Of a stretch of 64,000 bases of DNA, positions 1 through 64,000 are shown piece after piece. The notes under the pieces are model-generated. The model did not search any database. It had not been told where the DNA came from and saw nothing but the letters and a program-made list of their open reading frames with translations. Numbering within the stretch: position 1 is the stretch's first letter; the number at the start of each line of letters is the position of its first letter. The stretch lies in NCBI RefSeq assembly GCF_000970685.1, contig NZ_LAJB01000002.1:527854-591853 (forward strand), in the 5' to 3' direction. The stretch comes from Domibacillus indicus. Its GTDB lineage: Bacteria; Bacillota; Bacilli; Bacillales; Domibacillaceae. A program made the translations under genes and the position numbers.

Positions 1-534
1 TCCTCCTGTTTTCCCCGGCATAACAGCCACGCGATGAACGGGTACACCGAGCACACGTGTGACAGCTTCTACCATGCGCTTTTTCACCTGGACACGTTCA
101 ACACCCTCCGCCACAATTAATACCCCTTGAATATCCGGCTTGCGTGTTTCCGTCATCACCGGGCTTTCCACATCTCCATTCCGTACAACCGCCATTTGTT
201 CATCTTTTGTTGTCTCACTGTCCCCTTTAGTAGAAACGGTATTTTTTTCATAAACATTCCGTTCAGAAGAAGCGAGATTAACGATAACCGAGACATTGGA
301 GACACCCTCAATTTGGCTTAGCACACGAGTGAGTTCCGATTCATAGTCTTTTTTCAAATCGGTTTCAGCCGCCGCCACAGGTTCCGGTTTTTCTTCTTCA
401 GGGGGCTCTGAGCCATTTAAATCGCTGAGAGCCATAAGAGCGATCCCGCCCCCGAGCATGATCGCTGCCCATTTCAGCGGCTTATCTGCTTTTCCATTTT
501 TCCATTTCGCTATAAATGATTGCCGGTCAGCCAC
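1..534 (-). CDS. spoIIIAG: Stage III sporulation protein SpoIIIAG (3' end outside window)
   Basis: Component of the SpoIIIA-SpoIIQ channel that joins mother cell and forespore; SpoIIIAG forms the large ring in the outer forespore membrane space. The visible part is 178 codons with no stop, against about 229 in B. subtilis, so roughly the last quarter lies beyond the window. I chose GTG at 534 because AAGGAGG lies 9 nt upstream; it overlaps the spoIIIAF stop by 8 nt, which suggests translational coupling. A short cytoplasmic N-terminus is followed by one membrane segment near residues 20-37, then a Glu-rich linker and the start of the ring-building domain. Identity rests on operon position and this architecture. 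Confidence 0.9.
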   Translation of the reverse strand, partial: MADRQSFIAKWKNGKADKPLKWAAIMLGGGIALMALSDLNGSEPPEEEKPEPVAAAETDLKKDYESELTRVLSQIEGVSNVSVIVNLASSERNVYEKNTVSTKGDSETTKDEQMAVVRNGDVESPVMTETRKPDIQGVLIVAEGVERVQVKKRMVEAVTRVLGVPVHRVAVMPGKTGG

Positions 535-1027
535 CTCCTCGTTCCTCCTTTTCCATCACCATATTCAGATGATGTTCTTCAATATTCCACTTTTCTGCGA
601 GAACATTTTGAATTTCTTTTTCCTGACATTTCCCTTTTAAGCGTACTTGAATGTTTTTTACCTCTTCTTCATTTACTTCAGCCTGGACGTCAAGCACTTC
701 ACAGGAAGAAAAAGAGGCAGCAGCTGTTTCCGCATCAGACTGAAGCTGCTGGTTCACATACGTGTTAGACGCAAGCTCCGAAACATCTGATAGTTGATTC
801 AGCTGCTGCTTTGTTTCCTGGTCAAACGCTGAGGCGCTCTGTTCATTTGAAAATGATAATGACCAGTCGGCTGAAAAAAGCGGTTTAACAAGTGCGGCCA
901 TAATTACGAGGCCTGCCGTCAGCCTGACATATTTTTTCATTGGCGAGTCGGATAAAAGCATATCCACCACAGAAGCGCATAAAAGAAGGGTCAGAACAGA
1001 CGACAGCCAGTCAAAAATCGCCTGCAT
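527..1027 (-). CDS. spoIIIAF: Stage III sporulation protein SpoIIIAF
   Basis: Membrane component of the SpoIIIA complex with a ring-building-motif-like domain facing the intermembrane space. 166 residues, somewhat shorter than the B. subtilis protein (about 206). Two hydrophobic segments near the N-terminus (about residues 7-25 and 35-52, the second reaching VIMAALVKPLF) are followed by a soluble Gln/Glu-rich domain. The C-terminus is Glu- and Gly-rich and its last codons contain the ribosome binding site of spoIIIAG. It begins 4 nt after spoIIIAE, as expected for a tight operon. Assigned by order and topology; sequence similarity in this family is modest. Confidence 0.88.
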   Translation of the reverse strand: MQAIFDWLSSVLTLLLCASVVDMLLSDSPMKKYVRLTAGLVIMAALVKPLFSADWSLSFSNEQSASAFDQETKQQLNQLSDVSELASNTYVNQQLQSDAETAAASFSSCEVLDVQAEVNEEEVKNIQVRLKGKCQEKEIQNVLAEKWNIEEHHLNMVMEKEERGGG

Positions 1028-1031
1028 GGCT

Positions 1032-2117
1032 TCACCTCATCATATAAGAAGCATTTCCTGCTGACACAACAGCCGCCATAAATAAAAAATACATAAAAGA
1101 AACAAGCGCAAGAGCAGCCAGCATAAATGACATCGTTTTCCCGATAATTTCAAGAAGAGAGGCAGCAGCCGAGTCACCGAGCGGCTGCAGAACGGCGGCT
1201 GCCGCTTTATACAAGACAACGAGTACCATTAATTTTACAACGGGAAACAAAGCAGTCAGCATCAGCAGGCCGATCCCTGCCGCACCAGCCGTATTATGGA
1301 TCATTAAAGCGGCACCGGATGCTGTATCTGCTGCATCTGCCATCATTCGTCCGACCACCGGTACGAATGTTCCACTGATAAACTTGGCTGTTTTCACTGT
1401 CAGGCCATCTGCTGCTGCTGCAGTAATTCCTCTCATTGTTAAAATAGCCAGGAAAACGGCCATAAAAGCGCTAAGAAGCGAGACGCTGACCGTCCGCAGC
1501 AGTCCTGCGATCCGATCAGCATTATAATGATCAGACAGAAGGCTGATCAAGCTGAAAACAACTGAAAAGATAAGACAGGGCAGAATAATTTGATCAATTA
1601 AAACACCAGAAGCATTCATCATGAAAAGAAGCATAGGCGGAAACAAGGCAGCAGACGCCACTGCACCGCTTATAGTTAACAATGCAATCAATACAGGCAT
1701 AAACGCCATCATAAAAACGGTCATTTGTTCCACAGATGCCGATACTGTTTCAACCGCCAGCCGAAATGTACTGGCAGCTAATATAAAAATTGGGATTAAT
1801 ACAGCAGCTTCTGCTGTCCTGGTTACCGTTTGTGTTTCCAGGGCTTGTCCCACAGTTTTTAACACCGATGCTAAAATGGAGAGCAAAAAAATAATGGCAA
1901 GGCTCTCTGCATGTGCTGTTATTTCAAAAAACACATAAGACTTTAAAGCGGCCAGCCAGTTCTCCGGCGAAAAAAAAGCGGCCAGATCAAAATTACTTGC
2001 GTTAAAGTCCATTTTTTCCGGCATAAACGGACCGTACATCTGCTTTAATTTGCTCCATCTCTCTTCAAGCGCCGACAAATCGGCCTGTTCAATTATTGGC
2101 TGCCATATCTGTCCCAT
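1032..2117 (-). CDS. spoIIIAE: Stage III sporulation protein SpoIIIAE
   Basis: Large polytopic membrane subunit of the SpoIIIA complex. About 60 soluble residues (starting MGQIWQPI) precede a series of some seven hydrophobic segments. The B. subtilis protein is about 399 residues and carries a cleavable signal peptide; this one is 361 residues with no signal peptide. The start cannot be moved upstream, because the spoIIIAD stop TGA is in the same frame two codons before the ATG. spoIIIAD and spoIIIAE are therefore in one reading frame separated by TGA-TCC. How the N-terminal domain is placed across the membrane without a signal peptide is unclear. Confidence 0.9.
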   Translation of the reverse strand: MGQIWQPIIEQADLSALEERWSKLKQMYGPFMPEKMDFNASNFDLAAFFSPENWLAALKSYVFFEITAHAESLAIIFLLSILASVLKTVGQALETQTVTRTAEAAVLIPIFILAASTFRLAVETVSASVEQMTVFMMAFMPVLIALLTISGAVASAALFPPMLLFMMNASGVLIDQIILPCLIFSVVFSLISLLSDHYNADRIAGLLRTVSVSLLSAFMAVFLAILTMRGITAAAADGLTVKTAKFISGTFVPVVGRMMADAADTASGAALMIHNTAGAAGIGLLMLTALFPVVKLMVLVVLYKAAAAVLQPLGDSAAASLLEIIGKTMSFMLAALALVSFMYFLFMAAVVSAGNASYMMR

Positions 2118-2120
2118 GGA

Positions 2121-2513
2121 TCACCGCCCTGGAAGCATGTTTAAAACCGTTTCGATAAGAATTGTTAAAATAGGAAGAATCAGGGCCATAATAATTATCT
2201 TACCTGCTATTTCCATTTTAGCTGCAAGCGCCTGCTGCCCCGCGTCTTTTGCAATATTGGCAATAAATTCAGAAATAAACGCCACGCCGACCGCTTTTAA
2301 CACCGTCTCAATATACAGCGCTTCAACTCCTGCATAAGCAGCCATCTTGCGAACAGCGGCAATAAGCTTGGCCATTTCATCTGCAAATTGATAAAGCAGA
2401 ATGCTGCAAGTGAATAAAATAAACAGCATTGAAAAGCCAGGATTGTATTCATGAAGCAGAATGGCTAAAAAAACAGCGACGAGTATAATGGCGGCAATAT
2501 GAGTAATTGCAAT
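2121..2513 (-). CDS. spoIIIAD: Stage III sporulation protein SpoIIIAD, probable ATT start
   Basis: Small polytopic membrane protein of the SpoIIIA complex. The first ATG in frame (2429) would remove the conserved first transmembrane helix. The open frame continues upstream to a TGA at 2517, and within it only ATT at 2513 has a suitable ribosome binding site, AGGAG 10 nt upstream. That start gives 130 residues beginning M-A-I-T-H-I-A-A, close to the 133 of B. subtilis and aligning with its N-terminal hydrophobic helix. The conserved core with KDAGQ and the final ETVL-NMLPGR region is present. ATT initiation is inferred from the sequence. Confidence 0.85.
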   Translation of the reverse strand: MAITHIAAIILVAVFLAILLHEYNPGFSMLFILFTCSILLYQFADEMAKLIAAVRKMAAYAGVEALYIETVLKAVGVAFISEFIANIAKDAGQQALAAKMEIAGKIIIMALILPILTILIETVLNMLPGR

Positions 2514-2529
2514 GGGTCAACCGCTCCTG

Positions 2530-2733
2530 TCATTGAAATAAAAAAACGGATTTAATTTTATCGAACAGCTGCCCGACAATCGTGGCAGCCATAAATAAAA
2601 TATAAACAAAGCCAAACAGTGTCACCCACTGGGCATATTCTTTTTTGCCCAATTGCTCTAAAATCGTATGCAAAAAAGCGGCAATGATGCCAATACCCGC
2701 GATTTTGAACAATAAATCCATGTCCATATCCAT
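2530..2733 (-). CDS. spoIIIAC: Stage III sporulation protein SpoIIIAC
   Basis: Two-helix membrane protein of the SpoIIIA complex, 67 residues. The segment GKKEYAQWVTLFGFVYILFM is nearly the same as in B. subtilis SpoIIIAC, as is the end, KSVFLFQ. An upstream in-frame GTG at 2745 exists, but AGGGTGG lies 8 nt before the ATG at 2733, which also gives the same 13-residue N-terminus as the B. subtilis protein before the conserved IAG. It begins 13 nt after the spoIIIAB stop and ends 16 nt before spoIIIAD. Confidence 0.93.
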   Translation of the reverse strand: MDMDMDLLFKIAGIGIIAAFLHTILEQLGKKEYAQWVTLFGFVYILFMAATIVGQLFDKIKSVFLFQ

Positions 2734-2746
2734 GTTTCGTCCCACC

Positions 2747-3259
2747 CTATAAAAGCAAAATCGCTGTCATCATGCCAAAAAGCAGGCTGATTGACCGGAT
2801 CATTCCAGAAAGCCGCTTTTCTTCAGCTGCAGCTTCTTCACGCTGCTTTTCAAGCTGTTTTAATACCAGCTGCAGCTTTCTTGCTTCTGCAGCCTGAGTA
2901 ACAGCTCCCAGCATACAGCCTGCCTGCTCAACGATTTGCACATCTCTTTTTTTTAATGCCAGCTGGCCTGCCTCCTGCCAGATAATCTCTGTCCAAAGCT
3001 GGCCGGCACTTTCTTCAGATGCGGATAATGCTTCGGCAAACTGATGAAATGCAGCATTTGCTGGTTTTTCAATTGATTTCGCGATAGAGCGTGCTGCGGT
3101 TTCCATCGATTCGGCTCCATAGGCAATGGACGATTCGAGCATAAGGAAAGCTGTTTCAAACTGGCGGATCTGTCTGACTCGCTCCCCGTACACTCTTGAT
3201 TGAGACCAGCCAATAAATACACTGGCAATCAGAATAAACACTGCTCCGAGCCACTTCAT
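2747..3259 (-). CDS. spoIIIAB: Stage III sporulation protein SpoIIIAB
   Basis: Membrane protein of the SpoIIIA complex, structurally related to GspF-type platform proteins. 170 residues against 171 in B. subtilis. An N-terminal membrane helix (about residues 3-19) is followed by a helical domain with the conserved stretch QIRQFETAFLMLESSIAYG, and a C-terminal hydrophobic segment ends the protein. The start codon overlaps the last base of spoIIIAA, so translation is probably coupled. Confidence 0.92.
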   Translation of the reverse strand: MKWLGAVFILIASVFIGWSQSRVYGERVRQIRQFETAFLMLESSIAYGAESMETAARSIAKSIEKPANAAFHQFAEALSASEESAGQLWTEIIWQEAGQLALKKRDVQIVEQAGCMLGAVTQAAEARKLQLVLKQLEKQREEAAAEEKRLSGMIRSISLLFGMMTAILLL

Positions 3260-4149
3260 CAGATCACTTGGCTTTCACGTTTTAAAATAGTCAGATGGTG
3301 CTCGCGGTTCACCTCAATATATGTGTCAAACAAGCCGCTTTCTTTTATGTGACGGATAACCGGCCGGCGAAGCGCTTCTTTAAAAGAGTGAGCGTGAACG
3401 GTTGCAATTACTGCGATGCCAGCGTTTAAAGCTTCAGAAAGAGCCTGCGCATCCTCGGCGCGGCCAATTTCATCGACAATCAGTACATCCGGGCTCATCG
3501 ACCGGATCATCATCATCATTCCCTCCGACTTGGGGCATGCATCTAATACATCTGTTCTTGTGCCGACATCCAGCTGGGGAACACCAGACAGGCAGCCTGC
3601 GATTTCAGAGCGTTCATCGACGATACATGCCTTTACCGGAGCAATACCCCGCTTTTCATCCCCCGTACCGGCAATTCGGGCAATATCACGCAGCAGTGTG
3701 GTTTTCCCAGACCTTGGCGGTCCAATTAACAATGCACTTTTCCATCCATTTTGAAAAAGAGATGGCAAAAGCCGGAGTGCTGCCCCTTTTTTCTCTCTGG
3801 CAATCCGAATGTTAAAAAACGATAAATTCGTCATCGATGCAATAACTCCCTCTTTTATAACAGCTTGTCCTGCAATACCGATTCGATGTCCTCCTTCAAT
3901 CGTCAAGTATCCCCGCCTCAGCTGTTCTTCAAGCCGATAAACAGAATGCTTTGTAATTTTATGAACAAAAGCAGCTCGTTCCTGTTCAGAAAAAAAAGTG
4001 GATAATACATAAGGTTTTGGCCCCGAAAGTTCAATTCTCTGGCCGGTTCGAAGCCGGATTTCTTCAATCTCCGGATCGTTTTTCAAAAGAGGACTGACAG
4101 CATGCAAGGTCGATTCGGGTAAATAGGGTATAATGGTTTTATAGGGCAA
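3259..4149 (-). CDS. spoIIIAA: Stage III sporulation ATPase SpoIIIAA
   Basis: Cytoplasmic secretion-type ATPase thought to energise the SpoIIIA channel. Walker A (GPPRSGKTT) is near residue 143 and a Walker B-like DVLIVDEIGR near 220, followed by a conserved HAHS. I chose TTG at 4149 (296 residues) because AGGAGG sits 7 nt upstream. An in-frame GTG at 4176 is excluded, because the sigma-E promoter -10 ends one base before it, so transcription would begin inside or after that codon. First gene of the operon. Confidence 0.92.
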   Translation of the reverse strand: MPYKTIIPYLPESTLHAVSPLLKNDPEIEEIRLRTGQRIELSGPKPYVLSTFFSEQERAAFVHKITKHSVYRLEEQLRRGYLTIEGGHRIGIAGQAVIKEGVIASMTNLSFFNIRIAREKKGAALRLLPSLFQNGWKSALLIGPPRSGKTTLLRDIARIAGTGDEKRGIAPVKACIVDERSEIAGCLSGVPQLDVGTRTDVLDACPKSEGMMMMIRSMSPDVLIVDEIGRAEDAQALSEALNAGIAVIATVHAHSFKEALRRPVIRHIKESGLFDTYIEVNREHHLTILKRESQVI

Positions 4150-4176
4150 TCCGCCGCCTCCTTCCGCTCTTTCCAC

Positions 4177-4205
4177 ATTGTATGAACCAAAGAAGTACTT
4201 TATCC
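4177..4205 (-). promoter_or_regulatory. Sigma-E promoter of the spoIIIA operon
   Basis: On the minus strand the sequence reads GGATAAA, 14 nt, then CATACAAT. The -10 matches the sigma-E consensus and the -35 and spacing are acceptable. It lies directly before spoIIIAA and after a terminator, as expected for mother-cell-specific expression. Confidence 0.75.
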
Positions 4206-4208
4206 ATG

Positions 4209-4239
4209 AAAAAAACCGCCAAATAATTTAGCGGTTTTT
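4209..4239 (-). terminator. Intrinsic terminator after the acyl-CoA dehydrogenase gene
   Basis: A stem AAAACCGC/GCGGTTTT around an AT-rich loop is followed by a T-tract on the minus strand. It separates the acyl-CoA dehydrogenase gene from the spoIIIA promoter. Confidence 0.8.
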
Positions 4240-4257
4240 CCATAACAGTTTAATGGT

Positions 4258-5370
4258 TTATGAACGGCTCGTTTTTATCGCTTCTTGAGCGAGAGTTCGA
4301 TAAGCAATGTCGTCCATTGGAGGGTTGTGAAGCCCGGCACGCACATTTTGCCAGTAGCGGTGCAGGGGGTTTTTCTCCGATAAACTTCTGGCGCCGACAA
4401 TCCGCATAGCGATATCGGTTACCTCAATCGCTGTGTTCGTAACAAATGCTTTGGCGGCAGCCATTTGCGGCTTAATCGGTTCATCGGGCTTCCGGTCGTA
4501 AAGCTCGGCCGTCCGATACAAAAATTGCCGGGCAGCCATCAGCTTCATTTCCATTTGCCCAATCGTCTGCTCTGTGACAGGCAATTCGCCAATAGGATGA
4601 TCCAGTGCTGCCGGTGTATAAGAAGCAGCAAACTGAACCGCATAATCGCGGGCGGCTCCAGCTATTCCGATATAGCAGGCAGGGATATGAAGAAGGGAGC
4701 CTTTCCGGCGAAGCCGCTGGGAATTGTCAATTTGCTCTACTATATACTCAGCCGGAATTTTTACATTTTCAAGAAGAAGATCATGACTGGCTGTCCCGCG
4801 CATGGCGACACTATCCCATGTTTTTCGGATCGATACGCCTTCTGCCGACATCGGAACAAGGAATACAGCTGATTCCTGTGTGCCGCTGATCGATGCGGAT
4901 ACAAACACATAGTCAAGAACCGGTGCAGCGGAAGTAAAGGTTTTTTCACCATTTAAAATGTATTCCCGGCCCTCCCGCACAGCATTTGTCCTGAAAGCCG
5001 CACCGCGAAGCGGACTTCCGGCATTGCGCTCGCTGGCTGCGGAGTTAACCAGCTTCCCTTTTTCTATTTCTTCTACTAAAAAATCCGCAATAGCCGGGTT
5101 CCAGTGCCGGTGTTCCGCGTAGTCCATCAGGATGCCGGTGTGCCATCCAATCGACAGTCCTGTTGCACCGCAGCCTTTTGCAATCAGTTCCTGATGCTGC
5201 ACAAAATCCACAAAGGACATACCGCCATTTTGCGGAAGCATTGCTTTTGTGTAGCCAATTTCTTTTAAGTCGTTTATGTTGTCAAACGGAAATGAATGCA
5301 GCTCGTCAAGCTCTGGCTCCCTGGATTGAAACACGGGGATAAGCTTCTCTATTTTCTCTTTCAAATTCAA
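4258..5370 (-). CDS. Acyl-CoA dehydrogenase family protein (YdbM-like)
   Basis: FAD-dependent dehydrogenase of the acyl-CoA dehydrogenase superfamily, 370 residues. Visible features are the N-terminal helical motif FPFDNINDLKEIGY, the flavin-binding region (INSAASERNAGSP in the shorter notation VNSAASE), the WITN-like segment replaced by EKTFTSAAP, and a C-terminal helical domain with AAKAFVTN. The substrate cannot be told; the N-terminus resembles B. subtilis YdbM. I chose TTG at 5370 because AGAAGG lies 9 nt upstream; a longer frame reaches 5478 without a better site. The gene stands alone between two terminators, at a place where B. subtilis has yqhV. That points to insertion or replacement at this locus. 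Confidence 0.85.
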   Translation of the reverse strand: MNLKEKIEKLIPVFQSREPELDELHSFPFDNINDLKEIGYTKAMLPQNGGMSFVDFVQHQELIAKGCGATGLSIGWHTGILMDYAEHRHWNPAIADFLVEEIEKGKLVNSAASERNAGSPLRGAAFRTNAVREGREYILNGEKTFTSAAPVLDYVFVSASISGTQESAVFLVPMSAEGVSIRKTWDSVAMRGTASHDLLLENVKIPAEYIVEQIDNSQRLRRKGSLLHIPACYIGIAGAARDYAVQFAASYTPAALDHPIGELPVTEQTIGQMEMKLMAARQFLYRTAELYDRKPDEPIKPQMAAAKAFVTNTAIEVTDIAMRIVGARSLSEKNPLHRYWQNVRAGLHNPPMDDIAYRTLAQEAIKTSRS

Positions 5371-5430
5371 TACAATCGACCTTCTTTCTGCTTCTCTCCC
5401 TTTATCGTACGGACAAGCAGGCCGGAACGC

Positions 5431-5463
5431 AAATAAAAAGGGTGCACCTGTGAGGGTACACCC
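5431..5463 (-). terminator. Intrinsic terminator after efp
   Basis: On the minus strand GGGTGTACC, a short loop, and GGTGCACCC are followed by TTTTTATTT. It begins 8 nt after the efp stop. Confidence 0.85.
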
Positions 5464-5470
5464 AAATGAA

Positions 5471-6028
5471 TTATGCACGTGATACGTATGAACCGTCTGA
5501 TGTATTCACAATTAATACATCCCCTTCATTTACAAAGAACGGAACGTTAACAGAAAGGCCTGTTTCTACAATTGCCGGTTTTGTACCGCCTGATGCTGTA
5601 TCGCCCTTAATACCAGGTTCTGTTTCAGTTACTTTCAATTCCACTGTGTTCGGAAGCTCAACACCGAGTGTTTCTGTTCCAAACATCATAATGGATACTT
5701 CCATGTTTTCTTTCAAGAATTTTAATTCATATTCAATTTGTGAAGCCGGAATCTCAATTTGCTCATAAGATTCATTATCCATAAATACGTGCTGATCACC
5801 ATTGGCATACAAATATTGCATACGGCGGTTGTCGATTTGCGCTTTTTCTACTTTTTCACCAGCACGGAACGTTTTTTCCTGAATTGCTCCCGTCCGAAGA
5901 TTGCGAAGCTTAGAGCGTACAAAAGCCGCTCCTTTCCCCGGTTTTACGTGCTGGAAGTCTACAACGCGCCAAATGCCGTTGTCTACTTCAATTGTCAAGC
6001 CTGTACGAAAGTCATTTACTGAAATCAT
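5471..6028 (-). CDS. efp: Elongation factor P
   Basis: EF-P enters the ribosomal E site and relieves stalling at polyproline stretches. 185 residues, the same length as in B. subtilis, with the three beta-barrel domains expected of the family. Lys32 in the loop PGKGAAF is the position that carries 5-aminopentanol in B. subtilis; the flanking prolyl-glycine context is kept. The gene follows yqhT by 20 nt and is last in the probable aroQ-yqhT-efp operon. Confidence 0.97.
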
Positions 6029-6048
6029 CTGTGATCCTCCTGGGGTTT

Positions 6049-7110
6049 TTACAAAATAATAAGTTCTTTAGCAGAATGTGTGAGCAGTTCATTTCCGTTA
6101 TCCGTAAGCAGTATATCATCTTCAATTCGAACACCGCCAATGCCCGGCAAATAAATACCCGGCTCTACTGTGACAACCATGCCCGGCTTGAGCAGCTTGT
6201 CGTAAGAAACGGAAAGTCTTGGACTTTCATGCACTTCCAGGCCAAGGCCATGGCCGGTTGAGTGGCCGAACGCATCACCATACCCTTTTGCTGAAATGAT
6301 ATCCCGCGCTACAGCGTCTGCTTCTTTTCCTGTCATACCCGGCTTGATTTGCTCTACAGCTGCCATCTGGGCTTCTAAAACGACCGCATATATTTCCTTT
6401 AACCGGTCTGACGGTTCACCTACTGCAACGGTGCGCGTAATGTCTGACGCATAACCTTTATAATACGCGCCAAAATCAAGTGTCACAAAGTCGCCGGATT
6501 CAATTTGTTTTCCGCTGGCTACACCATGCGGCAAAGCAGAGCGGGCACCCGAAGCGACGATAATATCAAAGGAAGAAGAAGCTGCACCGCATTTTCTCAT
6601 AAAAAATTCAAGCTCATTTGACACATCGATTTCTTTAGCTCCCGGCTTTAGAAAATCAAGAATATGTTTAAACGCTGCATCTGCAATGTCACACGCTTCC
6701 TTTAATATCTTAATCTCTGATTCGGTCTTAATCAAGCGCAAGTTTTCAACAATCCCTGCTGCCGGCTCAAGCTTGCCGTTAAAATACTTCTGAAGCAATT
6801 CAAACTCCTGATATGAAACATACTCTTTTTCAAAGCCCAGTGTGTTTACACCCAGCTCTTCAGCCTGCTTCATCGCTTCTTCAAGGAGCGGTTTTGTATG
6901 CTCGATAATAGTAAAGCCTTCTGCCTGCGCAGCCGCCTGCTCCGTATAACGGAAATCGGTTAAAAAGACGGCAGCTTCCGCTGTTACAAGCACAGCGCCT
7001 GCTGTTCCAGTAAATCCGCTTATATATCGGCGATTGTATGGACTCATAATAAAAAGGCCGTCTAATCCTTTTTCGCTCAGTTGTGAACGCAATTTTTCAA
7101 CTTTGCTCAT
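6049..7110 (-). CDS. yqhT: M24 family Xaa-Pro peptidase YqhT (PapA)
   Basis: Cytoplasmic metallopeptidase of the pita-bread fold that cleaves X-Pro bonds. 353 residues, the B. subtilis length. An N-terminal creatinase-like domain (about 1-125) is followed by the catalytic domain with metal ligands in [16 protein letters not shown], in the [13 protein letters not shown] segment, and in VTVEPGIY and GGVRIEDD. The ribosome binding site AAGGAG lies just before the ATG. Its place beside efp fits a role in proline peptide turnover. Confidence 0.95.
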
Positions 7111-7112
7111 TT

Positions 7113-7550
7113 TCAGCTCTCCTTATTTGTAAAAAAGTCCAATGCCATTTCATAGCCATACAGCCCAAATCCGCACATCTGCCCTGCAGCATGAGGCGCA
7201 ATAACAGAATGATGGCGAAATTCTTCGCGGGCATGGATATTGGAAATATGTACTTCAACAACCGGTACTTTTATGCCTGCCACAGCATCACCAAGCGCAT
7301 GGCTGTAATGAGTAAAAGCTCCGGGATTAAAAATAATGCCATCAAGCCCTTCATCTTCAGCCAGATGAAGCCTTTCAACCAGCTCTCCTTCGAAGTTCGA
7401 CTGAAAGGTAATCACTTCTGCTCCAGCTTGTTCTCCGCGCCTGATAATACGGTCTTCAAGCTCCGCAAGCGTCGTATACCCGTAAATATGCGGCTCGCGC
7501 TTGCCAAGCCTGTTCAGGTTTGCCCCATTCATAAGCAAAATTCTTTTCAT
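7113..7550 (-). CDS. aroQ: Type II 3-dehydroquinate dehydratase
   Basis: Catalyses dehydration of 3-dehydroquinate to 3-dehydroshikimate in the shikimate pathway. 145 residues, usual for the dodecameric type II enzyme. Family motifs are NLNRLGKREP with the conserved Arg on the flexible lid, the substrate-binding segment NPGAFTHYSHAL, EVHISNIHAREEFR, and the end of the active site GFGLYGY. The first motif reads NGANLNRLG, where most members have Pro at the Ala. It overlaps nothing and ends 2 nt before yqhT. Confidence 0.96.
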   Translation of the reverse strand: MKRILLMNGANLNRLGKREPHIYGYTTLAELEDRIIRRGEQAGAEVITFQSNFEGELVERLHLAEDEGLDGIIFNPGAFTHYSHALGDAVAGIKVPVVEVHISNIHAREEFRHHSVIAPHAAGQMCGFGLYGYEMALDFFTNKES

Positions 7551-7609
7551 CAGCTATTCCCCGCTTATTCATTTTACCGATAAGTTTACCATATTTTATC
7601 GGCGGCTGA

Positions 7610-8029
7610 CTACTTCTCCTGCTCATGATGCCAGGAAATTGTCATACTAATAAATAAACAGTAGCCGAGCAAAAGAGCGAAAACAGTAATTAAATGAAGC
7701 GGAGTCCGGTCCCCGGAAAAAAAACCTATACTAAAAAGGAGCACTGTGATGATGATTCCGGAAGGTAGAGGCTTTCTTTTCCGGAGCAATGCATAGTATA
7801 ATAAGGAGAGCACGCTGGAAATAACCACAATCAACAAAGCCGCGACCCCATATTTTACCATAACCGATAGTGAAACTGTGGACAAAAGCGATATTGGGTT
7901 CCAATTTATAAAATTAAAGGTATAAGCAAGCCAGCTAAACAGCAAAAGCAGCAGCCCGGCTGCAACACCTGTTTCAAAAATGCTGCGGTTAAAATAGTCA
8001 GAATGTTTAGAAACATCTTTACTGCTCAT
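7610..8029 (-). CDS. yqhR: Conserved membrane protein YqhR
   Basis: 139 residues with four predicted membrane helices (about residues 22-42, 58-78, 90-107 and 112-130) and short polar ends. It matches YqhR by topology and by its place divergent from yqhQ and upstream of aroQ. The ATG at 8029 is preceded by GGGGAGG at 7 nt; a longer frame from 8050 includes the ribosome binding site itself and is rejected. The function of the family is unknown. Confidence 0.85.
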   Translation of the reverse strand: MSSKDVSKHSDYFNRSIFETGVAAGLLLLLFSWLAYTFNFINWNPISLLSTVSLSVMVKYGVAALLIVVISSVLSLLYYALLRKRKPLPSGIIITVLLFSIGFFSGDRTPLHLITVFALLLGYCLFISMTISWHHEQEK

Positions 8030-8060
8030 CTTCTTTCCTCCCCTGAACAAGTCTCGCTTT

Positions 8061-8087
8061 TATTTTAGCCGGATTACCGCTAAAATA
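8061..8087. promoter_or_regulatory. Inverted repeat in the divergent yqhR/yqhQ promoter region
   Basis: TATTTTAGC and its exact complement GCTAAAATA flank a 9-bp spacer. The symmetry and the place between two divergent starts suggest an operator, but no regulator is recognised and it could be overlapping promoter elements. Confidence 0.35.
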
Positions 8088-8136
8088 TGATTACTACCTG
8101 TCCTGTCCAAGGATGAATGAAAGAAGGAACTGATGA

Positions 8137-9075
8137 ATGAGTATGGAAAAGCCTGTATATGGCGGCCAGGCCGTTGTAGAAGGTGTTATGTTTGGCGGTA
8201 AAAAGCATACCGTGACAGCGGTACGCCGAAATGACGGGTCAATTGAATACTTTCACCTGCCGCGCACAGTGCGCCCCGCCCTGCAAACGTTAAAAAAAAT
8301 TCCCTTTCTTCGGGGAATAGTTGCTATTTTAGATGCTGCCGCAACAGGATCCAGACACTTAAATTTTGCAAATGACCGATATGACGTAAACCCAGGCGAA
8401 GAAGCAGCACAAGCAGAAGAGCCATCAAAACTAACTCTCCTATTTGGCGCTGCTCTCGTTGGAATTATGTCTTTCCTATTCGGTAAATTTATTTTCACTC
8501 TTGTCCCGGTAGGTTTAGCCGAACTGACCCGCCCTGTTTTTTCAAGCGACATGTCCCAAATTTTAATTGAAGGATTTTTCAAACTGGTTCTGCTGCTTAT
8601 CTATATTTATGTTCTTTCCATGACACCTCTTATTAAGCGGGTATTCCAGTATCATGGAGCGGAGCACAAAGTAATCAATGCCTATGAAAGCGGCCTTCCC
8701 CTGAATGTTGAAAACGTGCAGGCCTCTTCCCGGCTTCACTATCGCTGCGGGTCCAGCTTTATTTTGTTTACGGTTGTGGTCGGTATTTTTGTGTATATGC
8801 TTGTGCCTCTTGAGCCATTCTATGTACGGGTGCTCAATCGGCTGGCACTCATTCCGGTAGTTCTCGGTATCTCGTTTGAAGTATTGCAGTTAACAAACAA
8901 AGTCCGAGATGTTCCGGTACTTAAATGGCTCGGTTACCCCGGACTCTGGCTGCAGCTTTTAACAACAAAAGAACCGTCGGATGAGCAGGTAGAGGTCGCC
9001 ATTGCTTCTTTCGAAAAATTAATTTCCATTGAAGAAAGTGCCGAAAAAGGATTAAAAGCAGACGAAATTGTCTAA
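8137..9075 (+). CDS. yqhQ: DUF1385 membrane protein YqhQ
   Basis: Member of the DUF1385 family, 312 residues. The family signature YGGQAVVEGVMFGG is at residues 7-20, and a second conserved block FQYHGAEHKVINAYE is near 170. Three to four membrane segments lie between about 105 and 245. The function is not established. It has AAGGAA before the ATG and is followed by yqhP on the same strand. Confidence 0.93.
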   Translation: MSMEKPVYGGQAVVEGVMFGGKKHTVTAVRRNDGSIEYFHLPRTVRPALQTLKKIPFLRGIVAILDAAATGSRHLNFANDRYDVNPGEEAAQAEEPSKLTLLFGAALVGIMSFLFGKFIFTLVPVGLAELTRPVFSSDMSQILIEGFFKLVLLLIYIYVLSMTPLIKRVFQYHGAEHKVINAYESGLPLNVENVQASSRLHYRCGSSFILFTVVVGIFVYMLVPLEPFYVRVLNRLALIPVVLGISFEVLQLTNKVRDVPVLKWLGYPGLWLQLLTTKEPSDEQVEVAIASFEKLISIEESAEKGLKADEIV

Positions 9076-9111
9076 TATGTAAGTAACAATACTTACCGGG
9101 AGGTGGCTTTA

Positions 9112-9495
9112 ATGAATGTTCGTACTGTCGTTGTTTCTGTCATCGCTGCGCTCGCTGCCATTGGTCTCGTGTCTATGATGATCACCTCTCCCGGGCAGCT
9201 CGTGCAACAAATTGTATTCGCCGTCATTACCGTCGCAGTTGTTATGTTTCTGCTCCGGCTTTTTATGAGAAACCGTGGCGGAGGCGTTAACCGTAGGGAA
9301 GACCGCGCATATTCAAAAGCGGTGAAGCAGTCTAAAAAACGCCAGACTGCTAAATCGAATACGAAAAAACCATCACATTCGGTTTCTTTTACAGCTAAGC
9401 CAAAAAAGAAATCAGCCCGTCGTAAAAAAGCAACCCATCTAACTGTTATTGAAGGCAACAAAGGCAAACGGGGTTCACGCGCTTCTTCTGAATAA
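9112..9495 (+). CDS. yqhP: SA1362-family small membrane protein YqhP
   Basis: 127 residues with two membrane helices at about 4-22 and 30-48, then a very basic Lys/Arg/Ser-rich tail of some 75 residues that probably stays in the cytoplasm. The pattern and position agree with the YqhP/SA1362 family of unknown function. I chose ATG at 9112, 8 nt after GGGAGG, over an in-frame GTG at 9103 that lies inside that site. A strong terminator follows directly. Confidence 0.85.
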   Translation: MNVRTVVVSVIAALAAIGLVSMMITSPGQLVQQIVFAVITVAVVMFLLRLFMRNRGGGVNRREDRAYSKAVKQSKKRQTAKSNTKKPSHSVSFTAKPKKKSARRKKATHLTVIEGNKGKRGSRASSE

Positions 9496-9524
9496 CTCTG
9501 CCGCACAAAGCGGCAGAGTTTTTT
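9496..9524 (+). terminator. Intrinsic terminator after yqhP
   Basis: CTCTGCCGC, loop ACAAA, GCGGCAGAG and then six T residues, starting directly after the yqhP stop. Confidence 0.92.
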
Positions 9525-9550
9525 AGAGGCCGAATCTGGCCCGATAAATA

Positions 9551-9590
9551 AAAAAGAGCCGTCTCCTTATCGAGAGACGGCTTCTTTTTA
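9551..9590 (-). terminator. Intrinsic terminator after nrdJ
   Basis: On the minus strand GAAGCCGTCTC pairs with GAGACGGCTC and is followed by TTTTTTATTT. It lies 15 nt after the nrdJ stop and could work in both directions. Confidence 0.88.
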
Positions 9591-9605
9591 TTCAGTTGCT
9601 TTTTC

Positions 9606-12167
9606 TTACAATCCGCATTTCAGCTGGGCGCCGCAGTTTGTGCAGGTATTGCATCCTCCAAGCTCTTCTACGGTTCCTTTGCGGCAGACCGGACACGTAT
9701 TGCCAACCTCGCTGCCGATTGTTACGTCCGTTGAACGAAGATCTTGAATCGTATCAATTAACACAACATGGTTTTCATGCTCTTTCGGTGCCTGCTTTTC
9801 CTCTTCATCCCAGTTATTTTCTTCTGCTTTCAGCGTTAGAACCTGGGAATCACGGCTTCCATCAACGTAAACCGTTCCGCCTTTTGCACCGCCTTTATAA
9901 AGACGCTCGTACACGCTTTGCACCTGTTCAACCGTGTATCCGCGCGGTGCATTAACAGTTTTTGAAATGGAGCTGTCAATCCAGCGCTGAATCACACACT
10001 GAACGTCCGCATGTGCTTCCGGTGCAAGACTCATTGCCGTTACGAAATAGTCAGGAAGCTGATCGGGATCTGCTTCCTGATTGCGCTCTAAATAATCCTT
10101 TACAATATCCGCTTTTACTTCAATAAATTTACCGAGGCGTCCGCTGCGGTAGTATGTGAATGAGAAGTACGGCTCAAGACCCGTCGAGACGCCAACCATC
10201 GTTCCGGTAGAGCCCGTTGGAGCAACCGTCAACAAGTGAGAGTTGCGGATGCCATTGGCCGTGATCGCTTCTCGAACATGCTCTGGCATTTTTTTCATAT
10301 AGCCTGTGTTAATAAACGCGTTGCGCAGACGGCCTGTTTCTTCCGGCGTTTCTCCTTCAAGGAATGGGAAGCTGCCTTTTTCCTCCGCCAGTTCAACAGA
10401 CGTTTCATATGCTGTTACAGCGATCACTTCAAATACTTCATCAACCAGCTTGTTGCCTTCTGCAGATCCATATTCTTTCTCACAGTAAATTAATAAATCT
10501 GCAAGACCCATTACGCCAAGACCAACGCGGCGTTCACCAAGTGCCTGCTTTTTGTTTTCTTCCAGGAAGTACGGTGTAGCATCAATAACATTGTCCTGCA
10601 TCCGTACGCCGGTGCGAACTGTTTCTTTCAGCTTCTCGAAGTTTACAGTTTTTGTTTCTTTATCTGCCATCTCGGCAAGGTTTACAGCTGCAAGATTGCA
10701 GACAGAAAATGGTGCAAGGGGCTGCTCGCCACATGGATTTGTTGCGACAACCTGCTGGCCGTATGCTTTTGCGTTGGTCATGTCGTTAGCATTGTCGATA
10801 AAGAAAATGCCCGGCTCCGCTGAGTATGTTGCACAAACGTTAATTAAATTCCACAATTCACGCGCTTTGATTTTACGGTATGTGCGCACTTCATGCCCCT
10901 GGCGCTGCCATTCGCGGACATCGCCGACTTTATGCCAGTTTTCGTTATAATGTGCCATTTCTTCTTTATTGTATTTTTCTACTGCCGGGAAACGAAGCTC
11001 ATATTCAGTATCGTTTTCGACAGCTTCCATAAATTCTTTTGTTAAACAGATTGAAATGTTAGCACCTGTTAAAAATTCAGGATTATGGACGCTGTAAGTA
11101 CCGCCAGTCCGAAGCTTCTCTTCCGCTTCTTTAATAATTTCAGGGCTGAAGCCGCCGTAGCCAGGAATGTTTTTGTAGTTGACCACACCCTGATGCATTT
11201 GTTCTTCACGCTCTGTCAGCGGCTTGAAATTCAATTTATCCTTCGCCGCTTTTTTAATTTGTTCATCTTCTGTATTTTCAAGAAGGTAGCGCAAAATACG
11301 CGGGTTCTGCATTTTTGAAATAATAAATTCAACAATATCTGGATGCCAGTCTGCCAACATAATCATCTGAGCACCGCGCCTTGAGCCGCCCTGCTCAACA
11401 AGATGGGTCAGCTTCGCAATGTCATCAAGCCATGATACAGATCCAGATGATTTTCCATTTACACCCCGTGCAAGCGTATTGCGGGGACGAAGAGTGGAGC
11501 CGTTCGTGCCGACACCGCCGCCGCGGCTCATGATCTCCATAACCTGCTTGCGGTGCTCAGAAATCCCTTCACGTGAATCTGCCACAAACGGCATTACATA
11601 GCAATTGAAGTATGTTACATCCGTGTCTGCACCAGCCCCGTATAATACCCGGCCAGCAGGAATAAAGTTCAAATTCACTAGTTCATGATAAAACTTGTCG
11701 AACCATTCTTTTTTCTTTTCTGCTGTTTTTTCGACAGCTGAAAGACCAGCAGCGTTCCGTTTGGCAATCTGCTCATAAAATACTTCAAGCGGTTTTTCAA
11801 TAACATCAAGTGTCCGCTGGACGATGCCGGTTTCCGCTTCTTTCGGATCATCGATTGCGCTGCGGTATTCTTCATCAATAAGAATGGAGGCTTTTTTTGC
11901 TTCGCGATCCAGTGATACGACGAAGCCTGTTCCGCGCGCCGGAAACTTTGGATCTTCTTTGATCGTTAAAACGACAAAATCGCCTTCGGATAATGTAATT
12001 TTTTCTGTGTCTTTAAACGAGTACCGGTCAATCATGACAAGACGGGAGACGCCTTTGTGTGTAATGTTCATTTCCGGGGTAACAGGGAAAACCTGTGGAA
12101 AAATACTGATGTCCTTGTTTAAGCTGTCGACATTAAGCGACATATGCTGTGTGGATGTAACGGACAT
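9606..12167 (-). CDS. nrdJ: Adenosylcobalamin-dependent (class II) ribonucleotide reductase
   Basis: Reduces ribonucleotides to deoxyribonucleotides with a cobalamin-generated thiyl radical, and needs no oxygen. 853 residues. The first redox Cys is in TYFNCYVMP (about residue 188). The NPCGEQ motif near 480 holds the catalytic Asn, radical Cys and Glu, followed by the partner Cys in SVCNLAAVNL. The substrate loop TGSTGTMVGVSTGLEP is near 650. The C-terminus carries CPVC, CNTC, NCG and KCG cysteines, a zinc-like re-reduction tail. No N-terminal ATP-cone is evident. B. subtilis lacks this gene at this place. AAAGGAG precedes the ATG, and two NrdR boxes lie upstream. Confidence 0.96.
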   Translation of the reverse strand: MSVTSTQHMSLNVDSLNKDISIFPQVFPVTPEMNITHKGVSRLVMIDRYSFKDTEKITLSEGDFVVLTIKEDPKFPARGTGFVVSLDREAKKASILIDEEYRSAIDDPKEAETGIVQRTLDVIEKPLEVFYEQIAKRNAAGLSAVEKTAEKKKEWFDKFYHELVNLNFIPAGRVLYGAGADTDVTYFNCYVMPFVADSREGISEHRKQVMEIMSRGGGVGTNGSTLRPRNTLARGVNGKSSGSVSWLDDIAKLTHLVEQGGSRRGAQMIMLADWHPDIVEFIISKMQNPRILRYLLENTEDEQIKKAAKDKLNFKPLTEREEQMHQGVVNYKNIPGYGGFSPEIIKEAEEKLRTGGTYSVHNPEFLTGANISICLTKEFMEAVENDTEYELRFPAVEKYNKEEMAHYNENWHKVGDVREWQRQGHEVRTYRKIKARELWNLINVCATYSAEPGIFFIDNANDMTNAKAYGQQVVATNPCGEQPLAPFSVCNLAAVNLAEMADKETKTVNFEKLKETVRTGVRMQDNVIDATPYFLEENKKQALGERRVGLGVMGLADLLIYCEKEYGSAEGNKLVDEVFEVIAVTAYETSVELAEEKGSFPFLEGETPEETGRLRNAFINTGYMKKMPEHVREAITANGIRNSHLLTVAPTGSTGTMVGVSTGLEPYFSFTYYRSGRLGKFIEVKADIVKDYLERNQEADPDQLPDYFVTAMSLAPEAHADVQCVIQRWIDSSISKTVNAPRGYTVEQVQSVYERLYKGGAKGGTVYVDGSRDSQVLTLKAEENNWDEEEKQAPKEHENHVVLIDTIQDLRSTDVTIGSEVGNTCPVCRKGTVEELGGCNTCTNCGAQLKCGL

Positions 12168-12204
12168 GGAAACAACTCCTTTAATATTCTGTTAAGGAAA
12201 AACG

Positions 12205-12259
12205 AAAACAAACACAATATATTGTGTTTGTTTTCTAATTTATAATCTATATATTGAGT
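12205..12259 (-). promoter_or_regulatory. Tandem NrdR boxes upstream of nrdJ
   Basis: Box 1 (12212-12227) is ACACAATATATTGTGT and forms the centre of a perfect 30-bp palindrome (12205-12234). Box 2 (12244-12259) ends TATATTGAGT and aligns with box 1. The centres are 32 bp apart, about three helical turns, as usual for paired sites of the repressor NrdR. nrdR itself is not in the window. Confidence 0.85.
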
Positions 12260-12279
12260 TAGTTTATTCTGTTTGTCAA
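12251..12279 (-). promoter_or_regulatory. Candidate sigma-A promoter of nrdJ
   Basis: On the minus strand TTGACA is followed after 17 nt by CAATAT, a weak -10. The -10 lies inside NrdR box 2, so a bound repressor would block it. Confidence 0.5.
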
Positions 12280-12367
12280 GCGGCCGCCCTTGGCCTAAAA
12301 CGTAAAAAAGCCTTACATTTCGGCTTGCGCAGACAAAAAAATTTATTTTCGCCGCAGAATATTTTCC

Positions 12368-13204
12368 TTATCTCCGAAAATTCCATTCATCACTTTCATA
12401 TCGTTCACGCTGAATTTTCGCAATCTGGCTTTTTTGTTCACCCGTTAAAACCAGCGGCTCAAAATGAATATTTAATCCGTCTTCAAAGCCCTTTTTAAAA
12501 GCAGTTCTTGCTTCGTCAAGTGTCACTCGTTCAGGGCGCAATGCATTAATAGCCACCGCTTTATCCCTAAATGCGCGCTTCATTCGGTCCTTTACCCGGT
12601 CACTCGGATAATGGAACAGGCTGAACAGCTTGTCTTCATCGATATCAAGCAGAATGGAGCCATGCTGTAAAATAACACCTTTTTGTCGTGTTTGGGCACT
12701 GCCGGCTACTTTTCTTCCTTCTACAACAAGTTCATACCAGCTTGGTGCATCAAAACATACACTTGAACGCGGATTTTTTAAACTGGCTTTCTCTTCTTCT
12801 GTTCGCGGAACAGCAAACTCTGCAGCCAGCCCAAGAGTTCTGAAGCCCTGCAGCACTCCTTCGGAAATCACTCTGTAAGCTTCTGTCACACCCGCCGGCA
12901 TTTCCGGATGCTCCTCGCTGACGATCACGCTGTAAGTTAATTCCTGATCATGCAGTACTCCCCTGCCGCCGGTTGGGCGGCGGACAAAACCAAGCCCCAG
13001 CTTTTTAACCGTCTCAAAGTCCACTTCCTTTTCTGCTTTTTGGAAGTACCCAATAGACAGGGCTGCCGGTTCCCATCCATAAAAACGGACAACGGGCGGA
13101 ATAGCGCCCCGGCTGTGCCATTCTAATAGAGCCTCATCGACTGCCATATTATAAGCTGCACTTTGATTTCCTGTATCGAAAAAAGCCCACGTTTCTTTCG
13201 TCAT
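12368..13204 (-). CDS. lipM: Octanoyltransferase LipM
   Basis: Transfers octanoyl groups from acyl carrier protein to GcvH, the first step of lipoate synthesis in Bacillus. 278 residues, the B. subtilis length. Biotin/lipoate ligase-fold motifs [18 protein letters not shown] and [20 protein letters not shown] are present, and the catalytic Cys is in [10 protein letters not shown] (about residue 150). The start at 13204 has AAGAAGG 8 nt upstream. A longer frame to 13279 has no site. The glycine-cleavage genes that lie nearby in B. subtilis are absent here. Confidence 0.95.
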
Positions 13205-13368
13205 GATATACGCCTTCTTTTCGTTGTAAATTCCCTCAACTAGTCTATCAAATCCAACCGGAAAATCAAAGGCGAACATGCTTCTTTTTTTGAAGAGAAT
13301 TTTCTTTTCATCTGATAATCATATAGCTATAATGAAAGAAGCAGTTTATTCGAAAGGGGAACACGCCG

Positions 13369-13743
13369 TTGCTTTATTCAATCGCCATAATACTTGGTGC
13401 CATTATTTTGTACGCAATTTTCATGTATTTTTCTCAAAAGCGGGCAGTAAAACCGCTCAGCCAGGAAGAATTTATAAAAGGATACCGGAAAGCGCAGCTT
13501 ATTGATGTGCGCGAGCCGAATGAATATAATGGCGGCCATATTTTAGGCGCCCGCAATATTCCTGTGACACAAATGAAACAGCGCATGAAAGAAATTCGCC
13601 CAGACAAGCCTGTTTATTTATATTGCCAGAGCGGTCTTCGCAGCGGCCGGGCAGCGCAGATGCTTTATAGAAAAGGATACCGCGATATCCATCATCTGCA
13701 GGGCGGATTTAAAAAATGGACAGGAAAAGTGAAAACAAAATAA
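13369..13743 (+). CDS. yqhL: Membrane-anchored rhodanese YqhL
   Basis: 124 residues. An N-terminal membrane helix (about 3-21) is followed by one rhodanese domain with LIDVREPNEY, GHILGARNIP and the active-site loop CQSGLRSGRA, in which Cys86 would carry the persulfide. It probably handles sulfane sulfur at the inner face of the membrane; the acceptor is unknown. The start is TTG, 8 nt after AAAGGGGA. A -10-like TATAAT lies at 13328-13333. A terminator follows at once, so the gene is monocistronic. Confidence 0.9.
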   Translation: MLYSIAIILGAIILYAIFMYFSQKRAVKPLSQEEFIKGYRKAQLIDVREPNEYNGGHILGARNIPVTQMKQRMKEIRPDKPVYLYCQSGLRSGRAAQMLYRKGYRDIHHLQGGFKKWTGKVKTK

Positions 13744-13748
13744 AAAAA

Positions 13749-13777
13749 CAGTTCTGCTTGGGCAGAACTGTTTTTTT
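13749..13777 (+). terminator. Intrinsic terminator after yqhL
   Basis: CAGTTCTGC, loop TTGG, GCAGAACTG and seven T residues. Confidence 0.92.
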
Positions 13778-13857
13778 ATTTGCATTTTCATGTATTCCTT
13801 TTTCTCTTCAGGGACAGACTAGATGCAGAATATTAAATATAAGGAGGCTTAAGTTAA

Positions 13858-15435
13858 ATGAAGCCTGCTATTATATATGATGATTCATGGGAAACTGCCC
13901 TTGAGAAAAATTTGCAAAATGCGTCTTCTCCAGGCAGCTGGCCTCTCTTTAAGTTAGCGGCGGAAACAAAAAAACAGATTCTCCCTTCCAGTTTCAAAGG
14001 CTTGCTGGCGCCCGAGTTTCTTCCGCATATTCAGTTTCTTCCCCACCAAATTGAAACAGCTCAAAAGGTCATGGAAGAAATGAATGGCACCGCCATTCTG
14101 GCCGATGAGGTGGGCCTTGGAAAAACCATTGAAGCGGGCCTTATTTTAAAAGAATATATGCTTCGAGGGCTCGTTTCCCGTGTACTTATTTTAGCACCCG
14201 CGTCTCTTGTGAGCCAGTGGGCAAAAGAATTGCGCGAGAAGTTTCAAATTTACGCTTTAGTCCAGCGAAAAAAGCCCGATTGGTCATGGAATGGAGTTCA
14301 AATCGCCTCAATCGATTCAGCGAAGCAGCCAAAGTTTGCTGATGTTTTTTCCGATACACTGTTCGATATGGTCATTATTGATGAAGCCCACCGTTTAAAA
14401 AACCCGGCGACAAAAAACCACCAGTTTGTAAGCAGCTTAAACAAAACCTATTGCTTACTGCTGACCGCCACTCCTATTCAAAATAATGCGGATGAATTAT
14501 TTCATCTTGTTTCTCTGTTAAAGCCGGGATTGTTTGGCAATAGCGGGTATTTCCAGTCACAATTTAAAGAAGGCAAGCGGTCAGTGCAAAACCGGGAAGC
14601 TTTTCATGCTCTGCTCAGGCAGGTGATGATCCGAAATATTCGAACAGACATAGAAAAACAGCCTATTAAACGATTCGTGGAAACCATTCGCATCACGCCG
14701 ACCAAAGAGGAAAAAGATTTTTATGAATCACTTCCAGGCTGCCTTCCGGACGCTATTACATTGCTGACTCTGCAGCGGGAAGCATGCAGCAGTAAATATG
14801 CCGCCCTGGCAACACTGATGAAAAAAGAAGGGTTTAATGAAACGGACACTGCTGCACTTGCACATTCTATTAAACGTAATTCCAAAGCGGAAAAATCATT
14901 GGAAATTGTAAAGAAGCTAAACGAAAAAGTGCTTATTTTCACGCAGTATCGCGCTACACAGCAGTATCTGGAATTATTTTTTCGATCAAACGATATTCCT
15001 TCAGTATCGTTCCAGGGAAACTTTAAAAAAGGAAAAAAAGATTGGATGATCGAGCTTTTTAAAGGACCGGCTCAGGTATTAATTGCAACAGAAGCCGGCA
15101 GCGAAGGGCTGAATCTGCAGTTTTGCCGGCATGTTATTAACTTTGATCTGCCCTGGAATCCAATGAAGCTGGAACAGCGAATTGGCCGTGTTCACCGCTA
15201 TGGCCAAAACCAGGATGTATATATCTATCATCTGGCCTATAAACAATCTGTGGAAGATCGTATGCTCTCACTGCTTTATGAAAAAATTAACCTTTTCCAG
15301 ACAGCTATTGGAAAACTTGATGACATTTTAGATCAGAACTGGATTGAAGAACATGTAAAAGACGCTTTCCAGACTTCAAAAAGCGTTGGAGAATGGGAAG
15401 TAAAAATGCAAAACCTTGCAGCTGTATTGGAGTGA
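13858..15435 (+). CDS. yqhH: SNF2/RapA-like helicase YqhH
   Basis: Superfamily 2 DNA-dependent ATPase, 525 residues. Helicase lobe 1 has the Q-like HQIETAQKV, Walker A (ADEVGLGKTIEAG, near 83), DEAH (VIIDEAHRLKNP, near 176) and motif III (LLLTATPIQNN). Lobe 2 has KVLIFTQYRATQQYL, ATEAGSEGLNLQ and QRIGRVHRYGQ. The arrangement is that of RapA/HepA-type remodelers without extra domains. AAGGAGG precedes the ATG by 10 nt. It is followed 6 nt later by yqhG. The gcvT-gcvPA-gcvPB genes that sit before yqhH in B. subtilis are missing. Confidence 0.93.
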   Translation: MKPAIIYDDSWETALEKNLQNASSPGSWPLFKLAAETKKQILPSSFKGLLAPEFLPHIQFLPHQIETAQKVMEEMNGTAILADEVGLGKTIEAGLILKEYMLRGLVSRVLILAPASLVSQWAKELREKFQIYALVQRKKPDWSWNGVQIASIDSAKQPKFADVFSDTLFDMVIIDEAHRLKNPATKNHQFVSSLNKTYCLLLTATPIQNNADELFHLVSLLKPGLFGNSGYFQSQFKEGKRSVQNREAFHALLRQVMIRNIRTDIEKQPIKRFVETIRITPTKEEKDFYESLPGCLPDAITLLTLQREACSSKYAALATLMKKEGFNETDTAALAHSIKRNSKAEKSLEIVKKLNEKVLIFTQYRATQQYLELFFRSNDIPSVSFQGNFKKGKKDWMIELFKGPAQVLIATEAGSEGLNLQFCRHVINFDLPWNPMKLEQRIGRVHRYGQNQDVYIYHLAYKQSVEDRMLSLLYEKINLFQTAIGKLDDILDQNWIEEHVKDAFQTSKSVGEWEVKMQNLAAVLE

Positions 15436-15441
15436 TCACCA

Positions 15442-16215
15442 GTGATGCCTTTTCTTCGTTCGTTTTTTCAAGCTTGTGAATGCCCTATCGTCGCTGAATC
15501 CAGTGATTCATTAACCGTTCAATTAACCGAGGAAGCAGACCGTTCGTTAATGAACCGGCCTTTTTACTGGCACTATAAAGATAAGATGGGCCAGCCCGGA
15601 GACCCGCTTACTATCACATTTTTCACGAAAGATCCCGGGCGGCCGCTCAAGCACCAGGAAGAATACATTACGTTCGGGTCGCCTCGTTTTCATCAGCTTC
15701 TTCAATATGCTCAAAGAAAAGCTTCATTTATCAAATTATATGAAACGAACCAATCTTCAGCTACTGTCCAGCTGCATCCCTGGCTGTTTGTCCATTTTCA
15801 TCTTTCCTACGAAGCAAATGGAAAAAAAGAGAAGATTGTGCCGCTTGCTCTTCATTTAATCAGCGGGGCTTTTTCAGACAGCTTTTTAGAAAAAGCAGCT
15901 TCTTTGTCCTTGAGCCCTGCTATTGCTCCTTACCATTATGTGCTTTCTCCGCTCATTACCCCCTTAAGCGGCCTGAACAGGATGAAAAAGCAGCTCTGGC
16001 AGAAAATCCTGGCCGAAGAACATGAGTGGGCCAGATTGGCGCTTGAAAAGCAAAAAGTGGAGTTAGCACTTCTTGGATCTTTTTTTGAACAAAATCAAGA
16101 AAATGAAGCCAGCACCCATTTTGAGCGTGAAAAAGCAGCGATTATCCGCCGGTTTGCGCCCGTAATCCGAATTTCCGTTCTTAATGGCGGCCTTTTCTAT
16201 CTCTCACATAAATAA
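15442..16215 (+). CDS. yqhG: Conserved protein YqhG
   Basis: 257 residues, soluble, no recognised catalytic motif. It matches YqhG, a conserved partner of yqhH in Bacilli, by position and by the blocks YWHYKDKMGQPGDP and YITFGSPRFHQLL. GTG at 15442 is used; an ATG follows at once at 15445, and either could start. The gene ends 8 bp from the convergent comGG stop with no terminator between them. Confidence 0.85.
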   Translation: MMPFLRSFFQACECPIVAESSDSLTVQLTEEADRSLMNRPFYWHYKDKMGQPGDPLTITFFTKDPGRPLKHQEEYITFGSPRFHQLLQYAQRKASFIKLYETNQSSATVQLHPWLFVHFHLSYEANGKKEKIVPLALHLISGAFSDSFLEKAASLSLSPAIAPYHYVLSPLITPLSGLNRMKKQLWQKILAEEHEWARLALEKQKVELALLGSFFEQNQENEASTHFEREKAAIIRRFAPVIRISVLNGGLFYLSHK

Positions 16216-16223
16216 CAGATTGC

Positions 16224-16568
16224 TTAGTTGTATTCTACCCGCTTTGTAATTGTTTTGCTTTTTACATTGTAGTAATAGGCAGCTTGAGAAACACCTTCTT
16301 TATAAGTAATGGTAATGCGGATCTGGCATTCTTTTTCGGATATATTTGTTATATTCACGCTGGTTATTCCTTTATTTGTCTCCATAACAAAAGCAGAAGG
16401 CTGAGGTTGTTCCAGCACCTCTCGAAGCGCTATCAATTCGACAATCCGCATTTCATAATACCCGGTCAAATAGTCTGCCGTCTTCCACTTTGTTATGGCA
16501 GCGTCTGCTGCTGAAATTGACGCTGCCATAACCAGTATTAAAATAAGCAAAATATGAGGATAAATCAT
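16224..16568 (-). CDS. comGG: Competence pseudopilin-like protein ComGG
   Basis: Minor component of the competence pilus, 114 residues from ATG at 16568. The start GMIYPHILLILILVM recalls the GFIYP of B. subtilis ComGG and begins one membrane helix; the rest is an extracellular domain of low conservation. There is no clear ribosome binding site, so translation is probably coupled to comGF, whose stop is 13 nt upstream. The in-frame sequence extends further upstream but overlaps comGF without a start signal. Last gene of the operon. Identity rests mainly on position. Confidence 0.75.
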   Translation of the reverse strand: MIYPHILLILILVMAASISAADAAITKWKTADYLTGYYEMRIVELIALREVLEQPQPSAFVMETNKGITSVNITNISEKECQIRITITYKEGVSQAAYYYNVKSKTITKRVEYN

Positions 16569-16581
16569 GCCGTTCTGGCCA

Positions 16582-17067
16582 TTAAGGTGCCTGGTTATGA
16601 AACGAATAAATGGACGCAATTTCCTGTTTGCCATTTGAAAATGTAACGGAAAGATATACGTTCCCTCCCTCCATGGAAAAAGAAGCACTTTTTACATCTT
16701 GAAGCATCACTTCATGCCCCTTTCCATTTATCTGCCGCCTGATTTTGTCATTATACCTGCTGATAGAAACAACTGAATCATTTGGTCCGGCAGCTGAATA
16801 CTGTATTTGCGGCCCGGATAGCTGCCAGTTTTGCGAACTTTGCATGTCATTGCGAAGCTGAATGATGAAAAGTTCCCATTCCATCATTTTTTCCGCTTTG
16901 CTGTCTTTTATAATCCGAGAGGCACTGTCATATAAAAGCGGAACAGAAAAAGCGCAGGTGGTAAATACTGTAAGGGCAATTAACATTTCCAGCATCGTAA
17001 ACCCTTTATTGTTTGAAAATACACCTCTTTTTTTCTCCCGTTTCCACACATGCCTCCGTTTTTCCAT
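16582..17067 (-). CDS. comGF: Competence minor pseudopilin ComGF
   Basis: 161 residues from ATG at 17067. The prepilin motif NNKGFTMLEMLIALTVF (Gly before Phe is the ComC cleavage site, Glu five residues after it) starts the membrane helix, followed by a pilin-like C-terminal domain with KIRRQINGKGHEVML, matching B. subtilis ComGF. The start overlaps comGE by 62 nt. A GTG at 17049 is the alternative; both have an AGGAGG-like site only 3 nt away, so the exact start is uncertain. Confidence 0.85.
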   Translation of the reverse strand: MEKRRHVWKREKKRGVFSNNKGFTMLEMLIALTVFTTCAFSVPLLYDSASRIIKDSKAEKMMEWELFIIQLRNDMQSSQNWQLSGPQIQYSAAGPNDSVVSISRYNDKIRRQINGKGHEVMLQDVKSASFSMEGGNVYLSVTFSNGKQEIASIYSFHNQAP

Positions 17068-17311
17068 TATCCTCCTGCCAGCTAATCGTGCTTGATGGGG
17101 CCAATTCAGAAAAAAAGGAAGGATCTGAAAAAATCCGTGATTCTGCTCCCTCATATAACTTTCTCATTCCTTCCTGCTGCTTCCAGCGATCCGAGGTTTC
17201 TTCAAGCAGTTTCATGCCGAATGGCAGAAGTACAGCGGCTGCTATAAACAAAGCTGTCAGTGCAAGTATGCTTTCAGCGAGCGTTACTCCCTGTTCATTC
17301 CTCCGTAAAAT
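17006..17311 (-). CDS. comGE: Competence minor pseudopilin ComGE, probable ATT start
   Basis: The first canonical start in the frame would lie inside the membrane helix and remove the prepilin motif. Read upstream, the frame shows RRNEQGVTLAESILALTALF, a normal type IV prepilin N-terminus with Gly-Val cleavage and Glu five residues later. The only plausible initiator is ATT at 17311, 8 nt after AAGGGG, giving 101 residues (M-L-R-R-N-E-Q-G). It overlaps the end of comGD by 17 nt. Together with spoIIIAD this is the second ATT start inferred in the window. Confidence 0.82.
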   Translation of the reverse strand: MLRRNEQGVTLAESILALTALFIAAAVLLPFGMKLLEETSDRWKQQEGMRKLYEGAESRIFSDPSFFSELAPSSTISWQEDNGKTEACVETGEKKRCIFKQ

Positions 17312-17738
17312 AAAACCGTCCCCTTCCGATTAAAAATATAAGCTTGGTGCTTTTTCCTTCTGCCGTAAAATAAACGGTCCCAAATCGGCTTGTTGTGCCT
17401 GACCGCAGAAAAGTAACATTGCTTAAACTCCTTTCGTCCACCATAAAGCGTTTTGGAATATCACGTTTTGTTATGGTTTTTCTTGACTGTTCGTATGTGT
17501 AAATATGATAAGAATGAGCACCATCCTCAAAAAAGTGAACAAACACATTTACGTTTTTAGTTACGGCGTACGTTTGGGCGAAAAACAAATCCCGTTCAAC
17601 CTGCTGAAAAAATTGCTGGTCACTTACATCCTTTGCAATGCTGCGAAGCGGAATCAGTGCAGCTCCAAGGCAGGCTGTAAAAATGGTTAAAACAATCATC
17701 ATCTCCAGCAGGGTAAACCCCTTTTCCTTATGCACCAC
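17295..17738 (-). CDS. comGD: Competence minor pseudopilin ComGD
   Basis: 147 residues with prepilin motif KEKGFTLLEMMIVLTIF at the N-terminus, then a GspH-like pilin domain. It begins with two successive GTG codons (17738 and 17735) and either could start. It overlaps the end of comGC by 11 nt. It takes part in assembly of the competence pilus that brings transforming DNA through the wall. Confidence 0.88.
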   Translation of the reverse strand: MVHKEKGFTLLEMMIVLTIFTACLGAALIPLRSIAKDVSDQQFFQQVERDLFFAQTYAVTKNVNVFVHFFEDGAHSYHIYTYEQSRKTITKRDIPKRFMVDERSLSNVTFLRSGTTSRFGTVYFTAEGKSTKLIFLIGRGRFYFTEE

Positions 17739-18048
17739 CTGCCGTTACATTTCCTTCCGCGTCAATTGTAATAGCTCCGCCGCCGGGACAGGTTGTTTCG
17801 TCCTTTCTCAAATATCCATCACTAACGAGTTTCTCGATAGAAGAAGGCAGAGAGTCATGATCAATTTGATAAGCCTGTACCTGCCCCTGCACCATATGAA
17901 TAAATGCATCACAGCCTTTGGCATTAATGTTTTTACTTTGCTTCGCTACATTTGGTATGGCAATAAAAAGCAATACAGTAATGACCAGGAGAACAATCAT
18001 CATTTCAATCAGGGTAAAGCCATTTTCTTTTTTTAATTGATGTTTCAC
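17728..18048 (-). CDS. comGC: Major competence pseudopilin ComGC
   Basis: 106 residues. The prepilin motif KKENGFTLIEMMIVLLVITV is followed by a small domain with two cysteines (KGCDAF and ETTCPGG), which in B. subtilis ComGC form a disulfide. It is cut by the prepilin peptidase ComC and polymerises into the transformation pilus. The length equals that of the family. AAGGAGGAAGG-like sequence lies upstream of the ATG. Confidence 0.95.
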   Translation of the reverse strand: MKHQLKKENGFTLIEMMIVLLVITVLLFIAIPNVAKQSKNINAKGCDAFIHMVQGQVQAYQIDHDSLPSSIEKLVSDGYLRKDETTCPGGGAITIDAEGNVTAGGA

Positions 18049-18066
18049 TTTCCTTCCTCCTTCTTG

Positions 18067-19134
18067 TTAAACAGAGCCAATCATCTCAAACATTGGGAGC
18101 ATAACGGATAAATAAACGGCCATTACAGTCATTCCAATGATTAAAAAAACAGCCGGTTGAATAATTCCTGTTATTTTTTTTATTTTATCTTCAACAAGCT
18201 GATCGCAAAATTCGGCGTATAAAAGCAATTCCTCGCCTGTCCTCCCGTTTGCGCCGCCATGACTGATTAAAGCTGCTATCTTCCGGTCAAACCATGAAAT
18301 GCCGGCAACTGCTTCCTGTAATGTTTCCCCCTTTACCAATTGACTGTTTATTTTCTGCGAGACAGCGCGCAGCATCGGATAGATATCCTGTTTTTCAAAT
18401 ATATGGAGCAGCTCATTTACAGAAAATCCGCTGTTCAGCAATTGAGCGGTTTCGCGTGCAAACAGCCTGGTAAAATAAAGTCGAAACAACATTCGGATAT
18501 AAGGAATCTTTGAAAGCATATCGGCTCTGCTTGGAGGTGAAAGAAGCTTATAGCGGGTGTATAAAAAAAGGCCGGCTCCTGCTGAGGCAGGGACTAAAAG
18601 AAGAACAGCGGGCGGCGCCCACTGAAGAAAGAGAAGCAGCAGCGCAGTGAGTCCCTGCGGTTTGTAGCCCATTGAAGCATGCAGATCGCGAAACTGAGGA
18701 AGGACGAAGGTATTTAAAACAGCCAATAAAATCACGAGCATCATAAACAGAAATACTGGATAGTGGAGAAGCTTGACAAGCCTTTCTTTTGATTGTTCTG
18801 CTTTTTTCCATTGTGTTCCCGCATGGATGAGAGTTTCCTGCACATTCCCATGCTGTTCAGCAAAATAAATCTGCAGGCAGATAAGCGAAGGCACATTTAT
18901 AATTGCCATTATTTCATGAAGCGGGGTACCATTTTGAAGCGATTTTCGAACGGATGCTATTTGTTTTTTATTTAAGCCCGGAATATGGATCATTAGAAAA
19001 TTAACTGCATCGCCGATTGTAAATCCTTTCTTCAGCATTTCACCCAGCCGGATAATAAAATCAGCACCGTTTTTCGCGGACAGTTTTTTCGCTAAAATGC
19101 CAGCGAGCCCACTCCTTCCAGGTGATGAATCCAT
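18067..19134 (-). CDS. comGB: Competence pilus platform protein ComGB
   Basis: GspF/PilC-family inner-membrane platform protein of the competence pilus, 355 residues. Two GspF domains are visible: the first around FIIRLGEMLKKGFTIGDAVNFL, the second around LFARETAQLLNSGFSVNELL, with three hydrophobic segments near 130, 175 and 330. The ATG at 19134 has AAGGGAG 6 nt upstream and overlaps comGA by 74 nt. A shorter protein starting further down would be nearer the 323 residues of B. subtilis. Confidence 0.92.
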   Translation of the reverse strand: MDSSPGRSGLAGILAKKLSAKNGADFIIRLGEMLKKGFTIGDAVNFLMIHIPGLNKKQIASVRKSLQNGTPLHEIMAIINVPSLICLQIYFAEQHGNVQETLIHAGTQWKKAEQSKERLVKLLHYPVFLFMMLVILLAVLNTFVLPQFRDLHASMGYKPQGLTALLLLFLQWAPPAVLLLVPASAGAGLFLYTRYKLLSPPSRADMLSKIPYIRMLFRLYFTRLFARETAQLLNSGFSVNELLHIFEKQDIYPMLRAVSQKINSQLVKGETLQEAVAGISWFDRKIAALISHGGANGRTGEELLLYAEFCDQLVEDKIKKITGIIQPAVFLIIGMTVMAVYLSVMLPMFEMIGSV

Positions 19135-20128
19135 ACGCCACTCCCTTTCTTAATTCATCATTCAATTTTTGATAGCCAGACAGCGTTTCTTCTGCCAGTA
19201 CTTTTCTTAACGTCTCTCCAGACAGCAATTCACAGACAATGGCCTGGCGGGCGGCTTGCCCGCAAGTTTCTTTACAGGATGCACCGCATTTCGGGCAAAC
19301 AATACGAACAAGCCGCTGGGCGGTAATACCGGTCAGTGTTTGTGTAATTTCATGACGTGTTATCCCCAGTTCTATTAATCTTCCAACCACCCCCTCGGCA
19401 TCCCGGGCATGAATGGTTGACAAAACCAGGTGGCCAGTAAGAGCACTTTTTACAGCAGCACGCGCTGTTTCTTCGTCCCGAATTTCTCCTACCATAATTA
19501 CGTCTGGATCATGGCGCAAAATGGCTTTTAAGCCGGTTGAATAGGTGATGCCTGCTTTTTCATTGACTTGTATTTGAACAAATGCGTCCTGTTGTTTTTC
19601 AACAGGGTCTTCAAGTGTAATCACATGCTTATTTAAGTGAAGAGCACAATGCTGAATCAGGGAATAAAGGGTAGTTGATTTTCCGCTTCCGGTAGGACCG
19701 CTAAGAAGAATCATTCCGTGCGGATGGCTTAAGAGAGAAGTTAATTTCGCAGCCGTATAGGGAAATAAGGTGAGTTCAGAAAGAGATAAAACAGATTCCT
19801 GGGGCAAAACACGAACAACGAGGCTTTCTTTGTGGGGGACAGCCGGAAGTGTAGAAATGCGCAGCGAAAATGGATGTCCATTAATTATCTGGCGAAAAGA
19901 GCCGCTTTGAGGTTTTCGTTTTTCACCAATATCCATCGAAGCAGTGAATTTTAAGTAGGCGATAAGCCGTTCCCCTTCACGAATCGAGAATGAATCACTT
20001 TTTGAAAGGCTTCCTCCAGTGCGCATTTTCATTAAATAACCATTTTCCTTTGGAATTAAATGAATATCCGTCGCCTGAACGCTGATGGCGGCATTCAGTA
20101 TTTGTTCTATTTTTTGGTCGACCTGCAC
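19061..20128 (-). CDS. comGA: Competence pilus ATPase ComGA
   Basis: GspE/PilB-type traffic ATPase that drives assembly of the competence pilus. 355 residues. Walker A (LLSGPTGSGKSTTLYS, near 130), Asp box, Walker B (ILRHDPDVIMVGEIRDEETA) and His box (GHLVLSTIHARDA) are complete, and the zinc-binding cysteines CPKCGASCKETCG are near 260. Start GTG has GAAGGTGAT upstream. First gene of the comG operon. The upstream region is AT-rich, but I could not find a convincing pair of ComK boxes. Confidence 0.95.
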   Translation of the reverse strand: MQVDQKIEQILNAAISVQATDIHLIPKENGYLMKMRTGGSLSKSDSFSIREGERLIAYLKFTASMDIGEKRKPQSGSFRQIINGHPFSLRISTLPAVPHKESLVVRVLPQESVLSLSELTLFPYTAAKLTSLLSHPHGMILLSGPTGSGKSTTLYSLIQHCALHLNKHVITLEDPVEKQQDAFVQIQVNEKAGITYSTGLKAILRHDPDVIMVGEIRDEETARAAVKSALTGHLVLSTIHARDAEGVVGRLIELGITRHEITQTLTGITAQRLVRIVCPKCGASCKETCGQAARQAIVCELLSGETLRKVLAEETLSGYQKLNDELRKGVAYGFITWKEWARWHFSEKTVREKRC

Positions 20129-20217
20129 ATTATCACCTTCTTTCTTTTGTTAAGCATAGCATACTATAAAAACTTTTATATTTCAGTTCTTTTTACACAT
20201 ATTTACAAAAAATTAAT

Positions 20218-20252
20218 AAAAGCCTTTAAAGCAGAATTGCTTTAAAGGCTTT
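20218..20252 (-). terminator. Intrinsic terminator after yqgY
   Basis: A 15-bp perfect stem (AAAGCCTTTAAAGCA with its complement) closes a 4-nt loop and is followed on the minus strand by an AT-rich run ending TTTTTT. It lies 9 nt from the yqgY stop. Confidence 0.88.
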
Positions 20253-20260
20253 GGTTAATC

Positions 20261-20506
20261 TTAATGACCTCCGCTTCCTGGTGTCATCATAAACGTTGAC
20301 CAATATGTAAATCCTGCAAAGAAAACGGTCAAGTATGCACCAAAAACATAAATGTACATGCGTTCAGAAAGACGTAAATACCCTAATAAAAAGAAAAAGC
20401 CAGTTTGACCGAGGAAAAGCAGAGCAGTAATGTTCATGTGACCGAGATAAAACATTAAAGCAAATATCCCTGTCCAGAATCCCATCACTCGAAACATCCG
20501 ATCCAT
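20261..20506 (-). CDS. yqgY: DUF2626 membrane protein YqgY
   Basis: 81 residues with three hydrophobic segments. The sequence RMFRVMGFWTGIFALMFYLG at the N-terminus and RMYIYVFGAYLTVFFAGFTY near the end are those of the YqgY/DUF2626 family, which is restricted to Bacillales and has no known function. The gene has its own promoter and terminator. AAGGGGGG precedes the ATG. Confidence 0.93.
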   Translation of the reverse strand: MDRMFRVMGFWTGIFALMFYLGHMNITALLFLGQTGFFFLLGYLRLSERMYIYVFGAYLTVFFAGFTYWSTFMMTPGSGGH

Positions 20507-20546
20507 TATGTATCCCCCCTTTGTGGATTTACTCCATCAATATCAT

Positions 20547-20576
20547 ATTATAAAGGAATTGATAGATAATTGTAAA
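20547..20576 (-). promoter_or_regulatory. Sigma-A promoter of yqgY
   Basis: TTTACA, 18 nt, TATAAT on the minus strand, about 40 nt before the yqgY start. The remaining stretch from 20577 to 20832 holds no gene I can support. Confidence 0.65.
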
Positions 20577-20832
20577 CGTTTCTTTTACCCGCTTTATGCC
20601 CGTCGCATCAGAAATAAAACGTTTAACAGGAAGTCTTTCCCTGCTGGTCCTTCTTTAAATAAATCTTTCCCACTCACTCTCTTTTAAAAGCGTTCTGTAT
20701 AAACCAGGGTGGTTTTATCTCCCACAAAGCATTTATTCACTCTTAAAAGCTTCAAAATATAACTGTGAAGCATAAGTCTGAAATTTGTCACCCTTCTCTG
20801 TAATAGCCCACAAACAAAATAAGTGATATCTC

Positions 20833-20849
20833 TGTACAATCATTGTACA
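20833..20849. promoter_or_regulatory. Palindrome upstream of mgsR
   Basis: TGTACAAT-C-ATTGTACA is a perfect 17-bp inverted repeat, 45 bp before the mgsR start. It is followed by TATAGT (20857-20862), a possible -10, so the palindrome would overlap the -35. An operator is plausible; no regulator is recognised. Confidence 0.45.
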
Positions 20850-20894
20850 ACTATTGTATAGTTAATGTAAGCTAAAAAGAAAGGGGACTGCCAA

Positions 20895-21275
20895 ATGTCT
20901 GCCGTTACTTTTTTTACGTATCCGAGCTGTACCTCCTGTAGAAAAACGAAAAAATGGCTTTCTGCTCATTCAGTTGAAGTAAAAGAGCGCCATATTTTCC
21001 GTGAAACACCGACAAAAAAGGAATTATTAACACTTCTTTCAATGACTTCCGAAGGCCTTGATGAATTGCTTGCGACCCGCAGCCGCATGTTTAAATCACT
21101 GAATATTGAGGTAGATGAAATGCCTTTATCCGATGTTATTGATTTACTGATTAAAGAGCCGAAACTGCTTCGCCGTCCCATTCTGACAGATGGACAGAAC
21201 CTTGTTGTCGGCTATAATCCCGAAAAACTAAGAAGCCTTGCGAAAAAGAAACAAATCATGAAGTATACGGGATAA
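20895..21275 (+). CDS. mgsR: ArsC/Spx-family regulator MgsR
   Basis: 126 residues, the same length as B. subtilis MgsR (YqgZ), a Spx paralogue that works with RNA polymerase in the general stress response. The thioredoxin-like N-terminus has the redox pair C12-T-S-C15, and the conserved RPILTDGQNLVVGY is near 92. It lacks the features of an arsenate reductase beyond the fold. AAAGGGGA precedes the ATG. In B. subtilis the gene is under sigma-B; I see no clear sigma-B promoter here. Confidence 0.88.
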   Translation: MSAVTFFTYPSCTSCRKTKKWLSAHSVEVKERHIFRETPTKKELLTLLSMTSEGLDELLATRSRMFKSLNIEVDEMPLSDVIDLLIKEPKLLRRPILTDGQNLVVGYNPEKLRSLAKKKQIMKYTG

Positions 21276-21278
21276 AAA

Positions 21279-21313
21279 AACGAGAACACCACAGCGGTGT
21301 TCTCGTTTTTTTC
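21279..21313 (+). terminator. Shared terminator between mgsR and yqgX
   Basis: AACGAGAACACC pairs perfectly with GGTGTTCTCGTT around ACAGC and is flanked by A- and T-runs, so it can serve both convergent genes. Confidence 0.9.
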
Positions 21314-21328
21314 AATTTTACCTGCTAT

Positions 21329-21958
21329 TTAAAACCCATTCAAAAAAGGATTGCTGTCCATTTCCGCTATAATGGATGTCGCCGGTCCATGTCCTGGAAG
21401 CACAATCGTTTCTTCAGGCAGCGACATTATTTTTTGATGAATACTCGCAAGCAGCTCTTGATGATTTCCTCCCGGAAGATCTGTCCGCCCAATGCTGCCC
21501 ATAAAAAGTGTATCACCGGCAAACAAAGCACCGCCCTCTTCAAAATAATAAGAAATGCTGCCGGGCGAATGGCCTGGTGTATAGAGAAGCTGAAAAGTAA
21601 AAGGACCAATGGAAAGCTCTTGTTCCTGATCCAGGATAACGTCCGCCGGAGGAGCAGTAATAGATCCCATTCCAAACCGGGCAGATCCGTTTAATTCTGG
21701 ATTTTCAAGCCATTGTTTTTCCTCTTTATGAAGATAAACGGGAATGTCAAATGTTTGTTTAAGCTCTTTAACAGCCCCAATATGATCAAAATGAGCATGT
21801 GTCAGCAAAATGGAAATTGGCTCCAGTTTATTTTCGTTCAGCCATTGAATGAGCTTCTCTCCTTCCGAACCAGGATCAAGAAGAATACATTTTGATTGAT
21901 GTGAAAGCACATAACAGTTTGTTTGCAATGGACCAAGGGGCAATTGTGTCCAATCCAT
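21329..21958 (-). CDS. yqgX: Metallo-beta-lactamase fold hydrolase YqgX
   Basis: 209 residues of the glyoxalase II-like branch of the metallo-beta-lactamase superfamily. Metal ligands are seen in THAHFDH (near 54), TPGHSPGS, AGDTLF and LPGHGP. Family members of this size act on thioester substrates, and in Bacillus YqgX is linked to methylglyoxal detoxification through bacillithiol; the actual substrate here is inferred. Monocistronic between two terminators. Confidence 0.9.
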   Translation of the reverse strand: MDWTQLPLGPLQTNCYVLSHQSKCILLDPGSEGEKLIQWLNENKLEPISILLTHAHFDHIGAVKELKQTFDIPVYLHKEEKQWLENPELNGSARFGMGSITAPPADVILDQEQELSIGPFTFQLLYTPGHSPGSISYYFEEGGALFAGDTLFMGSIGRTDLPGGNHQELLASIHQKIMSLPEETIVLPGHGPATSIIAEMDSNPFLNGF

Positions 21959-22126
21959 ATTATCTCCACCTTTCTCTTTATCCTTTTGTATCGTAACAGG
22001 AAATCGCCGGCGTTAAAAGAATTATCCGCTTTCACTCTCGACAAAAAAAGAAAAAACTTATACAATTAAGTTGTATTTTAACATTACATAGTTCTATTTG
22101 ATTTTGTTTAAAGGGGGTTTGAGACG

Positions 22127-22303
22127 ATGAACGGTTTAACTATTATTTTTGCTCTTATCGCTATTCTTGCAGTATTCAGCACAATCAGTGCATTGAAAAA
22201 CAAAAATTTGCTTGGAATTTTCTTCGGTCTTGGCACCGCTGGTGTTATTGGGTGGTTTACTATCATGACTATTTTGCATCACGGCTATCCAGCAGCCCAT
22301 TAA
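22127..22303 (+). CDS. yqgW: DUF2759 small membrane protein YqgW
   Basis: 58 residues, two membrane helices (about 4-22 and 29-49) and a His-containing tail ending HHGYPAAH. AAGGGGG lies 9 nt before the ATG. The size, topology and place between yqgX and the LTA synthase gene fit YqgW/DUF2759, a family of unknown function. It is followed by a strong terminator. Confidence 0.88.
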   Translation: MNGLTIIFALIAILAVFSTISALKNKNLLGIFFGLGTAGVIGWFTIMTILHHGYPAAH

Positions 22304-22304
22304 A

Positions 22305-22332
22305 AAAACTGCCCTTAAAGGGCAGTTTTTTT
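22305..22332 (+). terminator. Shared terminator between yqgW and yqgS
   Basis: AAAACTGCCC, loop TTAA-like, GGGCAGTTTT with T-runs on both strands; it lies between convergent stops only about 27 bp apart. Confidence 0.9.
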
Positions 22333-24202
22333 ATTGTTTCTGTAATGCTGAATCCGGATCATAAAAACGAAGCAAATCGCCATAAATAACACGATCAGAG
22401 TAGCTTAATTCTGTGGCAGCTTTTTCAATATATGGAGCACATGCTGCAGAATCAATTTGTTCTCCTGTTGCTTTATCCCAGCATGCATCGCCAGCATACA
22501 CGTAATCTTTCGTTATAAAACGGCCGTCCCGGAACGCCGCAAAATTTTCATGTTCTGCAGACAATAAATCCTGGCCGAATTGAATATCTTCTTTCGTATC
22601 AATTCCTAAAAGGTGGAGCAAAGTCGGCCGGACATCTACCTGGCCTCCAACAGTTGAAATCTCTTTTCCTTTTACTCCAGGAATATGAATCATAAATGGC
22701 ACTTTTTGCAACTCAGCCGACACATAAGGTGTCACTTCCTTGCCAAGATATTGAGCCATTGCTTCATTATGATTCTCCGAAATTCCATAATGGTCTCCGT
22801 ACAGAACAATAACTGAATTCTCATAAAGTCCTGCTTTTTTTAAATCTTCTACAAATGTTTTTAACGCCTCATCGGTATACCGGACTGTGACAAAATAACG
22901 GTTTAACGTTCCGCTGTTCGAATTGAATTCCTCAATCAATTTGTCTTCATCGTCATAATAGAAAGGATGATGGTTTGTCAGTGTAATCATTTTAGAATAA
23001 AAAGGCTGCGGCATTTCTTTCATTAACCCAACAGACTGTTCGAAGAAAGGTATATCTTTCATTCCCCAGTTTACGCTGTTATCTTCGTTAACTTCATAAT
23101 CATTAACATTATAAAAGCGTTCATATCCAATCGATTCATACATAATATCACGGTTCCAAAAGCTTTTGTTGTTTGCATGCATAGCATTCGAGAAATAACC
23201 ATTTTCTTCAAGTCTTTCAGCCATTGAATTAAATTCATTTCCTGAATGTGTGAAGAAAACCGCTCCCCGGCTCAACGGGTACAGCGAATTTTCCGTTAAA
23301 AATTCTGCATCCGAGGTTTTACCCTGACCAGTCTGATGATAAAAATTCGTGAAATTTAAGCTTTCTTTAGCAAAGTCATTTAAAAATGGCGTAATCTCCT
23401 GGCCATTCACCGTATTATTCATCACAAATGCTTGAGTAGATTCTACTGATACCATAATTAAATTTTTCCCTTTTGCAATACCAAATAACTCATCATTTGG
23501 TGCTGCGTAATTGGCATCTGAGAAGTTCTGGATTTCCGTTAATTCACTTCCATTTGCCAGAGCACGCTGGGCGGAAGATTTAGATTGTAAGAAAATATCG
23601 TAAATATGATAGTTGAATGTGCCAATGTTTTTCACAAGCATTTCCCGGTCAAACGTTCTTGTCAGCAGCTGCGGACGCTCAATTTCTGCTAACCCGAGGT
23701 TTAAAAACATAAGTGCAGCAGCGGATAAAAAGTAGGCCCGGCGGTTCATTTTGGACATTGGCTGAAACTTTACAACCGAAGGCTTGAATTTAAGCAGAAA
23801 AAGTAAAAGAATGACATCTGCAAAATATAAAATATCGGCTGCATGAAATTCTTCTGTTACACTATTGCCCAGATCGGCAAAGTTGCTTGTTTGAAATAAA
23901 AGCGGCAGCGTAATAAAGTCGTTAAAAAAACGGTAAAAAACAACATTTGCAAACAATAGAAAGCTTAAGAAAAAGCTCATACCCAGCAAGTATCGATTAC
24001 GTACTTTATCACGCTTAAAGAAAAAGCCCAGACCCATTGCCAGCATGATAAAGCTGAGCGGGTTAATTAATAAAATAAACTCCTGCAGGGCGTTTTCAAT
24101 ATCCATGTTAAAACTTGTTTTATAGACGATATATGTTTTCATCCATAAGAACAAAACAGCGACAGCGATAAGGGAAACGTTGCTGTGTAATGTTCTTTTC
24201 AT
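22331..24202 (-). CDS. yqgS: Lipoteichoic acid synthase family protein YqgS
   Basis: Polymerises glycerol phosphate from phosphatidylglycerol on the outer face of the membrane. 623 residues. Five N-terminal membrane helices (within about 8-175) are followed by the extracellular sulfatase-like domain: ESTQAF metal site, catalytic Thr in [12 protein letters not shown] (near 305), and metal ligands in YGDHYGISE. One of several LtaS paralogues in Bacillus; by locus it is YqgS. PhoP-like repeats lie upstream. Confidence 0.92.
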
Positions 24203-24242
24203 TTTCCCAGCCTCCTCGTTACGTCTGTAACAACGTTCAGGG

Positions 24243-24311
24243 GTTAAAACCTTTTTTAACCTTTTGTAAATTGCCTTTCACAATCTTAATACTTTTTTTA
24301 CAAAAAATCAA
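24243..24311 (-). promoter_or_regulatory. Candidate promoter and PhoP-like repeats before yqgS
   Basis: On the minus strand TTGATT (24306-24311), 17 nt, TAAGAT (24283-24288) forms a moderate sigma-A promoter. Downstream of it TTTACA, TTAAAA and TTTAAC follow with exact 11-bp spacing (24265-24270, 24254-24259, 24243-24248). This is the repeat pattern of PhoP boxes, though the third copy is poor. Confidence 0.35.
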
Positions 24312-24401
24312 ACAGAACGCCAAAGTAACTTTATATAATAGTCGCATGACGATTTCGCTTGTTCAATCATACGCATACATTCGAAAAAAGTTTCAAAAAA
24401 A

Positions 24402-24432
24402 AAAACAGCCTTCAATAAGAGGGCTGTTTTTT
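24402..24432 (-). terminator. Intrinsic terminator after glcK
   Basis: AAAACAGCC and GGCTGTTTT around an 11-nt loop, followed on the minus strand by a long T-run, 6 nt after the glcK stop. Confidence 0.87.
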
Positions 24433-24437
24433 CAGTT

Positions 24438-25367
24438 TTATTGAACTGTCATAACTTTAGCCAGGTATGCCGCGCCAATTACCCCGGCATCGTTGCCCAG
24501 CTGGGCTTTTTCTAATGAAAGAACATCCATTGCGCGCGGGAATGTAAACTGCTTTACATATGCTTCCAATGGCAGCATTAATGCATCACCCGCCTCGGAC
24601 ACACCGCCCCCGATTACAATTTTAGCCGGATTAACAGTGTTCGCTATATTGCCAACGGCCAGCCCCAGATAGAACGCGCAGCGATCAATAACACGTCTGG
24701 CTGATTCATCTCCGGCCGCTGCTTGTTCAAATACCGTTCGGGCATCTGGTGCCTGCTTTCCTTCTTGTTTATACAAATTAACAATTCCGGTAGCTGAAGC
24801 AACTGTCTCAAGACAGCCATGCTTGCCGCAGTTACAAAGGCTCCCTCCTTCTGGAATCACGGTTATATGGCCAATTTCTCCAGCCGAGCCATTTACTCCT
24901 GTAACAATCATTCCCTTCGATACTACGCCGCCGCCAACGCCTGTCCCCAGTGTTATACAAACAACATCTCCAGCGCCGCTTCCTGCTCCGCGCCACATCT
25001 CACCAAGCGCGGCACAATTTGCATCGTTTTCAATAAAGACAGGCAGCTCTATAGCTTCTTCCAGCAGCCTTTTTAATGGATATCCATTCGACCAGCCAAT
25101 ATTAACGGCTCCCGAGATTGTTCCCTCCACTGGATCGGCAGGGCCTGGAGCCCCGACCCCTGCTGCAATTATATCAGCAGCTGTAAGCCCGTCTGCCGCT
25201 AATTCTTTATAAAAAGACCGGGCAATATCTCCAACGATATTTGCACCGCTGTCCGAACGGTCAGTTGCAATGGCCCATTTACGGATCACTTCCCCTTCTG
25301 TTGTTAGAAAAGCCATTTTAATTGAAGTGCCGCCAATATCAAATGCAGCAAGCCGTTTTTCCCCCAT
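24438..25367 (-). CDS. glcK: ROK-family glucokinase
   Basis: Phosphorylates glucose to glucose 6-phosphate. 309 residues against 321 in B. subtilis. The ATP-binding motif DIGGTSIKMA is at the N-terminus, the substrate site ENDANCAALGE near 134 includes the catalytic Asp, and the ROK zinc motif CNCGKHGCLE is near 178. It follows yqgQ by 2 nt in the gluP-yqgQ-glcK order that is conserved in Bacillus. AGGAGAGG lies before the ATG. Confidence 0.96.
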   Translation of the reverse strand: MGEKRLAAFDIGGTSIKMAFLTTEGEVIRKWAIATDRSDSGANIVGDIARSFYKELAADGLTAADIIAAGVGAPGPADPVEGTISGAVNIGWSNGYPLKRLLEEAIELPVFIENDANCAALGEMWRGAGSGAGDVVCITLGTGVGGGVVSKGMIVTGVNGSAGEIGHITVIPEGGSLCNCGKHGCLETVASATGIVNLYKQEGKQAPDARTVFEQAAAGDESARRVIDRCAFYLGLAVGNIANTVNPAKIVIGGGVSEAGDALMLPLEAYVKQFTFPRAMDVLSLEKAQLGNDAGVIGAAYLAKVMTVQ

Positions 25368-25369
25368 AG

Positions 25370-25579
25370 TTACCTCTCCTGTTCTTTTTCTTTTTCAATT
25401 GCAATCTGCCGGCGCAGTAGAAGCAACGCCATTTGGAAGTCTTCCAGTTCAACCAGCTGGGATTGATAAAGCTCTTTCAGCTCAAGTTCCATCAATTGCA
25501 AATCTGCCACCCGATTGCCGATATAAACAAACACACCGTAGCGTTTCAGCAGCTGCTGCACATCAAAAATTGTTTTCAT
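25370..25579 (-). CDS. yqgQ: DUF910 protein YqgQ
   Basis: 69 residues, soluble and helical, with the family pattern DVQQLLKRYGVFVYIGNRVA. Its surface suggests nucleic acid binding in a solved family member, but no role is established. It is held between gluP (15 nt) and glcK (2 nt) and probably cotranscribed. Confidence 0.92.
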   Translation of the reverse strand: MKTIFDVQQLLKRYGVFVYIGNRVADLQLMELELKELYQSQLVELEDFQMALLLLRRQIAIEKEKEQER

Positions 25580-25594
25580 ATTTTCACCCTGCTT

Positions 25595-27118
25595 TTATTC
25601 ATTGTTCAGCTTATTGGCAAGGTCCTGGTAGGCCTGCTCGCCCGGCGCATACTTTACCGCTTCCGCTGCCGATGCTGCTGCCTTGCTCCGTTTGCCTTGT
25701 TCCGAATAAATAAGCGCTAAATTAAAATGCGCTTCTGGAAAATCACTCCGCAATGAGACTGCTTCCCTAAAATGCTTTTCCGCTTGTTCAAGACTTCCAT
25801 TTTTCGCTTCAATAAAGCCCAGGTGAAAATATGTTTCAGCGGTCGGTTCACCATTGTTCTGGAGAAAATTTAACAGTACACGTTCCGCTTCTTCATGATT
25901 TCCAGCCTCCAGTTCTTTGGATGCCTGCATATTGACTGATTTAGCATCCAGTGCAGCATATCCGCGCTCAAATCCTAAAAATAAACCGGCACTCACTAAG
26001 ACCAATGCTCCTGCTGAAAAGGCCGCCTGCTGAAACCAGCGCCGCTTTTTCGGAAAATGGACCACGCCTGTCGCTAAAAATCCGCCAATTAACCCGCCAA
26101 TATGGCCTGCATTATCAATTCCAGGCACCGTAAACCCAAACGCCAGATTAATCCCAATAACAACCAGGATATTCATTCCCATGGTGCGGAAAAACAGTTT
26201 GGGTTTGGTAACACCGAAATAAAGAAGAGCGCCAAACAGACCGAATATAGCACCGCTCGCACCAGCAGATAAATTGGGGGTCAGTAAAAAGCTTAGCAGA
26301 CTGCCTGTGAAGCCGGAAAAAAGATAAATCCATAAAAAGCGCAGTCGGCCGTATATTTGTTCAACAGCCGTTCCCAAATAATACAAAGCCATTGAATTCA
26401 TTAATAGATGCAGCAGCCCGATATGCAGAAAAATTGGTGTAATAAAGCGCCACCATTCACCCTCTAAAATAAGCGGGTTAAATTTCGCACCAAACTGTAA
26501 AAGCACCTGTGTATTTGTGCTTCCCCCGAAAAAGGTCATAAGAAAAAACATAATGATATTAACAGCGGTAAAAAGATAGGTGAAGAAAGGCTTTCCATAA
26601 TGAAAAAAACGTCTTTCTTCTTCTTTCCGTTTTACTTCATGAGACAATACTGCCCGCTCATAAGCTGCTGCTTCATCTTCCCCGCCGTCAAAATCTCTCT
26701 GCTCCGGAGCCTGCGGAAGCACCGCTTCTAATTGCTGAAGCGGCTCGGCTACTTCGTTTTCTGTGAAGAGAACGGTTAAAACTTTTGTTTTACCGCTTTC
26801 AATCGGTTTAATAAATGGCAAAAATTCATCAACCGGTTTATAGGGAGAGACAACGACATTGAGAATTGACAGCTTTCTTATCCCTGCCTGCTTTCGAAAC
26901 TTTTCGCCAATCCATACTGTTTTTTCAACAGTCCGCCTGAGCTCAGCCGCCCAGCCAAGATTCTGCCTGGACAGCCTGATAATCGACGCTTCTTTGAGCG
27001 AGCGGTTCTCAAGCAGCATTTCATTTCGATCCTGGTTCAACCTTGCCAGCGTATATTCCTGTTCAACGACAAAAAAATAAGCAAGCCGCCAAAAAATCAC
27101 GTCAGTTTGAGCTGTCAT
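25595..27118 (-). CDS. gluP: Rhomboid intramembrane protease GluP with TPR tail
   Basis: Serine protease that cuts within membrane segments; in B. subtilis it is needed for normal division and glucose uptake and for cleavage of a Mg transporter. 507 residues from ATG at 27118, equal to B. subtilis; an earlier ATG at 27139 adds 7. A soluble N-terminal domain (1-185) is followed by seven membrane helices with catalytic Ser in GASGAIFG (near 292) and His in NAGHIGGLIGG (near 345), then TPR repeats (about 410-500). Confidence 0.94.
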   Translation of the reverse strand: MTAQTDVIFWRLAYFFVVEQEYTLARLNQDRNEMLLENRSLKEASIIRLSRQNLGWAAELRRTVEKTVWIGEKFRKQAGIRKLSILNVVVSPYKPVDEFLPFIKPIESGKTKVLTVLFTENEVAEPLQQLEAVLPQAPEQRDFDGGEDEAAAYERAVLSHEVKRKEEERRFFHYGKPFFTYLFTAVNIIMFFLMTFFGGSTNTQVLLQFGAKFNPLILEGEWWRFITPIFLHIGLLHLLMNSMALYYLGTAVEQIYGRLRFLWIYLFSGFTGSLLSFLLTPNLSAGASGAIFGLFGALLYFGVTKPKLFFRTMGMNILVVIGINLAFGFTVPGIDNAGHIGGLIGGFLATGVVHFPKKRRWFQQAAFSAGALVLVSAGLFLGFERGYAALDAKSVNMQASKELEAGNHEEAERVLLNFLQNNGEPTAETYFHLGFIEAKNGSLEQAEKHFREAVSLRSDFPEAHFNLALIYSEQGKRSKAAASAAEAVKYAPGEQAYQDLANKLNNE

Positions 27119-27196
27119 TTTATCACTACTTTCGTCCATCCTGTTGATACAACTATAACGGAACTGGCCCGGACGGTAAAGAAAGAAGAGCAGCTT

Positions 27197-27757
27197 TTAG
27201 CAAACGATTACTTCTTTTTCGGTCACAATTTTCTGAACGGGGAGGTCGTGCTTTTCGACGGGAAGCGTATCAGAAAGCTGAATGGAGAATGCTAATGAAA
27301 TCGTTTGCCCTTCATATGAAGAAAGAAAGCGATCATAATAGCCGCCGCCAAATCCGATACGAAAGCCTCTTCGCTCAAAAAGAAGCCCGGGTACGATTAC
27401 TAAATCCAATTGATTCGGCTCAATCAACACGGTTTTTTCAGGGTTTGGTTCATAGAGGCCTGCATACACTTTTTCAAGGTCTGAAAACCGGTCCAGCCTG
27501 TGAAACTGCATTGTTCTGTCAGCAGGATGGCATTTCGGTACATATACTTTTTTCCCCCCCAGCCAGGCCGACCGAATCAGCTGCCATGTATCTACCTCAA
27601 AATCAGCTGAAACAGTCAAAGCAACTGTTTTTGCTTTTTTCCATTCCGCAAGCGCATACAATTTTGAAGCAGCTTCAAAGCTTTTTTGCTCGTAGACTGG
27701 CCGCTCCATTGCGGCAAGCTTTTGCTTAATCGATTCCCTTATTTGTTTTTTGTCCAT
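27197..27757 (-). CDS. yqgN: 5-formyltetrahydrofolate cyclo-ligase
   Basis: ATP-dependent return of 5-formyl-THF to 5,10-methenyl-THF. 186 residues. The N-terminal KKQIRESIKQKLAAM is followed by the folate/ATP-site signature VPGLLFERRGFRIGFGGGYYDRFL near 130. YqgN of B. subtilis by locus. It lies downstream of rpmG but is separated from it by a terminator. Confidence 0.94.
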   Translation of the reverse strand: MDKKQIRESIKQKLAAMERPVYEQKSFEAASKLYALAEWKKAKTVALTVSADFEVDTWQLIRSAWLGGKKVYVPKCHPADRTMQFHRLDRFSDLEKVYAGLYEPNPEKTVLIEPNQLDLVIVPGLLFERRGFRIGFGGGYYDRFLSSYEGQTISLAFSIQLSDTLPVEKHDLPVQKIVTEKEVIVC

Positions 27758-27774
27758 TCGCTCCTCCTCAAAAG

Positions 27775-27802
27775 AAAAAAACAGCAGGAAAGTCTCCTGC
27801 TG
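27775..27802 (-). terminator. Intrinsic terminator after rpmG
   Basis: CAGCAGGA and TCCTGCTG around 5 nt, followed by TTTTTTT on the minus strand, directly after the rpmG stop. Confidence 0.88.
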
Positions 27803-27803
27803 C

Positions 27804-27953
27804 TTACTTCGTTTCGCGGTGCACTGTTACTTTTTTCAATCGCGGGCTGTATTTTTTCAACTCGAGACGATCCGGGTTGTTACGTTTGTTTTTAGTTGTG
27901 ATATAGTTACGGTCACCGCTCTCAGTGCAAGCCAATGTAATATTTACACGCAT
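27804..27953 (-). CDS. rpmG: Ribosomal protein bL33, form lacking zinc cysteines
   Basis: Large-subunit ribosomal protein of 49 residues, starting [17 protein letters not shown] and ending VTVHRETK. In the usual zinc-ribbon form the first knuckle is CxxC and the second begins YCPR. Here the first reads C-T-E-S and the second YSPR, so only one cysteine remains and zinc cannot be held in the normal way. GGAGGG precedes the ATG; no Zur box is seen upstream. Confidence 0.95.
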
Positions 27954-28004
27954 GTTTTTCCCTCCAAACTTGTCTAGCTTATTTTCAAGTCATATGCGAC
28001 TTTA

Positions 28005-28868
28005 CTATAATAGCACTTTTTCATCAGAAATGCCAGCCTGTTTTTTTAACATTGATGAATAAGATTCCTGCAAGTCTGCAGCTGTATTTTTTCCATGCAG
28101 CGCCGGCGAGGAAAAAGTATCGGAAAGTGGATAAATCGGCTTTAATCGCCCGGTAATCCCCTGGATTCCCCGCTTTAACCGTTTTTCTGCCAGCTTATAT
28201 GCACGATGTGTCCCAATATCCTGCCAATAGGCATTGGTTTCATATACATAAACAGGTTCCTGGTTAGAAAGAAGAGCCGGGAAGACATCTTTTGCAAAAT
28301 CTACTTCTCCTTGAAAAGGATAATCCTCAAACACAGACGGTTCAATTAAATAAATACCCGTGCTTACCTGGTTGGTCCATAAGTGGGCGTCCGCCGGTTT
28401 TTCTAACAGCGACAGCAGCCTTCCTTTTGGATCAGTTAAACAGACACCGAACTGCTCGGGCCGGTCTGCCACCGTCGTAACAATGGTAACCCGTGCCCCT
28501 TTTTCTTTATGAAAATCGTATACATGGCGCAATGGGATATTCGTCAGCGCATCCCCGCTTAAAATAGCCAGCGTCTCTTTAAATAAGCCGCTTGAAGCAA
28601 ATAAACTTCCTGCCGTACCGAGCGGCTTTCGCTCTTCAATATATTGAATGTAAAGCCCATCTTGCCTGCCAAACCCTGCATGCTGCTGAATAACTTCCTT
28701 TTTGTAACAAACCGTCATAATCACCCGATAAATCCCATTCATCTTAAAAACATTTAAGTTGTAATCTAAAAGAGGTTTATTTAGTAAAGGAACCATTGGC
28801 TTTGGTATGCGGTCGGTAATAGGACGCAGTCTTTTTCCACGCCCGCCAGCAAGCAAGATGCCTATCAT
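28005..28868 (-). CDS. Sugar-phosphate nucleotidyltransferase family protein
   Basis: 287 residues. The nucleotide-binding signature LAGGRGKRLRPITDRIPKPM is at 6-25, with PLLNKP following and LSGDALTN near 103 giving the metal-binding Asp. The family joins sugar 1-phosphates to NTPs (for example glucose- or mannose-1-phosphate); which sugar or base cannot be told. The C-terminal 50 residues show no hexapeptide repeats. The start overlaps the upstream GH57-like/GT4 gene by 4 nt (ATGA), so the two are translationally coupled and likely act in one pathway, perhaps supplying the NDP-sugar donor to the glycosyltransferase. Confidence 0.88.
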   Translation of the reverse strand: MIGILLAGGRGKRLRPITDRIPKPMVPLLNKPLLDYNLNVFKMNGIYRVIMTVCYKKEVIQQHAGFGRQDGLYIQYIEERKPLGTAGSLFASSGLFKETLAILSGDALTNIPLRHVYDFHKEKGARVTIVTTVADRPEQFGVCLTDPKGRLLSLLEKPADAHLWTNQVSTGIYLIEPSVFEDYPFQGEVDFAKDVFPALLSNQEPVYVYETNAYWQDIGTHRAYKLAEKRLKRGIQGITGRLKPIYPLSDTFSSPALHGKNTAADLQESYSSMLKKQAGISDEKVLL

Positions 28869-31138
28869 GTACGAACCCCTTCCATCTTTTTTATGAAAAC
28901 GGTTTGATTGTATACTTTTTCTGTTTGTGCACTGATGTGATTCCAGCTATAAAGCTCCTTTGCCATTTCGTGTCCATTAAGGCCAAGTTCTTTTGCAAAA
29001 TCAGGCTTATTTAAAATAGCCGATATTTTTTCCGATAAGTCCTCTGCGTTGCCGGGTTCAAACAAAAGGCCGGTTTGTTTGTGTAAAACAAAGGATTTTA
29101 ACCCTCCTGTCGCTGCGGCAATAACAGGCTTTTGAAATGCCATTGCTTCGAGGGCTACAATTCCAAACGGCTCATATAAGCTTGGAAAAACAGCCGCTTC
29201 GCATGATTGAAATAGTGCTTTTCTTTCTTCATCACTTACATATCCTACAAAGTGAATTCTATCTTCGAGTCCTCGTTTTTTTACTTCTTCACGCCAGTTT
29301 TCTAACAAAGGACCCTTCCCCGCAATAATAAACTGAATATTTTCTTTTTTCAAGCTTTTCAAGTGGATATTAAAAAATGTTTGAAATCCTTTTTCAAACA
29401 CCATTCTTCCAATCGAAAAAATAAATGGTTCCAGGTGGCTGAAGCGGGTAGAACCAGATACCCGTTCTTCAAATTCAACTCCGTTTGGAATCACATAGAT
29501 GTCTTTTTCTATCGCCTCATAGAAAACCCGCAATTCCTCTTTCATTGGCTGGCTGCAGACAATAATGGTATCTGAAGATGAAATAAGCGCTTTTTCTTTC
29601 GAAGCAATCGCATGCTGCAATTCATTGTGAAGACCATTGTTTCGGCCATGTTCTGTTGCATGAATAGTTGCAACAAGCGGAAGCTGGTGCTGCTCTGCCA
29701 GTAAAACGGCAGCATCCCCGGTCAGCCAGTCGTGTGTATGGATAAGAGAAACATCATACTCACGAATCAGCTCCGTTCCCTTCTGGAAAAGACACAAATT
29801 TAAATCTGATGTCTGCTTCAGAAAATCACGCTCTCCTTTATGAAGCGGACCTGTTCGATAAATATGAACACCTTTTACAACTTCATAATGAGGAGATTCA
29901 TGGTGGGAAGCTGTCAGCACAATTACTTCACGCCCGGAGGAAACGAGCGATTCAGCAAGACCGTGCACATGGCGGGCCATGCCGCCGACAATGTTTGGCG
30001 GATATTCCCACGTTAAAAGAAGAACAGCTCCCTCCATTTTTTCAATATGCTCAACTGGTTTTTCAGAAGAAAGAGTTACGCCATAATGCAGACGCATACG
30101 CTGGTGAGCATAATCTAAATCCGGAAATTCCTTGCGGGCGCCATCAAGTAAATATCGAAGAGAATCAACAGCACTTGCCAGCTCCTCTTCAAATCCGTGA
30201 ATGGCAGCATATATACAATATGCCCACTCAAGATCAAGCACTCCCCCTGCCTCATAAATGGCAGACCTGCACTTTTCGTCCCATTCTTCTTTTAAATAAA
30301 GAATTGGTTCACAGCGCTGAATTTCTTCAACTGTGATTAATTCCTGTCCTTTATTCATGTTTTCATAAGCAAGCGGAAAATGGATAAACCGCTTGGCAGA
30401 AGAAGAACTGCACTCTCTTACAGTCTGCTTTTTATCAATATCAGCATACCACCGGCAGGCATTCTCCTCTGTTATTGAAACAAGTGTTACAGCAGACTGA
30501 CTGTTTCCTTGCCTGTTTTCGGCTTCATAAGGAAAAATCTCAAGTCCGCGCGGCGACATCCAATGAACATCAGGCTCTTCTTCTAATGGAAAGGCATCGC
30601 CTGGAAGAAAAACAAACTGGCAGCCTGCCTGCTGAAGAAGTTCATCAATTCCTGGCATATAAGCACCGCGCGGAAGCCAGATAGACGCCGGCGGAGCACC
30701 AAATAATTCTTTCCAGACAGCAGCGGTCCGCTTTAAATCATCTGAAGCTGCCCCTTTTGCCGTGTAAGCAGTTAATGGATAATGACTGAGCGACACTGGC
30801 AGCAAAAGAAGCTTTCGTTCGTGAATTAAGTCTTTAAAGGCTTGAATAAACGAGCCATCATACGAGCGCAATAAATCAGCCGACATGTGGTGGTCATGAT
30901 GATCAATAAAGGTGTTGACAGCCATTTTTCCACGAACACCATTTAACCAGCCCAGTACAAACAAATTCACTACTGCTGTTACCGGCTTGCCCGGCTTTGC
31001 CTGATTAGCAGCCGCCAGCAGGCATCCGTACACGTTCATTATTTTTATTATTTCTTCACTGTCTATTGTCGATCCGGCCAGGGCAAGAGGCCGAAAGGGA
31101 TGATCTGCCATTAAGATATTTGAAAAAGAAACCTTCAT
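28865..31138 (-). CDS. GH57/DUF1957-like domain fused to a GT4 glycosyltransferase
   Basis: 757 residues. The N-terminal 340 resemble GH57-type alpha-glucan branching enzymes (DUF1957), but the usual WLPECAY with the nucleophile Glu reads WLPRGAY at 154-160, so Arg157 stands at the catalytic position. The second half is a GT-B glycosyltransferase of family 4: LLTWEYPPNIVGGMARHV at its start (near 373), IPNGVEF in the middle and the EPFGIVALEAM donor-binding motif near 660. This suggests transfer to an alpha-glucan or related polymer with a non-catalytic GH57 fold. It is preceded by the DUF4912 gene and followed by a nucleotidyltransferase. The product is not known. Confidence 0.85.
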   Translation of the reverse strand: MKVSFSNILMADHPFRPLALAGSTIDSEEIIKIMNVYGCLLAAANQAKPGKPVTAVVNLFVLGWLNGVRGKMAVNTFIDHHDHHMSADLLRSYDGSFIQAFKDLIHERKLLLLPVSLSHYPLTAYTAKGAASDDLKRTAAVWKELFGAPPASIWLPRGAYMPGIDELLQQAGCQFVFLPGDAFPLEEEPDVHWMSPRGLEIFPYEAENRQGNSQSAVTLVSITEENACRWYADIDKKQTVRECSSSSAKRFIHFPLAYENMNKGQELITVEEIQRCEPILYLKEEWDEKCRSAIYEAGGVLDLEWAYCIYAAIHGFEEELASAVDSLRYLLDGARKEFPDLDYAHQRMRLHYGVTLSSEKPVEHIEKMEGAVLLLTWEYPPNIVGGMARHVHGLAESLVSSGREVIVLTASHHESPHYEVVKGVHIYRTGPLHKGERDFLKQTSDLNLCLFQKGTELIREYDVSLIHTHDWLTGDAAVLLAEQHQLPLVATIHATEHGRNNGLHNELQHAIASKEKALISSSDTIIVCSQPMKEELRVFYEAIEKDIYVIPNGVEFEERVSGSTRFSHLEPFIFSIGRMVFEKGFQTFFNIHLKSLKKENIQFIIAGKGPLLENWREEVKKRGLEDRIHFVGYVSDEERKALFQSCEAAVFPSLYEPFGIVALEAMAFQKPVIAAATGGLKSFVLHKQTGLLFEPGNAEDLSEKISAILNKPDFAKELGLNGHEMAKELYSWNHISAQTEKVYNQTVFIKKMEGVRT

Positions 31139-31169
31139 TTCCCTTTACCTCCTTCACCTATTTACAGCT

Positions 31170-31736
31170 TTATCGCAGGCAATCTGGATGCTCAATCCAG
31201 TTTGGTGCGTCAAAAGGATAGTGGTAAAATTCTTCTGCTGCCCTTAGTTTAAATATATAATCTGTGTTCCGCTGATATGAAGTGTGGACAGGGTGTGACT
31301 GTAAAATTGGCCAGAATGTATAATGCTCTGTTAAATAACCAAGTTCACAAATATAAGAACGATTTCGCTTCAGGCCTTTGATAACCCAGCTGCAATCCTC
31401 TTTAGTTACTTTTATGCAAGTAACTGAGTGGGCATTTGCTCCATTAAAATAAATATCCGTTACATCAAAAATCCGGAGATCCAGCACTTCTGGATTTAAC
31501 GGCTTTTCACAATAAAATGCCGCTTCTAACAGACGAGGTTGAAGATGCCATCTGCAGTATAGGCGCTCTTTTGATAAAAAAATGGCGTGAAGTTCATTTT
31601 TCACCTCCAGGCCCTTTTTTTCCGTCATAAAACGACGCCATTTTTGCTTTACCTGCTGCTTTGGAATCGATAATTTCGACTCGATTTGATCCCAGGAGAA
31701 ATTTCGATTTCTCAGCTTGACAATTTCCTCAATCAA
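31170..31736 (-). CDS. DUF4912 domain protein
   Basis: 188 residues. An N-terminal helix-turn-helix-like stretch (about 4-40, with WDQIESKLSIPKQQVKQKWR) is followed by a DUF4912 domain: RLYCRWHL for the carbohydrate-module-like strand, LRIFDVTDI, and RSYICELGYL near 130. DUF4912 is found beside glycogen-type and GH57 proteins in other bacteria, which agrees with the gene order here. Start TTG at 31736 has GGGGTGAT 5 nt upstream. First gene of the probable three-gene operon. Confidence 0.75.
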   Translation of the reverse strand: MIEEIVKLRNRNFSWDQIESKLSIPKQQVKQKWRRFMTEKKGLEVKNELHAIFLSKERLYCRWHLQPRLLEAAFYCEKPLNPEVLDLRIFDVTDIYFNGANAHSVTCIKVTKEDCSWVIKGLKRNRSYICELGYLTEHYTFWPILQSHPVHTSYQRNTDYIFKLRAAEEFYHYPFDAPNWIEHPDCLR

Positions 31737-31775
31737 TATGTATCACCCCGGTCTGGCAAATTTCCTAAACTAGTT

Positions 31776-31790
31776 ATACCATTATGGTAT
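31776..31790. promoter_or_regulatory. Palindrome in the promoter region of the DUF4912 operon
   Basis: ATACCAT-T-ATGGTAT is a perfect 15-bp inverted repeat. On the minus strand it lies between TTGAAC (31794-31799) and TATAAC (31773-31778), a promoter-like pair with a short 15-nt spacer, so a bound protein would block that operon. The regulator is not known. Confidence 0.4.
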
Positions 31791-31886
31791 CACGTTCAAT
31801 AATATGCGGCAATTGCCAGCAGGCCGCTTTCCTCGACTTCCTGTTATGATACAATAACAAAAAAGAAAGATGAAAGGGGATTTCGT

Positions 31887-32249
31887 ATGAACGGACTTAT
31901 AATCGGATTGGCATGTGCCGGTGCCTGTTTTATTTTATTGTCATTTTTTGTCCGGGATAAGCAGCGGCATCTTGAAAAAGAACTTGAAGAACTCTCAATG
32001 AAAATGCTGCAGGAACACTACCAATTTAACAAAAAGCTGAAAGTACTTGAAGAAGAACTCCTGATTGGAGACACTCCTCCCATCAAAATTAAAAAACCGG
32101 CCGCAGTAAATGAAATTCTTCAAAGCCAGGTCATTGCACTTTATCAGCAGGGAACCCCACTGCCGCAAATCGCAGCCCAATCTTCGCTTTCACTAGATCA
32201 GGTGAAACACATTTTAGCTGTAAATAAGCGAATGGAGAATCAAGTATGA
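31887..32249 (+). CDS. Small membrane-anchored protein with coiled coil and HTH-like end
   Basis: 120 residues; not assigned to a named family. One N-terminal membrane helix (about 2-22), a charged helical segment (27-60) likely to form a coiled coil, and a C-terminal helix-turn-helix-like stretch (IAALYQQG-type pattern VIALYQQGTPLPQIAAQSSL). B. subtilis has small genes yqzC and yqzD next to pst, and this gene may be the counterpart of one of them. AAAGGGG precedes the ATG. It overlaps the next gene by 4 nt. Confidence 0.75.
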   Translation: MNGLIIGLACAGACFILLSFFVRDKQRHLEKELEELSMKMLQEHYQFNKKLKVLEEELLIGDTPPIKIKKPAAVNEILQSQVIALYQQGTPLPQIAAQSSLSLDQVKHILAVNKRMENQV

Positions 32250-32683
32250 CCAAACAATCTATTCGCTCCTTTGGCATTGGGCTTCTGGCTGCTTCGGCTG
32301 CCCTGTTTGTATTCAATCAATCCGAATCAAATAAATCTGCAGAACTTTCGACAGAAGAAATGATCCAGCTGCTGGAGGAAGAAAATTACACAGTTCAAAA
32401 AGCAGATTCCAGCAAAGAACAAGAGCCGGCTTCAGAACAAACCAGCCAAGCACAGCGCCAACCAGGAAAAGCCGCCGCCCAGCCTGTGACAATTTTAGTC
32501 GAATCAGGCATGTCGTCTTCTGAAGTAGCCGTTATGTTAAAAGAGGCCGGCCTTGTCGACGATGCAGAAGCTTTTAATCAATATTTAACGGAAACCGGTT
32601 ATGCTAACCGCCTGCAGACAGGATCGTTTACTTTCCAGCCCGGCATGACTGATGAAAAGCTTGCCGAAATATTAACAAACTAA
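32246..32683 (+). CDS. MltG/YceG-like domain protein
   Basis: 145 residues. An N-terminal membrane helix or uncleaved signal (about 7-23) is followed by a Gln/Glu-rich linker (40-75) and a small domain of about 65 residues with VESGMSSSEVAVMLKEAGLV, similar to the LysM-like lobe of endolytic transglycosylase MltG but without its catalytic domain. It therefore probably binds peptidoglycan outside the membrane and does not cut it. Coupled to the gene upstream by ATGA overlap; terminator follows. Confidence 0.75.
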   Translation: MTKQSIRSFGIGLLAASAALFVFNQSESNKSAELSTEEMIQLLEEENYTVQKADSSKEQEPASEQTSQAQRQPGKAAAQPVTILVESGMSSSEVAVMLKEAGLVDDAEAFNQYLTETGYANRLQTGSFTFQPGMTDEKLAEILTN

Positions 32684-32700
32684 ATTTCCCTATAATGAAA

Positions 32701-32727
32701 AGCCGGCGCATGAAGCGCCGGCTTTTT
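32701..32727 (+). terminator. Shared terminator before pstB
   Basis: AGCCGGCGC, loop ATGAA, GCGCCGGCT with A- and T-runs either side; it can serve both the small plus-strand operon and pstB, whose stops lie within about 50 bp of each other. Confidence 0.9.
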
Positions 32728-32730
32728 GTA

Positions 32731-33540
32731 TTATCCAAATCTTCCTGAAATATAATCATCTGTGCGGCTGTCCGCAGGGCTGTTGAAAATTGTATCCGTG
32801 GCATTGAACTCCACTACTTCTCCGTTAAGGAAGAAAGCCGTTTTGTCGGAGATACGGGCCGCCTGCTGCATATTGTGAGTGACAATAATAATGGAATATT
32901 TCTCTTTAAGCTCTTGAATAAGTTCTTCTATTTTTAAAGTTGAAACCGGGTCAAGCGCAGACGTTGGCTCATCCATTAAAATGACATCCGGCTCAAGTGC
33001 CAGGCAGCGCGCAATACAAAGACGCTGCTGCTGTCCGCCAGATAAACCGTAGGCCGGCTGATGAATCCGGTCTTTTACTTCATCCCATAAAGCCGCACCG
33101 CGCAGGCTTTTTTCAACTGTTTCATTAATAATCTGCTTGTTTTTAATACCGTGAATTTTCAAGCCAAAAGCAATGTTTTCATAAATCGATTTTGGAAACG
33201 GATTTGGTTTTTGAAAGACCATGCCAACGCGCGTCCGTAATTCCTCCACAAGAAAATCTTTGCTGAAGATATCACGTTTACGATATTCGATTATCCCGTT
33301 TGTTTTTACTCCGGGCACAAGATCAATCATACGATTTAACGTTTTGATATAAGTAGACTTTCCGCAGCCGGATGGACCAATAATAGCTGTTACGTCTTTT
33401 TCTTTAATACCGAGATTAATATTTTTAAGCGCATGATGATCGCCATACCATAAATTCAAATTTTTCGTATTGTAAACCAGCTGTTCTTCTGCTTGGACAG
33501 CCTGGTTATTTTTTGTGGAATTCACCGCAGTTAATGCCAT
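32731..33540 (-). CDS. pstB: Phosphate ABC transporter ATP-binding protein PstB
   Basis: ATPase of the high-affinity phosphate importer. 269 residues. Walker [11 protein letters not shown]-loop with [11 protein letters not shown], signature [10 protein letters not shown], Walker [12 protein letters not shown] and H-loop IIIVTHNM are complete; [14 protein letters not shown] is typical of PstB. Only one pstB is present, where B. subtilis has two in tandem. Last gene of pstSCAB. Confidence 0.97.
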
Positions 33541-33582
33541 ATTAGATTACCTCCAAATTTTCAGTTACTTTTCCTTAAGCTT

Positions 33583-34467
33583 TTATCTCGCTTGATAACG
33601 ATTCCGAATCCATACGGCAACAGAGTTCATTAAAATCAGCACACCGAGCAAAATAATAATCCCTGCCGCTGCAAGATTGTGAAAATCAACCTGCGGCCGG
33701 CTTGTCCAGTTGTAAATTTGCATCGGAAGAGCTGTGAATGAATCCAAATAGCCAGATGGCAAAAAAGCAACGAATGTTGGAATACCAACGACAATAAGCG
33801 GAGCTGTTTCACCGATTGCCCGTGAAAAAGCCAGGATACTGCCGGTTGCAATACCCGGAATGGCATAAGGAAGAACAACCCGGTAGATCGTCTGCCACTT
33901 TGTTGCCCCAAGGCCATAGGATGCTTCTTTTAATTCATTCGGAACAGCACGGATTGCTTCCTGGGCTGCCACAATAATAACCGGGAGAACGAGCAAAGCC
34001 ATCGTAAAGCCTGCAGCTAAAACACTGTTGCCAAATCCCAGAACACGGACAAAAATAGTTAGCCCAAGCAGTCCGAACACAACGGATGGAACACCGGCCA
34101 GGTTTGAAATATTCATCTGGATCCAGCTTGTTAAAGCGTTCTTCTTTGCATACTCTTCCAGATAAATAGCTGTGCCGACACCAAGAATTGCAGCCGTTGG
34201 GATAACGACACTCATCATCCAGAGCGTACCGACTACAGCAGCTTTAATCCCTGCCTGTTCAGGACGGCGAGAAGCGAAATTTTGGAAAAAGTCCCATGAT
34301 AAATAAGGAGCACCTTGAGAAATGATACGATAAAGCAAAATAATTAAGATAATCGATGTAAACACTGTTGCTGTTAAAAAAATTCCCTTGATTGCCTTGT
34401 TCTTCATTAAGCGGCCATCAATACGGCCAACCATTTCCTCTGCCTTAACTCTTGCTGTATTTTCCAT
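33583..34467 (-). CDS. pstA: Phosphate ABC transporter permease PstA
   Basis: Inner-membrane permease of the phosphate importer, 294 residues with six membrane helices. The permease/ATPase contact loop EAIRAVPNELKEASYGLGATKWQ is split here as ELKEASYGLGATKW near 190, and AFSRAIGETAPLIVVG is near 225. The start codon overlaps the last base of pstC. Confidence 0.96.
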   Translation of the reverse strand: MENTARVKAEEMVGRIDGRLMKNKAIKGIFLTATVFTSIILIILLYRIISQGAPYLSWDFFQNFASRRPEQAGIKAAVVGTLWMMSVVIPTAAILGVGTAIYLEEYAKKNALTSWIQMNISNLAGVPSVVFGLLGLTIFVRVLGFGNSVLAAGFTMALLVLPVIIVAAQEAIRAVPNELKEASYGLGATKWQTIYRVVLPYAIPGIATGSILAFSRAIGETAPLIVVGIPTFVAFLPSGYLDSFTALPMQIYNWTSRPQVDFHNLAAAGIIILLGVLILMNSVAVWIRNRYQAR

Positions 34468-35411
34468 CAGTATTCCTCCCTAAAACGCTTGGAAATGAAC
34501 TGTGCAAGCAGGTTCATTGCTAAAGTAAATACAAACAACGTAAATCCGACTGAGTAGATACTATAGTAAATTGTTGTTCCAAATCCTGCATCACCAGTCG
34601 TAACCTGTACAATATAAGAAGTCATTGTTTGTAAAGATGTTGTTAAGTCCAGGGAGGCAGATGGTGTTGACCCTGCGGCAATTGACACAATCATTGTTTC
34701 ACCGATCGCACGGGAAACGCCGAGCACAATGGATGCAAGAATACCGGAAAGAGCCGCCGGAAAAATAACTTTCGAAGCTGTTTCCCATTTTGTAGATCCC
34801 AGCGCAAGCGCACCCTGGCGGACTGATTCCGGAACCGAGGAAAGCGCATCTTCCGAAAGAGAAACAATGGTTGGAATAATCATAATTCCTACTACGATAC
34901 CAGGGCTGATTGCATTAAACAGTTCAAGTGACGGAAAAATTTCACGCAATAAAGGTGTAACAAAGGTTAAAGCAAAAAAACCATAAACGATGGTTGGCAC
35001 ACCAGCCAGTACCTCTAAAATTGGCTTCATAATTTTACGGGTACGCGCACCTGCGTATTCACTTAAATACAATGCTACCGCAAGACCGATGGGAACTGCA
35101 AACAGAGAAGCGATTAAGGTAATCTTCAACGTTCCTAAAATCAGCGGCCAGATTCCGTAGCTAGGGTCTGTATTGGAAAATGGATACCAATCGGTGGAAG
35201 TGAAAAATTCGACGATTGATACGTCGCGAAAAAATGTGATTGTTTCAAAGATTAACGTTAATACAATTCCTAACGTTGTTAAAACAGAAACTGCTGCCAT
35301 TATAAACAAGACTACTGGAATAATTTTTTCACTTCTGTTCAAAAAGCCGCCGTTGTATTTTTTTTCAAGCAGCTGCTGAACCGGACTGAGTTCTTTATTT
35401 GTTGTTTTCAA
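34467..35411 (-). CDS. pstC: Phosphate ABC transporter permease PstC
   Basis: Partner permease of PstA, 314 residues with six membrane helices. GVSRAIGETMIVSIAAG and the contact loop ESVRQGALALGSTKWE are visible. TTG at 35411 is chosen because AGGAG lies 8 nt upstream; the frame extends nine codons further to a start inside that region. A strong hairpin lies between pstS and this start. Confidence 0.95.
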   Translation of the reverse strand: MKTTNKELSPVQQLLEKKYNGGFLNRSEKIIPVVLFIMAAVSVLTTLGIVLTLIFETITFFRDVSIVEFFTSTDWYPFSNTDPSYGIWPLILGTLKITLIASLFAVPIGLAVALYLSEYAGARTRKIMKPILEVLAGVPTIVYGFFALTFVTPLLREIFPSLELFNAISPGIVVGIMIIPTIVSLSEDALSSVPESVRQGALALGSTKWETASKVIFPAALSGILASIVLGVSRAIGETMIVSIAAGSTPSASLDLTTSLQTMTSYIVQVTTGDAGFGTTIYYSIYSVGFTLFVFTLAMNLLAQFISKRFREEY

Positions 35412-35434
35412 CCCGATTTCTCCTTTCAACCCAC

Positions 35435-35470
35435 GCACACCAATAGGGGGCTCTGCCCCTATTGGTGTGC
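35435..35470 (-). other. Strong hairpin between pstS and pstC
   Basis: Fifteen bases, GCACACCAATAGGGG, pair perfectly with their complement across a 6-nt loop. No T-run follows on the minus strand, so it is more likely a processing or mRNA-stability element, or a weak attenuator, that raises PstS over the permease genes. Confidence 0.7.
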
Positions 35471-35508
35471 AATTTAGTCTTTATCCGCTTTTGTAATCCA
35501 GTGGCAAA

Positions 35509-36489
35509 TTATTTTAAGCCTTCAAGTGTTTCAAGCTGTTCTGTATATTTTTCTTCCGGAAGGGATACATAGCCTACATCTTCAGCCAGCATTGCCGCAT
35601 TCTCAAGTGTAAATTGCGTATAAGCTGCTACCGCTTCATCATCAGCAATGGCTGCGTTGTCTACATATGTGAACAATGGACGGGAAAGTGGCTCGTATTC
35701 GCCGCTTTCGATTGTTTCTGCATTTGGCTCAACAGCTTTACCCTCTCCATTAACAATCGGTACTACTTTTAAATTGTCTTTGTTTTCAAGATAGTATGCA
35801 TAGCCGAAGTAGCCAATCGCATTTGCATCACCTGTAACACCCTGTACAAGAACATTGTCGTCCTCAGAAAGTGTTGCTGTTTTATTGATTTGTGCATCTT
35901 CAAGAATTATTTCATTGAAATAGTCATAGGTACCTGAATCTGTTCCCGGCGAGTAGAATTTAATTTCTTCTTCAGGCCAGCCTTCGCGCACATCTGACCA
36001 TTTCACGGCTGTACCGTTATCCACCCACATTTTCTTTAATTCATCTACAGTTAACTGGTCAACCCAGTCATTGTCTTTATTTACAACAACAGACAGTCCA
36101 TCATAAGCAAGCTGGAATTCTGTGTATTCAATACCCGCATCGGCAAGAGCTTTTGATTCTTCCTCTTTAATTGGCCGCGATGCGTTACTCATTTGCGTTT
36201 CGCCAGCGATAAATTTTTCAAAGCCGCCGCCAGTACCAGACAATCCAACTGTTACTTTTACATCCGGCTGTTCAAGCATAAATTCTTCCGCTACCGCTTC
36301 AGCAATCGGATAAACGGTTGATGAACCATCGATTGAGATTTCGCCTTGAAGCTGTGCATCACCTGAATCAGCTGAATCTTCAGCACCGTCTCCTGTTGTT
36401 GCTCCTGTATCAGCTTCTTCGCTGCATGCGCCCAATACAAGCGCCGATCCTAATAGTGCTGATAACGTGAGAACTTTGACTGGTTTCAT
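35509..36489 (-). CDS. pstS: Phosphate-binding lipoprotein PstS
   Basis: Substrate-binding protein of the phosphate importer, 326 residues. A lipoprotein signal peptide with lipobox LGAC (Cys22) is followed by a Glu/Asp/Gly linker and the binding domain with [16 protein letters not shown] and [13 protein letters not shown], whose Ser, Thr and Gly residues hold phosphate, and [13 protein letters not shown] near 220. Preceded by a four-repeat PhoP box. Confidence 0.97.
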
Positions 36490-36554
36490 TTCTTCATTTC
36501 CCCCTGCAAATTTGTTTTTTGTTGTTTGCTACACTGAATACAATAAAGGAATAG

Positions 36555-36593
36555 TATTAATAAGGTTTTAATGAAATGTTAAGGTTTTGTAAA
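36555..36593 (-). promoter_or_regulatory. PhoP box upstream of the pst operon
   Basis: On the minus strand TTTACA, TTAACA, TTAAAA and TTAATA occur with exact 11-bp periodicity (each six bases plus five). This is the full direct-repeat pattern bound by phosphorylated PhoP in Bacillus, about 65-105 bp before the pstS start. The rest of the gap 36594-36753 shows nothing else I can support. Confidence 0.85.
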
Positions 36594-36753
36594 TCACGCA
36601 TAATCGTTCGAAATACATCTTGCTTTTTTTTATTGAAAGCGATTGCGATTGCTGAATTGACTGTATTTGTAGTTTTTGTTCATAATCAAAAATAATTCCA
36701 TCTTTTTTATGAAAAATCCAGACTGTTTATGAAATATATACCTTATGAATAAA

Positions 36754-36787
36754 AAAACAGCCTTTCCACTTAAGGAAAGGCTGTTTT
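36754..36787 (-). terminator. Intrinsic terminator after pbpA
   Basis: A 14-bp perfect stem (AAAACAGCCTTTCC and its complement), loop of six, and a T-run on the minus strand, 2 nt past the pbpA stop. Confidence 0.92.
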
Positions 36788-36789
36788 TT

Positions 36790-38961
36790 TTACTCGTTTT
36801 CTGATTCAGTTGCTTCAGCTTCCGGTTCTGTTTCATTTGTTTTTGTGACAATTTCTTGATCAATAACCGCTTCAGCCGATTTTTTCTTTAACTTTTCCTC
36901 TTTTAATTCAAAGTATTTATCCATAGCACGCCGGCCGATATAATGATTAATCGGGATCGAGCTGGAGCTGTCTTCATAAGCCCATGGCACTACCACGGCC
37001 ATCGCTACTTCAGGATTATCATACGGCGCGTACCCGACCAGCGTGACATTCCAGGTCATTTCGTTTTTGTTTTTTTCTTTTAACGGACCATCATACACGC
37101 CTTCCGCTGTTCCGGTTTTGGCGGCCATTTTATAAGGAGCATCCTTGAAATAACTTGACGCCGTTCCTTGAGACGCCTGTGCGACAAGACGGAATCCTTC
37201 CTGTACCTGCTCGATCCAGCCCGGCTCAAGAGGCAGTGTATTTAATACAGTCGGTTCGATTTCTTCCGCAACCGGGCCGATTGTATTTGTCTCGGATACC
37301 GGCTCGCGGATTTCTTTTACAATATGCGGCTGCATCCGATAGCCGCCGTTGGCAATAGTTGAAACGTACTGCGCAAGCTGCAGCGGTGTATACGTGTCAA
37401 ACTGGCCGATGGCAAAGTCCAGAATTTTACCCGGCTGATCGACATACCCTTTATAGCCGGCTTGCTCATTCGGCAGATCAATGCCTGTTTTAACACCAAG
37501 GCCAAACTGGCTGAAATAGTTGCGCATCGTCGGAAAAGCTTCGTCATTAATTTTCAACCCGCCATTTTTCACATAGCGCGTACCGCCGATTTCCATCGCT
37601 GTTTTAAACATATACACGTTGGAAGAACGCATCAGGGCATACGTATCGCTGATGCTCATGGCGCCGCCTCGGTTAAACCAGGAGCTTTTCGGATTTGTTC
37701 CGGCAAACTTTAAAGGCTCGTCCAATATAAGCTCGCCCGGCTTATTTACACCGGTCATATAGCCGGTTAGAATTGTAGCTCCTTTAACAGCTGATCCCAT
37801 GGCATAAGAAGTCGTCATGTTTCCGAGTGCGAAGTCGAAAATTTTTCCCCTGCCATCAACTACTTCGTATTTTTTTCCGGCCATAGCCAGAATTTCGCCT
37901 GTATTAGGGTCCATCATGGTGACAAATGCCCGATCTAAAAACGGATGATAGCCGGATTTCGCTTTTCTCAGTTCCTCTTCAATAATTTGTTCAACGGCTG
38001 TTTGAAGGTCCATGTCAATCGTTAAAACAAGATCCTTGCCCCGCCGGCCTTCTGTAATCGTTTCAGAGTCAAGCACATTGCCGGATTTATCCGTAATATT
38101 TTTTACTTTTGTTTTCTGGCCGCGCAGTATATCTTCATACTGATATTCTAAATAACTTTTGCCGACCCGGTCATTTCGGCTGTAATCCCGGGCTAAATAG
38201 TAATCTACCATTTCTTTTGGCAGCCCTTCCTTAGAGGAAGAGATATTTCCAAGAACGGTTTTTAAGGTATTGTCATACGCATAGGACCGTTCCCAATCGG
38301 TTGTTGTATTTACACCTGGCAGTGAAGATAAATTTTCACTGACAACTGCATACTCTACATCTGTTACATTTTCATTTTTTACAATTTGCGGCGTCTGGGC
38401 ATAGCCCGCGGTAAATTCCCGGTATATGGCCAGTACTTCAAGCTCTGCGTCGGTAAGCTCGCTTAAGTCTTTTTCCGTAATGCGCTCAAGCTGAAGATCA
38501 TAAATTTTATCTTCTGTCAGCTCATCGTTCTCATAAGCAGCCCATTCTGCCTCTGTTATCTTGGCTTTGGCTTTTTCTTCATGTTTCCCAATCCAAAAGT
38601 CTTTCATGTCCCGTTCTGTTACCTGATCCGTCTCTTTCTCGATCAACCCGGCAAGCTTTTCGGCTGTCTCCATCATTTCCTCTGTGTCAGGGCTTGAAGA
38701 CCTTGTATACGTAATAGCATTCTGGGGAACATTATCAACGACAATTTGCCCGTCACGGTCGTAGATCTTCCCCCTCGGCACGCTCGTATTCACCGTTACA
38801 TCTTCTGTCCGTTCAATTTTCCGCTGATAGTCCTCCCCCTGGACAATCTGAACGATACCAAGCCGAAAAATAAGTGCTGAAAACAAGAGAAACACAACAA
38901 AAAACAGCATATTCATCCGAAACGGCACATGCGTCTTTTTCTTTTTATTTGTTTTTTTCAA
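36790..38961 (-). CDS. pbpA: Class B penicillin-binding protein PBP2 (PbpA)
   Basis: Transpeptidase for cell elongation, 723 residues. An N-terminal membrane anchor (about 16-34) is followed by the dimerisation domain (from about 55), and the catalytic domain with SAVKGA (Ser nucleophile, SxxK, near 392), SSN (near 450) and KTGTAEG (near 620). The C-terminal tail is acidic. It starts with TTG, 8 nt after AAAGGG. By locus it matches B. subtilis pbpA (yqgF). Confidence 0.95.
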   Translation of the reverse strand: MKKTNKKKKTHVPFRMNMLFFVVFLLFSALIFRLGIVQIVQGEDYQRKIERTEDVTVNTSVPRGKIYDRDGQIVVDNVPQNAITYTRSSSPDTEEMMETAEKLAGLIEKETDQVTERDMKDFWIGKHEEKAKAKITEAEWAAYENDELTEDKIYDLQLERITEKDLSELTDAELEVLAIYREFTAGYAQTPQIVKNENVTDVEYAVVSENLSSLPGVNTTTDWERSYAYDNTLKTVLGNISSSKEGLPKEMVDYYLARDYSRNDRVGKSYLEYQYEDILRGQKTKVKNITDKSGNVLDSETITEGRRGKDLVLTIDMDLQTAVEQIIEEELRKAKSGYHPFLDRAFVTMMDPNTGEILAMAGKKYEVVDGRGKIFDFALGNMTTSYAMGSAVKGATILTGYMTGVNKPGELILDEPLKFAGTNPKSSWFNRGGAMSISDTYALMRSSNVYMFKTAMEIGGTRYVKNGGLKINDEAFPTMRNYFSQFGLGVKTGIDLPNEQAGYKGYVDQPGKILDFAIGQFDTYTPLQLAQYVSTIANGGYRMQPHIVKEIREPVSETNTIGPVAEEIEPTVLNTLPLEPGWIEQVQEGFRLVAQASQGTASSYFKDAPYKMAAKTGTAEGVYDGPLKEKNKNEMTWNVTLVGYAPYDNPEVAMAVVVPWAYEDSSSSIPINHYIGRRAMDKYFELKEEKLKKKSAEAVIDQEIVTKTNETEPEAEATESENE

Positions 38962-39031
38962 CCGTCTAACCCTTTCTTTCTCTCATTTACTCTATTCCTC
39001 ATTGTAACGAAACAGCCGGGTTTTTTCCACC

Positions 39032-39060
39032 AAAAAACCGGCCCGAGGAACGGACCGGCT
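39032..39060 (-). terminator. Intrinsic terminator after sodA
   Basis: ACCGGTCCG-type stem (one G-U pair) with loop TTCCT and TTTTTT after it on the minus strand, about 20 nt after the sodA stop. Confidence 0.75.
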
Positions 39061-39076
39061 ATAAAACAGCTTTTTA

Positions 39077-39685
39077 TTAAAGAGCTGCTTCGTAACGTTT
39101 AGATACTTCATCCCAGTTAACAACATTCCAGAAAGCAGCAATGTAGTCAGGACGGCGGTTTTGATAGTTTAGATAGTATGCGTGCTCCCATACATCCAGG
39201 CCAAGGATCGGTGTTTTGCCTTCCATGATAGGAGAATCCTGGTTTGGCGTGCTTGAAAGCTCTAATTCACCATTTGCGACAGACAGCCACGCCCAGCCAG
39301 AACCAAAGCGTGTTGCACCGGCTTTCGCAAACTCTTCTTTAAACGCGTCAAAGCTGCCGAATTTTGAATCAATGGCATCCGCCAGTTTTCCAGATGGAGC
39401 GCCGCCGCCATTTGGAGAAAGAAGCTGCCAGAATAAAGAGTGGTTCGCATGGCCTCCGCCATTATTGCGGACAGCAGTGCGGGCAGATTCTGGAACGGCA
39501 TCAAGATTTGCAATTACTTCCTCTACTGATTTAGAAAGAAGTTCTTCGTTGCCTTCAAGAGCAGCATTCAAGTTTGTAACATATGTGTTGTGATGTTTTG
39601 TGTGATGGATGTTCATTGTTTCTTTGTCAATGTGGGGTTCTAGTGCATCATACGCGTAAGGTAGTTGTGGTAGTTCAAAAGCCAT
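39077..39685 (-). CDS. sodA: Superoxide dismutase (Mn type)
   Basis: Dismutes superoxide in the cytoplasm. 202 residues, as in B. subtilis. Metal ligands are seen in [12 protein letters not shown] (His27), [10 protein letters not shown] (His near 82), and [15 protein letters not shown] (Asp and His near 164-168). The GGGHANHS and the glycine-rich GSGWAWL segment favour manganese, though metal choice cannot be proved from sequence. Monocistronic. Confidence 0.96.
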
Positions 39686-39825
39686 TGTTATATTCCTCCC
39701 AAAAATAAAGTGTTTTACTTAACATAACAAGATTAACAAAATTGTGAATACGGTGCAATGAATATGCCCACAAGAAAAACCCTTCTTCTGCAGGCCTCTA
39801 ACTGGATACAAAAGCATAATAAAAA

Positions 39826-39848
39826 AAGCAGCCATGACGGCTGCTTCC
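39826..39848 (-). terminator. Intrinsic terminator after the Na/Pi cotransporter gene
   Basis: AGCAGCC, loop of five, GGCTGCT and a T-run on the minus strand, directly after the stop. Confidence 0.82.
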
Positions 39849-39851
39849 TTC

Positions 39852-41486
39852 TTATAAATCACGGATTCCAAGGACCGCTTCCGCTATATTGACAGCATGA
39901 TCGCCCATGCGCTCCAAATTGGAAATAATATCAACGAACACAATGCCTGCCTGGCCTGTGCATTTCCCTTCATTCAAGCGCAAAATATGCTGTTTGCGGA
40001 GTTTTCTCTCCATTTTGTCAATCTGCTCTTCCTGCTTGGCCACTTCACCGGCAAGATCCATATCATTTGCGTCGAGCGCACGAATCGCTTTCGAGACCGT
40101 TTCGATTGTTAATTTAAACATTTCGTCCAAATCTGCTGTCGCCTGCTCGGAAATTGACACTTTGTTTGCCTGTTGATATTCCACCAGCTCACAGACATTT
40201 TCTGCATGGTCTCCAATACGCTCAATGTCACGGACTGCGTCTAATAACGTAGAATGGCGTTCTGACTCGGCGGCGCTCAGCTGCTTCGAGCCAACTTCCA
40301 CCAGATAATCAGTAATCTTCTGATCAAGATTGTCAATGGCTTCTTCAAGCTGCTCAGCCATCGCCGCATGCTTTTGATGCTTCGTTTTTAAATACTGGTG
40401 GGTTTCTTCCATTCCTTTTACTGCGTAATCACCCATGCGAACGACTTCTTCTTTTGCCTGGCTTAAAGCAATAGACGAAGACTGTTCAATAAAAATCGGG
40501 TCCAAATGCTTTGGTTTATATTCAATGAATGAGTCATCGCCCGGAATCAGCTTCGTGACGATCATTGCCAGTACCGCGACAAACGGCAATTGAATAATTG
40601 TATTCGTTACGTTAAATGTTCCGTGGGCAAAAGCAATGGTCATTTCCGGATTCAAACCCATTGATTGCTGCAAATAGCTTACAAACGCCGTGTAAAGCGG
40701 CAAAATAATCAAGAAAATAATTGTGCCGATAATATTAAACAGCACATGTGTCGCAGCGGCGCGCCGTGCTGCTACGGAGGCTCCGATTGAAGCAAGAACA
40801 GCTGTAATGGTTGTACCAATGTTGTCTCCAAACAAAACAGGCAGTGCTGCATTTAAATCAAGCAGCCCTTCTGCAAAAAGACCCTGCAGAATCCCGATTG
40901 TCGCACTGGAGCTCTGGACGATAACGGTAAAAATAGTCCCGACTACGACTCCTAAAATCGGGCTTGCCGCCATGCTGACCGTTAAATCGTGAAAAGCGTC
41001 CATCTCCCGCAGCGGCTTCATTCCGCCACTCATTAATTCCAGGCCATAGAATAGCGAGCCGAACCCAAAGATAATTCGGCCGATATTGCTTGTTCTTTTG
41101 CTTTTAAAAAAGAAAATGAGAATGGAACCAAGTGCTATAATCGGCAGGGCGTACTCACCAATATCAATACCAATAATAAAGGCAGTGACTGTTGTTCCAA
41201 TATTCGCACCCATAATTACGCCGATTGCCTGCTTCAATGTCATGAAGCCGGCACTGACCAGTCCAACAGTAATAACAGTGGTTCCAGAACTGCTTTGAAT
41301 CAAAATTGTTACCAGCACCCCGGCTAAAACACCCATTAACGGATTTGTAGTAAACCTGTCCAAAATATCACGAAGGCGGTCGCCGGCCGACGCCTGCAGG
41401 CCGTCCCCCATTTGCTTGATGCCATACAAAAATATACCAAGGCCGCCCAAAAATTGAAACAGCATTTCTTGGATATTAATCTCCAT
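39852..41486 (-). CDS. Na/phosphate cotransporter family protein with PhoU domain
   Basis: 544 residues. Two inverted Na/Pi cotransporter repeats with the QSSSGTT / QSSSATI motif (near 60 and 195) and about nine membrane helices occupy 1-310. The C-terminal 200 residues form a helical PhoU-like domain with DAVRDIERIGDHAENVCEL and a second copy near 520 (NLERMGDHAVNIAEA). It probably moves phosphate with sodium at low affinity, complementing pstSCAB nearby. I chose ATG at 41486, 7 nt after TGGAGC. B. subtilis NptA is a relative. Confidence 0.92.
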   Translation of the reverse strand: MEINIQEMLFQFLGGLGIFLYGIKQMGDGLQASAGDRLRDILDRFTTNPLMGVLAGVLVTILIQSSSGTTVITVGLVSAGFMTLKQAIGVIMGANIGTTVTAFIIGIDIGEYALPIIALGSILIFFFKSKRTSNIGRIIFGFGSLFYGLELMSGGMKPLREMDAFHDLTVSMAASPILGVVVGTIFTVIVQSSSATIGILQGLFAEGLLDLNAALPVLFGDNIGTTITAVLASIGASVAARRAAATHVLFNIIGTIIFLIILPLYTAFVSYLQQSMGLNPEMTIAFAHGTFNVTNTIIQLPFVAVLAMIVTKLIPGDDSFIEYKPKHLDPIFIEQSSSIALSQAKEEVVRMGDYAVKGMEETHQYLKTKHQKHAAMAEQLEEAIDNLDQKITDYLVEVGSKQLSAAESERHSTLLDAVRDIERIGDHAENVCELVEYQQANKVSISEQATADLDEMFKLTIETVSKAIRALDANDMDLAGEVAKQEEQIDKMERKLRKQHILRLNEGKCTGQAGIVFVDIISNLERMGDHAVNIAEAVLGIRDL

Positions 41487-41604
41487 TTTTTCAGCTCCAG
41501 TCACTTAATTTCGACAAAATTCTCTCCAATTATGAAGAAAACGTATAGAAAAAGTAAAGGTCCTATTTAAAATCTTTACATTTAATTAATAAACGAACTT
41601 TATG

Positions 41605-41628
41605 TTACAATAATATTACATATTGTAA
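41605..41628. promoter_or_regulatory. Inverted repeat between the Na/Pi cotransporter and DUF1189 genes
   Basis: TTACAATA and TATTGTAA flank an 8-bp AT-rich spacer in a divergent promoter region. It may be an operator; the AT-rich context makes chance symmetry possible. TATAAT at 41673-41678 is a possible -10 for the plus-strand gene. Confidence 0.3.
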
Positions 41629-41714
41629 TAATTATTATTTAACAAATTATAGATTCTGCTTATTTCCTCCTATATAATAAATATGATTTTGTTTTAGAAA
41701 GGACTTTTTGCCGA

Positions 41715-42248
41715 ATGTCGTTATTTAAACAATTTAGTAAAAGTTTATATTCGCCAAAGCACATTGCTGCTTTCCGTTTTCAAAGCATCGGTAAGATTAT
41801 TGCCTATTTGTTTTTTCTTGCCGTTTTGATGGGCATTCCGGCTTTTTGGGCAGCTGCTGTCTATCTAACAGGAGAAACATCCTCGGCTGCAGAAGCAATG
41901 AAAGAATCTCTTCCATTTTTAACGGCTGTTCAGAATCAGGAGGAAAATAAAGGTATTTTTCTTGCCGCAGGCCTTTTTTTCTATTATGTACTGCTTTCGT
42001 TCACATTATTTTTAAAAGCAACAGTATTTGCCGGAATTGGAGTATTATTTGTTTCCCTTTTAAAAAAGCGGGGTGAATACCGGCATTTGTTCAGAATGGC
42101 GGCTTATTCCCTCACCCTGCCGCTGCTTATCACCACAGCAGCAGAACTGGGCGGATTAACTTATTCGTTTGATTACTTGCTCGACTGGCTGCTGACTGCC
42201 ATTATGCTTCTTTTTTCCATTCGCTTCCTTCCGGGTATACCGAGGTAG
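41715..42248 (+). CDS. DUF1189 membrane protein
   Basis: 177 residues with five to six predicted membrane helices and a basic N-terminus containing SLYSPKHIAAFRFQSIGK, the conserved opening of the DUF1189 family. The family is found in Bacillales and its function is unknown; YqgB of B. subtilis at this locus is a likely counterpart. AAAGGAC precedes the ATG. It is followed 87 nt later by ispG on the same strand. Confidence 0.85.
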   Translation: MSLFKQFSKSLYSPKHIAAFRFQSIGKIIAYLFFLAVLMGIPAFWAAAVYLTGETSSAAEAMKESLPFLTAVQNQEENKGIFLAAGLFFYYVLLSFTLFLKATVFAGIGVLFVSLLKKRGEYRHLFRMAAYSLTLPLLITTAAELGGLTYSFDYLLDWLLTAIMLLFSIRFLPGIPR

Positions 42249-42334
42249 ACTCAATTGTTGTCTGAACGGGCGTTCCTCTGATAGAATGAGAACAGGTATA
42301 CATTTAGATTAACTTTTAAAGGAGCGAATCACCA

Positions 42335-43438
42335 TTGAGTGAAATCACCCACCGCACGAAAACCCGTCCTGTTAAAGTCGGCAATTTAACCATTGGCGGC
42401 AACGATCAAGTTGTTATCCAGAGTATGACAACAACAAAAACACACGATGTAGAAGCAACGGTAGCAGAAATTAACCGTCTTGAAGAAGCGGGGTGCCAGG
42501 TTGTCCGTGTTGCCGTTCCTGACGAGCGCGCTGCGGATGCACTTGCTGCTATTAAAAGCCGGATTAATATCCCCCTTGTTGCTGATATTCATTTTGACTA
42601 TAAATTGGCATTAAAAGCAATTGAAGCGGGTGTTGACAAAATCCGGATCAATCCGGGCAATATTGGACGCCGTGAAAAAGTAGAAGCCGTTGTAAATGCT
42701 GCCAAGGCAAAAGGCATTCCCATTCGTATCGGAGTAAATGCCGGCAGCCTGGAACGTAAAATTCTTGAAAAATACGGATACCCTACAGCGGATGGAATGG
42801 TTGAAAGTGCGCTGCACCATATTAAAATTTTAGAAGACCTTGATTTTCATGACATTATCGTTTCTATGAAGGCCTCGGATGTTAATCTGGCAATTGAAGC
42901 GTATGAAAAAGCAGCCAAAGCATTTGATTATCCGCTTCACCTGGGAATCACAGAGTCGGGTACACTTTTTGCCGGCACCGTAAAAAGCGCAGCCGGACTT
43001 GGAGCCATTTTAAGCAAAGGAATCGGCAATACTCTTCGCATTTCATTAAGTGCCGATCCCGTTGAGGAAGTAAAAGTAGCCCGTGAACTGCTGAAGTCCT
43101 TTGGCCTTGCTGCTAATGCGGCCACTCTTATTTCATGCCCAACCTGCGGCCGAATTGAAATTGACTTGATTGCTATCGCTAATGAAGTAGAAGAATATAT
43201 TTCAACCATTAAAGCACCAATCAAAGTGGCTGTTCTCGGCTGCGCTGTAAACGGCCCTGGTGAAGCCCGGGAAGCAGATATCGGCATTGCAGGCGCCCGT
43301 GGTGAAGGACTTTTGTTCCGCCATGGCAAAACGGTTCGAAAAGTTCCTGAAGAAACAATGGTTGAAGAATTAAAAAAAGAAATCGACTTGATTGCGGAAG
43401 AATTTTACCGCAAGCAGGCACTTGCGGTTGAGCAGTGA
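42335..43438 (+). CDS. ispG: 4-hydroxy-3-methylbut-2-enyl diphosphate synthase (flavodoxin)
   Basis: Iron-sulfur enzyme of the MEP isoprenoid pathway. 367 residues. The TIM-barrel domain begins [20 protein letters not shown]; the [4Fe-4S] cysteines are in ISCPTCGR (two) and [12 protein letters not shown] (one), near 266-300. It starts with TTG, with AAAGGAG 10 nt upstream. The next gene starts within its stop codon (GTGA). Confidence 0.97.
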
Positions 43439-44040
43439 ACAGGTTAAAGGAAAAGCGTTTTGGTATTGACATTGACGGCACAGTGACATGCCCGTCCAGC
43501 CTTGTTCCGTTTATTAATGAATCGTTTTCGCTCAATATCACGCTGCAGGACATCAAAGAATATGATCTTGCAGCGGCTTTAAATATTGCGCCCGATAAAG
43601 TCCGTGACTGGTTTGATCAAACAGAGCCGGCTATTTATGCTGCCTCCCCTCTTGCAAAAGGAGCAGGCAATGTACTGGCAAAATGGCAAAAAACGTTTCA
43701 CCTGCTTTTTATCAGCGCAAGGCGCCAGCACCTTTTTGATGTGACAAAACAGTGGTTTCATGATCAACAAATTTATTATGATCATATTGAGTTAGTCGGC
43801 TCTCATGATAAAATTGCATCGGCTAAACGCCATGAGGTTGATATTTTCTTTGAGGATAAACATGATAATGCGGTTATGATTGCAGAAGAACTTGGCATTC
43901 CGGTTGTCCTTTTTAATACTCCTTATAATCAGGAGCCGGTACCAGACCGCGTTATACGGGTTGATAACTGGCATGAAGCAGACTTATGGGTAGAACAATG
44001 GCTTCGGCTCGGTCAAATCCGTCCGCTGCTGCGTACGTAA
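43435..44040 (+). CDS. yqfW: HAD-like nucleotidase YqfW
   Basis: 201 residues of the 5'(3')-deoxyribonucleotidase-like branch of the HAD superfamily. Motif I is [10 protein letters not shown] (Asp nucleophile and general acid at 11 and 13), motif II is LLFISAR, and motif IV is [10 protein letters not shown]. The substrate is unknown; YqfW of B. subtilis is annotated only as a probable nucleotidase. Start GTG overlaps the ispG stop by 4 nt. Confidence 0.9.
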
Positions 44041-44078
44041 AAAGTGCGGCTAAGAACCATTCTTAGCCGCACTTTTTC
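44041..44078 (+). terminator. Shared terminator between yqfW and zur
   Basis: A 16-bp perfect stem (AAAGTGCGGCTAAGAA and complement) with a 3-nt loop, T-runs on both sides. It overlaps the last codons of zur. Confidence 0.9.
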
Positions 44079-44482
44079 ATGCATATTTCGCATTTTCCAT
44101 ACACTTCAAACTTATGCCCGGTAATTTCACAGCCAGATAGTTCCTCCACTTCATTCATTGGACACATATGAATTTCTTTCGTTTTCCCGCAGTCCAAACA
44201 AATGAAATGATGGTGATGATGATTATGAGAGCAGGCAAAGCGAAAATGACGCTCTCCTGATAACTCGGTTTCTTCCAATATACCCATCTCGGCAAAAAGC
44301 GCCAGGTTTCGGTAAATAGTATCAAAGCTTAAGCCGGGATAATCCTCTTTCATTTCCTCCAGAACATCTTTGGCTGTCAGGTATTTATCGTGACGGGCAA
44401 AAAGCGCGAGCATTTCCTCCCGTTTTCCTGTTTGCTTATAGCCTTTTTCTTTCATAATTTCTCTTGCTTTTGATAGATTCAT
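44063..44482 (-). CDS. zur: Zinc uptake repressor Zur
   Basis: Fur-family repressor of zinc uptake, 139 residues. A winged helix (about 1-80) with TAKDVLEEM and [19 protein letters not shown] is followed by the dimerisation domain with the His-rich HNHHHHHF, and two structural zinc pairs CLDCG and CEIC. Its place next to znuBC and the Zur box before znuC support zinc rather than iron. The first gene downstream of znuB in the same direction (znuC-znuB-zur). Confidence 0.93.
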
Positions 44483-44500
44483 GAAACAGCCCCCCCTCTA

Positions 44501-45334
44501 TTAATTCTTTTCTTTTTTCCAAATAATCACACCGAGCAAAATAAGAATCGATGTTACAACGATCGTTCCGCCGGGTGCAAGATCAAGATAAAAAGCACTG
44601 ATCAGACCCGTAATTACGGATATCTCGCCAAATAAAACAGACAGCCAGATGGTTTGCTTAAATCCTTTTGCAAGGCGTATGGAAGCTGCAACCGGAAGAG
44701 TCATTAACGCCGACACAAGCAATACTCCGACAATTCGCATGGAAACTGCAATGACGAGCGCTGTTAAAATAATAAACGCCAGATGAACAGCTTTCGCCGG
44801 AATTCCCGATGCTTTGGCAAATTCTTCGTCAAAGGACAAAATAAACAGCTCTTTATAAAGAAAGTATACCGTAATAAGGACAATGGCGCTGATCGTAATT
44901 ACGGCATAAAGGTCTGTCCGGCTGACCGCACTGATACTGCCGAATAAATAGCCGAATAAGTCTGTGTTTAACCCCTTATCGGAAAGTGAGATAAAAATAA
45001 CGCCAATTCCAATTCCTCCTGACATCATAATCGGAATGGCTAATTCCTGATAATGTCGATATACATTGCGCAGCCGCTCAATTAGTAAAGAGCCGCCCAC
45101 GGAAAACGCCATTCCAAAATAAAGAGGATTCACTCCTGCAAACAATGATGCCTTCTGCCCGAGAAGCAGGCCGGCTGCAATGCCGGACAGTGTTACATGG
45201 CTGAGGGCATCCGCAATAAGCGATAAGCGCCGCACTACAATAAAAGCACCAAGAAGCGGTGCGATAATGCCAATAATCGCCCCGGACAGAAAAGCGTTTT
45301 GCAAAAATTTATACGTAAAAATAGCTTCTATCAT
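44501..45334 (-). CDS. znuB: Zinc ABC transporter permease ZnuB
   Basis: 277 residues, seven or more membrane helices of the ABC-3 family. It begins MIEAIFTYKFLQNAFLSG; ALSHVTLSGIAAGLLLG is the typical conserved segment near 55. Start ATG at 45334 has GAAGGGAAG upstream; a longer open frame to 45445 runs through znuC. It ends 18 nt before zur. A znuA-type binding protein is not in the window. Confidence 0.92.
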   Translation of the reverse strand: MIEAIFTYKFLQNAFLSGAIIGIIAPLLGAFIVVRRLSLIADALSHVTLSGIAAGLLLGQKASLFAGVNPLYFGMAFSVGGSLLIERLRNVYRHYQELAIPIMMSGGIGIGVIFISLSDKGLNTDLFGYLFGSISAVSRTDLYAVITISAIVLITVYFLYKELFILSFDEEFAKASGIPAKAVHLAFIILTALVIAVSMRIVGVLLVSALMTLPVAASIRLAKGFKQTIWLSVLFGEISVITGLISAFYLDLAPGGTIVVTSILILLGVIIWKKEKN

Positions 45335-45347
45335 TATATTCTTCCCT

Positions 45348-46115
45348 TCAATGATCGTGGTGATGATCAAGCAGGCGGATGCCGTGTCCATATAGATCGG
45401 ACAGTTCCTGTTCATCCAGCTCCACAAATTGTTCCATACTGCCATGGAAATGTAAATATTTATTCAAACAGGCAACATGGGTCACTTTATCAGTAATCGT
45501 GCCAATATCGTGGGTAACAAGCAAAAGTGTCATGCCGAGTTCTTGATTTAAATACGTCAGCATACGATAGAACGAATCAACATTCTGGCTGTCTACTCCA
45601 ACAGTCGGCTCATCTAAGATTAATACAGATGGATTTGATACAATGGCCCGAGCGATAAAAACTCGCTGCTGCTGGCCTCCTGATAAATCTCCAATATTTC
45701 TTGTTAAAAAGGATTCCATGCCGACCGCCTTCACAGCCCGTTTTACGGCGTCTTTTTCTTTTTGGCCGGGCCGTCGAAACAATCCAACCTTTTTTACCAG
45801 TCCGCCCATCACTACTTCAGCCACTGTTGCCGGGAAGCCTGTATTAAATGAGTTCGCTTTTTGAGAAACAAAGCCGATTCGGTCCCATTCTTTAAATTTC
45901 TCCTGGGGAATACCAAAAAGCTCGACAGACCCTTCTTTTATTTTTAAGAGCCCCAAAATAATTTTCAGCAATGTTGATTTTCCGGAGCCGTTTGGTCCGA
46001 CCAGGCCGACGAAGGCACCTTTCGGAATTGATAAATTGATATGCTCTAGTACATTTTCGCGGTCATAACGAAAGTTTACATCGCGTATATCAATGACAGG
46101 CGGTTTTTCCTTCAT
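45348..46115 (-). CDS. znuC: Zinc ABC transporter ATP-binding protein ZnuC
   Basis: 255 residues. Walker A GPNGSGKST, signature [10 protein letters not shown], Walker B LILDEPTVGVDSQ and H-loop TH are complete. The last residues, LLDHHHDH, are His-rich and may bind metal. First gene of znuC-znuB-zur, with a Zur box over its promoter. The ZnuA partner presumably lies elsewhere. Confidence 0.93.
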   Translation of the reverse strand: MKEKPPVIDIRDVNFRYDRENVLEHINLSIPKGAFVGLVGPNGSGKSTLLKIILGLLKIKEGSVELFGIPQEKFKEWDRIGFVSQKANSFNTGFPATVAEVVMGGLVKKVGLFRRPGQKEKDAVKRAVKAVGMESFLTRNIGDLSGGQQQRVFIARAIVSNPSVLILDEPTVGVDSQNVDSFYRMLTYLNQELGMTLLLVTHDIGTITDKVTHVACLNKYLHFHGSMEQFVELDEQELSDLYGHGIRLLDHHHDH

Positions 46116-46136
46116 ATATAGTAACTCCTTTAATGG

Positions 46137-46164
46137 TAAGAATGATTACGATTTAGACATTATA
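46137..46164 (-). promoter_or_regulatory. Zur box and promoter -10 upstream of znuC
   Basis: On the minus strand AAATCGTAATCATTCTTA (46137-46154) has one half identical to the Bacillus Zur consensus and a degenerate second half. A TATAAT -10 lies at 46159-46164, so Zur would sit over the transcription start. The -35 is weak. Confidence 0.7.
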
Positions 46165-46222
46165 CAGTATACAGTATGGCCGCTTGCAAGTAAATCAAGC
46201 AAACTCGGGAAAGGAGCAGATT

Positions 46223-46489
46223 ATGCAGCACCTTCATCAGATGATCAATCGGCGTGTTCAAACCATTACCAAAGCCGAACTTTTGCAGCAGGCCCAAAAA
46301 TTTCAGGTGGCGTTAACAGAAAAACAGGCGGATCAGTTCATTGAATGGCTCGCACATCATAAAGTAGATTTGTTTTCAGAAGAAAAAAGGACCGAGCTGT
46401 TTCAAGCGGCTGAGAGGATTCTCGGTAAACGAGAAGCAGCTGCCCTTGAAATGATGCTCCGTCCATACATGCACTTTCTTAAATTGTAA
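46223..46489 (+). CDS. yqfT: DUF2624 protein YqfT
   Basis: 88 residues, soluble and helical, starting [15 protein letters not shown], with [12 protein letters not shown] and [13 protein letters not shown]. It fits YqfT/DUF2624, a Bacillales family of unknown function, at its usual place beside nfo. AAAGGAG precedes the ATG at 46223. It overlaps the convergent nfo stop by 11 nt with no room for a terminator. Confidence 0.88.
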
Positions 46490-47381
46490 CGCCTTCTGTG
46501 ATTTTTTTCCGCACGCTTTCATCAAACTGCTTTGCACGAAGCATGGCGATTTCTTGAAGGTACGGCGGTTTTTTTGTATTTTTCTCTTCACCAATAAATG
46601 GCGTTTCTAAAATTTTCGGCACACTTTTAAGCTGTGGATGATGCACAATGTAAGAAAGTGCCTCAAAGCCAATATGGCCAAAACCAATATTTTCATGACG
46701 GTCCTTGCCGGCACCGCACTCGTTTTTGCTGTCGTTTATATGAAGAACTTTTAAGCGGTCAATTCCAATAATATGGTCAAATTGCTCCAGTACACCGTCA
46801 AAATTATCGCGGATATTATAACCTGCATCGTGCGTATGACACGTGTCAAAGCAGACCGATAATTTATCATTATGGTTTACCATATCCATAATCATGGCGA
46901 TTTCTTCAAAACGCCGTCCGCATTCAGTTCCTTTGCCAGCCATCGTTTCCAGGGCAATTTGCACGTTCTGGCTTTGCTCGAGCACTTCGTTTAAGCCCTC
47001 CGCAATTTTTTTAAGCCCTGCTTCTGTGCCAGCGCCCACATGAGCGCCAGGATGAAGGACAATCTGGCCGGCACCGATTGCTGTTGACCGTTCGATTTCC
47101 ATCTGTAAAAAATCGACGCCAAGCTGAAATGTTTCCGGCTTGATAGAATTGCCAAGATTTATAATATAAGGAGCATGAACGACGATCTCCTCAATGCCGT
47201 TTTGCTCCATATGCCGGCGCCCCGCCTCAATATTTAATTCTTCAATCGGCTTGCGGCGCGTGTTTTGCGGTGCGCCTGTGTAAACCATAAAAGTGGATGC
47301 TCCGTAAGAAACAGCTTCCTCACTGGCACCAAGCAGCATTTTTTTGCCGCTCATTGAAACATGTGATCCGATTTTCAACAT
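46479..47381 (-). CDS. nfo: Endonuclease IV
   Basis: AP endonuclease that incises abasic sites in base excision repair. 300 residues. The TIM-barrel with three zinc ions is indicated by [54 protein letters not shown] and [25 protein letters not shown] in pieces. YqfS of B. subtilis, where it acts in spore DNA repair. It follows cshB by 15 nt. Confidence 0.96.
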
Positions 47382-47396
47382 TCCTCAAACTCCCTG

Positions 47397-48710
47397 TTAC
47401 TTTTTGTTGCGGGCATCGATACGGCGCTGGCGCTTTTGAATTTTTGCGACTTCTGCTTTCCGCTTCTTTTTATAGCCCGGCTTTACTTTTTGCGGTCGGC
47501 TTGTGACCGCTCTTATTTTTGGATTGACTGTATCTTCTTTTTTCTCTCGTTTTTTCCGGCGGTTGCGGTCAGCCGTCTCCACCATTTCTCCGTTGCGGAG
47601 GTCACCATTTGAAAATGTAATATCCCGCTTCTCAAGCTTTGCAATTGCATCTTCATCAGCCGGCACGTAAACAGTGGCACAAATACCGGATGCACCTGCA
47701 CGGGCAGTCCGCCCTGCCCGGTGAATGTAAAAATCGAGATCTGTCGGGAGTTCATAGTTAATAACGTGGCTGACTCCTTCAATATCAATACCGCGGGCAG
47801 CAAGGTCAGTTGCCACAATATATTGGTAGTCAAGATCATGAATCTGCTTCATCATTTTTTTCCGTTCACGCGGCGGCAAATCCCCGTGGATACGTCCCGT
47901 TTTTAAACCTTTTTCAGCAAGCCTGTCTGCCACTTCGTCCGCTTTTTGCTTTGTATTGGTAAAAACAACAGCCAGGTACGGATTAAATGCTTTTAATAAA
48001 TCATAAACCACATCTACTTTGTCACGGCTTTTAGCAGGAATAAGCAGATGCTCAATATTGGCAGCAGATGCCCGTTTAGGCTCAATGTGCACATATTCCG
48101 GATTCTCCATATATTTTTTCAAAAATGGCTTTAATTTCTGAGGAATAGTGGCGGAGAAAACAAACATGCCAAGCTCTTCCGGCATTCCGGAGGCAATTCG
48201 GTCTACGTCATTAATGAAGCCCATATCCAGCATTAAATCAGCTTCATCTACTACCAGCATATCCGCTTTATGAACAGAAACCGCGTTATCGCCAATTAAG
48301 TCCGCAATTCTTCCGGGTGTGCCGATCATGATATGCGGCGGGCTTTTTAAGCGTTCAACATCCCGCTTTTTATCTGTTCCGCCTACAAAGTGGCGGACTG
48401 AAATTTCTTCTTCTGATTCCTTTGCTACTTTTTGAAAAGCCTGGTAAATCTGGGTCGCAAGCTCACGCGTGGGCGCTGTGATGACGGCCTGCACTTCCTG
48501 TTTATCGGTTTGAATTCGATTTAAAATTGGAAGTACATATGAGTGAGTCTTGCCGGTCCCGGTTTGTGACTGGCCGACTGCACTTTCTCCTTTTAAAATA
48601 AGGGGAACCATACTGCGCTGTATTGGTGTTGGCTCTTTAAAGCGTAACGCTTCAATACCTTTATAAATAAACGGTTTAAGTCCGAATTGTTCAAATGTAT
48701 AGTTTGCCAT
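47397..48710 (-). CDS. cshB: DEAD-box RNA helicase CshB
   Basis: 437 residues against 438 in B. subtilis. Motif Q (PTPIQRSMVP), Walker A GQSQTGTGKTHSY, DEAD in VVDEADLMLDMGF, SAT, and HRAGRTARAG are complete. The C-terminal tail is rich in Lys and Arg and probably binds RNA. The family works in cold-shock and ribosome-related RNA remodelling. Confidence 0.95.
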   Translation of the reverse strand: MANYTFEQFGLKPFIYKGIEALRFKEPTPIQRSMVPLILKGESAVGQSQTGTGKTHSYVLPILNRIQTDKQEVQAVITAPTRELATQIYQAFQKVAKESEEEISVRHFVGGTDKKRDVERLKSPPHIMIGTPGRIADLIGDNAVSVHKADMLVVDEADLMLDMGFINDVDRIASGMPEELGMFVFSATIPQKLKPFLKKYMENPEYVHIEPKRASAANIEHLLIPAKSRDKVDVVYDLLKAFNPYLAVVFTNTKQKADEVADRLAEKGLKTGRIHGDLPPRERKKMMKQIHDLDYQYIVATDLAARGIDIEGVSHVINYELPTDLDFYIHRAGRTARAGASGICATVYVPADEDAIAKLEKRDITFSNGDLRNGEMVETADRNRRKKREKKEDTVNPKIRAVTSRPQKVKPGYKKKRKAEVAKIQKRQRRIDARNKK

Positions 48711-48849
48711 CTGGCATCAAATTCCTTTCACGTTCAAAGTTTATGCACGTTACGATAATATACCAAAAGAGGAAAGAAAGCAAAAAAAGGTTTACGCACA
48801 CGACGTTTCCAGAATGAATACGATAGAGAAAAAGGAAAGGGTGACTACG

Positions 48850-49278
48850 TTGCTGTACCGATATGCACCGAATGCCAGCCGCCGCTTTTTTTATCCGTAT
48901 CCCTCTCGCCCGCCTGTCCAGTCTCTTCCGCCATTTTTCGGCTCTCCAGGAAGACCGGGCTCTGTGCCCGGATCTGCTGCAGGCATTGCAGGCATTGCAG
49001 GGAAATCCGGAAGGTGGCTTGAGCAGGCAAGACAAGTTATGGCAGCAGCCGAGCAAATGAGGCCGCTCGTTGAGCAATACGGCCCTATGGTAAGAAACCT
49101 GCCATCCATGTGGAAATTGTATCGCGCTGTTCAATCTATGCCAGACCCCGATAGTGAAACTGAGCCGAATGATGCAGTTTCAAAGCGTAAACCGCAGACA
49201 GAGCCGGTACAGGAGCCGGAACGGGTAAAAAAGCAAACTGCTGAATCAGTACCCTGGTTTCCCGGACGGATTAGTTGA
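48850..49278 (+). CDS. yqfQ: YqfQ/VrrA family protein
   Basis: 142 residues. The middle has the family pattern with GIAGIAGKSGRWLEQARQVM and PMVRNLPSMWKLYRAV. The first 45 residues are Pro- and aromatic-rich and the C-terminus is Glu/Lys-rich. It is shorter than B. subtilis YqfQ (about 237). TTG at 48850 is used because GGAAAGGGTG lies 6 nt upstream; an ATG at 48814 has no site. The function is unknown. Confidence 0.75.
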   Translation: MLYRYAPNASRRFFYPYPSRPPVQSLPPFFGSPGRPGSVPGSAAGIAGIAGKSGRWLEQARQVMAAAEQMRPLVEQYGPMVRNLPSMWKLYRAVQSMPDPDSETEPNDAVSKRKPQTEPVQEPERVKKQTAESVPWFPGRIS

Positions 49279-49340
49279 TCACTTTGTTTTCAACGTTTTC
49301 TCCTTTATAATAGAAGAGAGAAGATAGAGGAGGCTCCTGT

Positions 49341-50297
49341 ATGGAAATTATTAAAATTTCACCCCGCGGCTATTGCTACGGCGTAGTTGACGCAATGGTC
49401 ATTGCCCGCAATGCCGCTCTTGATAAAACATTGCCGCGCCCCATTTATATTTTGGGCATGATTGTTCATAACAAACATGTGACAGATGCTTTTGAAGCAG
49501 AAGGCATCATTACTCTCGACGGCAAAAACCGCAAAGAAATTATTGAGCAGGTGCAGGAAGGAACCATTATTTTTACAGCTCACGGCGTTTCACCGGAAGT
49601 TCGTGAAATTGCCCGTAAAAAAAACCTGACAACTATTGATGCAACTTGCCCCGATGTAACCGTTACACATGATTTGATCCGCGCTAAAAAAGCAGAAGGC
49701 TATCATGTCATTTATATTGGCAAAAAGGGCCACCCTGAGCCGGAGGGTGCTGTTGGTGTTGCGCCGGAAATTGTACACCTGGTTGAAAATGCAAACGATG
49801 TGCAGGCACTTCAAATTGAAAATCCGAAAATTATTGTTACAAACCAGACAACAATGAGCCAGTGGGATGTAATGGGTATTATGGATGCTATTAAAGAAAA
49901 ATATCCCCATGCGGAAATGCACAAAGAAATCTGCCTGGCGACACAGGTACGCCAGGAAGCCGTGGCAGAACAAGCAGGCGATGCGGATGTTCTTATCGTA
50001 GTTGGCGATCCGAAAAGCAACAACTCGAACCGGCTGGCCCAGGTTTCGATTGAAATTGCCGGCACAGCCGCTTACCGTGTGTCCGATGTTTCAGAGATTA
50101 AAATTGACTGGCTGAAAGATGCTAAAACAGTGGCTGTTACGGCAGGCGCATCCACCCCGACACCTATCGTAAAAGAAGTGATTCAATTTCTAGAAGCGTT
50201 TGATCCAGAGGACGAGTCTACCTGGATGCGTGAACGGAAAGTACCGCTTGAGAAAATTTTGCCGAAAGTAAAAAAATCCACTTTAACTTCACGCTAA
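49341..50297 (+). CDS. ispH: 4-hydroxy-3-methylbut-2-enyl diphosphate reductase
   Basis: Last enzyme of the MEP pathway, giving IPP and DMAPP. 318 residues. The three cluster cysteines are in [10 protein letters not shown] (Cys12), IDATCPDVT and [13 protein letters not shown]. The catalytic region THAHG-like TAHGVSPEV is near 77, and [11 protein letters not shown] near 218 binds the diphosphate. Shares the pathway with ispG earlier in the window. AGGAGG lies before the ATG. Confidence 0.97.
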
Positions 50298-50329
50298 AAA
50301 GCAGCTCCGAGGATCGGAGCTGCTTTTTT
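50296..50329 (+). terminator. Shared terminator between ispH and yqfO
   Basis: AAGCAGCTCCG, short loop, CGGAGCTGC and T-runs on both strands, between convergent stops. Confidence 0.9.
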
Positions 50330-51447
50330 CATACAAATTGGAATGGATCGGTATGAACCGCTGACGCAATAAACTCCACTTCCCATTTTTGATCGGAAGC
50401 CCATTCCTGGAGCAGTAAAGCAATCCCTTTTTTCATTACTTTCTCTACATTATGGCCCGGATCTACAACGGCCAGGCCTTCTGCATCCGCATCATGTGCT
50501 GTATGGTAATAAAAGTCGCCGGTTACATAAACGTCTGCCCCTTTCCGCAAAGCAGCCTGCCAGTATTTATTTCCGTCTCCGCCCAGAACCGCCACTTTTC
50601 GAACGGTCCGGTCCATGTCACCAACAACCCGGACGCCGCCCGAATCAAGGGAATGCTTTGTATGCTGTGCAAATTGTTTAAGTGTCATCTCTTCCGGAAG
50701 AGAACCAATGCGTCCAAGGCCAAGCATCGTTCCTTTGTTTTGCAACGGATAGATGTCATAGGCCACTTCCTCGTACGGATGTGATTTAAACATGGCGCCC
50801 AGCACTTTCTTCTCCAGTTGTGCCGGGTAAATCGTTTCTATTTTTTCTTCTTTTACTGTTTCCAGTTTTCCGGTTTGCCCAATAAACGGATCAGCCCCGG
50901 ATTCCGGCTGAAACCGTCCAGTTCCTTCCTGTGAGAAAGAGCAGTGGCTGTATTGCCCGATAAATCCGGCACCGGCTTTTCCAAGCGCCGCTCTTACCTT
51001 CTCAGCATAATCAGCGGGTACAAAAACAGCCAGTTTGCGAAGCTCTTCTGTTACAGTCGGTACAAGCACCTCTGTGCCCGTTAGGCCAAGGGCAGCGGCC
51101 AGCAGGTCATTTACCCCTCCGTCCGCCACATCGAGGTTTGTATGCGCTGCATAAACAGCAATATCATATTTCAGGAGCTTTTCAATGATCCGGCCCGATG
51201 TTTGCTCCGTCTGGATAGAAGCGAGTGGACGGTAAATAACCGGATGGTGGGCAATAATGAGCTGCACGTTTTGGCTGATAGCTTCATCGACTACTTCTTC
51301 AAGAACATCGAGTGCGATCATAACACGGGAACACGGTTTATTAAGGCGGCCAACCTGCAGGCCAACCTTATCTCCTTCCATTGCATAGGATTTCGGGGAA
51401 AATTGTTCAAAAAGTCCAATGATTTCATGGCCGTTAGGTGTTTTCAT
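50329..51447 (-). CDS. yqfO: NIF3-like protein YqfO
   Basis: 372 residues. NIF3 domain in two halves with the dinuclear metal ligands in IIAHHPVIYRPL (His pair), AHTNLD and, in the C-terminal half, DPGHNVEKVMKKG. A PII-like domain is inserted in the middle (about 125-230). Often labelled GTP cyclohydrolase I type 2, but no such activity is proved. It follows trmK with a 14-nt overlap, as in B. subtilis. Confidence 0.93.
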   Translation of the reverse strand: MKTPNGHEIIGLFEQFSPKSYAMEGDKVGLQVGRLNKPCSRVMIALDVLEEVVDEAISQNVQLIIAHHPVIYRPLASIQTEQTSGRIIEKLLKYDIAVYAAHTNLDVADGGVNDLLAAALGLTGTEVLVPTVTEELRKLAVFVPADYAEKVRAALGKAGAGFIGQYSHCSFSQEGTGRFQPESGADPFIGQTGKLETVKEEKIETIYPAQLEKKVLGAMFKSHPYEEVAYDIYPLQNKGTMLGLGRIGSLPEEMTLKQFAQHTKHSLDSGGVRVVGDMDRTVRKVAVLGGDGNKYWQAALRKGADVYVTGDFYYHTAHDADAEGLAVVDPGHNVEKVMKKGIALLLQEWASDQKWEVEFIASAVHTDPFQFV

Positions 51448-52141
51448 AGCCGGTCACTTCCTTTATCCAATCTTTTCTTTTGTTCAGCTCATGTTTTCTT
51501 TGTACTGTTCCTTCGCTTTCAGCAGCTCTTTCCAGCTGGCCCAGTACTTGTTCAATTTGCTCAAGCTCACGCTTCCATTTTAAAAGAAATGCTTTATTTT
51601 TTTCTTTCATCAAAAATGGCCCAAAGTAGCGTTCTTGTTCAGAAAGTTTTTGTCCGGGCTTTGAAATGGCACTGATTACTTCATACACCTGGCCGTCTTC
51701 TTCCAGGATTGCTTCCGTTTCAATGGCCCATCCATTTTCATTAAGCCAGCTGCGAACAGCATGAGCAGCAATGTTCGGCTGCAGCACAAGCTTTTGAACG
51801 CCATTCAGCTTTTCTCTTCCTTCTTCTAAGATTGAAGCTATTAACGGCCCCCCCATCCCGGCAATGGTAATACACTCTACTTCGCCAGGAGACAGGACAG
51901 CAAGACCGCTTCCTTTTCGCACATCAATCTGTTCTGAAAGCCCGTCAGAAGCCACCTGCCTTTTAGCAGACTGAAACGGACCTTCCACTACTTCACCGGC
52001 AACTGCCCGTTCGGCCAGGCCTTTTTTCACCGCATAACAGGGCAGATACGCGTGATCAGAACCGATATCGGCAAACGTTTGAGCCGGTTTAATAAAAGAT
52101 GCGACTGTTTCAAGCCGCTTTGATAGTTGATTGCTGTTCAT
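51434..52141 (-). CDS. trmK: tRNA (adenine(22)-N1)-methyltransferase TrmK
   Basis: Methylates N1 of A22 in tRNA. 235 residues. SAM-binding motif FADIGSDHAYLP (near 25) and the downstream IAGMGGPLIASIL (near 93) are those of the TrmK family; the C-terminal half is a coiled-coil helical domain that binds tRNA. It overlaps yqfO by 14 nt and probably forms an operon with it. Confidence 0.95.
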   Translation of the reverse strand: MNSNQLSKRLETVASFIKPAQTFADIGSDHAYLPCYAVKKGLAERAVAGEVVEGPFQSAKRQVASDGLSEQIDVRKGSGLAVLSPGEVECITIAGMGGPLIASILEEGREKLNGVQKLVLQPNIAAHAVRSWLNENGWAIETEAILEEDGQVYEVISAISKPGQKLSEQERYFGPFLMKEKNKAFLLKWKRELEQIEQVLGQLERAAESEGTVQRKHELNKRKDWIKEVTGYENT

Positions 52142-52197
52142 CTACATTCACCGCTTTTTATTAAAATTCTTCCCTATTTTATCATACTTCTCATAAG

Positions 52198-52228
52198 AAA
52201 AAGGCCTTTGCATCTACAAGGCCTTTTT
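52198..52228 (-). terminator. Intrinsic terminator after cccA
   Basis: AAAAAGGCCTT pairs with its complement across about 9 nt, and T-runs follow on the minus strand, 8 nt after the cccA stop. Confidence 0.85.
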
Positions 52229-52235
52229 CTTGTTG

Positions 52236-52610
52236 TTATTTAATTTCAGCAACCCAGGCAGCCATCGCTTCGGCATTTTCCTGCGGTACAAGCCCCGGAG
52301 GCATAGACCCTTTACCATTTACAACAATATCCTGAATTTCCTCTTGTGAGTACTTTTCGCCCACTCCTTTAAGTGATGGACCGGCACCGCCTTCATAGCT
52401 GCTGCCGTGGCAGGCGATACAAGCTTGCTGGTAGTGTGCTTCTGGATCAAACTCGCCCCCGGCAGCTGTTTCACCGCCGCCTTCTTCCGCTGCTTTTTCT
52501 TCCTCGGCAATTTCTTTTGCATTATCAATGCCTTCTAGTGATAAGAAGAACATTAATCCAAGTCCGAATACGGCAATCAATAAAAATGGAATTAATGGAT
52601 TGCGACTCAT
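52236..52610 (-). CDS. cccA: Membrane-anchored cytochrome c-550
   Basis: 124 residues. An N-terminal membrane anchor (about 5-24) is followed by an acidic Gly/Glu-rich linker and a c-type haem domain with CIACH (haem attachment, near 72) and the distal Met in GSMPPG near 105. It passes electrons outside the membrane. Terminator follows. Confidence 0.94.
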   Translation of the reverse strand: MSRNPLIPFLLIAVFGLGLMFFLSLEGIDNAKEIAEEEKAAEEGGGETAAGGEFDPEAHYQQACIACHGSSYEGGAGPSLKGVGEKYSQEEIQDIVVNGKGSMPPGLVPQENAEAMAAWVAEIK

Positions 52611-52739
52611 GCTGTTTACCCCTCCCTTTTATGTATACATGCAAATTAAAAAGTACAAACACCTATCATTTTACTTGAAAATTATTCTTTGGAAAAGGCT
52701 TACTTAAAATTTTTTTGTTATGTCGCAATTCCGACACAT

Positions 52740-53273
52740 TTAGCTTTTTACAAAGAAAAAAAGGATAACAAAGAAACCGGTTATTCCCGAAATAGTAAAG
52801 TATAGAAGTCTCAGTTTCCATCCCGTATAAATCCAGAGCAGACAGTTTAGTGAAAGAAGGCCATACATTGTGTAAGAATTCCCATTCATCACCTGTGTAT
52901 TCAATTCCAATGAAAGCAGCAGCAGCAAGACAGCTGCTCCAAGAAAAAGAAGCGGTGCCAGCACCTTTTTCCGAGAAAAGTAAATAGCCAGCAGCAGCAG
53001 GCTTCCGACAAAAGTTGTCAAAATCACTGTTTGCAAAAGAAAAGACAATTCCGTAAAATAAAGAATACATACAGCAGCTGGAATCAGTAAAAGAGCGAGT
53101 ACTGCTGAAGTTATGTAAGCGTGCCTTGTTTTGGCCCGCCTGCCAGACTCAGTGAATTCTTCTCCCTGCGTATAAAGAGCAAGCAAATAATCACAATAAT
53201 GAGGCGGAAGCATGTGGTTTTCTTTCCAAAGAAGAATTTCTTGAATAATAATTTCTTTTTTCTCTTGTTTCAC
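52740..53273 (-). CDS. Uncharacterised membrane protein with DUF2157-like start
   Basis: 177 residues; I do not recognise a named gene. The cytoplasmic start (1-46) has WKENHMLPPHYCDYLLALYT, which recalls the N-terminal segment of DUF2157-type proteins, followed by six hydrophobic segments to the C-terminus. The sequence between cccA and this gene (52611-52739) holds no other frame. Its stop is 130 nt upstream of cccA without a clear terminator, so cotranscription is possible. Confidence 0.7.
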   Translation of the reverse strand: MKQEKKEIIIQEILLWKENHMLPPHYCDYLLALYTQGEEFTESGRRAKTRHAYITSAVLALLLIPAAVCILYFTELSFLLQTVILTTFVGSLLLLAIYFSRKKVLAPLLFLGAAVLLLLLSLELNTQVMNGNSYTMYGLLSLNCLLWIYTGWKLRLLYFTISGITGFFVILFFFVKS

Positions 53274-53345
53274 CTTGCGTCACACTCCGTTATTTAAAGT
53301 ACTATTCGTGACGAGAACGGATTTTCCTGCTTTCCTGCATAAAAA

Positions 53346-53372
53346 AAGCCGGGAAGCCCCCGGCTTGTGGTT
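53346..53372 (-). terminator. Intrinsic terminator downstream of sigA
   Basis: AAGCCGGG and CCCGGCTT around a short loop with a T-run on the minus strand. It lies about 160 bp past the sigA stop, after a short open frame. Confidence 0.85.
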
Positions 53373-53388
53373 CATTTTCTTCTCTATA

Positions 53389-53529
53389 TCAAGCCTTAAG
53401 CTCTTTTATCGCTGAATAAAGCTTAACGGACTTAAACATAAGAACAAGCTTGCCTGCCTTTAAAGCCAATGGATTGGCGTGCTCACTCAATGGCGTGAAT
53501 GTAAAGAAATAATATAAACGTGATAACAT
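53389..53529 (-). CDS. Candidate 46-residue protein coupled to sigA
   Basis: An open frame of 47 codons begins at an ATG that shares its A with the sigA stop (TAATG) and ends 17 nt before the terminator. The product starts [14 protein letters not shown] and has a Lys-rich amphipathic end (KAGKLVLMFKSVKLYSAIKE). There is no independent ribosome binding site, so it would depend on coupling. I know no family for it; the space could also be untranslated 3' RNA. Confidence 0.35.
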   Translation of the reverse strand: MLSRLYYFFTFTPLSEHANPLALKAGKLVLMFKSVKLYSAIKELKA

Positions 53530-54656
53530 TATTCCAGAAAATCTTTAAGACGCTTGCTCCGGCTTGGGTGACGCAGTTTCCGAAGCGCTTTTGCTTCTAT
53601 TTGGCGAATCCGCTCACGGGTAACGCCGAATACCTTCCCTACTTCTTCAAGTGTACGGGTCCGGCCGTCATCAAGTCCAAAGCGGAGGCGAAGTACGTTT
53701 TCTTCCCGGTCAGTTAATGTATCAAGAACATCTTCAAGCTGCTCTTTCAGCAGTTCATACGCAGCATGCTCGGATGGAGATGTCGCTTCCTGGTCTTCAA
53801 TAAAATCACCCAGATGTGAGTCATCTTCTTCACCAATCGGCGTTTCAAGTGATACAGGCTCCTGGGCAATTTTTAAAATCTCACGCACTTTTTCCGGTGT
53901 AAGATCCATTTCTTCGGCAATTTCTTCAGGTGCCGGTTCCCGGCCAAGGTCTTGCAGAAGCTGGCGCTGTACCCGGATTAATTTGTTGATCGTTTCAACC
54001 ATATGGACAGGTATCCGAATGGTGCGTGCCTGGTCGGCGATTGCGCGGGTGATAGCCTGACGAATCCACCAGGTCGCATAAGTACTAAATTTAAACCCTT
54101 TTCGATAGTCAAATTTTTCGACCGCTTTAATTAGGCCCATGTTGCCTTCCTGAATAAGGTCAAGAAACAGCATTCCGCGGCCTACATAGCGTTTTGCAAT
54201 ACTGACAACCAGCCGCAGGTTTGCTTCTGCAAGACGGCGTTTTGCTTCTTCATCACCTTCTTCGATACGGTGGGCAAGCTCAATTTCTTCCTGAGCGGAT
54301 AAAAGATCCACACGTCCGATTTCTTTGAGATACATACGGACCGGGTCATTAATTTTCACTCCCGGAGGAACACTGAGGTCATTTAAATCGAATTCTTCAC
54401 TTTCTTTTTCTAAATCCTGGATGTTTGGATCGTCATCATCGTTGCTCTCTTCTTCATCCACAAGTTCTACGCCTTGCTCCGTCAGCGATTCGTAAAATTC
54501 ATCGATCTGCCCCGAATCCACTTCGAATGAAGCAAGTTTATCTGCGACGTAATTATATGTTAATTCCCCTCTTTTTTTACCTGTTTCAATAATAAGTTCT
54601 TTTGCTTTTTCAAGTGTTAATTCAGTTTCTTTGGAACGTGTTGACTTTTCAGCCAT
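53529..54656 (-). CDS. sigA: Primary sigma factor SigA (RpoD)
   Basis: Housekeeping sigma factor, 375 residues (371 in B. subtilis). Region 1.1 spans about 1-70. Region 1.2 contains [10 protein letters not shown], regions 2.3-2.4 [19 protein letters not shown] and [19 protein letters not shown], region 4.2 [19 protein letters not shown]. Start ATG at 54656 follows GGAAGGAGGGGG. It is 32 nt after dnaG, the conserved macromolecular synthesis operon order. Confidence 0.98.
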
Positions 54657-54688
54657 TAGTCCCCCTCCTTCCAACTTCCTGGACAATC

Positions 54689-56506
54689 TTAGCGGGCAAG
54701 CAGCTTTTCAAGCGAAATAATTTCATTTAAAATGCGGGCAGCGCCTACATAATCGTGGCGTTTTTCCGCTTCAATACGCTCTCTTTTTTTCTCTTCAATT
54801 TCAAAACGGCGGTGCTGTTTTTGTATTTCTTTTACATAATCATGCAGTTCTTCTTCACCAGGCTCAGTATTCACGGTCATTAAGCTGATATCAACCGCCA
54901 ACCGCCGAAGCTGATCATCTTGCAGTACAGATAAAAAAGATGCCATATCGGGTTCTTCAGTTTGTTCATAATAACCAAGCAGATACGTAAAGAGGGCTTG
55001 ATGCTCATCAATTGAAAACGGATCACCTTCCAGCATCTTTCGAATTTTTTCGGCAAGTGCTGGAGCAGCAAACATGTGGGCCAGCAGCCTTCGTTCTGCT
55101 GTTTCATGACGCGGATATTGTCGAATAGAACGTTCACGCTCTGAAAAAGCACCGGGCGTTTTTTCTCCTTTTGTCTGTTCCGTCCTGGGTGGACGCTTTT
55201 TTAAAAACAGCATTTTTTCTTGTTCCTGCAACGCCTGCAGTGACAGCGAAAATTCATCAGCTAAACGGCGAAGATAATGATCCCGCTCTACTGCTTTTTT
55301 CAGGCCGGCAATTTCGGCAAGAACTTCCTCAATATAACGAAACTTTTGCTCATCGTCCCGCATATTCTTTCCGCGTTTTAAATAATCCATTTTAAACGCC
55401 ATAAGCGTAAGAGAGGAATCCTTAATGTAAGCAGAAAAGGCGTCCGCTCCTTTTTGCTTAATAAATTCATCAGGGTCAAGCTGGTCAGGAAGAATGGTCA
55501 CTTTTACTGATATATCATGACTCTCCAGCATATTGGCTGCTTTATAAGCAGCATTTAAGCCGGCATTATCCCCGTCATAGCATATAATGGCTTGATTGGA
55601 GACACGCTTTAACTGCCTGATATGCTCTTCCGTCAAAGCTGTACCCATAACGGCAACGGACTGGCCAAAACCAGCTCTCACTGCCGCAATAACATCTGCA
55701 AAGCCTTCAAACAGTATAAATTGCTTTTGTTTCTTAATTGCAGTCCGTGCTGCGCTGAAATGATACAAAAGGCTGCTCTTATGAAAAATAGGCGTTTCAG
55801 GCGAATTTAAGTATTTGGGCTGTCCGTTATGGAGATCACGGCCCGAAAATCCGGCTACACGCCCTTTTTGGTCATGAAGCGGAAACATCACCCTGCCACG
55901 AAAACGGTCGAAATAACGGCCCGTTTCGTCATTTTTGATTAACAGCCCTGCTAGTTCCATCCGCTCGATAGAAAACCCGCGCTTTTGCAAGATATTTAAC
56001 GCGAATTCCGGCTGCGGCAATGCCCAGCCAATTTGAAAACGGTCAATATCTTCTTCTGTAAAACCGCGTTTGCGCAAATAATCAAGAGCTTCTTTTCCTT
56101 CTTCCGTGTTAAGCAGAAGATGCCGGTAAAATTTCGCCATCAGTTCATGCGCTTCGTACAGATCGGAATTTTCGTCTGTTTTTGTCGGTTGTTCGCTTTC
56201 TGATGGGGAAATCTCCAGTATGACACCTGCACGCTCGGCAAGCCTGGCGGCAGCTTCCTGAAATGAAATTTGATCCATTTCCATTAAAAAAGTAAAGGCG
56301 TTTCCTCCCGCACCGCATCCAAAGCAGTGATAAATTTGCTTTTCAGGCGATACGGAAAAGGACGGCGAATTTTCACCGTGAAATGGGCATAAACCGAAAT
56401 AATTTCGACCTTGCTTTTTCAGCTGAACGTAATCCCCGATTACGTCGGCGATATCGACGCCCTGTTTAATCTGTTGAATCGTTGCTTCAGGAATTCTTCC
56501 AGACAT
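54689..56506 (-). CDS. dnaG: DNA primase DnaG
   Basis: Makes RNA primers for replication. 605 residues. Zinc domain CHC2 with CPFHGEN and CFGC (near 40-66), TOPRIM fold with [10 protein letters not shown] (near 260) and the YDGDNAG metal site (near 308), and a C-terminal helicase-binding domain from about 460. In B. subtilis yqxD precedes dnaG; here the 239 bp upstream (56507-56745) hold no gene, and ppsR is the next one. Confidence 0.97.
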
Positions 56507-56723
56507 GTGGCATCACCAGCTGTGAAATCGTATTTTTTATTTATTCTACACACGTGAATAGATTCCTTCTTTTCGCACAAAAGTTCGTTAAAAAGAATAC
56601 CTGTCGATACAAATGCGGTTAAAAGAAAGGATACATACTTAGTTTATTCTTTTAAAGAGAGGTCTAAACCTTTTCTTAATACTTTTTATCACAATTTTCT
56701 ATTATAGAACATTTTCACAAAAA

Positions 56724-56757
56724 TGAAAAGTACATAATCCACTGATTATGTACTTTT
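56724..56757 (-). terminator. Probable terminator overlapping the end of ppsR
   Basis: AAAAGTACATAATC and its complement form a 14-bp stem around 4 nt, and it extends into the last codons of ppsR. A T-rich run follows on the minus strand. Coding over the stem makes it less usual. Confidence 0.65.
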
Positions 56758-57558
56758 CCGGCTTCGATACAGGCTCATAATAATATTTGCTGTTTCTTCA
56801 ACCGCTTTATTCGTTACATCAATAACATCACAGCCGATTTTCTTTGTAATTTCCTCAAAATAAGTTAATTCTTTTTTGATTCGTTCCATATCCGCATAGC
56901 TGGCGCTGTCATCAAGACCAAGTGAGATAAGCCTTTCCCGCCGGATTGAGTTTAGTTTTTCCGGACTGATTTTCAAGCCGATGCATTTTTCTCTCGGCAC
57001 TGAAAATAACTCCTGAGGCGGGTCAACTTCCGGGACAATTGGCACATTTGCTACTTTTACCCGTTTATGGGCTAAAAACTGGGACAATGGCGTTTTTGAT
57101 GTGCGTGAAACCCCGATTAAAATAATGTCCGCTTTCAGCAAGCCGCGCGGATCTCTGCCGTCGTCGTATTTTACAGCAAACTCAATCGCATCCACTTTTT
57201 TAAAGTAATCTTCATCAAGGCGGCGGACCAGGCCCGGTTCAAACAACGGCTGCATTGCATACATGGATCCAAGCTGGTCCATTAACGGACCGATTAAATC
57301 AAATACTTTAATATTATTTGCCTCAGCAGACTCAATCATGTATGCCCGAATATCCGGTTTTACAAGCGTGTATACAATAATTCCCTGGTCTTCCCGGGCC
57401 AGGCTGATTACTTCATCAATATGGGCTGGATCTTCCACATAAGGAAACCGTTTAATGACGGCATGCGGCCCACTAAACTGGCTTAAAGCTGCTTTTGTAA
57501 CCAATTCCGCCGTTTCGCCAACGGAATCAGACACAATATAAATAATTGGATCATTCAC
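56746..57558 (-). CDS. ppsR: Pyruvate phosphate dikinase/PEP synthase regulatory protein (PpsR, YqfL)
   Basis: Bifunctional kinase/phosphorylase of the DUF299 family that controls pyruvate, phosphate dikinase or PEP synthase. 270 residues, as B. subtilis YqfL. The P-loop-like [11 protein letters not shown] (near 150), a conserved VPEVDPP, and [18 protein letters not shown] near the end are present. It follows ccpN by 20 nt, which supports an operon linking gluconeogenic control. Confidence 0.93.
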
Positions 57559-57577
57559 GTATGTAGCCGCCTTTCTT

Positions 57578-58210
57578 TTAATGATTATCAGTTAACGACA
57601 CAAATGCCCGCGTAATGGTTGTTTTCGTTACACGGCCTATCACTTCTTGTCCTTTTTTCGTTTTCTTTATAACCGGAACACAGTCAATTTGCTTATCAAG
57701 AAGTGTTCTGGCAACATCCAGCAGCAAATCATCCCGTTCACAGACAGCAATATTTGGCATACGCGTCATAATGATGTTTACCGGAAGAGTGTTTAAATCC
57801 TGCTTGCCAATGCTGGCGCGGAGCAGGTCCTTTCTCGATAACACACCGGACAAACAAAATGATTCATCCACTACAAATAAAGTTCCGACATCTTCAAGGA
57901 ACATGGTAACGATGGCATCATAAACCGCTGCCTGCTCTTTCACAACGACCGGCACTGCCTGAAAATCACGCACATACAGCTTCGCCAGGCTTTCTGTCAG
58001 CAGCTGGGCGCCTGACTTTCCGGTATAAAAATACCCAACACGCGGGCGCGCATCCAAAAACCCGGCCATTGTTAAAATAGCCAGGTCCGGACGCAGTGTT
58101 GCCCGGGTTAAGTTTAACTGTTCGGCAATGTTTTCCCCCGTTATCGGACCGTTTTCTTTTACGATTTCCAGAATTTTTTCCTGCCGTTTATTTAATTCGA
58201 TCGTCCTCAC
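57578..58210 (-). CDS. ccpN: Gluconeogenesis repressor CcpN
   Basis: Represses gapB and pckA when glucose is present, and binds DNA with its helix-turn-helix. 210 residues from GTG at 58210 (212 in B. subtilis). The N-terminal HTH ([35 protein letters not shown]) is followed by GYFYTG and a pair of CBS domains that in this family bind nucleotide. The GTG start sits directly after GGGGTG, so exact start is uncertain; a longer frame to 58270 exists. Confidence 0.93.
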
Positions 58211-58303
58211 CACCCCGTCAAAATGGACCCCGTTATCTTGTTTCGTCTTTTTATTATAGCTTATTTTCAACGAATAAACAGCGGGCAGTGCAGGCTCAGC
58301 TGT

Positions 58304-60370
58304 TTATTTTACAAGAATTGCTGATACTTCTGCAAAATCGAGGATAAGGCCGGCAAGGCGCCGCATAACAGCCAGGCGGTTTTGTTTTAATTCTTCTTCT
58401 TCAGCCATCACCATTGTATGGTCAAAATACTGCTCAATTGCCGGCTTAAGCCCGGCCAGCTTTTGAAAACGGCTTTCTGCCGCTGCTGTTTTGTCCCACT
58501 CGCTTTGCAGCTTTACATATTCATGATAGAGTTCTTTTTCCTGCTCATTTTCAAACAAAGCCGGATCAATGTCATGCTCGCCTTCTGCTTTTTTCGAAAT
58601 ATTGACAATGCGGCTTAATGCTTCAATCGTTTCCTTAAAGCCATCATCTTCTTTATGATTCATTAACACAGCAGCTGTTTCATTAATATCGGAAAGAGTG
58701 CTTGTTTTTGTTAAAACAGCGTCAATAATGTCATAACGAATCGCTTTTTCCTGCAGGATGTGTTTCACGCGCTGGGTGAAGAATGAGCCGATCTCTGTTT
58801 GCAGCGCATCAGCCGTTTTACCGCCAACCCCATCTGCTAATACTTCTTTGATCGCAGCGGAAATTACCTCTGAAAGGGTTACATCCCAGTTGTGTTCCAT
58901 CATTGTCTGCACAATGCCTGCTGCCTGCCGGCGAAGTGCATACGGGTCTTGAGAGCCTGACGGAATAATGCCAACCGCAAAGCAGGATACAATCGTGTCA
59001 AGCTTGTCCGCAAGGCTGACAAGGGCTCCTGTTACTGCAGCTGGAACCGCGTCATCTGCTGAACGAGGCATATAATGCTCATTAATCGCGACAGCGACTT
59101 CTTCTTTTTCGCCTTTTTGGCGGGCGTATTTTTCCCCCATTACACCCTGCAGCTCTGGAAATTCATAAACCATCTGGGTAACAAGGTCAAATTTGCAGAT
59201 TTCGGCCGCACGGTCCGCATTTTCTTTTACTTCATCAGAAATAGAAAGCAGCTCTGCTAATTTAGCAGTAATACGGCGGATACGGGCTACTTTTTCCGAA
59301 AGAGTGCCAATCTTTTCATGGTATACAATTTTTTCAAGCTTTTGGAGTGATGCGTCAATTGATGTTTTTTGATCTTCTTTGTAAAAGAAATCTGCATCAG
59401 CCAGGCGGGCACGCAAAACTTTTTCATTGCCGCGGGCTACTTTTTCTATCGCATGGCTGTTTCCGTTTCGAATCGTCACAAAGTAAGGAAGCAGCATTCC
59501 CTCTTCGTTTTTCACCGGAAAATAACGCTGGTGCTCCTTCATTGATGTAATAAGCACTTCTTCCGGCAATGCGAGAAACTCTTCGTTAAAAGAGCCAAAA
59601 AGAGCCGTCGGATACTCAACCAGGTTATTAACTTCTTCCAGCAGCGACTCATCCACAGGAATCACCCAATTGTTTTCTTTTTCCAATTGTTTTAATCCTG
59701 CCAAAATCATTTCACGGCGTTCAGCCGGGTCAGCGATTACAAACTGTTCTTTTAAGGCCTCTGTATAGGCAGCCGGCTCAGTAATGATTACTTCCGTTCC
59801 CAAAAAGCGGTGGCCCAATGATTTATTGCCTGTTTCCACATTGGCAGCATTGAATGCGATAATATCCCGTCCGAACAAAGCGGCCAGCCACTTGATTGGG
59901 CGAACGTAGCGGATATCGTTTGATCCCCAGCGCATGTTTTTGCCAAATGTTAAAGACAACACTACATTTTCCAGGCCGGCCAGCAGGGCTGTCGTTTCCT
60001 GCCCTTTTACGAATTTCTTGACATGCGCATACTCAACGCCTTTTATTTCTTTAAAGTAAATATCATTTGTTGTCATGCCCTGTCCTTTTACAAAGCCAAG
60101 AGCTGCTTTGGACCATTCCCCATTTTCCGTCCGGGCAATTTTTTTTGCCGGTCCCTTTGCTTCTTCGTTAATATCTGCCTGTGCTTCTGACACTGCTTTC
60201 ACTACTACTGCCAGTCTTCTTGGCGTTGAATACGTATAAACATCTCCAAATTCAATATTTAGTTCCTTTAAGAACGCACTCACTTTTTCACCGAGCTGCT
60301 CCATGGACTGGGTAACAAACCGGGCCGGCATTTCCTCCAGGCCAATTTCTAATAAAAGATCTTTACTCAT
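58304..60370 (-). CDS. glyS: Glycyl-tRNA synthetase beta subunit
   Basis: Beta subunit of the tetrameric glycyl-tRNA synthetase, 688 residues (679 in B. subtilis). It begins [15 protein letters not shown] with the conserved TPRRLAV near 50, KSLGHRFLG near 185, [10 protein letters not shown] near 460 in the HD-like domain, and a C-terminal anticodon-binding helical domain. It overlaps glyQ by 8 nt. Confidence 0.97.
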
Positions 60371-61253
60371 GCGCCGCGTCTCCTTTCCGGTTTAAAATAG
60401 GGAAGCCTAGCTTTTCCCTTTCTTCATAAAATGTTTTTGCTACCTGGCGGGCCAGGTTCCGCATTCGGCCTATATAAGCCGTCCGTTCCGTAACGGAAAT
60501 CGCTCCCCGGGCATCAAGTACATTGAAGACATGGGAACATTTTAAAACATAATCGTAAGCGGGATGTACAAGCCCCTCATCCATTTGGCGTTTTGCTTCT
60601 TTTTCATACACACCAAATAAATTAAACAGCATATCAGGATCCGAGGTTTCGAACGTGTACTTTGAATGCTCAAACTCTGGCTGATAAAAAATATCATGTA
60701 CGGTAAATCCGTTTGTCCATTCTAGTTCAAATACATTTTCTTTGTCTTGAATGTAAGATGCCAGGCGCTCAATGCCGTATGTAATCTCAACGGATACCGG
60801 CTTGCACTCCAGCCCCCCAACCTGCTGAAAATACGTAAACTGGGTAATTTCCATGCCGTCCAGCCATACTTCCCAGCCAAGGCCTGCGCAGCCAAGCGAC
60901 GGATTTTCCCAGTTATCTTCAACAAAACGGATATCGTGTTCAAGGGGATCAATGCCAAGCGCTTTTAATGAGTCCAAGTAAAGCTCCTGAATATTGTCCG
61001 GTGACGGCTTCATAATTACCTGGAACTGATGGTGCTGATACAGGCGGTTCGGGTTGTCCCCGTACCGGCCGTCTGCCGGGCGGCGTGACGGCTCTACATA
61101 AGCAACGTTCCAGGGCTCCGGTCCAATCGCCCGTAAAAATGTGTACGGGCTCATCGTGCCTGCGCCTTTTTCTACATCATAAGCCTGCATTAAAATACAG
61201 CCTTGATCCGACCAGTGCTTTTGCAGCGTTAAGATCATTTCTTGAATATTCAT
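60363..61253 (-). CDS. glyQ: Glycyl-tRNA synthetase alpha subunit
   Basis: Catalytic alpha subunit, 296 residues. Class II motifs: [14 protein letters not shown] start, [36 protein letters not shown], and [20 protein letters not shown] in parts. ATG at 61253 has AAAGGAGGA upstream. A longer open frame to 61316 runs into the T-box terminator and is rejected. The glyQS pair is under a glycine T-box. Confidence 0.98.
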
Positions 61254-61261
61254 TGTCGTTC

Positions 61262-61500
61262 CTCCTTTTTTTAACGGCAAAAAGCCCGTCCCTATGTAGC
61301 ACAAAACTGTGTACATAGGGACGGGCTTATCACCCGCGGTTCCACCCTATTTGCCTAATGGCCGCTTTCTTGTAAACGTGCTCCGGAATGCCTGTTCAAC
61401 ATCCTTTCTGGCCTGGCTCTCACTGTCCCGGGCTCGCTTTGTCAGAAAAATGATGCCTACTTGTTTCCTTCACTGCACTTCATTATTTATTTTTATCTAT
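61262..61500 (-). promoter_or_regulatory. Glycine T-box leader of glyQS
   Basis: The minus-strand leader contains the T-box sequence TGGAACCGCGGG (61333-61344), which pairs with the CCA end of uncharged tRNA, and directly before glyQ a GC-rich terminator stem (about 61282-61328) that starts AAGCCCGTCCCTATGTA, with a T-run. The likely specifier GGC (61390-61392) is in GAACAGGCATTC, in the 3' side of stem I. Uncharged tRNA-Gly would prevent termination. Confidence 0.93.
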
Positions 61501-61528
61501 TAAAAAGTAATGCAAATTCGCCCGTTTG

Positions 61529-62302
61529 TCAATCTTCCTTCTTATCTTTTTTAAAGACGTCCTCAAACCGCTCCATTTGTTCCAGGAAGCGGCGTGACTT
61601 TAAAAACAAACCCGCATATTCATCATAATACATTGAAATCGCGGCCCGGAGCTCTTTTTTCGTTGATTCTTTTACATCGATAGAGCCCAAACGGTCAAGA
61701 TCAAAAAAATAAAAAAGCCTAAGCAGACGAATTGCAGCCTGCGACAACGGCAAGTAGTACGGATCCTTTTCAAAACAGCGGTGACAGATCAATCCATTTT
61801 CCCGAACGGAAAAACCAAACTGCCCTTCTGTTTCCCCGCAGACTGCACAGGCTGATAATTCCGGCCGCAGCCCCACCTGCGTCAGCATCTTCATTTCAAA
61901 TATATTGGTAACAATCGCAGGATCCATTCCGTCATTGATATAAGCAAGACTTTTACGGACAAGTTCAAACAACGGAGCTCCGGCTTCGCCATCCTCCGTT
62001 GTCCGGTCTGTCAGCTCAACAATATATGCTGCATATGCTGTTTTTACTAAGTCTTCACGAATATGTCGCATTGAATCGAGCGCTTCTCCTTGCTGCATCG
62101 TGCCCAGCCCCCTGCCGCCCTGCACCAGAAAATAACCGTGGGTAAACGGCTGCGTGACCCCTGAGAGACGGCTGTTTGTTTTTTTAGCGCCTCTTGCAAC
62201 GGCCGCTTTTTTGCCCTTTTCACGCGTCAGCATCGTGACAATTTTATTTGTTTCACCATAGTCATTTGTCCGGAGCACAATGCCTTCCCATTTTTCAAGC
62301 AT
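61529..62302 (-). CDS. recO: DNA repair protein RecO
   Basis: Helps RecA load in recombinational repair. 257 residues (255 in B. subtilis). An N-terminal OB fold starts [17 protein letters not shown], then a helical domain and a zinc site with CAVCG and CHRC near 148-175. It lies 24 nt after era; the small gene yqzL that separates them in B. subtilis is absent. Confidence 0.95.
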
Positions 62303-62326
62303 GCTGCCCCACTCCTTATTCGGACA

Positions 62327-64000
<1,674 letters not shown>

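Follow-up and report, generated by a model that had tools for sequence, protein, structure and literature searches.

In the mycobacterial MGLP system, Rv3032 is a GT4 glycosyltransferase and Rv3031 a GH57 protein, and we know of no DUF4912 gene beside them. In Bacillus subtilis, the interval between pst and rpmG presumably holds yqgL-yqgM, and we take YqgL-YqgM to be a GT4 enzyme and a small protein, encoded between pst and yqgN in an arrangement resembling one of the loci compared below (L053). The available text of one study discusses archaeal clusters of GT4 and GH57 amylase genes as possible uncharacterised glycogen synthases (PMC11046441), and that of another describes a "GBE-like" group of 60 published sequences that have lost one or both catalytic residues (PMC6037648). 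DUF4912 is mentioned, in the available parts of the literature searched, solely in work on cotton callus.

Here, we describe a GH57 domain that appears to have lost catalysis yet is under purifying selection, fused to a GT4 enzyme with intact motifs; as judged from sequence, this combination appears to be new. The window, the whole 64,000-nucleotide stretch of Domibacillus indicus DNA that we analyzed, encodes the fusion in a set of three genes on one strand. Open reading frames and Pfam domains above cut-offs support the close, partly overlapping layout reported by the first-pass annotation, with a gap of 31 nt between the DUF4912 and GH57-GT4 genes and an overlap of 4 nt between the latter and the nucleotidyltransferase gene:

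31170..31736, minus strand: DUF4912 protein, 188 aa, TTG start (open reading frame; Pfam PF16258, 64.6 bits)
31611..31733, minus strand: HTH-like three-helix N-terminal segment of the DUF4912 protein, residues 2-42 (AlphaFold2 model)
31269..31598, minus strand: DUF4912 domain proper, residues 47-156, a fibronectin-III/Ig-like beta-sandwich (fold search)
28865..31138, minus strand: GH57-like + GT4 fusion protein, 757 aa (open reading frame; Pfam)
30083..31138, minus strand: GH57 branching-enzyme-like domain, residues 1-352, predicted to be catalytically dead (profile matches, residue losses)
30668..30670, minus strand: codon of Arg157, which stands in place of the catalytic nucleophile Glu of GH57 (alignment, WLPRGAY vs WLPECAY)
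28886..30040, minus strand: GT4 retaining glycosyltransferase domain, residues 367-751 (fold; Pfam)
29147..29173, minus strand: E-x7-E motif of the GT4 active site, EPFGIVALE, residues 656-664 (alignment)
28005..28868, minus strand: sugar-1-phosphate nucleotidyltransferase, 287 aa (open reading frame; Pfam)
27804..27953, minus strand: rpmG (L33), 51 nt downstream of the nucleotidyltransferase gene (sequence)

Support for the TTG start comes from a CGGGGTGATACATATTG-type sequence that is conserved across most loci of the genus. A consensus scan listed a terminator-like hairpin after rpmG (27805-27779) and none on the same strand between the nucleotidyltransferase stop codon and rpmG, which perhaps shares a transcript with the nucleotidyltransferase gene. 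Two candidate signals were set aside: a perfect palindrome upstream of the DUF4912 gene, ATACCATAATGGTAT, considered as an operator, is preserved exactly in the window and in just one other locus (L043) among the upstream regions printed, and the promoter scan gave 12 sites against 10.3 expected.

The N-terminal half of the fusion is homologous to the GH57 barrel. Pfam matches Glyco_hydro_57 at 33.3 bits (cut-off 21.2), and a profile built from 13 such domains retrieved, below an E-value of 1e-8, only GH57 enzymes from the PDB (2b5d, 5wu7, 3n8t, 1ufa and 3p0b). Since the fold search of the fusion returned only glycosyltransferase structures among the rows shown, the GH57 assignment rests on these sequence profiles. 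The nucleophile Glu of CSR3 (strand β4) is replaced by Arg157 in the window and by R or Q in 18/18 family copies; the proton donor Asp of CSR4 (strand β7) is absent, with no DAELFGHWW in the window and 17 family relatives; and MADHPF aligns where the HxH histidines of CSR1 would be expected (HAHLPY). With the nucleophile, acid aspartate and CSR1 histidines all missing, the "glucan-active" label of the first-pass annotation does not hold for the window, and the domain is probably catalytically dead. The region before the glycosyltransferase spans 373-436 residues in the family versus mostly 540 or more in copies across the class; Pfam finds no C-terminal BE_C domain in the window protein, where the structural model has four helices between residues 270 and 352. 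The domain is nonetheless constrained, with a dN/dS of 0.138 (12 pairs) next to 0.057 for GT4, 0.086 for the nucleotidyltransferase and 0.143 for DUF4912. These ratios, from 11-29 pairs per region with dS of 0.1-1.5 only, are rough because median dS is about 1.0-1.4, near saturation.

The partner enzymes look intact. The GT4 domain (Glycos_transf_1, 139.2 bits, in the same reading frame as the GH57 match) has a GT-B fold, with VIA Z scores of 43.2 to 6kih, 42.5 to MshA (3c4q) and 40.7 to GlgM (6tvp), and both glutamates of the E-x7-E motif are present in 41/41 fusion rows shown. Its best NCBIfam match, glgA_Coryne, reaches 155 bits, below the cut-off of 302. The nucleotidyltransferase (NTP_transferase, 154.9 bits, cut-off 21.2) keeps the signature GGxGxRLRPxT along with PKPMVPL, PLGTAGS, SGDALT and EKP, and lacks the LbH and PGM/PMM-like domains found in longer homologues. 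Its matches to mannose-1-phosphate, glucose-1-phosphate and other models all fall well short of the cut-offs; identification as GlgC, the ADP-glucose pyrophosphorylase, was rejected (TIGR02091, 98.4 bits against 424.9).

The DUF4912 protein exceeds the PF16258 gathering cut-off of 29.4 more than twofold. Its AlphaFold2 model begins with helices at residues 2-10, 15-22 and 26-42, a fast-evolving segment (dN/dS 0.41), and HTH and sigma70_r4 Pfam models weakly match a few relatives; kinship with the divergent neighbor at 31887-32249 was discarded for want of BLASTP similarity. In DUF4912 proteins of other classes, the N-terminal segment is apparently hydrophobic, as seen by eye. The domain proper resembles FN3 domains (best Foldseek E-value 1.9e-5; VIA Z 10.4, 3.1 A over 94 residues), and such a predicted fold is no proof of sugar binding. 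DUF4912 was matched in 191/398 sampled genomes of the phylum and in the B. subtilis control genome.

The DUF4912, GH57-GT4 and nucleotidyltransferase genes share one order and position in each of the 17 further loci fetched from the family, and they recur together across Bacillota, which agrees with the earlier proposal that they form a real module of an NDP-sugar former, a GT4 fused to a GH57 fold and a DUF4912 protein. The DUF4912 match is absent in 6/24 family genomes (one of them 77% complete), and a strong glycosyltransferase match is found in 3/8 genomes of the same order outside the family. Among 20 class loci, chosen as the strongest glycosyltransferase matches and thus not random-sample rates, GH57 was present in 20, the nucleotidyltransferase in 20 and DUF4912 in 19. 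Among 20 phylum loci, hand-picked as strong, taxonomically spread DUF4912 matches and likewise no random sample, the counts were 20 for GH57, 16 for GT4 and 14 for the nucleotidyltransferase. With the GH57-GT4 alignment (A1), 80 loci were fetched as the best 80 of at least 590; in the 57 of these that span 15 kb or more, DUF4912 occurred in 45, GH57 in 36 and the nucleotidyltransferase in 40. By our own estimate, chance alone would place a single-copy gene in about 0.5% of 17-kb stretches drawn from a 3-4 Mb genome. Four loci (L099, L100, L168, L174) duplicated genomes already included and were omitted from trees. The first-pass annotation had asked whether the operon might belong to a characterised pathway; in the literature searched we found none, nor any description of the module.

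Copies elsewhere are fuller, often adding GH15 and a phosphomutase-like domain on the nucleotidyltransferase protein, with a BE_C domain on GH57, so that the "complete logic" first ascribed to the window's genes is overstated. A phosphorylase gene lies near the module in 3/4 fetched loci of one family (L076, L079, L080; not L077), and a PGM/PMM-family gene in one other locus. At the reduced end, Cytobacillus citreus (L115) encodes DUF4912 and GT4 as a single open reading frame, with GH57 absent. The interval between pst and rpmG holds the module or a reduced form in 17 family loci and 3 other loci of the order, all chosen for matching DUF4912 or the glycosyltransferase; the module is thus an old occupant there, not the recent interruption of the B. 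subtilis order first suggested. The literature searched yielded nothing on the B. subtilis gene order in this interval.

The genome of the window also carries a separate glgB-C-D-A-P operon (contig C20), and the module genes are not GlgA, GlgB or GlgC of the classical families. A full-length GlgP was present for 41/41 copies without GH57 catalysis (dead and absent GH57 pooled) versus 4/32 keeping it (L054, L059, L090, L126). These 73 of 118 copies are those whose genome had a GlgP look-up; L139 was omitted, as were most loci in which GH57 and GT4 are separate genes. Dead GH57 accounts for 27 of the 118, not counting L115. A GlgP counted as full-length if its match scored roughly 800 bits or higher, or if two pieces together did (L086, L123), and short MalP-type matches were scored negative (among them L076, L079, L080, L083, L085, L124, L150, L158, L166 and L178). 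As there are only 2 independent contrasts, putting significance out of reach, the link between loss of GH57 catalysis and GlgP is suggestive. On the Bacillaceae side, Fictibacillus has an active-looking GH57, a nucleotidyltransferase-PGM protein and GH15, with a PF00343 match in 0/2 genomes. A general association of module and phosphorylase within the class was rejected (PF00343 in 14/34 vs 48/117, odds ratio 1.0; module presence in 34/151 genomes taken as a glycosyltransferase match with E below 1e-40), and in the phylum PF00343 and DUF4912 are weakly linked (126/191 vs 96/207, odds ratio 2.2, kinship uncorrected).

Our favored reading, which we hold to be somewhat better than an even bet, is that the Domibacillus locus is a version of an ancestral Bacillota α-glucan module whose dead GH57 domain has been kept, eroded where GlgBCDAP took over and left in an accessory role. 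Because the module recurs across Bacillota, often with GH15 and sometimes near phosphorylase or phosphomutase genes, an α-glucan is the likeliest product. The ancestral set would have comprised DUF4912, a GH57 branching enzyme, a GT4 enzyme and a sugar nucleotidyltransferase, elsewhere often with the phosphomutase-like domain and GH15. The nucleotidyltransferase would make an NDP-hexose, most likely NDP-glucose; GT4, going by its family and motif, would transfer glucose with retention onto an α-glucan or malto-oligosaccharide acceptor; and in complete copies the GH57 domain would add α-1,6 branches. Given the purifying selection on it, the dead domain most likely provides the glycosyltransferase with structural support or a hold on glucans. 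The DUF4912 protein, with its FN3-like sandwich and HTH-like N-terminus, may work with GT4, as the natural DUF4912-GT4 fusion supports. The losses would be best explained if the GlgBCDAP operon took over bulk glycogen synthesis, leaving the old module, for example, to make, prime or tune a minor α-glucan.

An unlikely alternative is that the product is not a storage glucan but a small glucosylated compound or a short, modified glucan, made by an MGLP-like logic. The GT4 and GH57 pairing is that of mycobacterial MGLP, and recurs in some Actinomycetota loci (L152, L164, L175); the GT4 fold matches MshA, SPS and GlgM at similar Z, and in so broad a family the enzyme may carry out MshA- or SPS-like small-molecule transfer. 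However, GH15, and the phosphorylase neighbors in some loci, suit a storage-type glucan, and the recurrent neighbors that are annotated (most are not) include no methyl- or acyltransferase, barring an unrelated rRNA methylase-type gene.

An envelope glycan, offered by the first-pass annotation beside a glycogen-like polymer, strikes us as improbable. GT4 enzymes often act on envelope glycans, and the hydrophobic segment of some DUF4912 relatives would fit, but GH57, GH15 and phosphorylase are α-glucan-acting families, visual inspection of the three window proteins revealed no signal peptide, and the annotated minority of recurrent neighbors includes no lipid-carrier, flippase or export gene. 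Of the two products first offered, the glycogen-like one is the better option; for the envelope we found no evidence among neighbors that elsewhere are mostly unannotated.

That the locus is a decaying relic whose genes persist by chance is very improbable: the stepwise losses (residues of GH57, the LbH and PGM-like domains and GH15, followed by GH57 and the nucleotidyltransferase in their entirety) resemble decay, but the genes are present and syntenic in 18/18 family copies, the GT4 and nucleotidyltransferase motifs are intact, and dN/dS is low for GT4, the nucleotidyltransferase, the dead GH57 domain and DUF4912. Least probable is a shift of the GH57 domain to new catalysis through other residues, for although W154, P156 and E304 are invariant in the 13-sequence alignment, the CSR1, CSR3 and CSR4 residues are all lost, and relatives carry R, Q, K, D or Y at position 157, a variety that speaks against a replacement nucleophile at that site.

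An ancestral α-glucan module remains our preferred account. A more speculative extension, which we rate as doubtful, is of a self-contained Bacillota α-glucan pathway apart from GlgBCDAP and GlgE that lost, in Bacillaceae, its glucan-cutting catalytic parts: first the GH57 residues and next the entire GH57 domain, the catalytic domain of GH15 and the PGM-like domain. The remaining GT4, with non-catalytic glucan-handling domains and DUF4912, might then prime or initiate glycogen, much as glycogenin does, or regulate the particle size of GlgA-made polymer. The module offers DUF4912 a partner in GT4 and a probable substrate class in α-glucans, and could help explain YqgL/YqgM-type genes. Because it occurs naturally in complete, dead-domain and stripped forms, the module lends itself to direct tests, and it would constitute a natural experiment in how an enzyme fused to another turns into a non-catalytic scaffold.

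Among known systems, the YqgL-YqgM-like locus L053 differs from the window in having no GH57 domain and no nucleotidyltransferase gene. MGLP Rv3031/Rv3032 shares the GH57 and GT4 pairing. GlgM/glgA_Coryne (TIGR02149) is the nearest GT4 by NCBIfam and is close in fold, but the module enzyme scores about half the curated cut-off and carries the GH57 fusion. Classical GlgBCDAP follows the same logic of NDP-sugar former, glycosyltransferase and branching enzyme, with GT5 GlgA and its own GlgB in place of the module's GT4 and GH57, and both systems occur in the window's genome. The archaeal clusters, as described in the available text, likewise place a GT4 gene next to a GH57 one in a glycogen context; they differ in being archaeal, and that text describes no DUF4912, fusion or dead GH57 (PMC11046441). 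GH57 α-glucan branching enzymes (T. maritima AmyC, 2b5d; TK1436, 3n8t; TT1467, 3p0b; P. horikoshii, 5wu7) are matched by the dead-domain profile at E-values of 5e-18 to 1e-9, and loss of catalytic residues likens the window domain to the GBE-like group under the definition in the available text (PMC6037648). Unlike the enzymes and that group as described there, the window domain is fused to GT4, has a shorter part before the glycosyltransferase and has also lost CSR1 and CSR4.

The three genes proposed in the first-pass annotation are borne out by ORF calling, which returned the same coordinates, and by Pfam, which assigned the same domains:

31170-31736, minus strand: DUF4912 protein
28865-31138, minus strand: 757-residue fusion of a GH57 branching-enzyme-like domain (residues 1-352) to a GT4 glycosyltransferase (residues 367-751)
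28005-28868, minus strand: sugar-1-phosphate nucleotidyltransferase (NTP)

The first two genes are separated by 31 nt, the second and third overlap by 4 nt, and rpmG starts 51 nt beyond the NTP gene. Because of this short distance, and because the longest-stem terminator-like hairpin of our scan (27805-27779) lies 3' of rpmG, a common transcript with rpmG is possible. The closest named relative is Domibacillus antri, whose fusion is 68% identical (best 80 of at least 590 loci, from which near-window records may be missing).

GH57 enzymes use a glutamate nucleophile and an aspartate acid as their catalytic pair, as stated in PMC6037648. In our alignment, the window's GH57 domain has Arg157 at the nucleophile position, and the HAHLP and DAELFGHWW motifs have been lost in it and in its family relatives. 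The nucleophile position is R or Q throughout the 18 family copies and K, D or Y in other relatives, so no substitute nucleophile has been fixed. Copies elsewhere mostly keep both residues, the exceptions being the fetched loci L086 and, by pattern only, L164. L086 (genome G492) has the nucleophile deleted in the alignment and the aspartate kept, apparently a separate loss, and its genome carries a GlgP (glycogen phosphorylase) gene in two pieces with stops. When a profile of 13 dead domains was searched against the PDB, only GH57 enzymes matched at E < 1e-8.

The predicted structure of the fusion has a mean pLDDT of 84 and a pTM of 0.54, so the relative placing of its domains is unsure; fold comparison of its GT part with GT4 enzymes gave Z-scores of 43 and less. 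The DUF4912 model (mean pLDDT 90) shows three N-terminal helices followed by an FN3-like sandwich. By eye, its HTH-like start is kept in many class relatives, and of 49 DUF4912 members scanned with Pfam, five weakly matched HTH_23 and two, also weakly, Glucodextranase domain B.

Within the genus, median dN/dS is 0.138 for the dead GH57 domain (12 pairs), 0.057 for GT4 (16 pairs), 0.086 for NTP (18 pairs), and 0.143 for the DUF4912 domain (29 pairs) with 0.41 for its HTH-like end (20 pairs), values that are rough because dS is near saturation. The comparison genes pstB and 5-formyltetrahydrofolate cyclo-ligase gave 0.030 (15 pairs) and 0.166 (22 pairs); thus the dead domain is under about the same constraint as a neighbouring enzyme.

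A DUF4912 match was found in 18 of 24 family genomes, one of the six negatives being 77% complete. All three genes lie between the pst operon and the cyclo-ligase gene in every family locus besides the window (17/17), and at this site three order loci have reduced or related forms: DUF4912 plus fusion without NTP (L052), DUF4912 plus GT4 alone (L053), and fusion plus NTP (L054). Five further order genomes outside the family lack a strong match. The module is therefore an old occupant of the pst interval in these families, and elsewhere was lost or never present. Other genes of the neighbourhood are:

31887-32683, plus strand: two divergent genes adjoining the module in 20/20 family and order loci, of which one begins with a hydrophobic segment and has, at its C-terminus, an HTH_7-like stretch (Pfam, below cut-off), the other encoding a short YceG-like protein
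22331-24202, minus strand: sulfatase-family membrane protein (Pfam Sulfatase) of the same conserved neighbourhood, presumably LtaS-like

Further out, class loci picked by GT (n=20) have GH57 in 20, NTP in 20 and DUF4912 in 19, and phylum loci picked by DUF4912 (n=20) have GH57 in 20, GT4 in 16 and NTP in 14. The GH57-GT4 protein of the class loci is about 880-1120 residues as called, many other loci encode GH57 and GT4 separately, and in both GH57 proteins scanned the GH57 is complete and accompanied by BE_C. A single long NTP protein was scanned; it carries LbH and PGM/PMM domains fused to the NTP. In the NTP-PGM proteins of L055-L094 the PGM/PMM-like domain may be non-catalytic too, since the TASHNP serine motif expected there seems, by eye, to be missing. 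GH15-type genes adjoin the module, with GH15 models in up to 10/20 class and 4/20 phylum loci. One family has a phosphorylase gene close to the module in three of its four fetched loci (L076 by Pfam scan; L079 and L080 by cluster and PF00343 matches at those places; not L077), and L088 has a phosphoglucomutase-family gene near it. To judge by their families, the substrates of these neighbours are α-glucans or α-glucan precursors.

In the GT4 tree, forms on the Bacillaceae side run from complete-looking through dead GH57 to GH57-free. Fictibacillus is complete-looking, with GH57-GT4 bearing catalytic motifs, NTP-PGM and GH15; Domibacillus and Rossellomorea have dead GH57 and bare NTP; Neobacillus and Mesobacillus retain DUF4912 and GT4 without GH57. 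Twelve reduced loci (L105, L107-L110, L112, L113, L115, L117, L120, L130 and L139) encode, downstream of GT4, a stand-alone protein of ~210 residues similar to the non-catalytic N-terminal portion of the module GH15 (E 2e-7 to 4e-17 against a model built for this analysis); the four scanned matched no Pfam family above cut-off. Judging by these proteins, a second catalytic domain, GH15, looks to have been lost at the same locus. A single 593-residue ORF of Cytobacillus citreus (L115:7449-9230) encodes both DUF4912 and GT4, an argument for their acting together.

The window's genome also carries a glgB-C-D-A-P operon. In the family, the 18 DUF4912 genomes and the incomplete genome have GlgA over cut-off and GlgP, and the remaining five, without DUF4912, have neither. 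Among 73 copies with both traits known, full-length GlgP occurs in 41/41 host genomes where GH57 catalysis or the domain is lost, versus 4/32 where it is kept. On the tree this amounts to two changes and two independent pairs, so few events that a sign test cannot reach 0.05. Over the entire class, phosphorylase showed no association with the module (14/34 vs 48/117).

Direct observations are the gene content, the synteny, the residue losses, the constraint and the correlation across genomes. They are explained most simply by an old α-glucan pathway in which cutting and branching would have become redundant in genomes with GlgBCDAP, Glg having presumably taken over bulk glycogen synthesis. Selection would then be left acting on the glycosyltransferase, its sugar-nucleotide supply and the non-catalytic domains; the donor would be a glucose nucleotide, the product an α-glucan, and the dead domain most likely a scaffold. 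The literature searched gave no description of the GH57-GT4 fusion or the module. In that literature DUF4912 was mentioned by a single paper, on cotton callus; the two papers retrieved for YqgM use the name solely as a family label, and PMC6629080, PMC6616209 and PMC8116748 gave nothing bearing on the module. For archaea, a review (PMC11046441) treats GT4 genes that lie next to GH57 genes as possible glycogen synthases.
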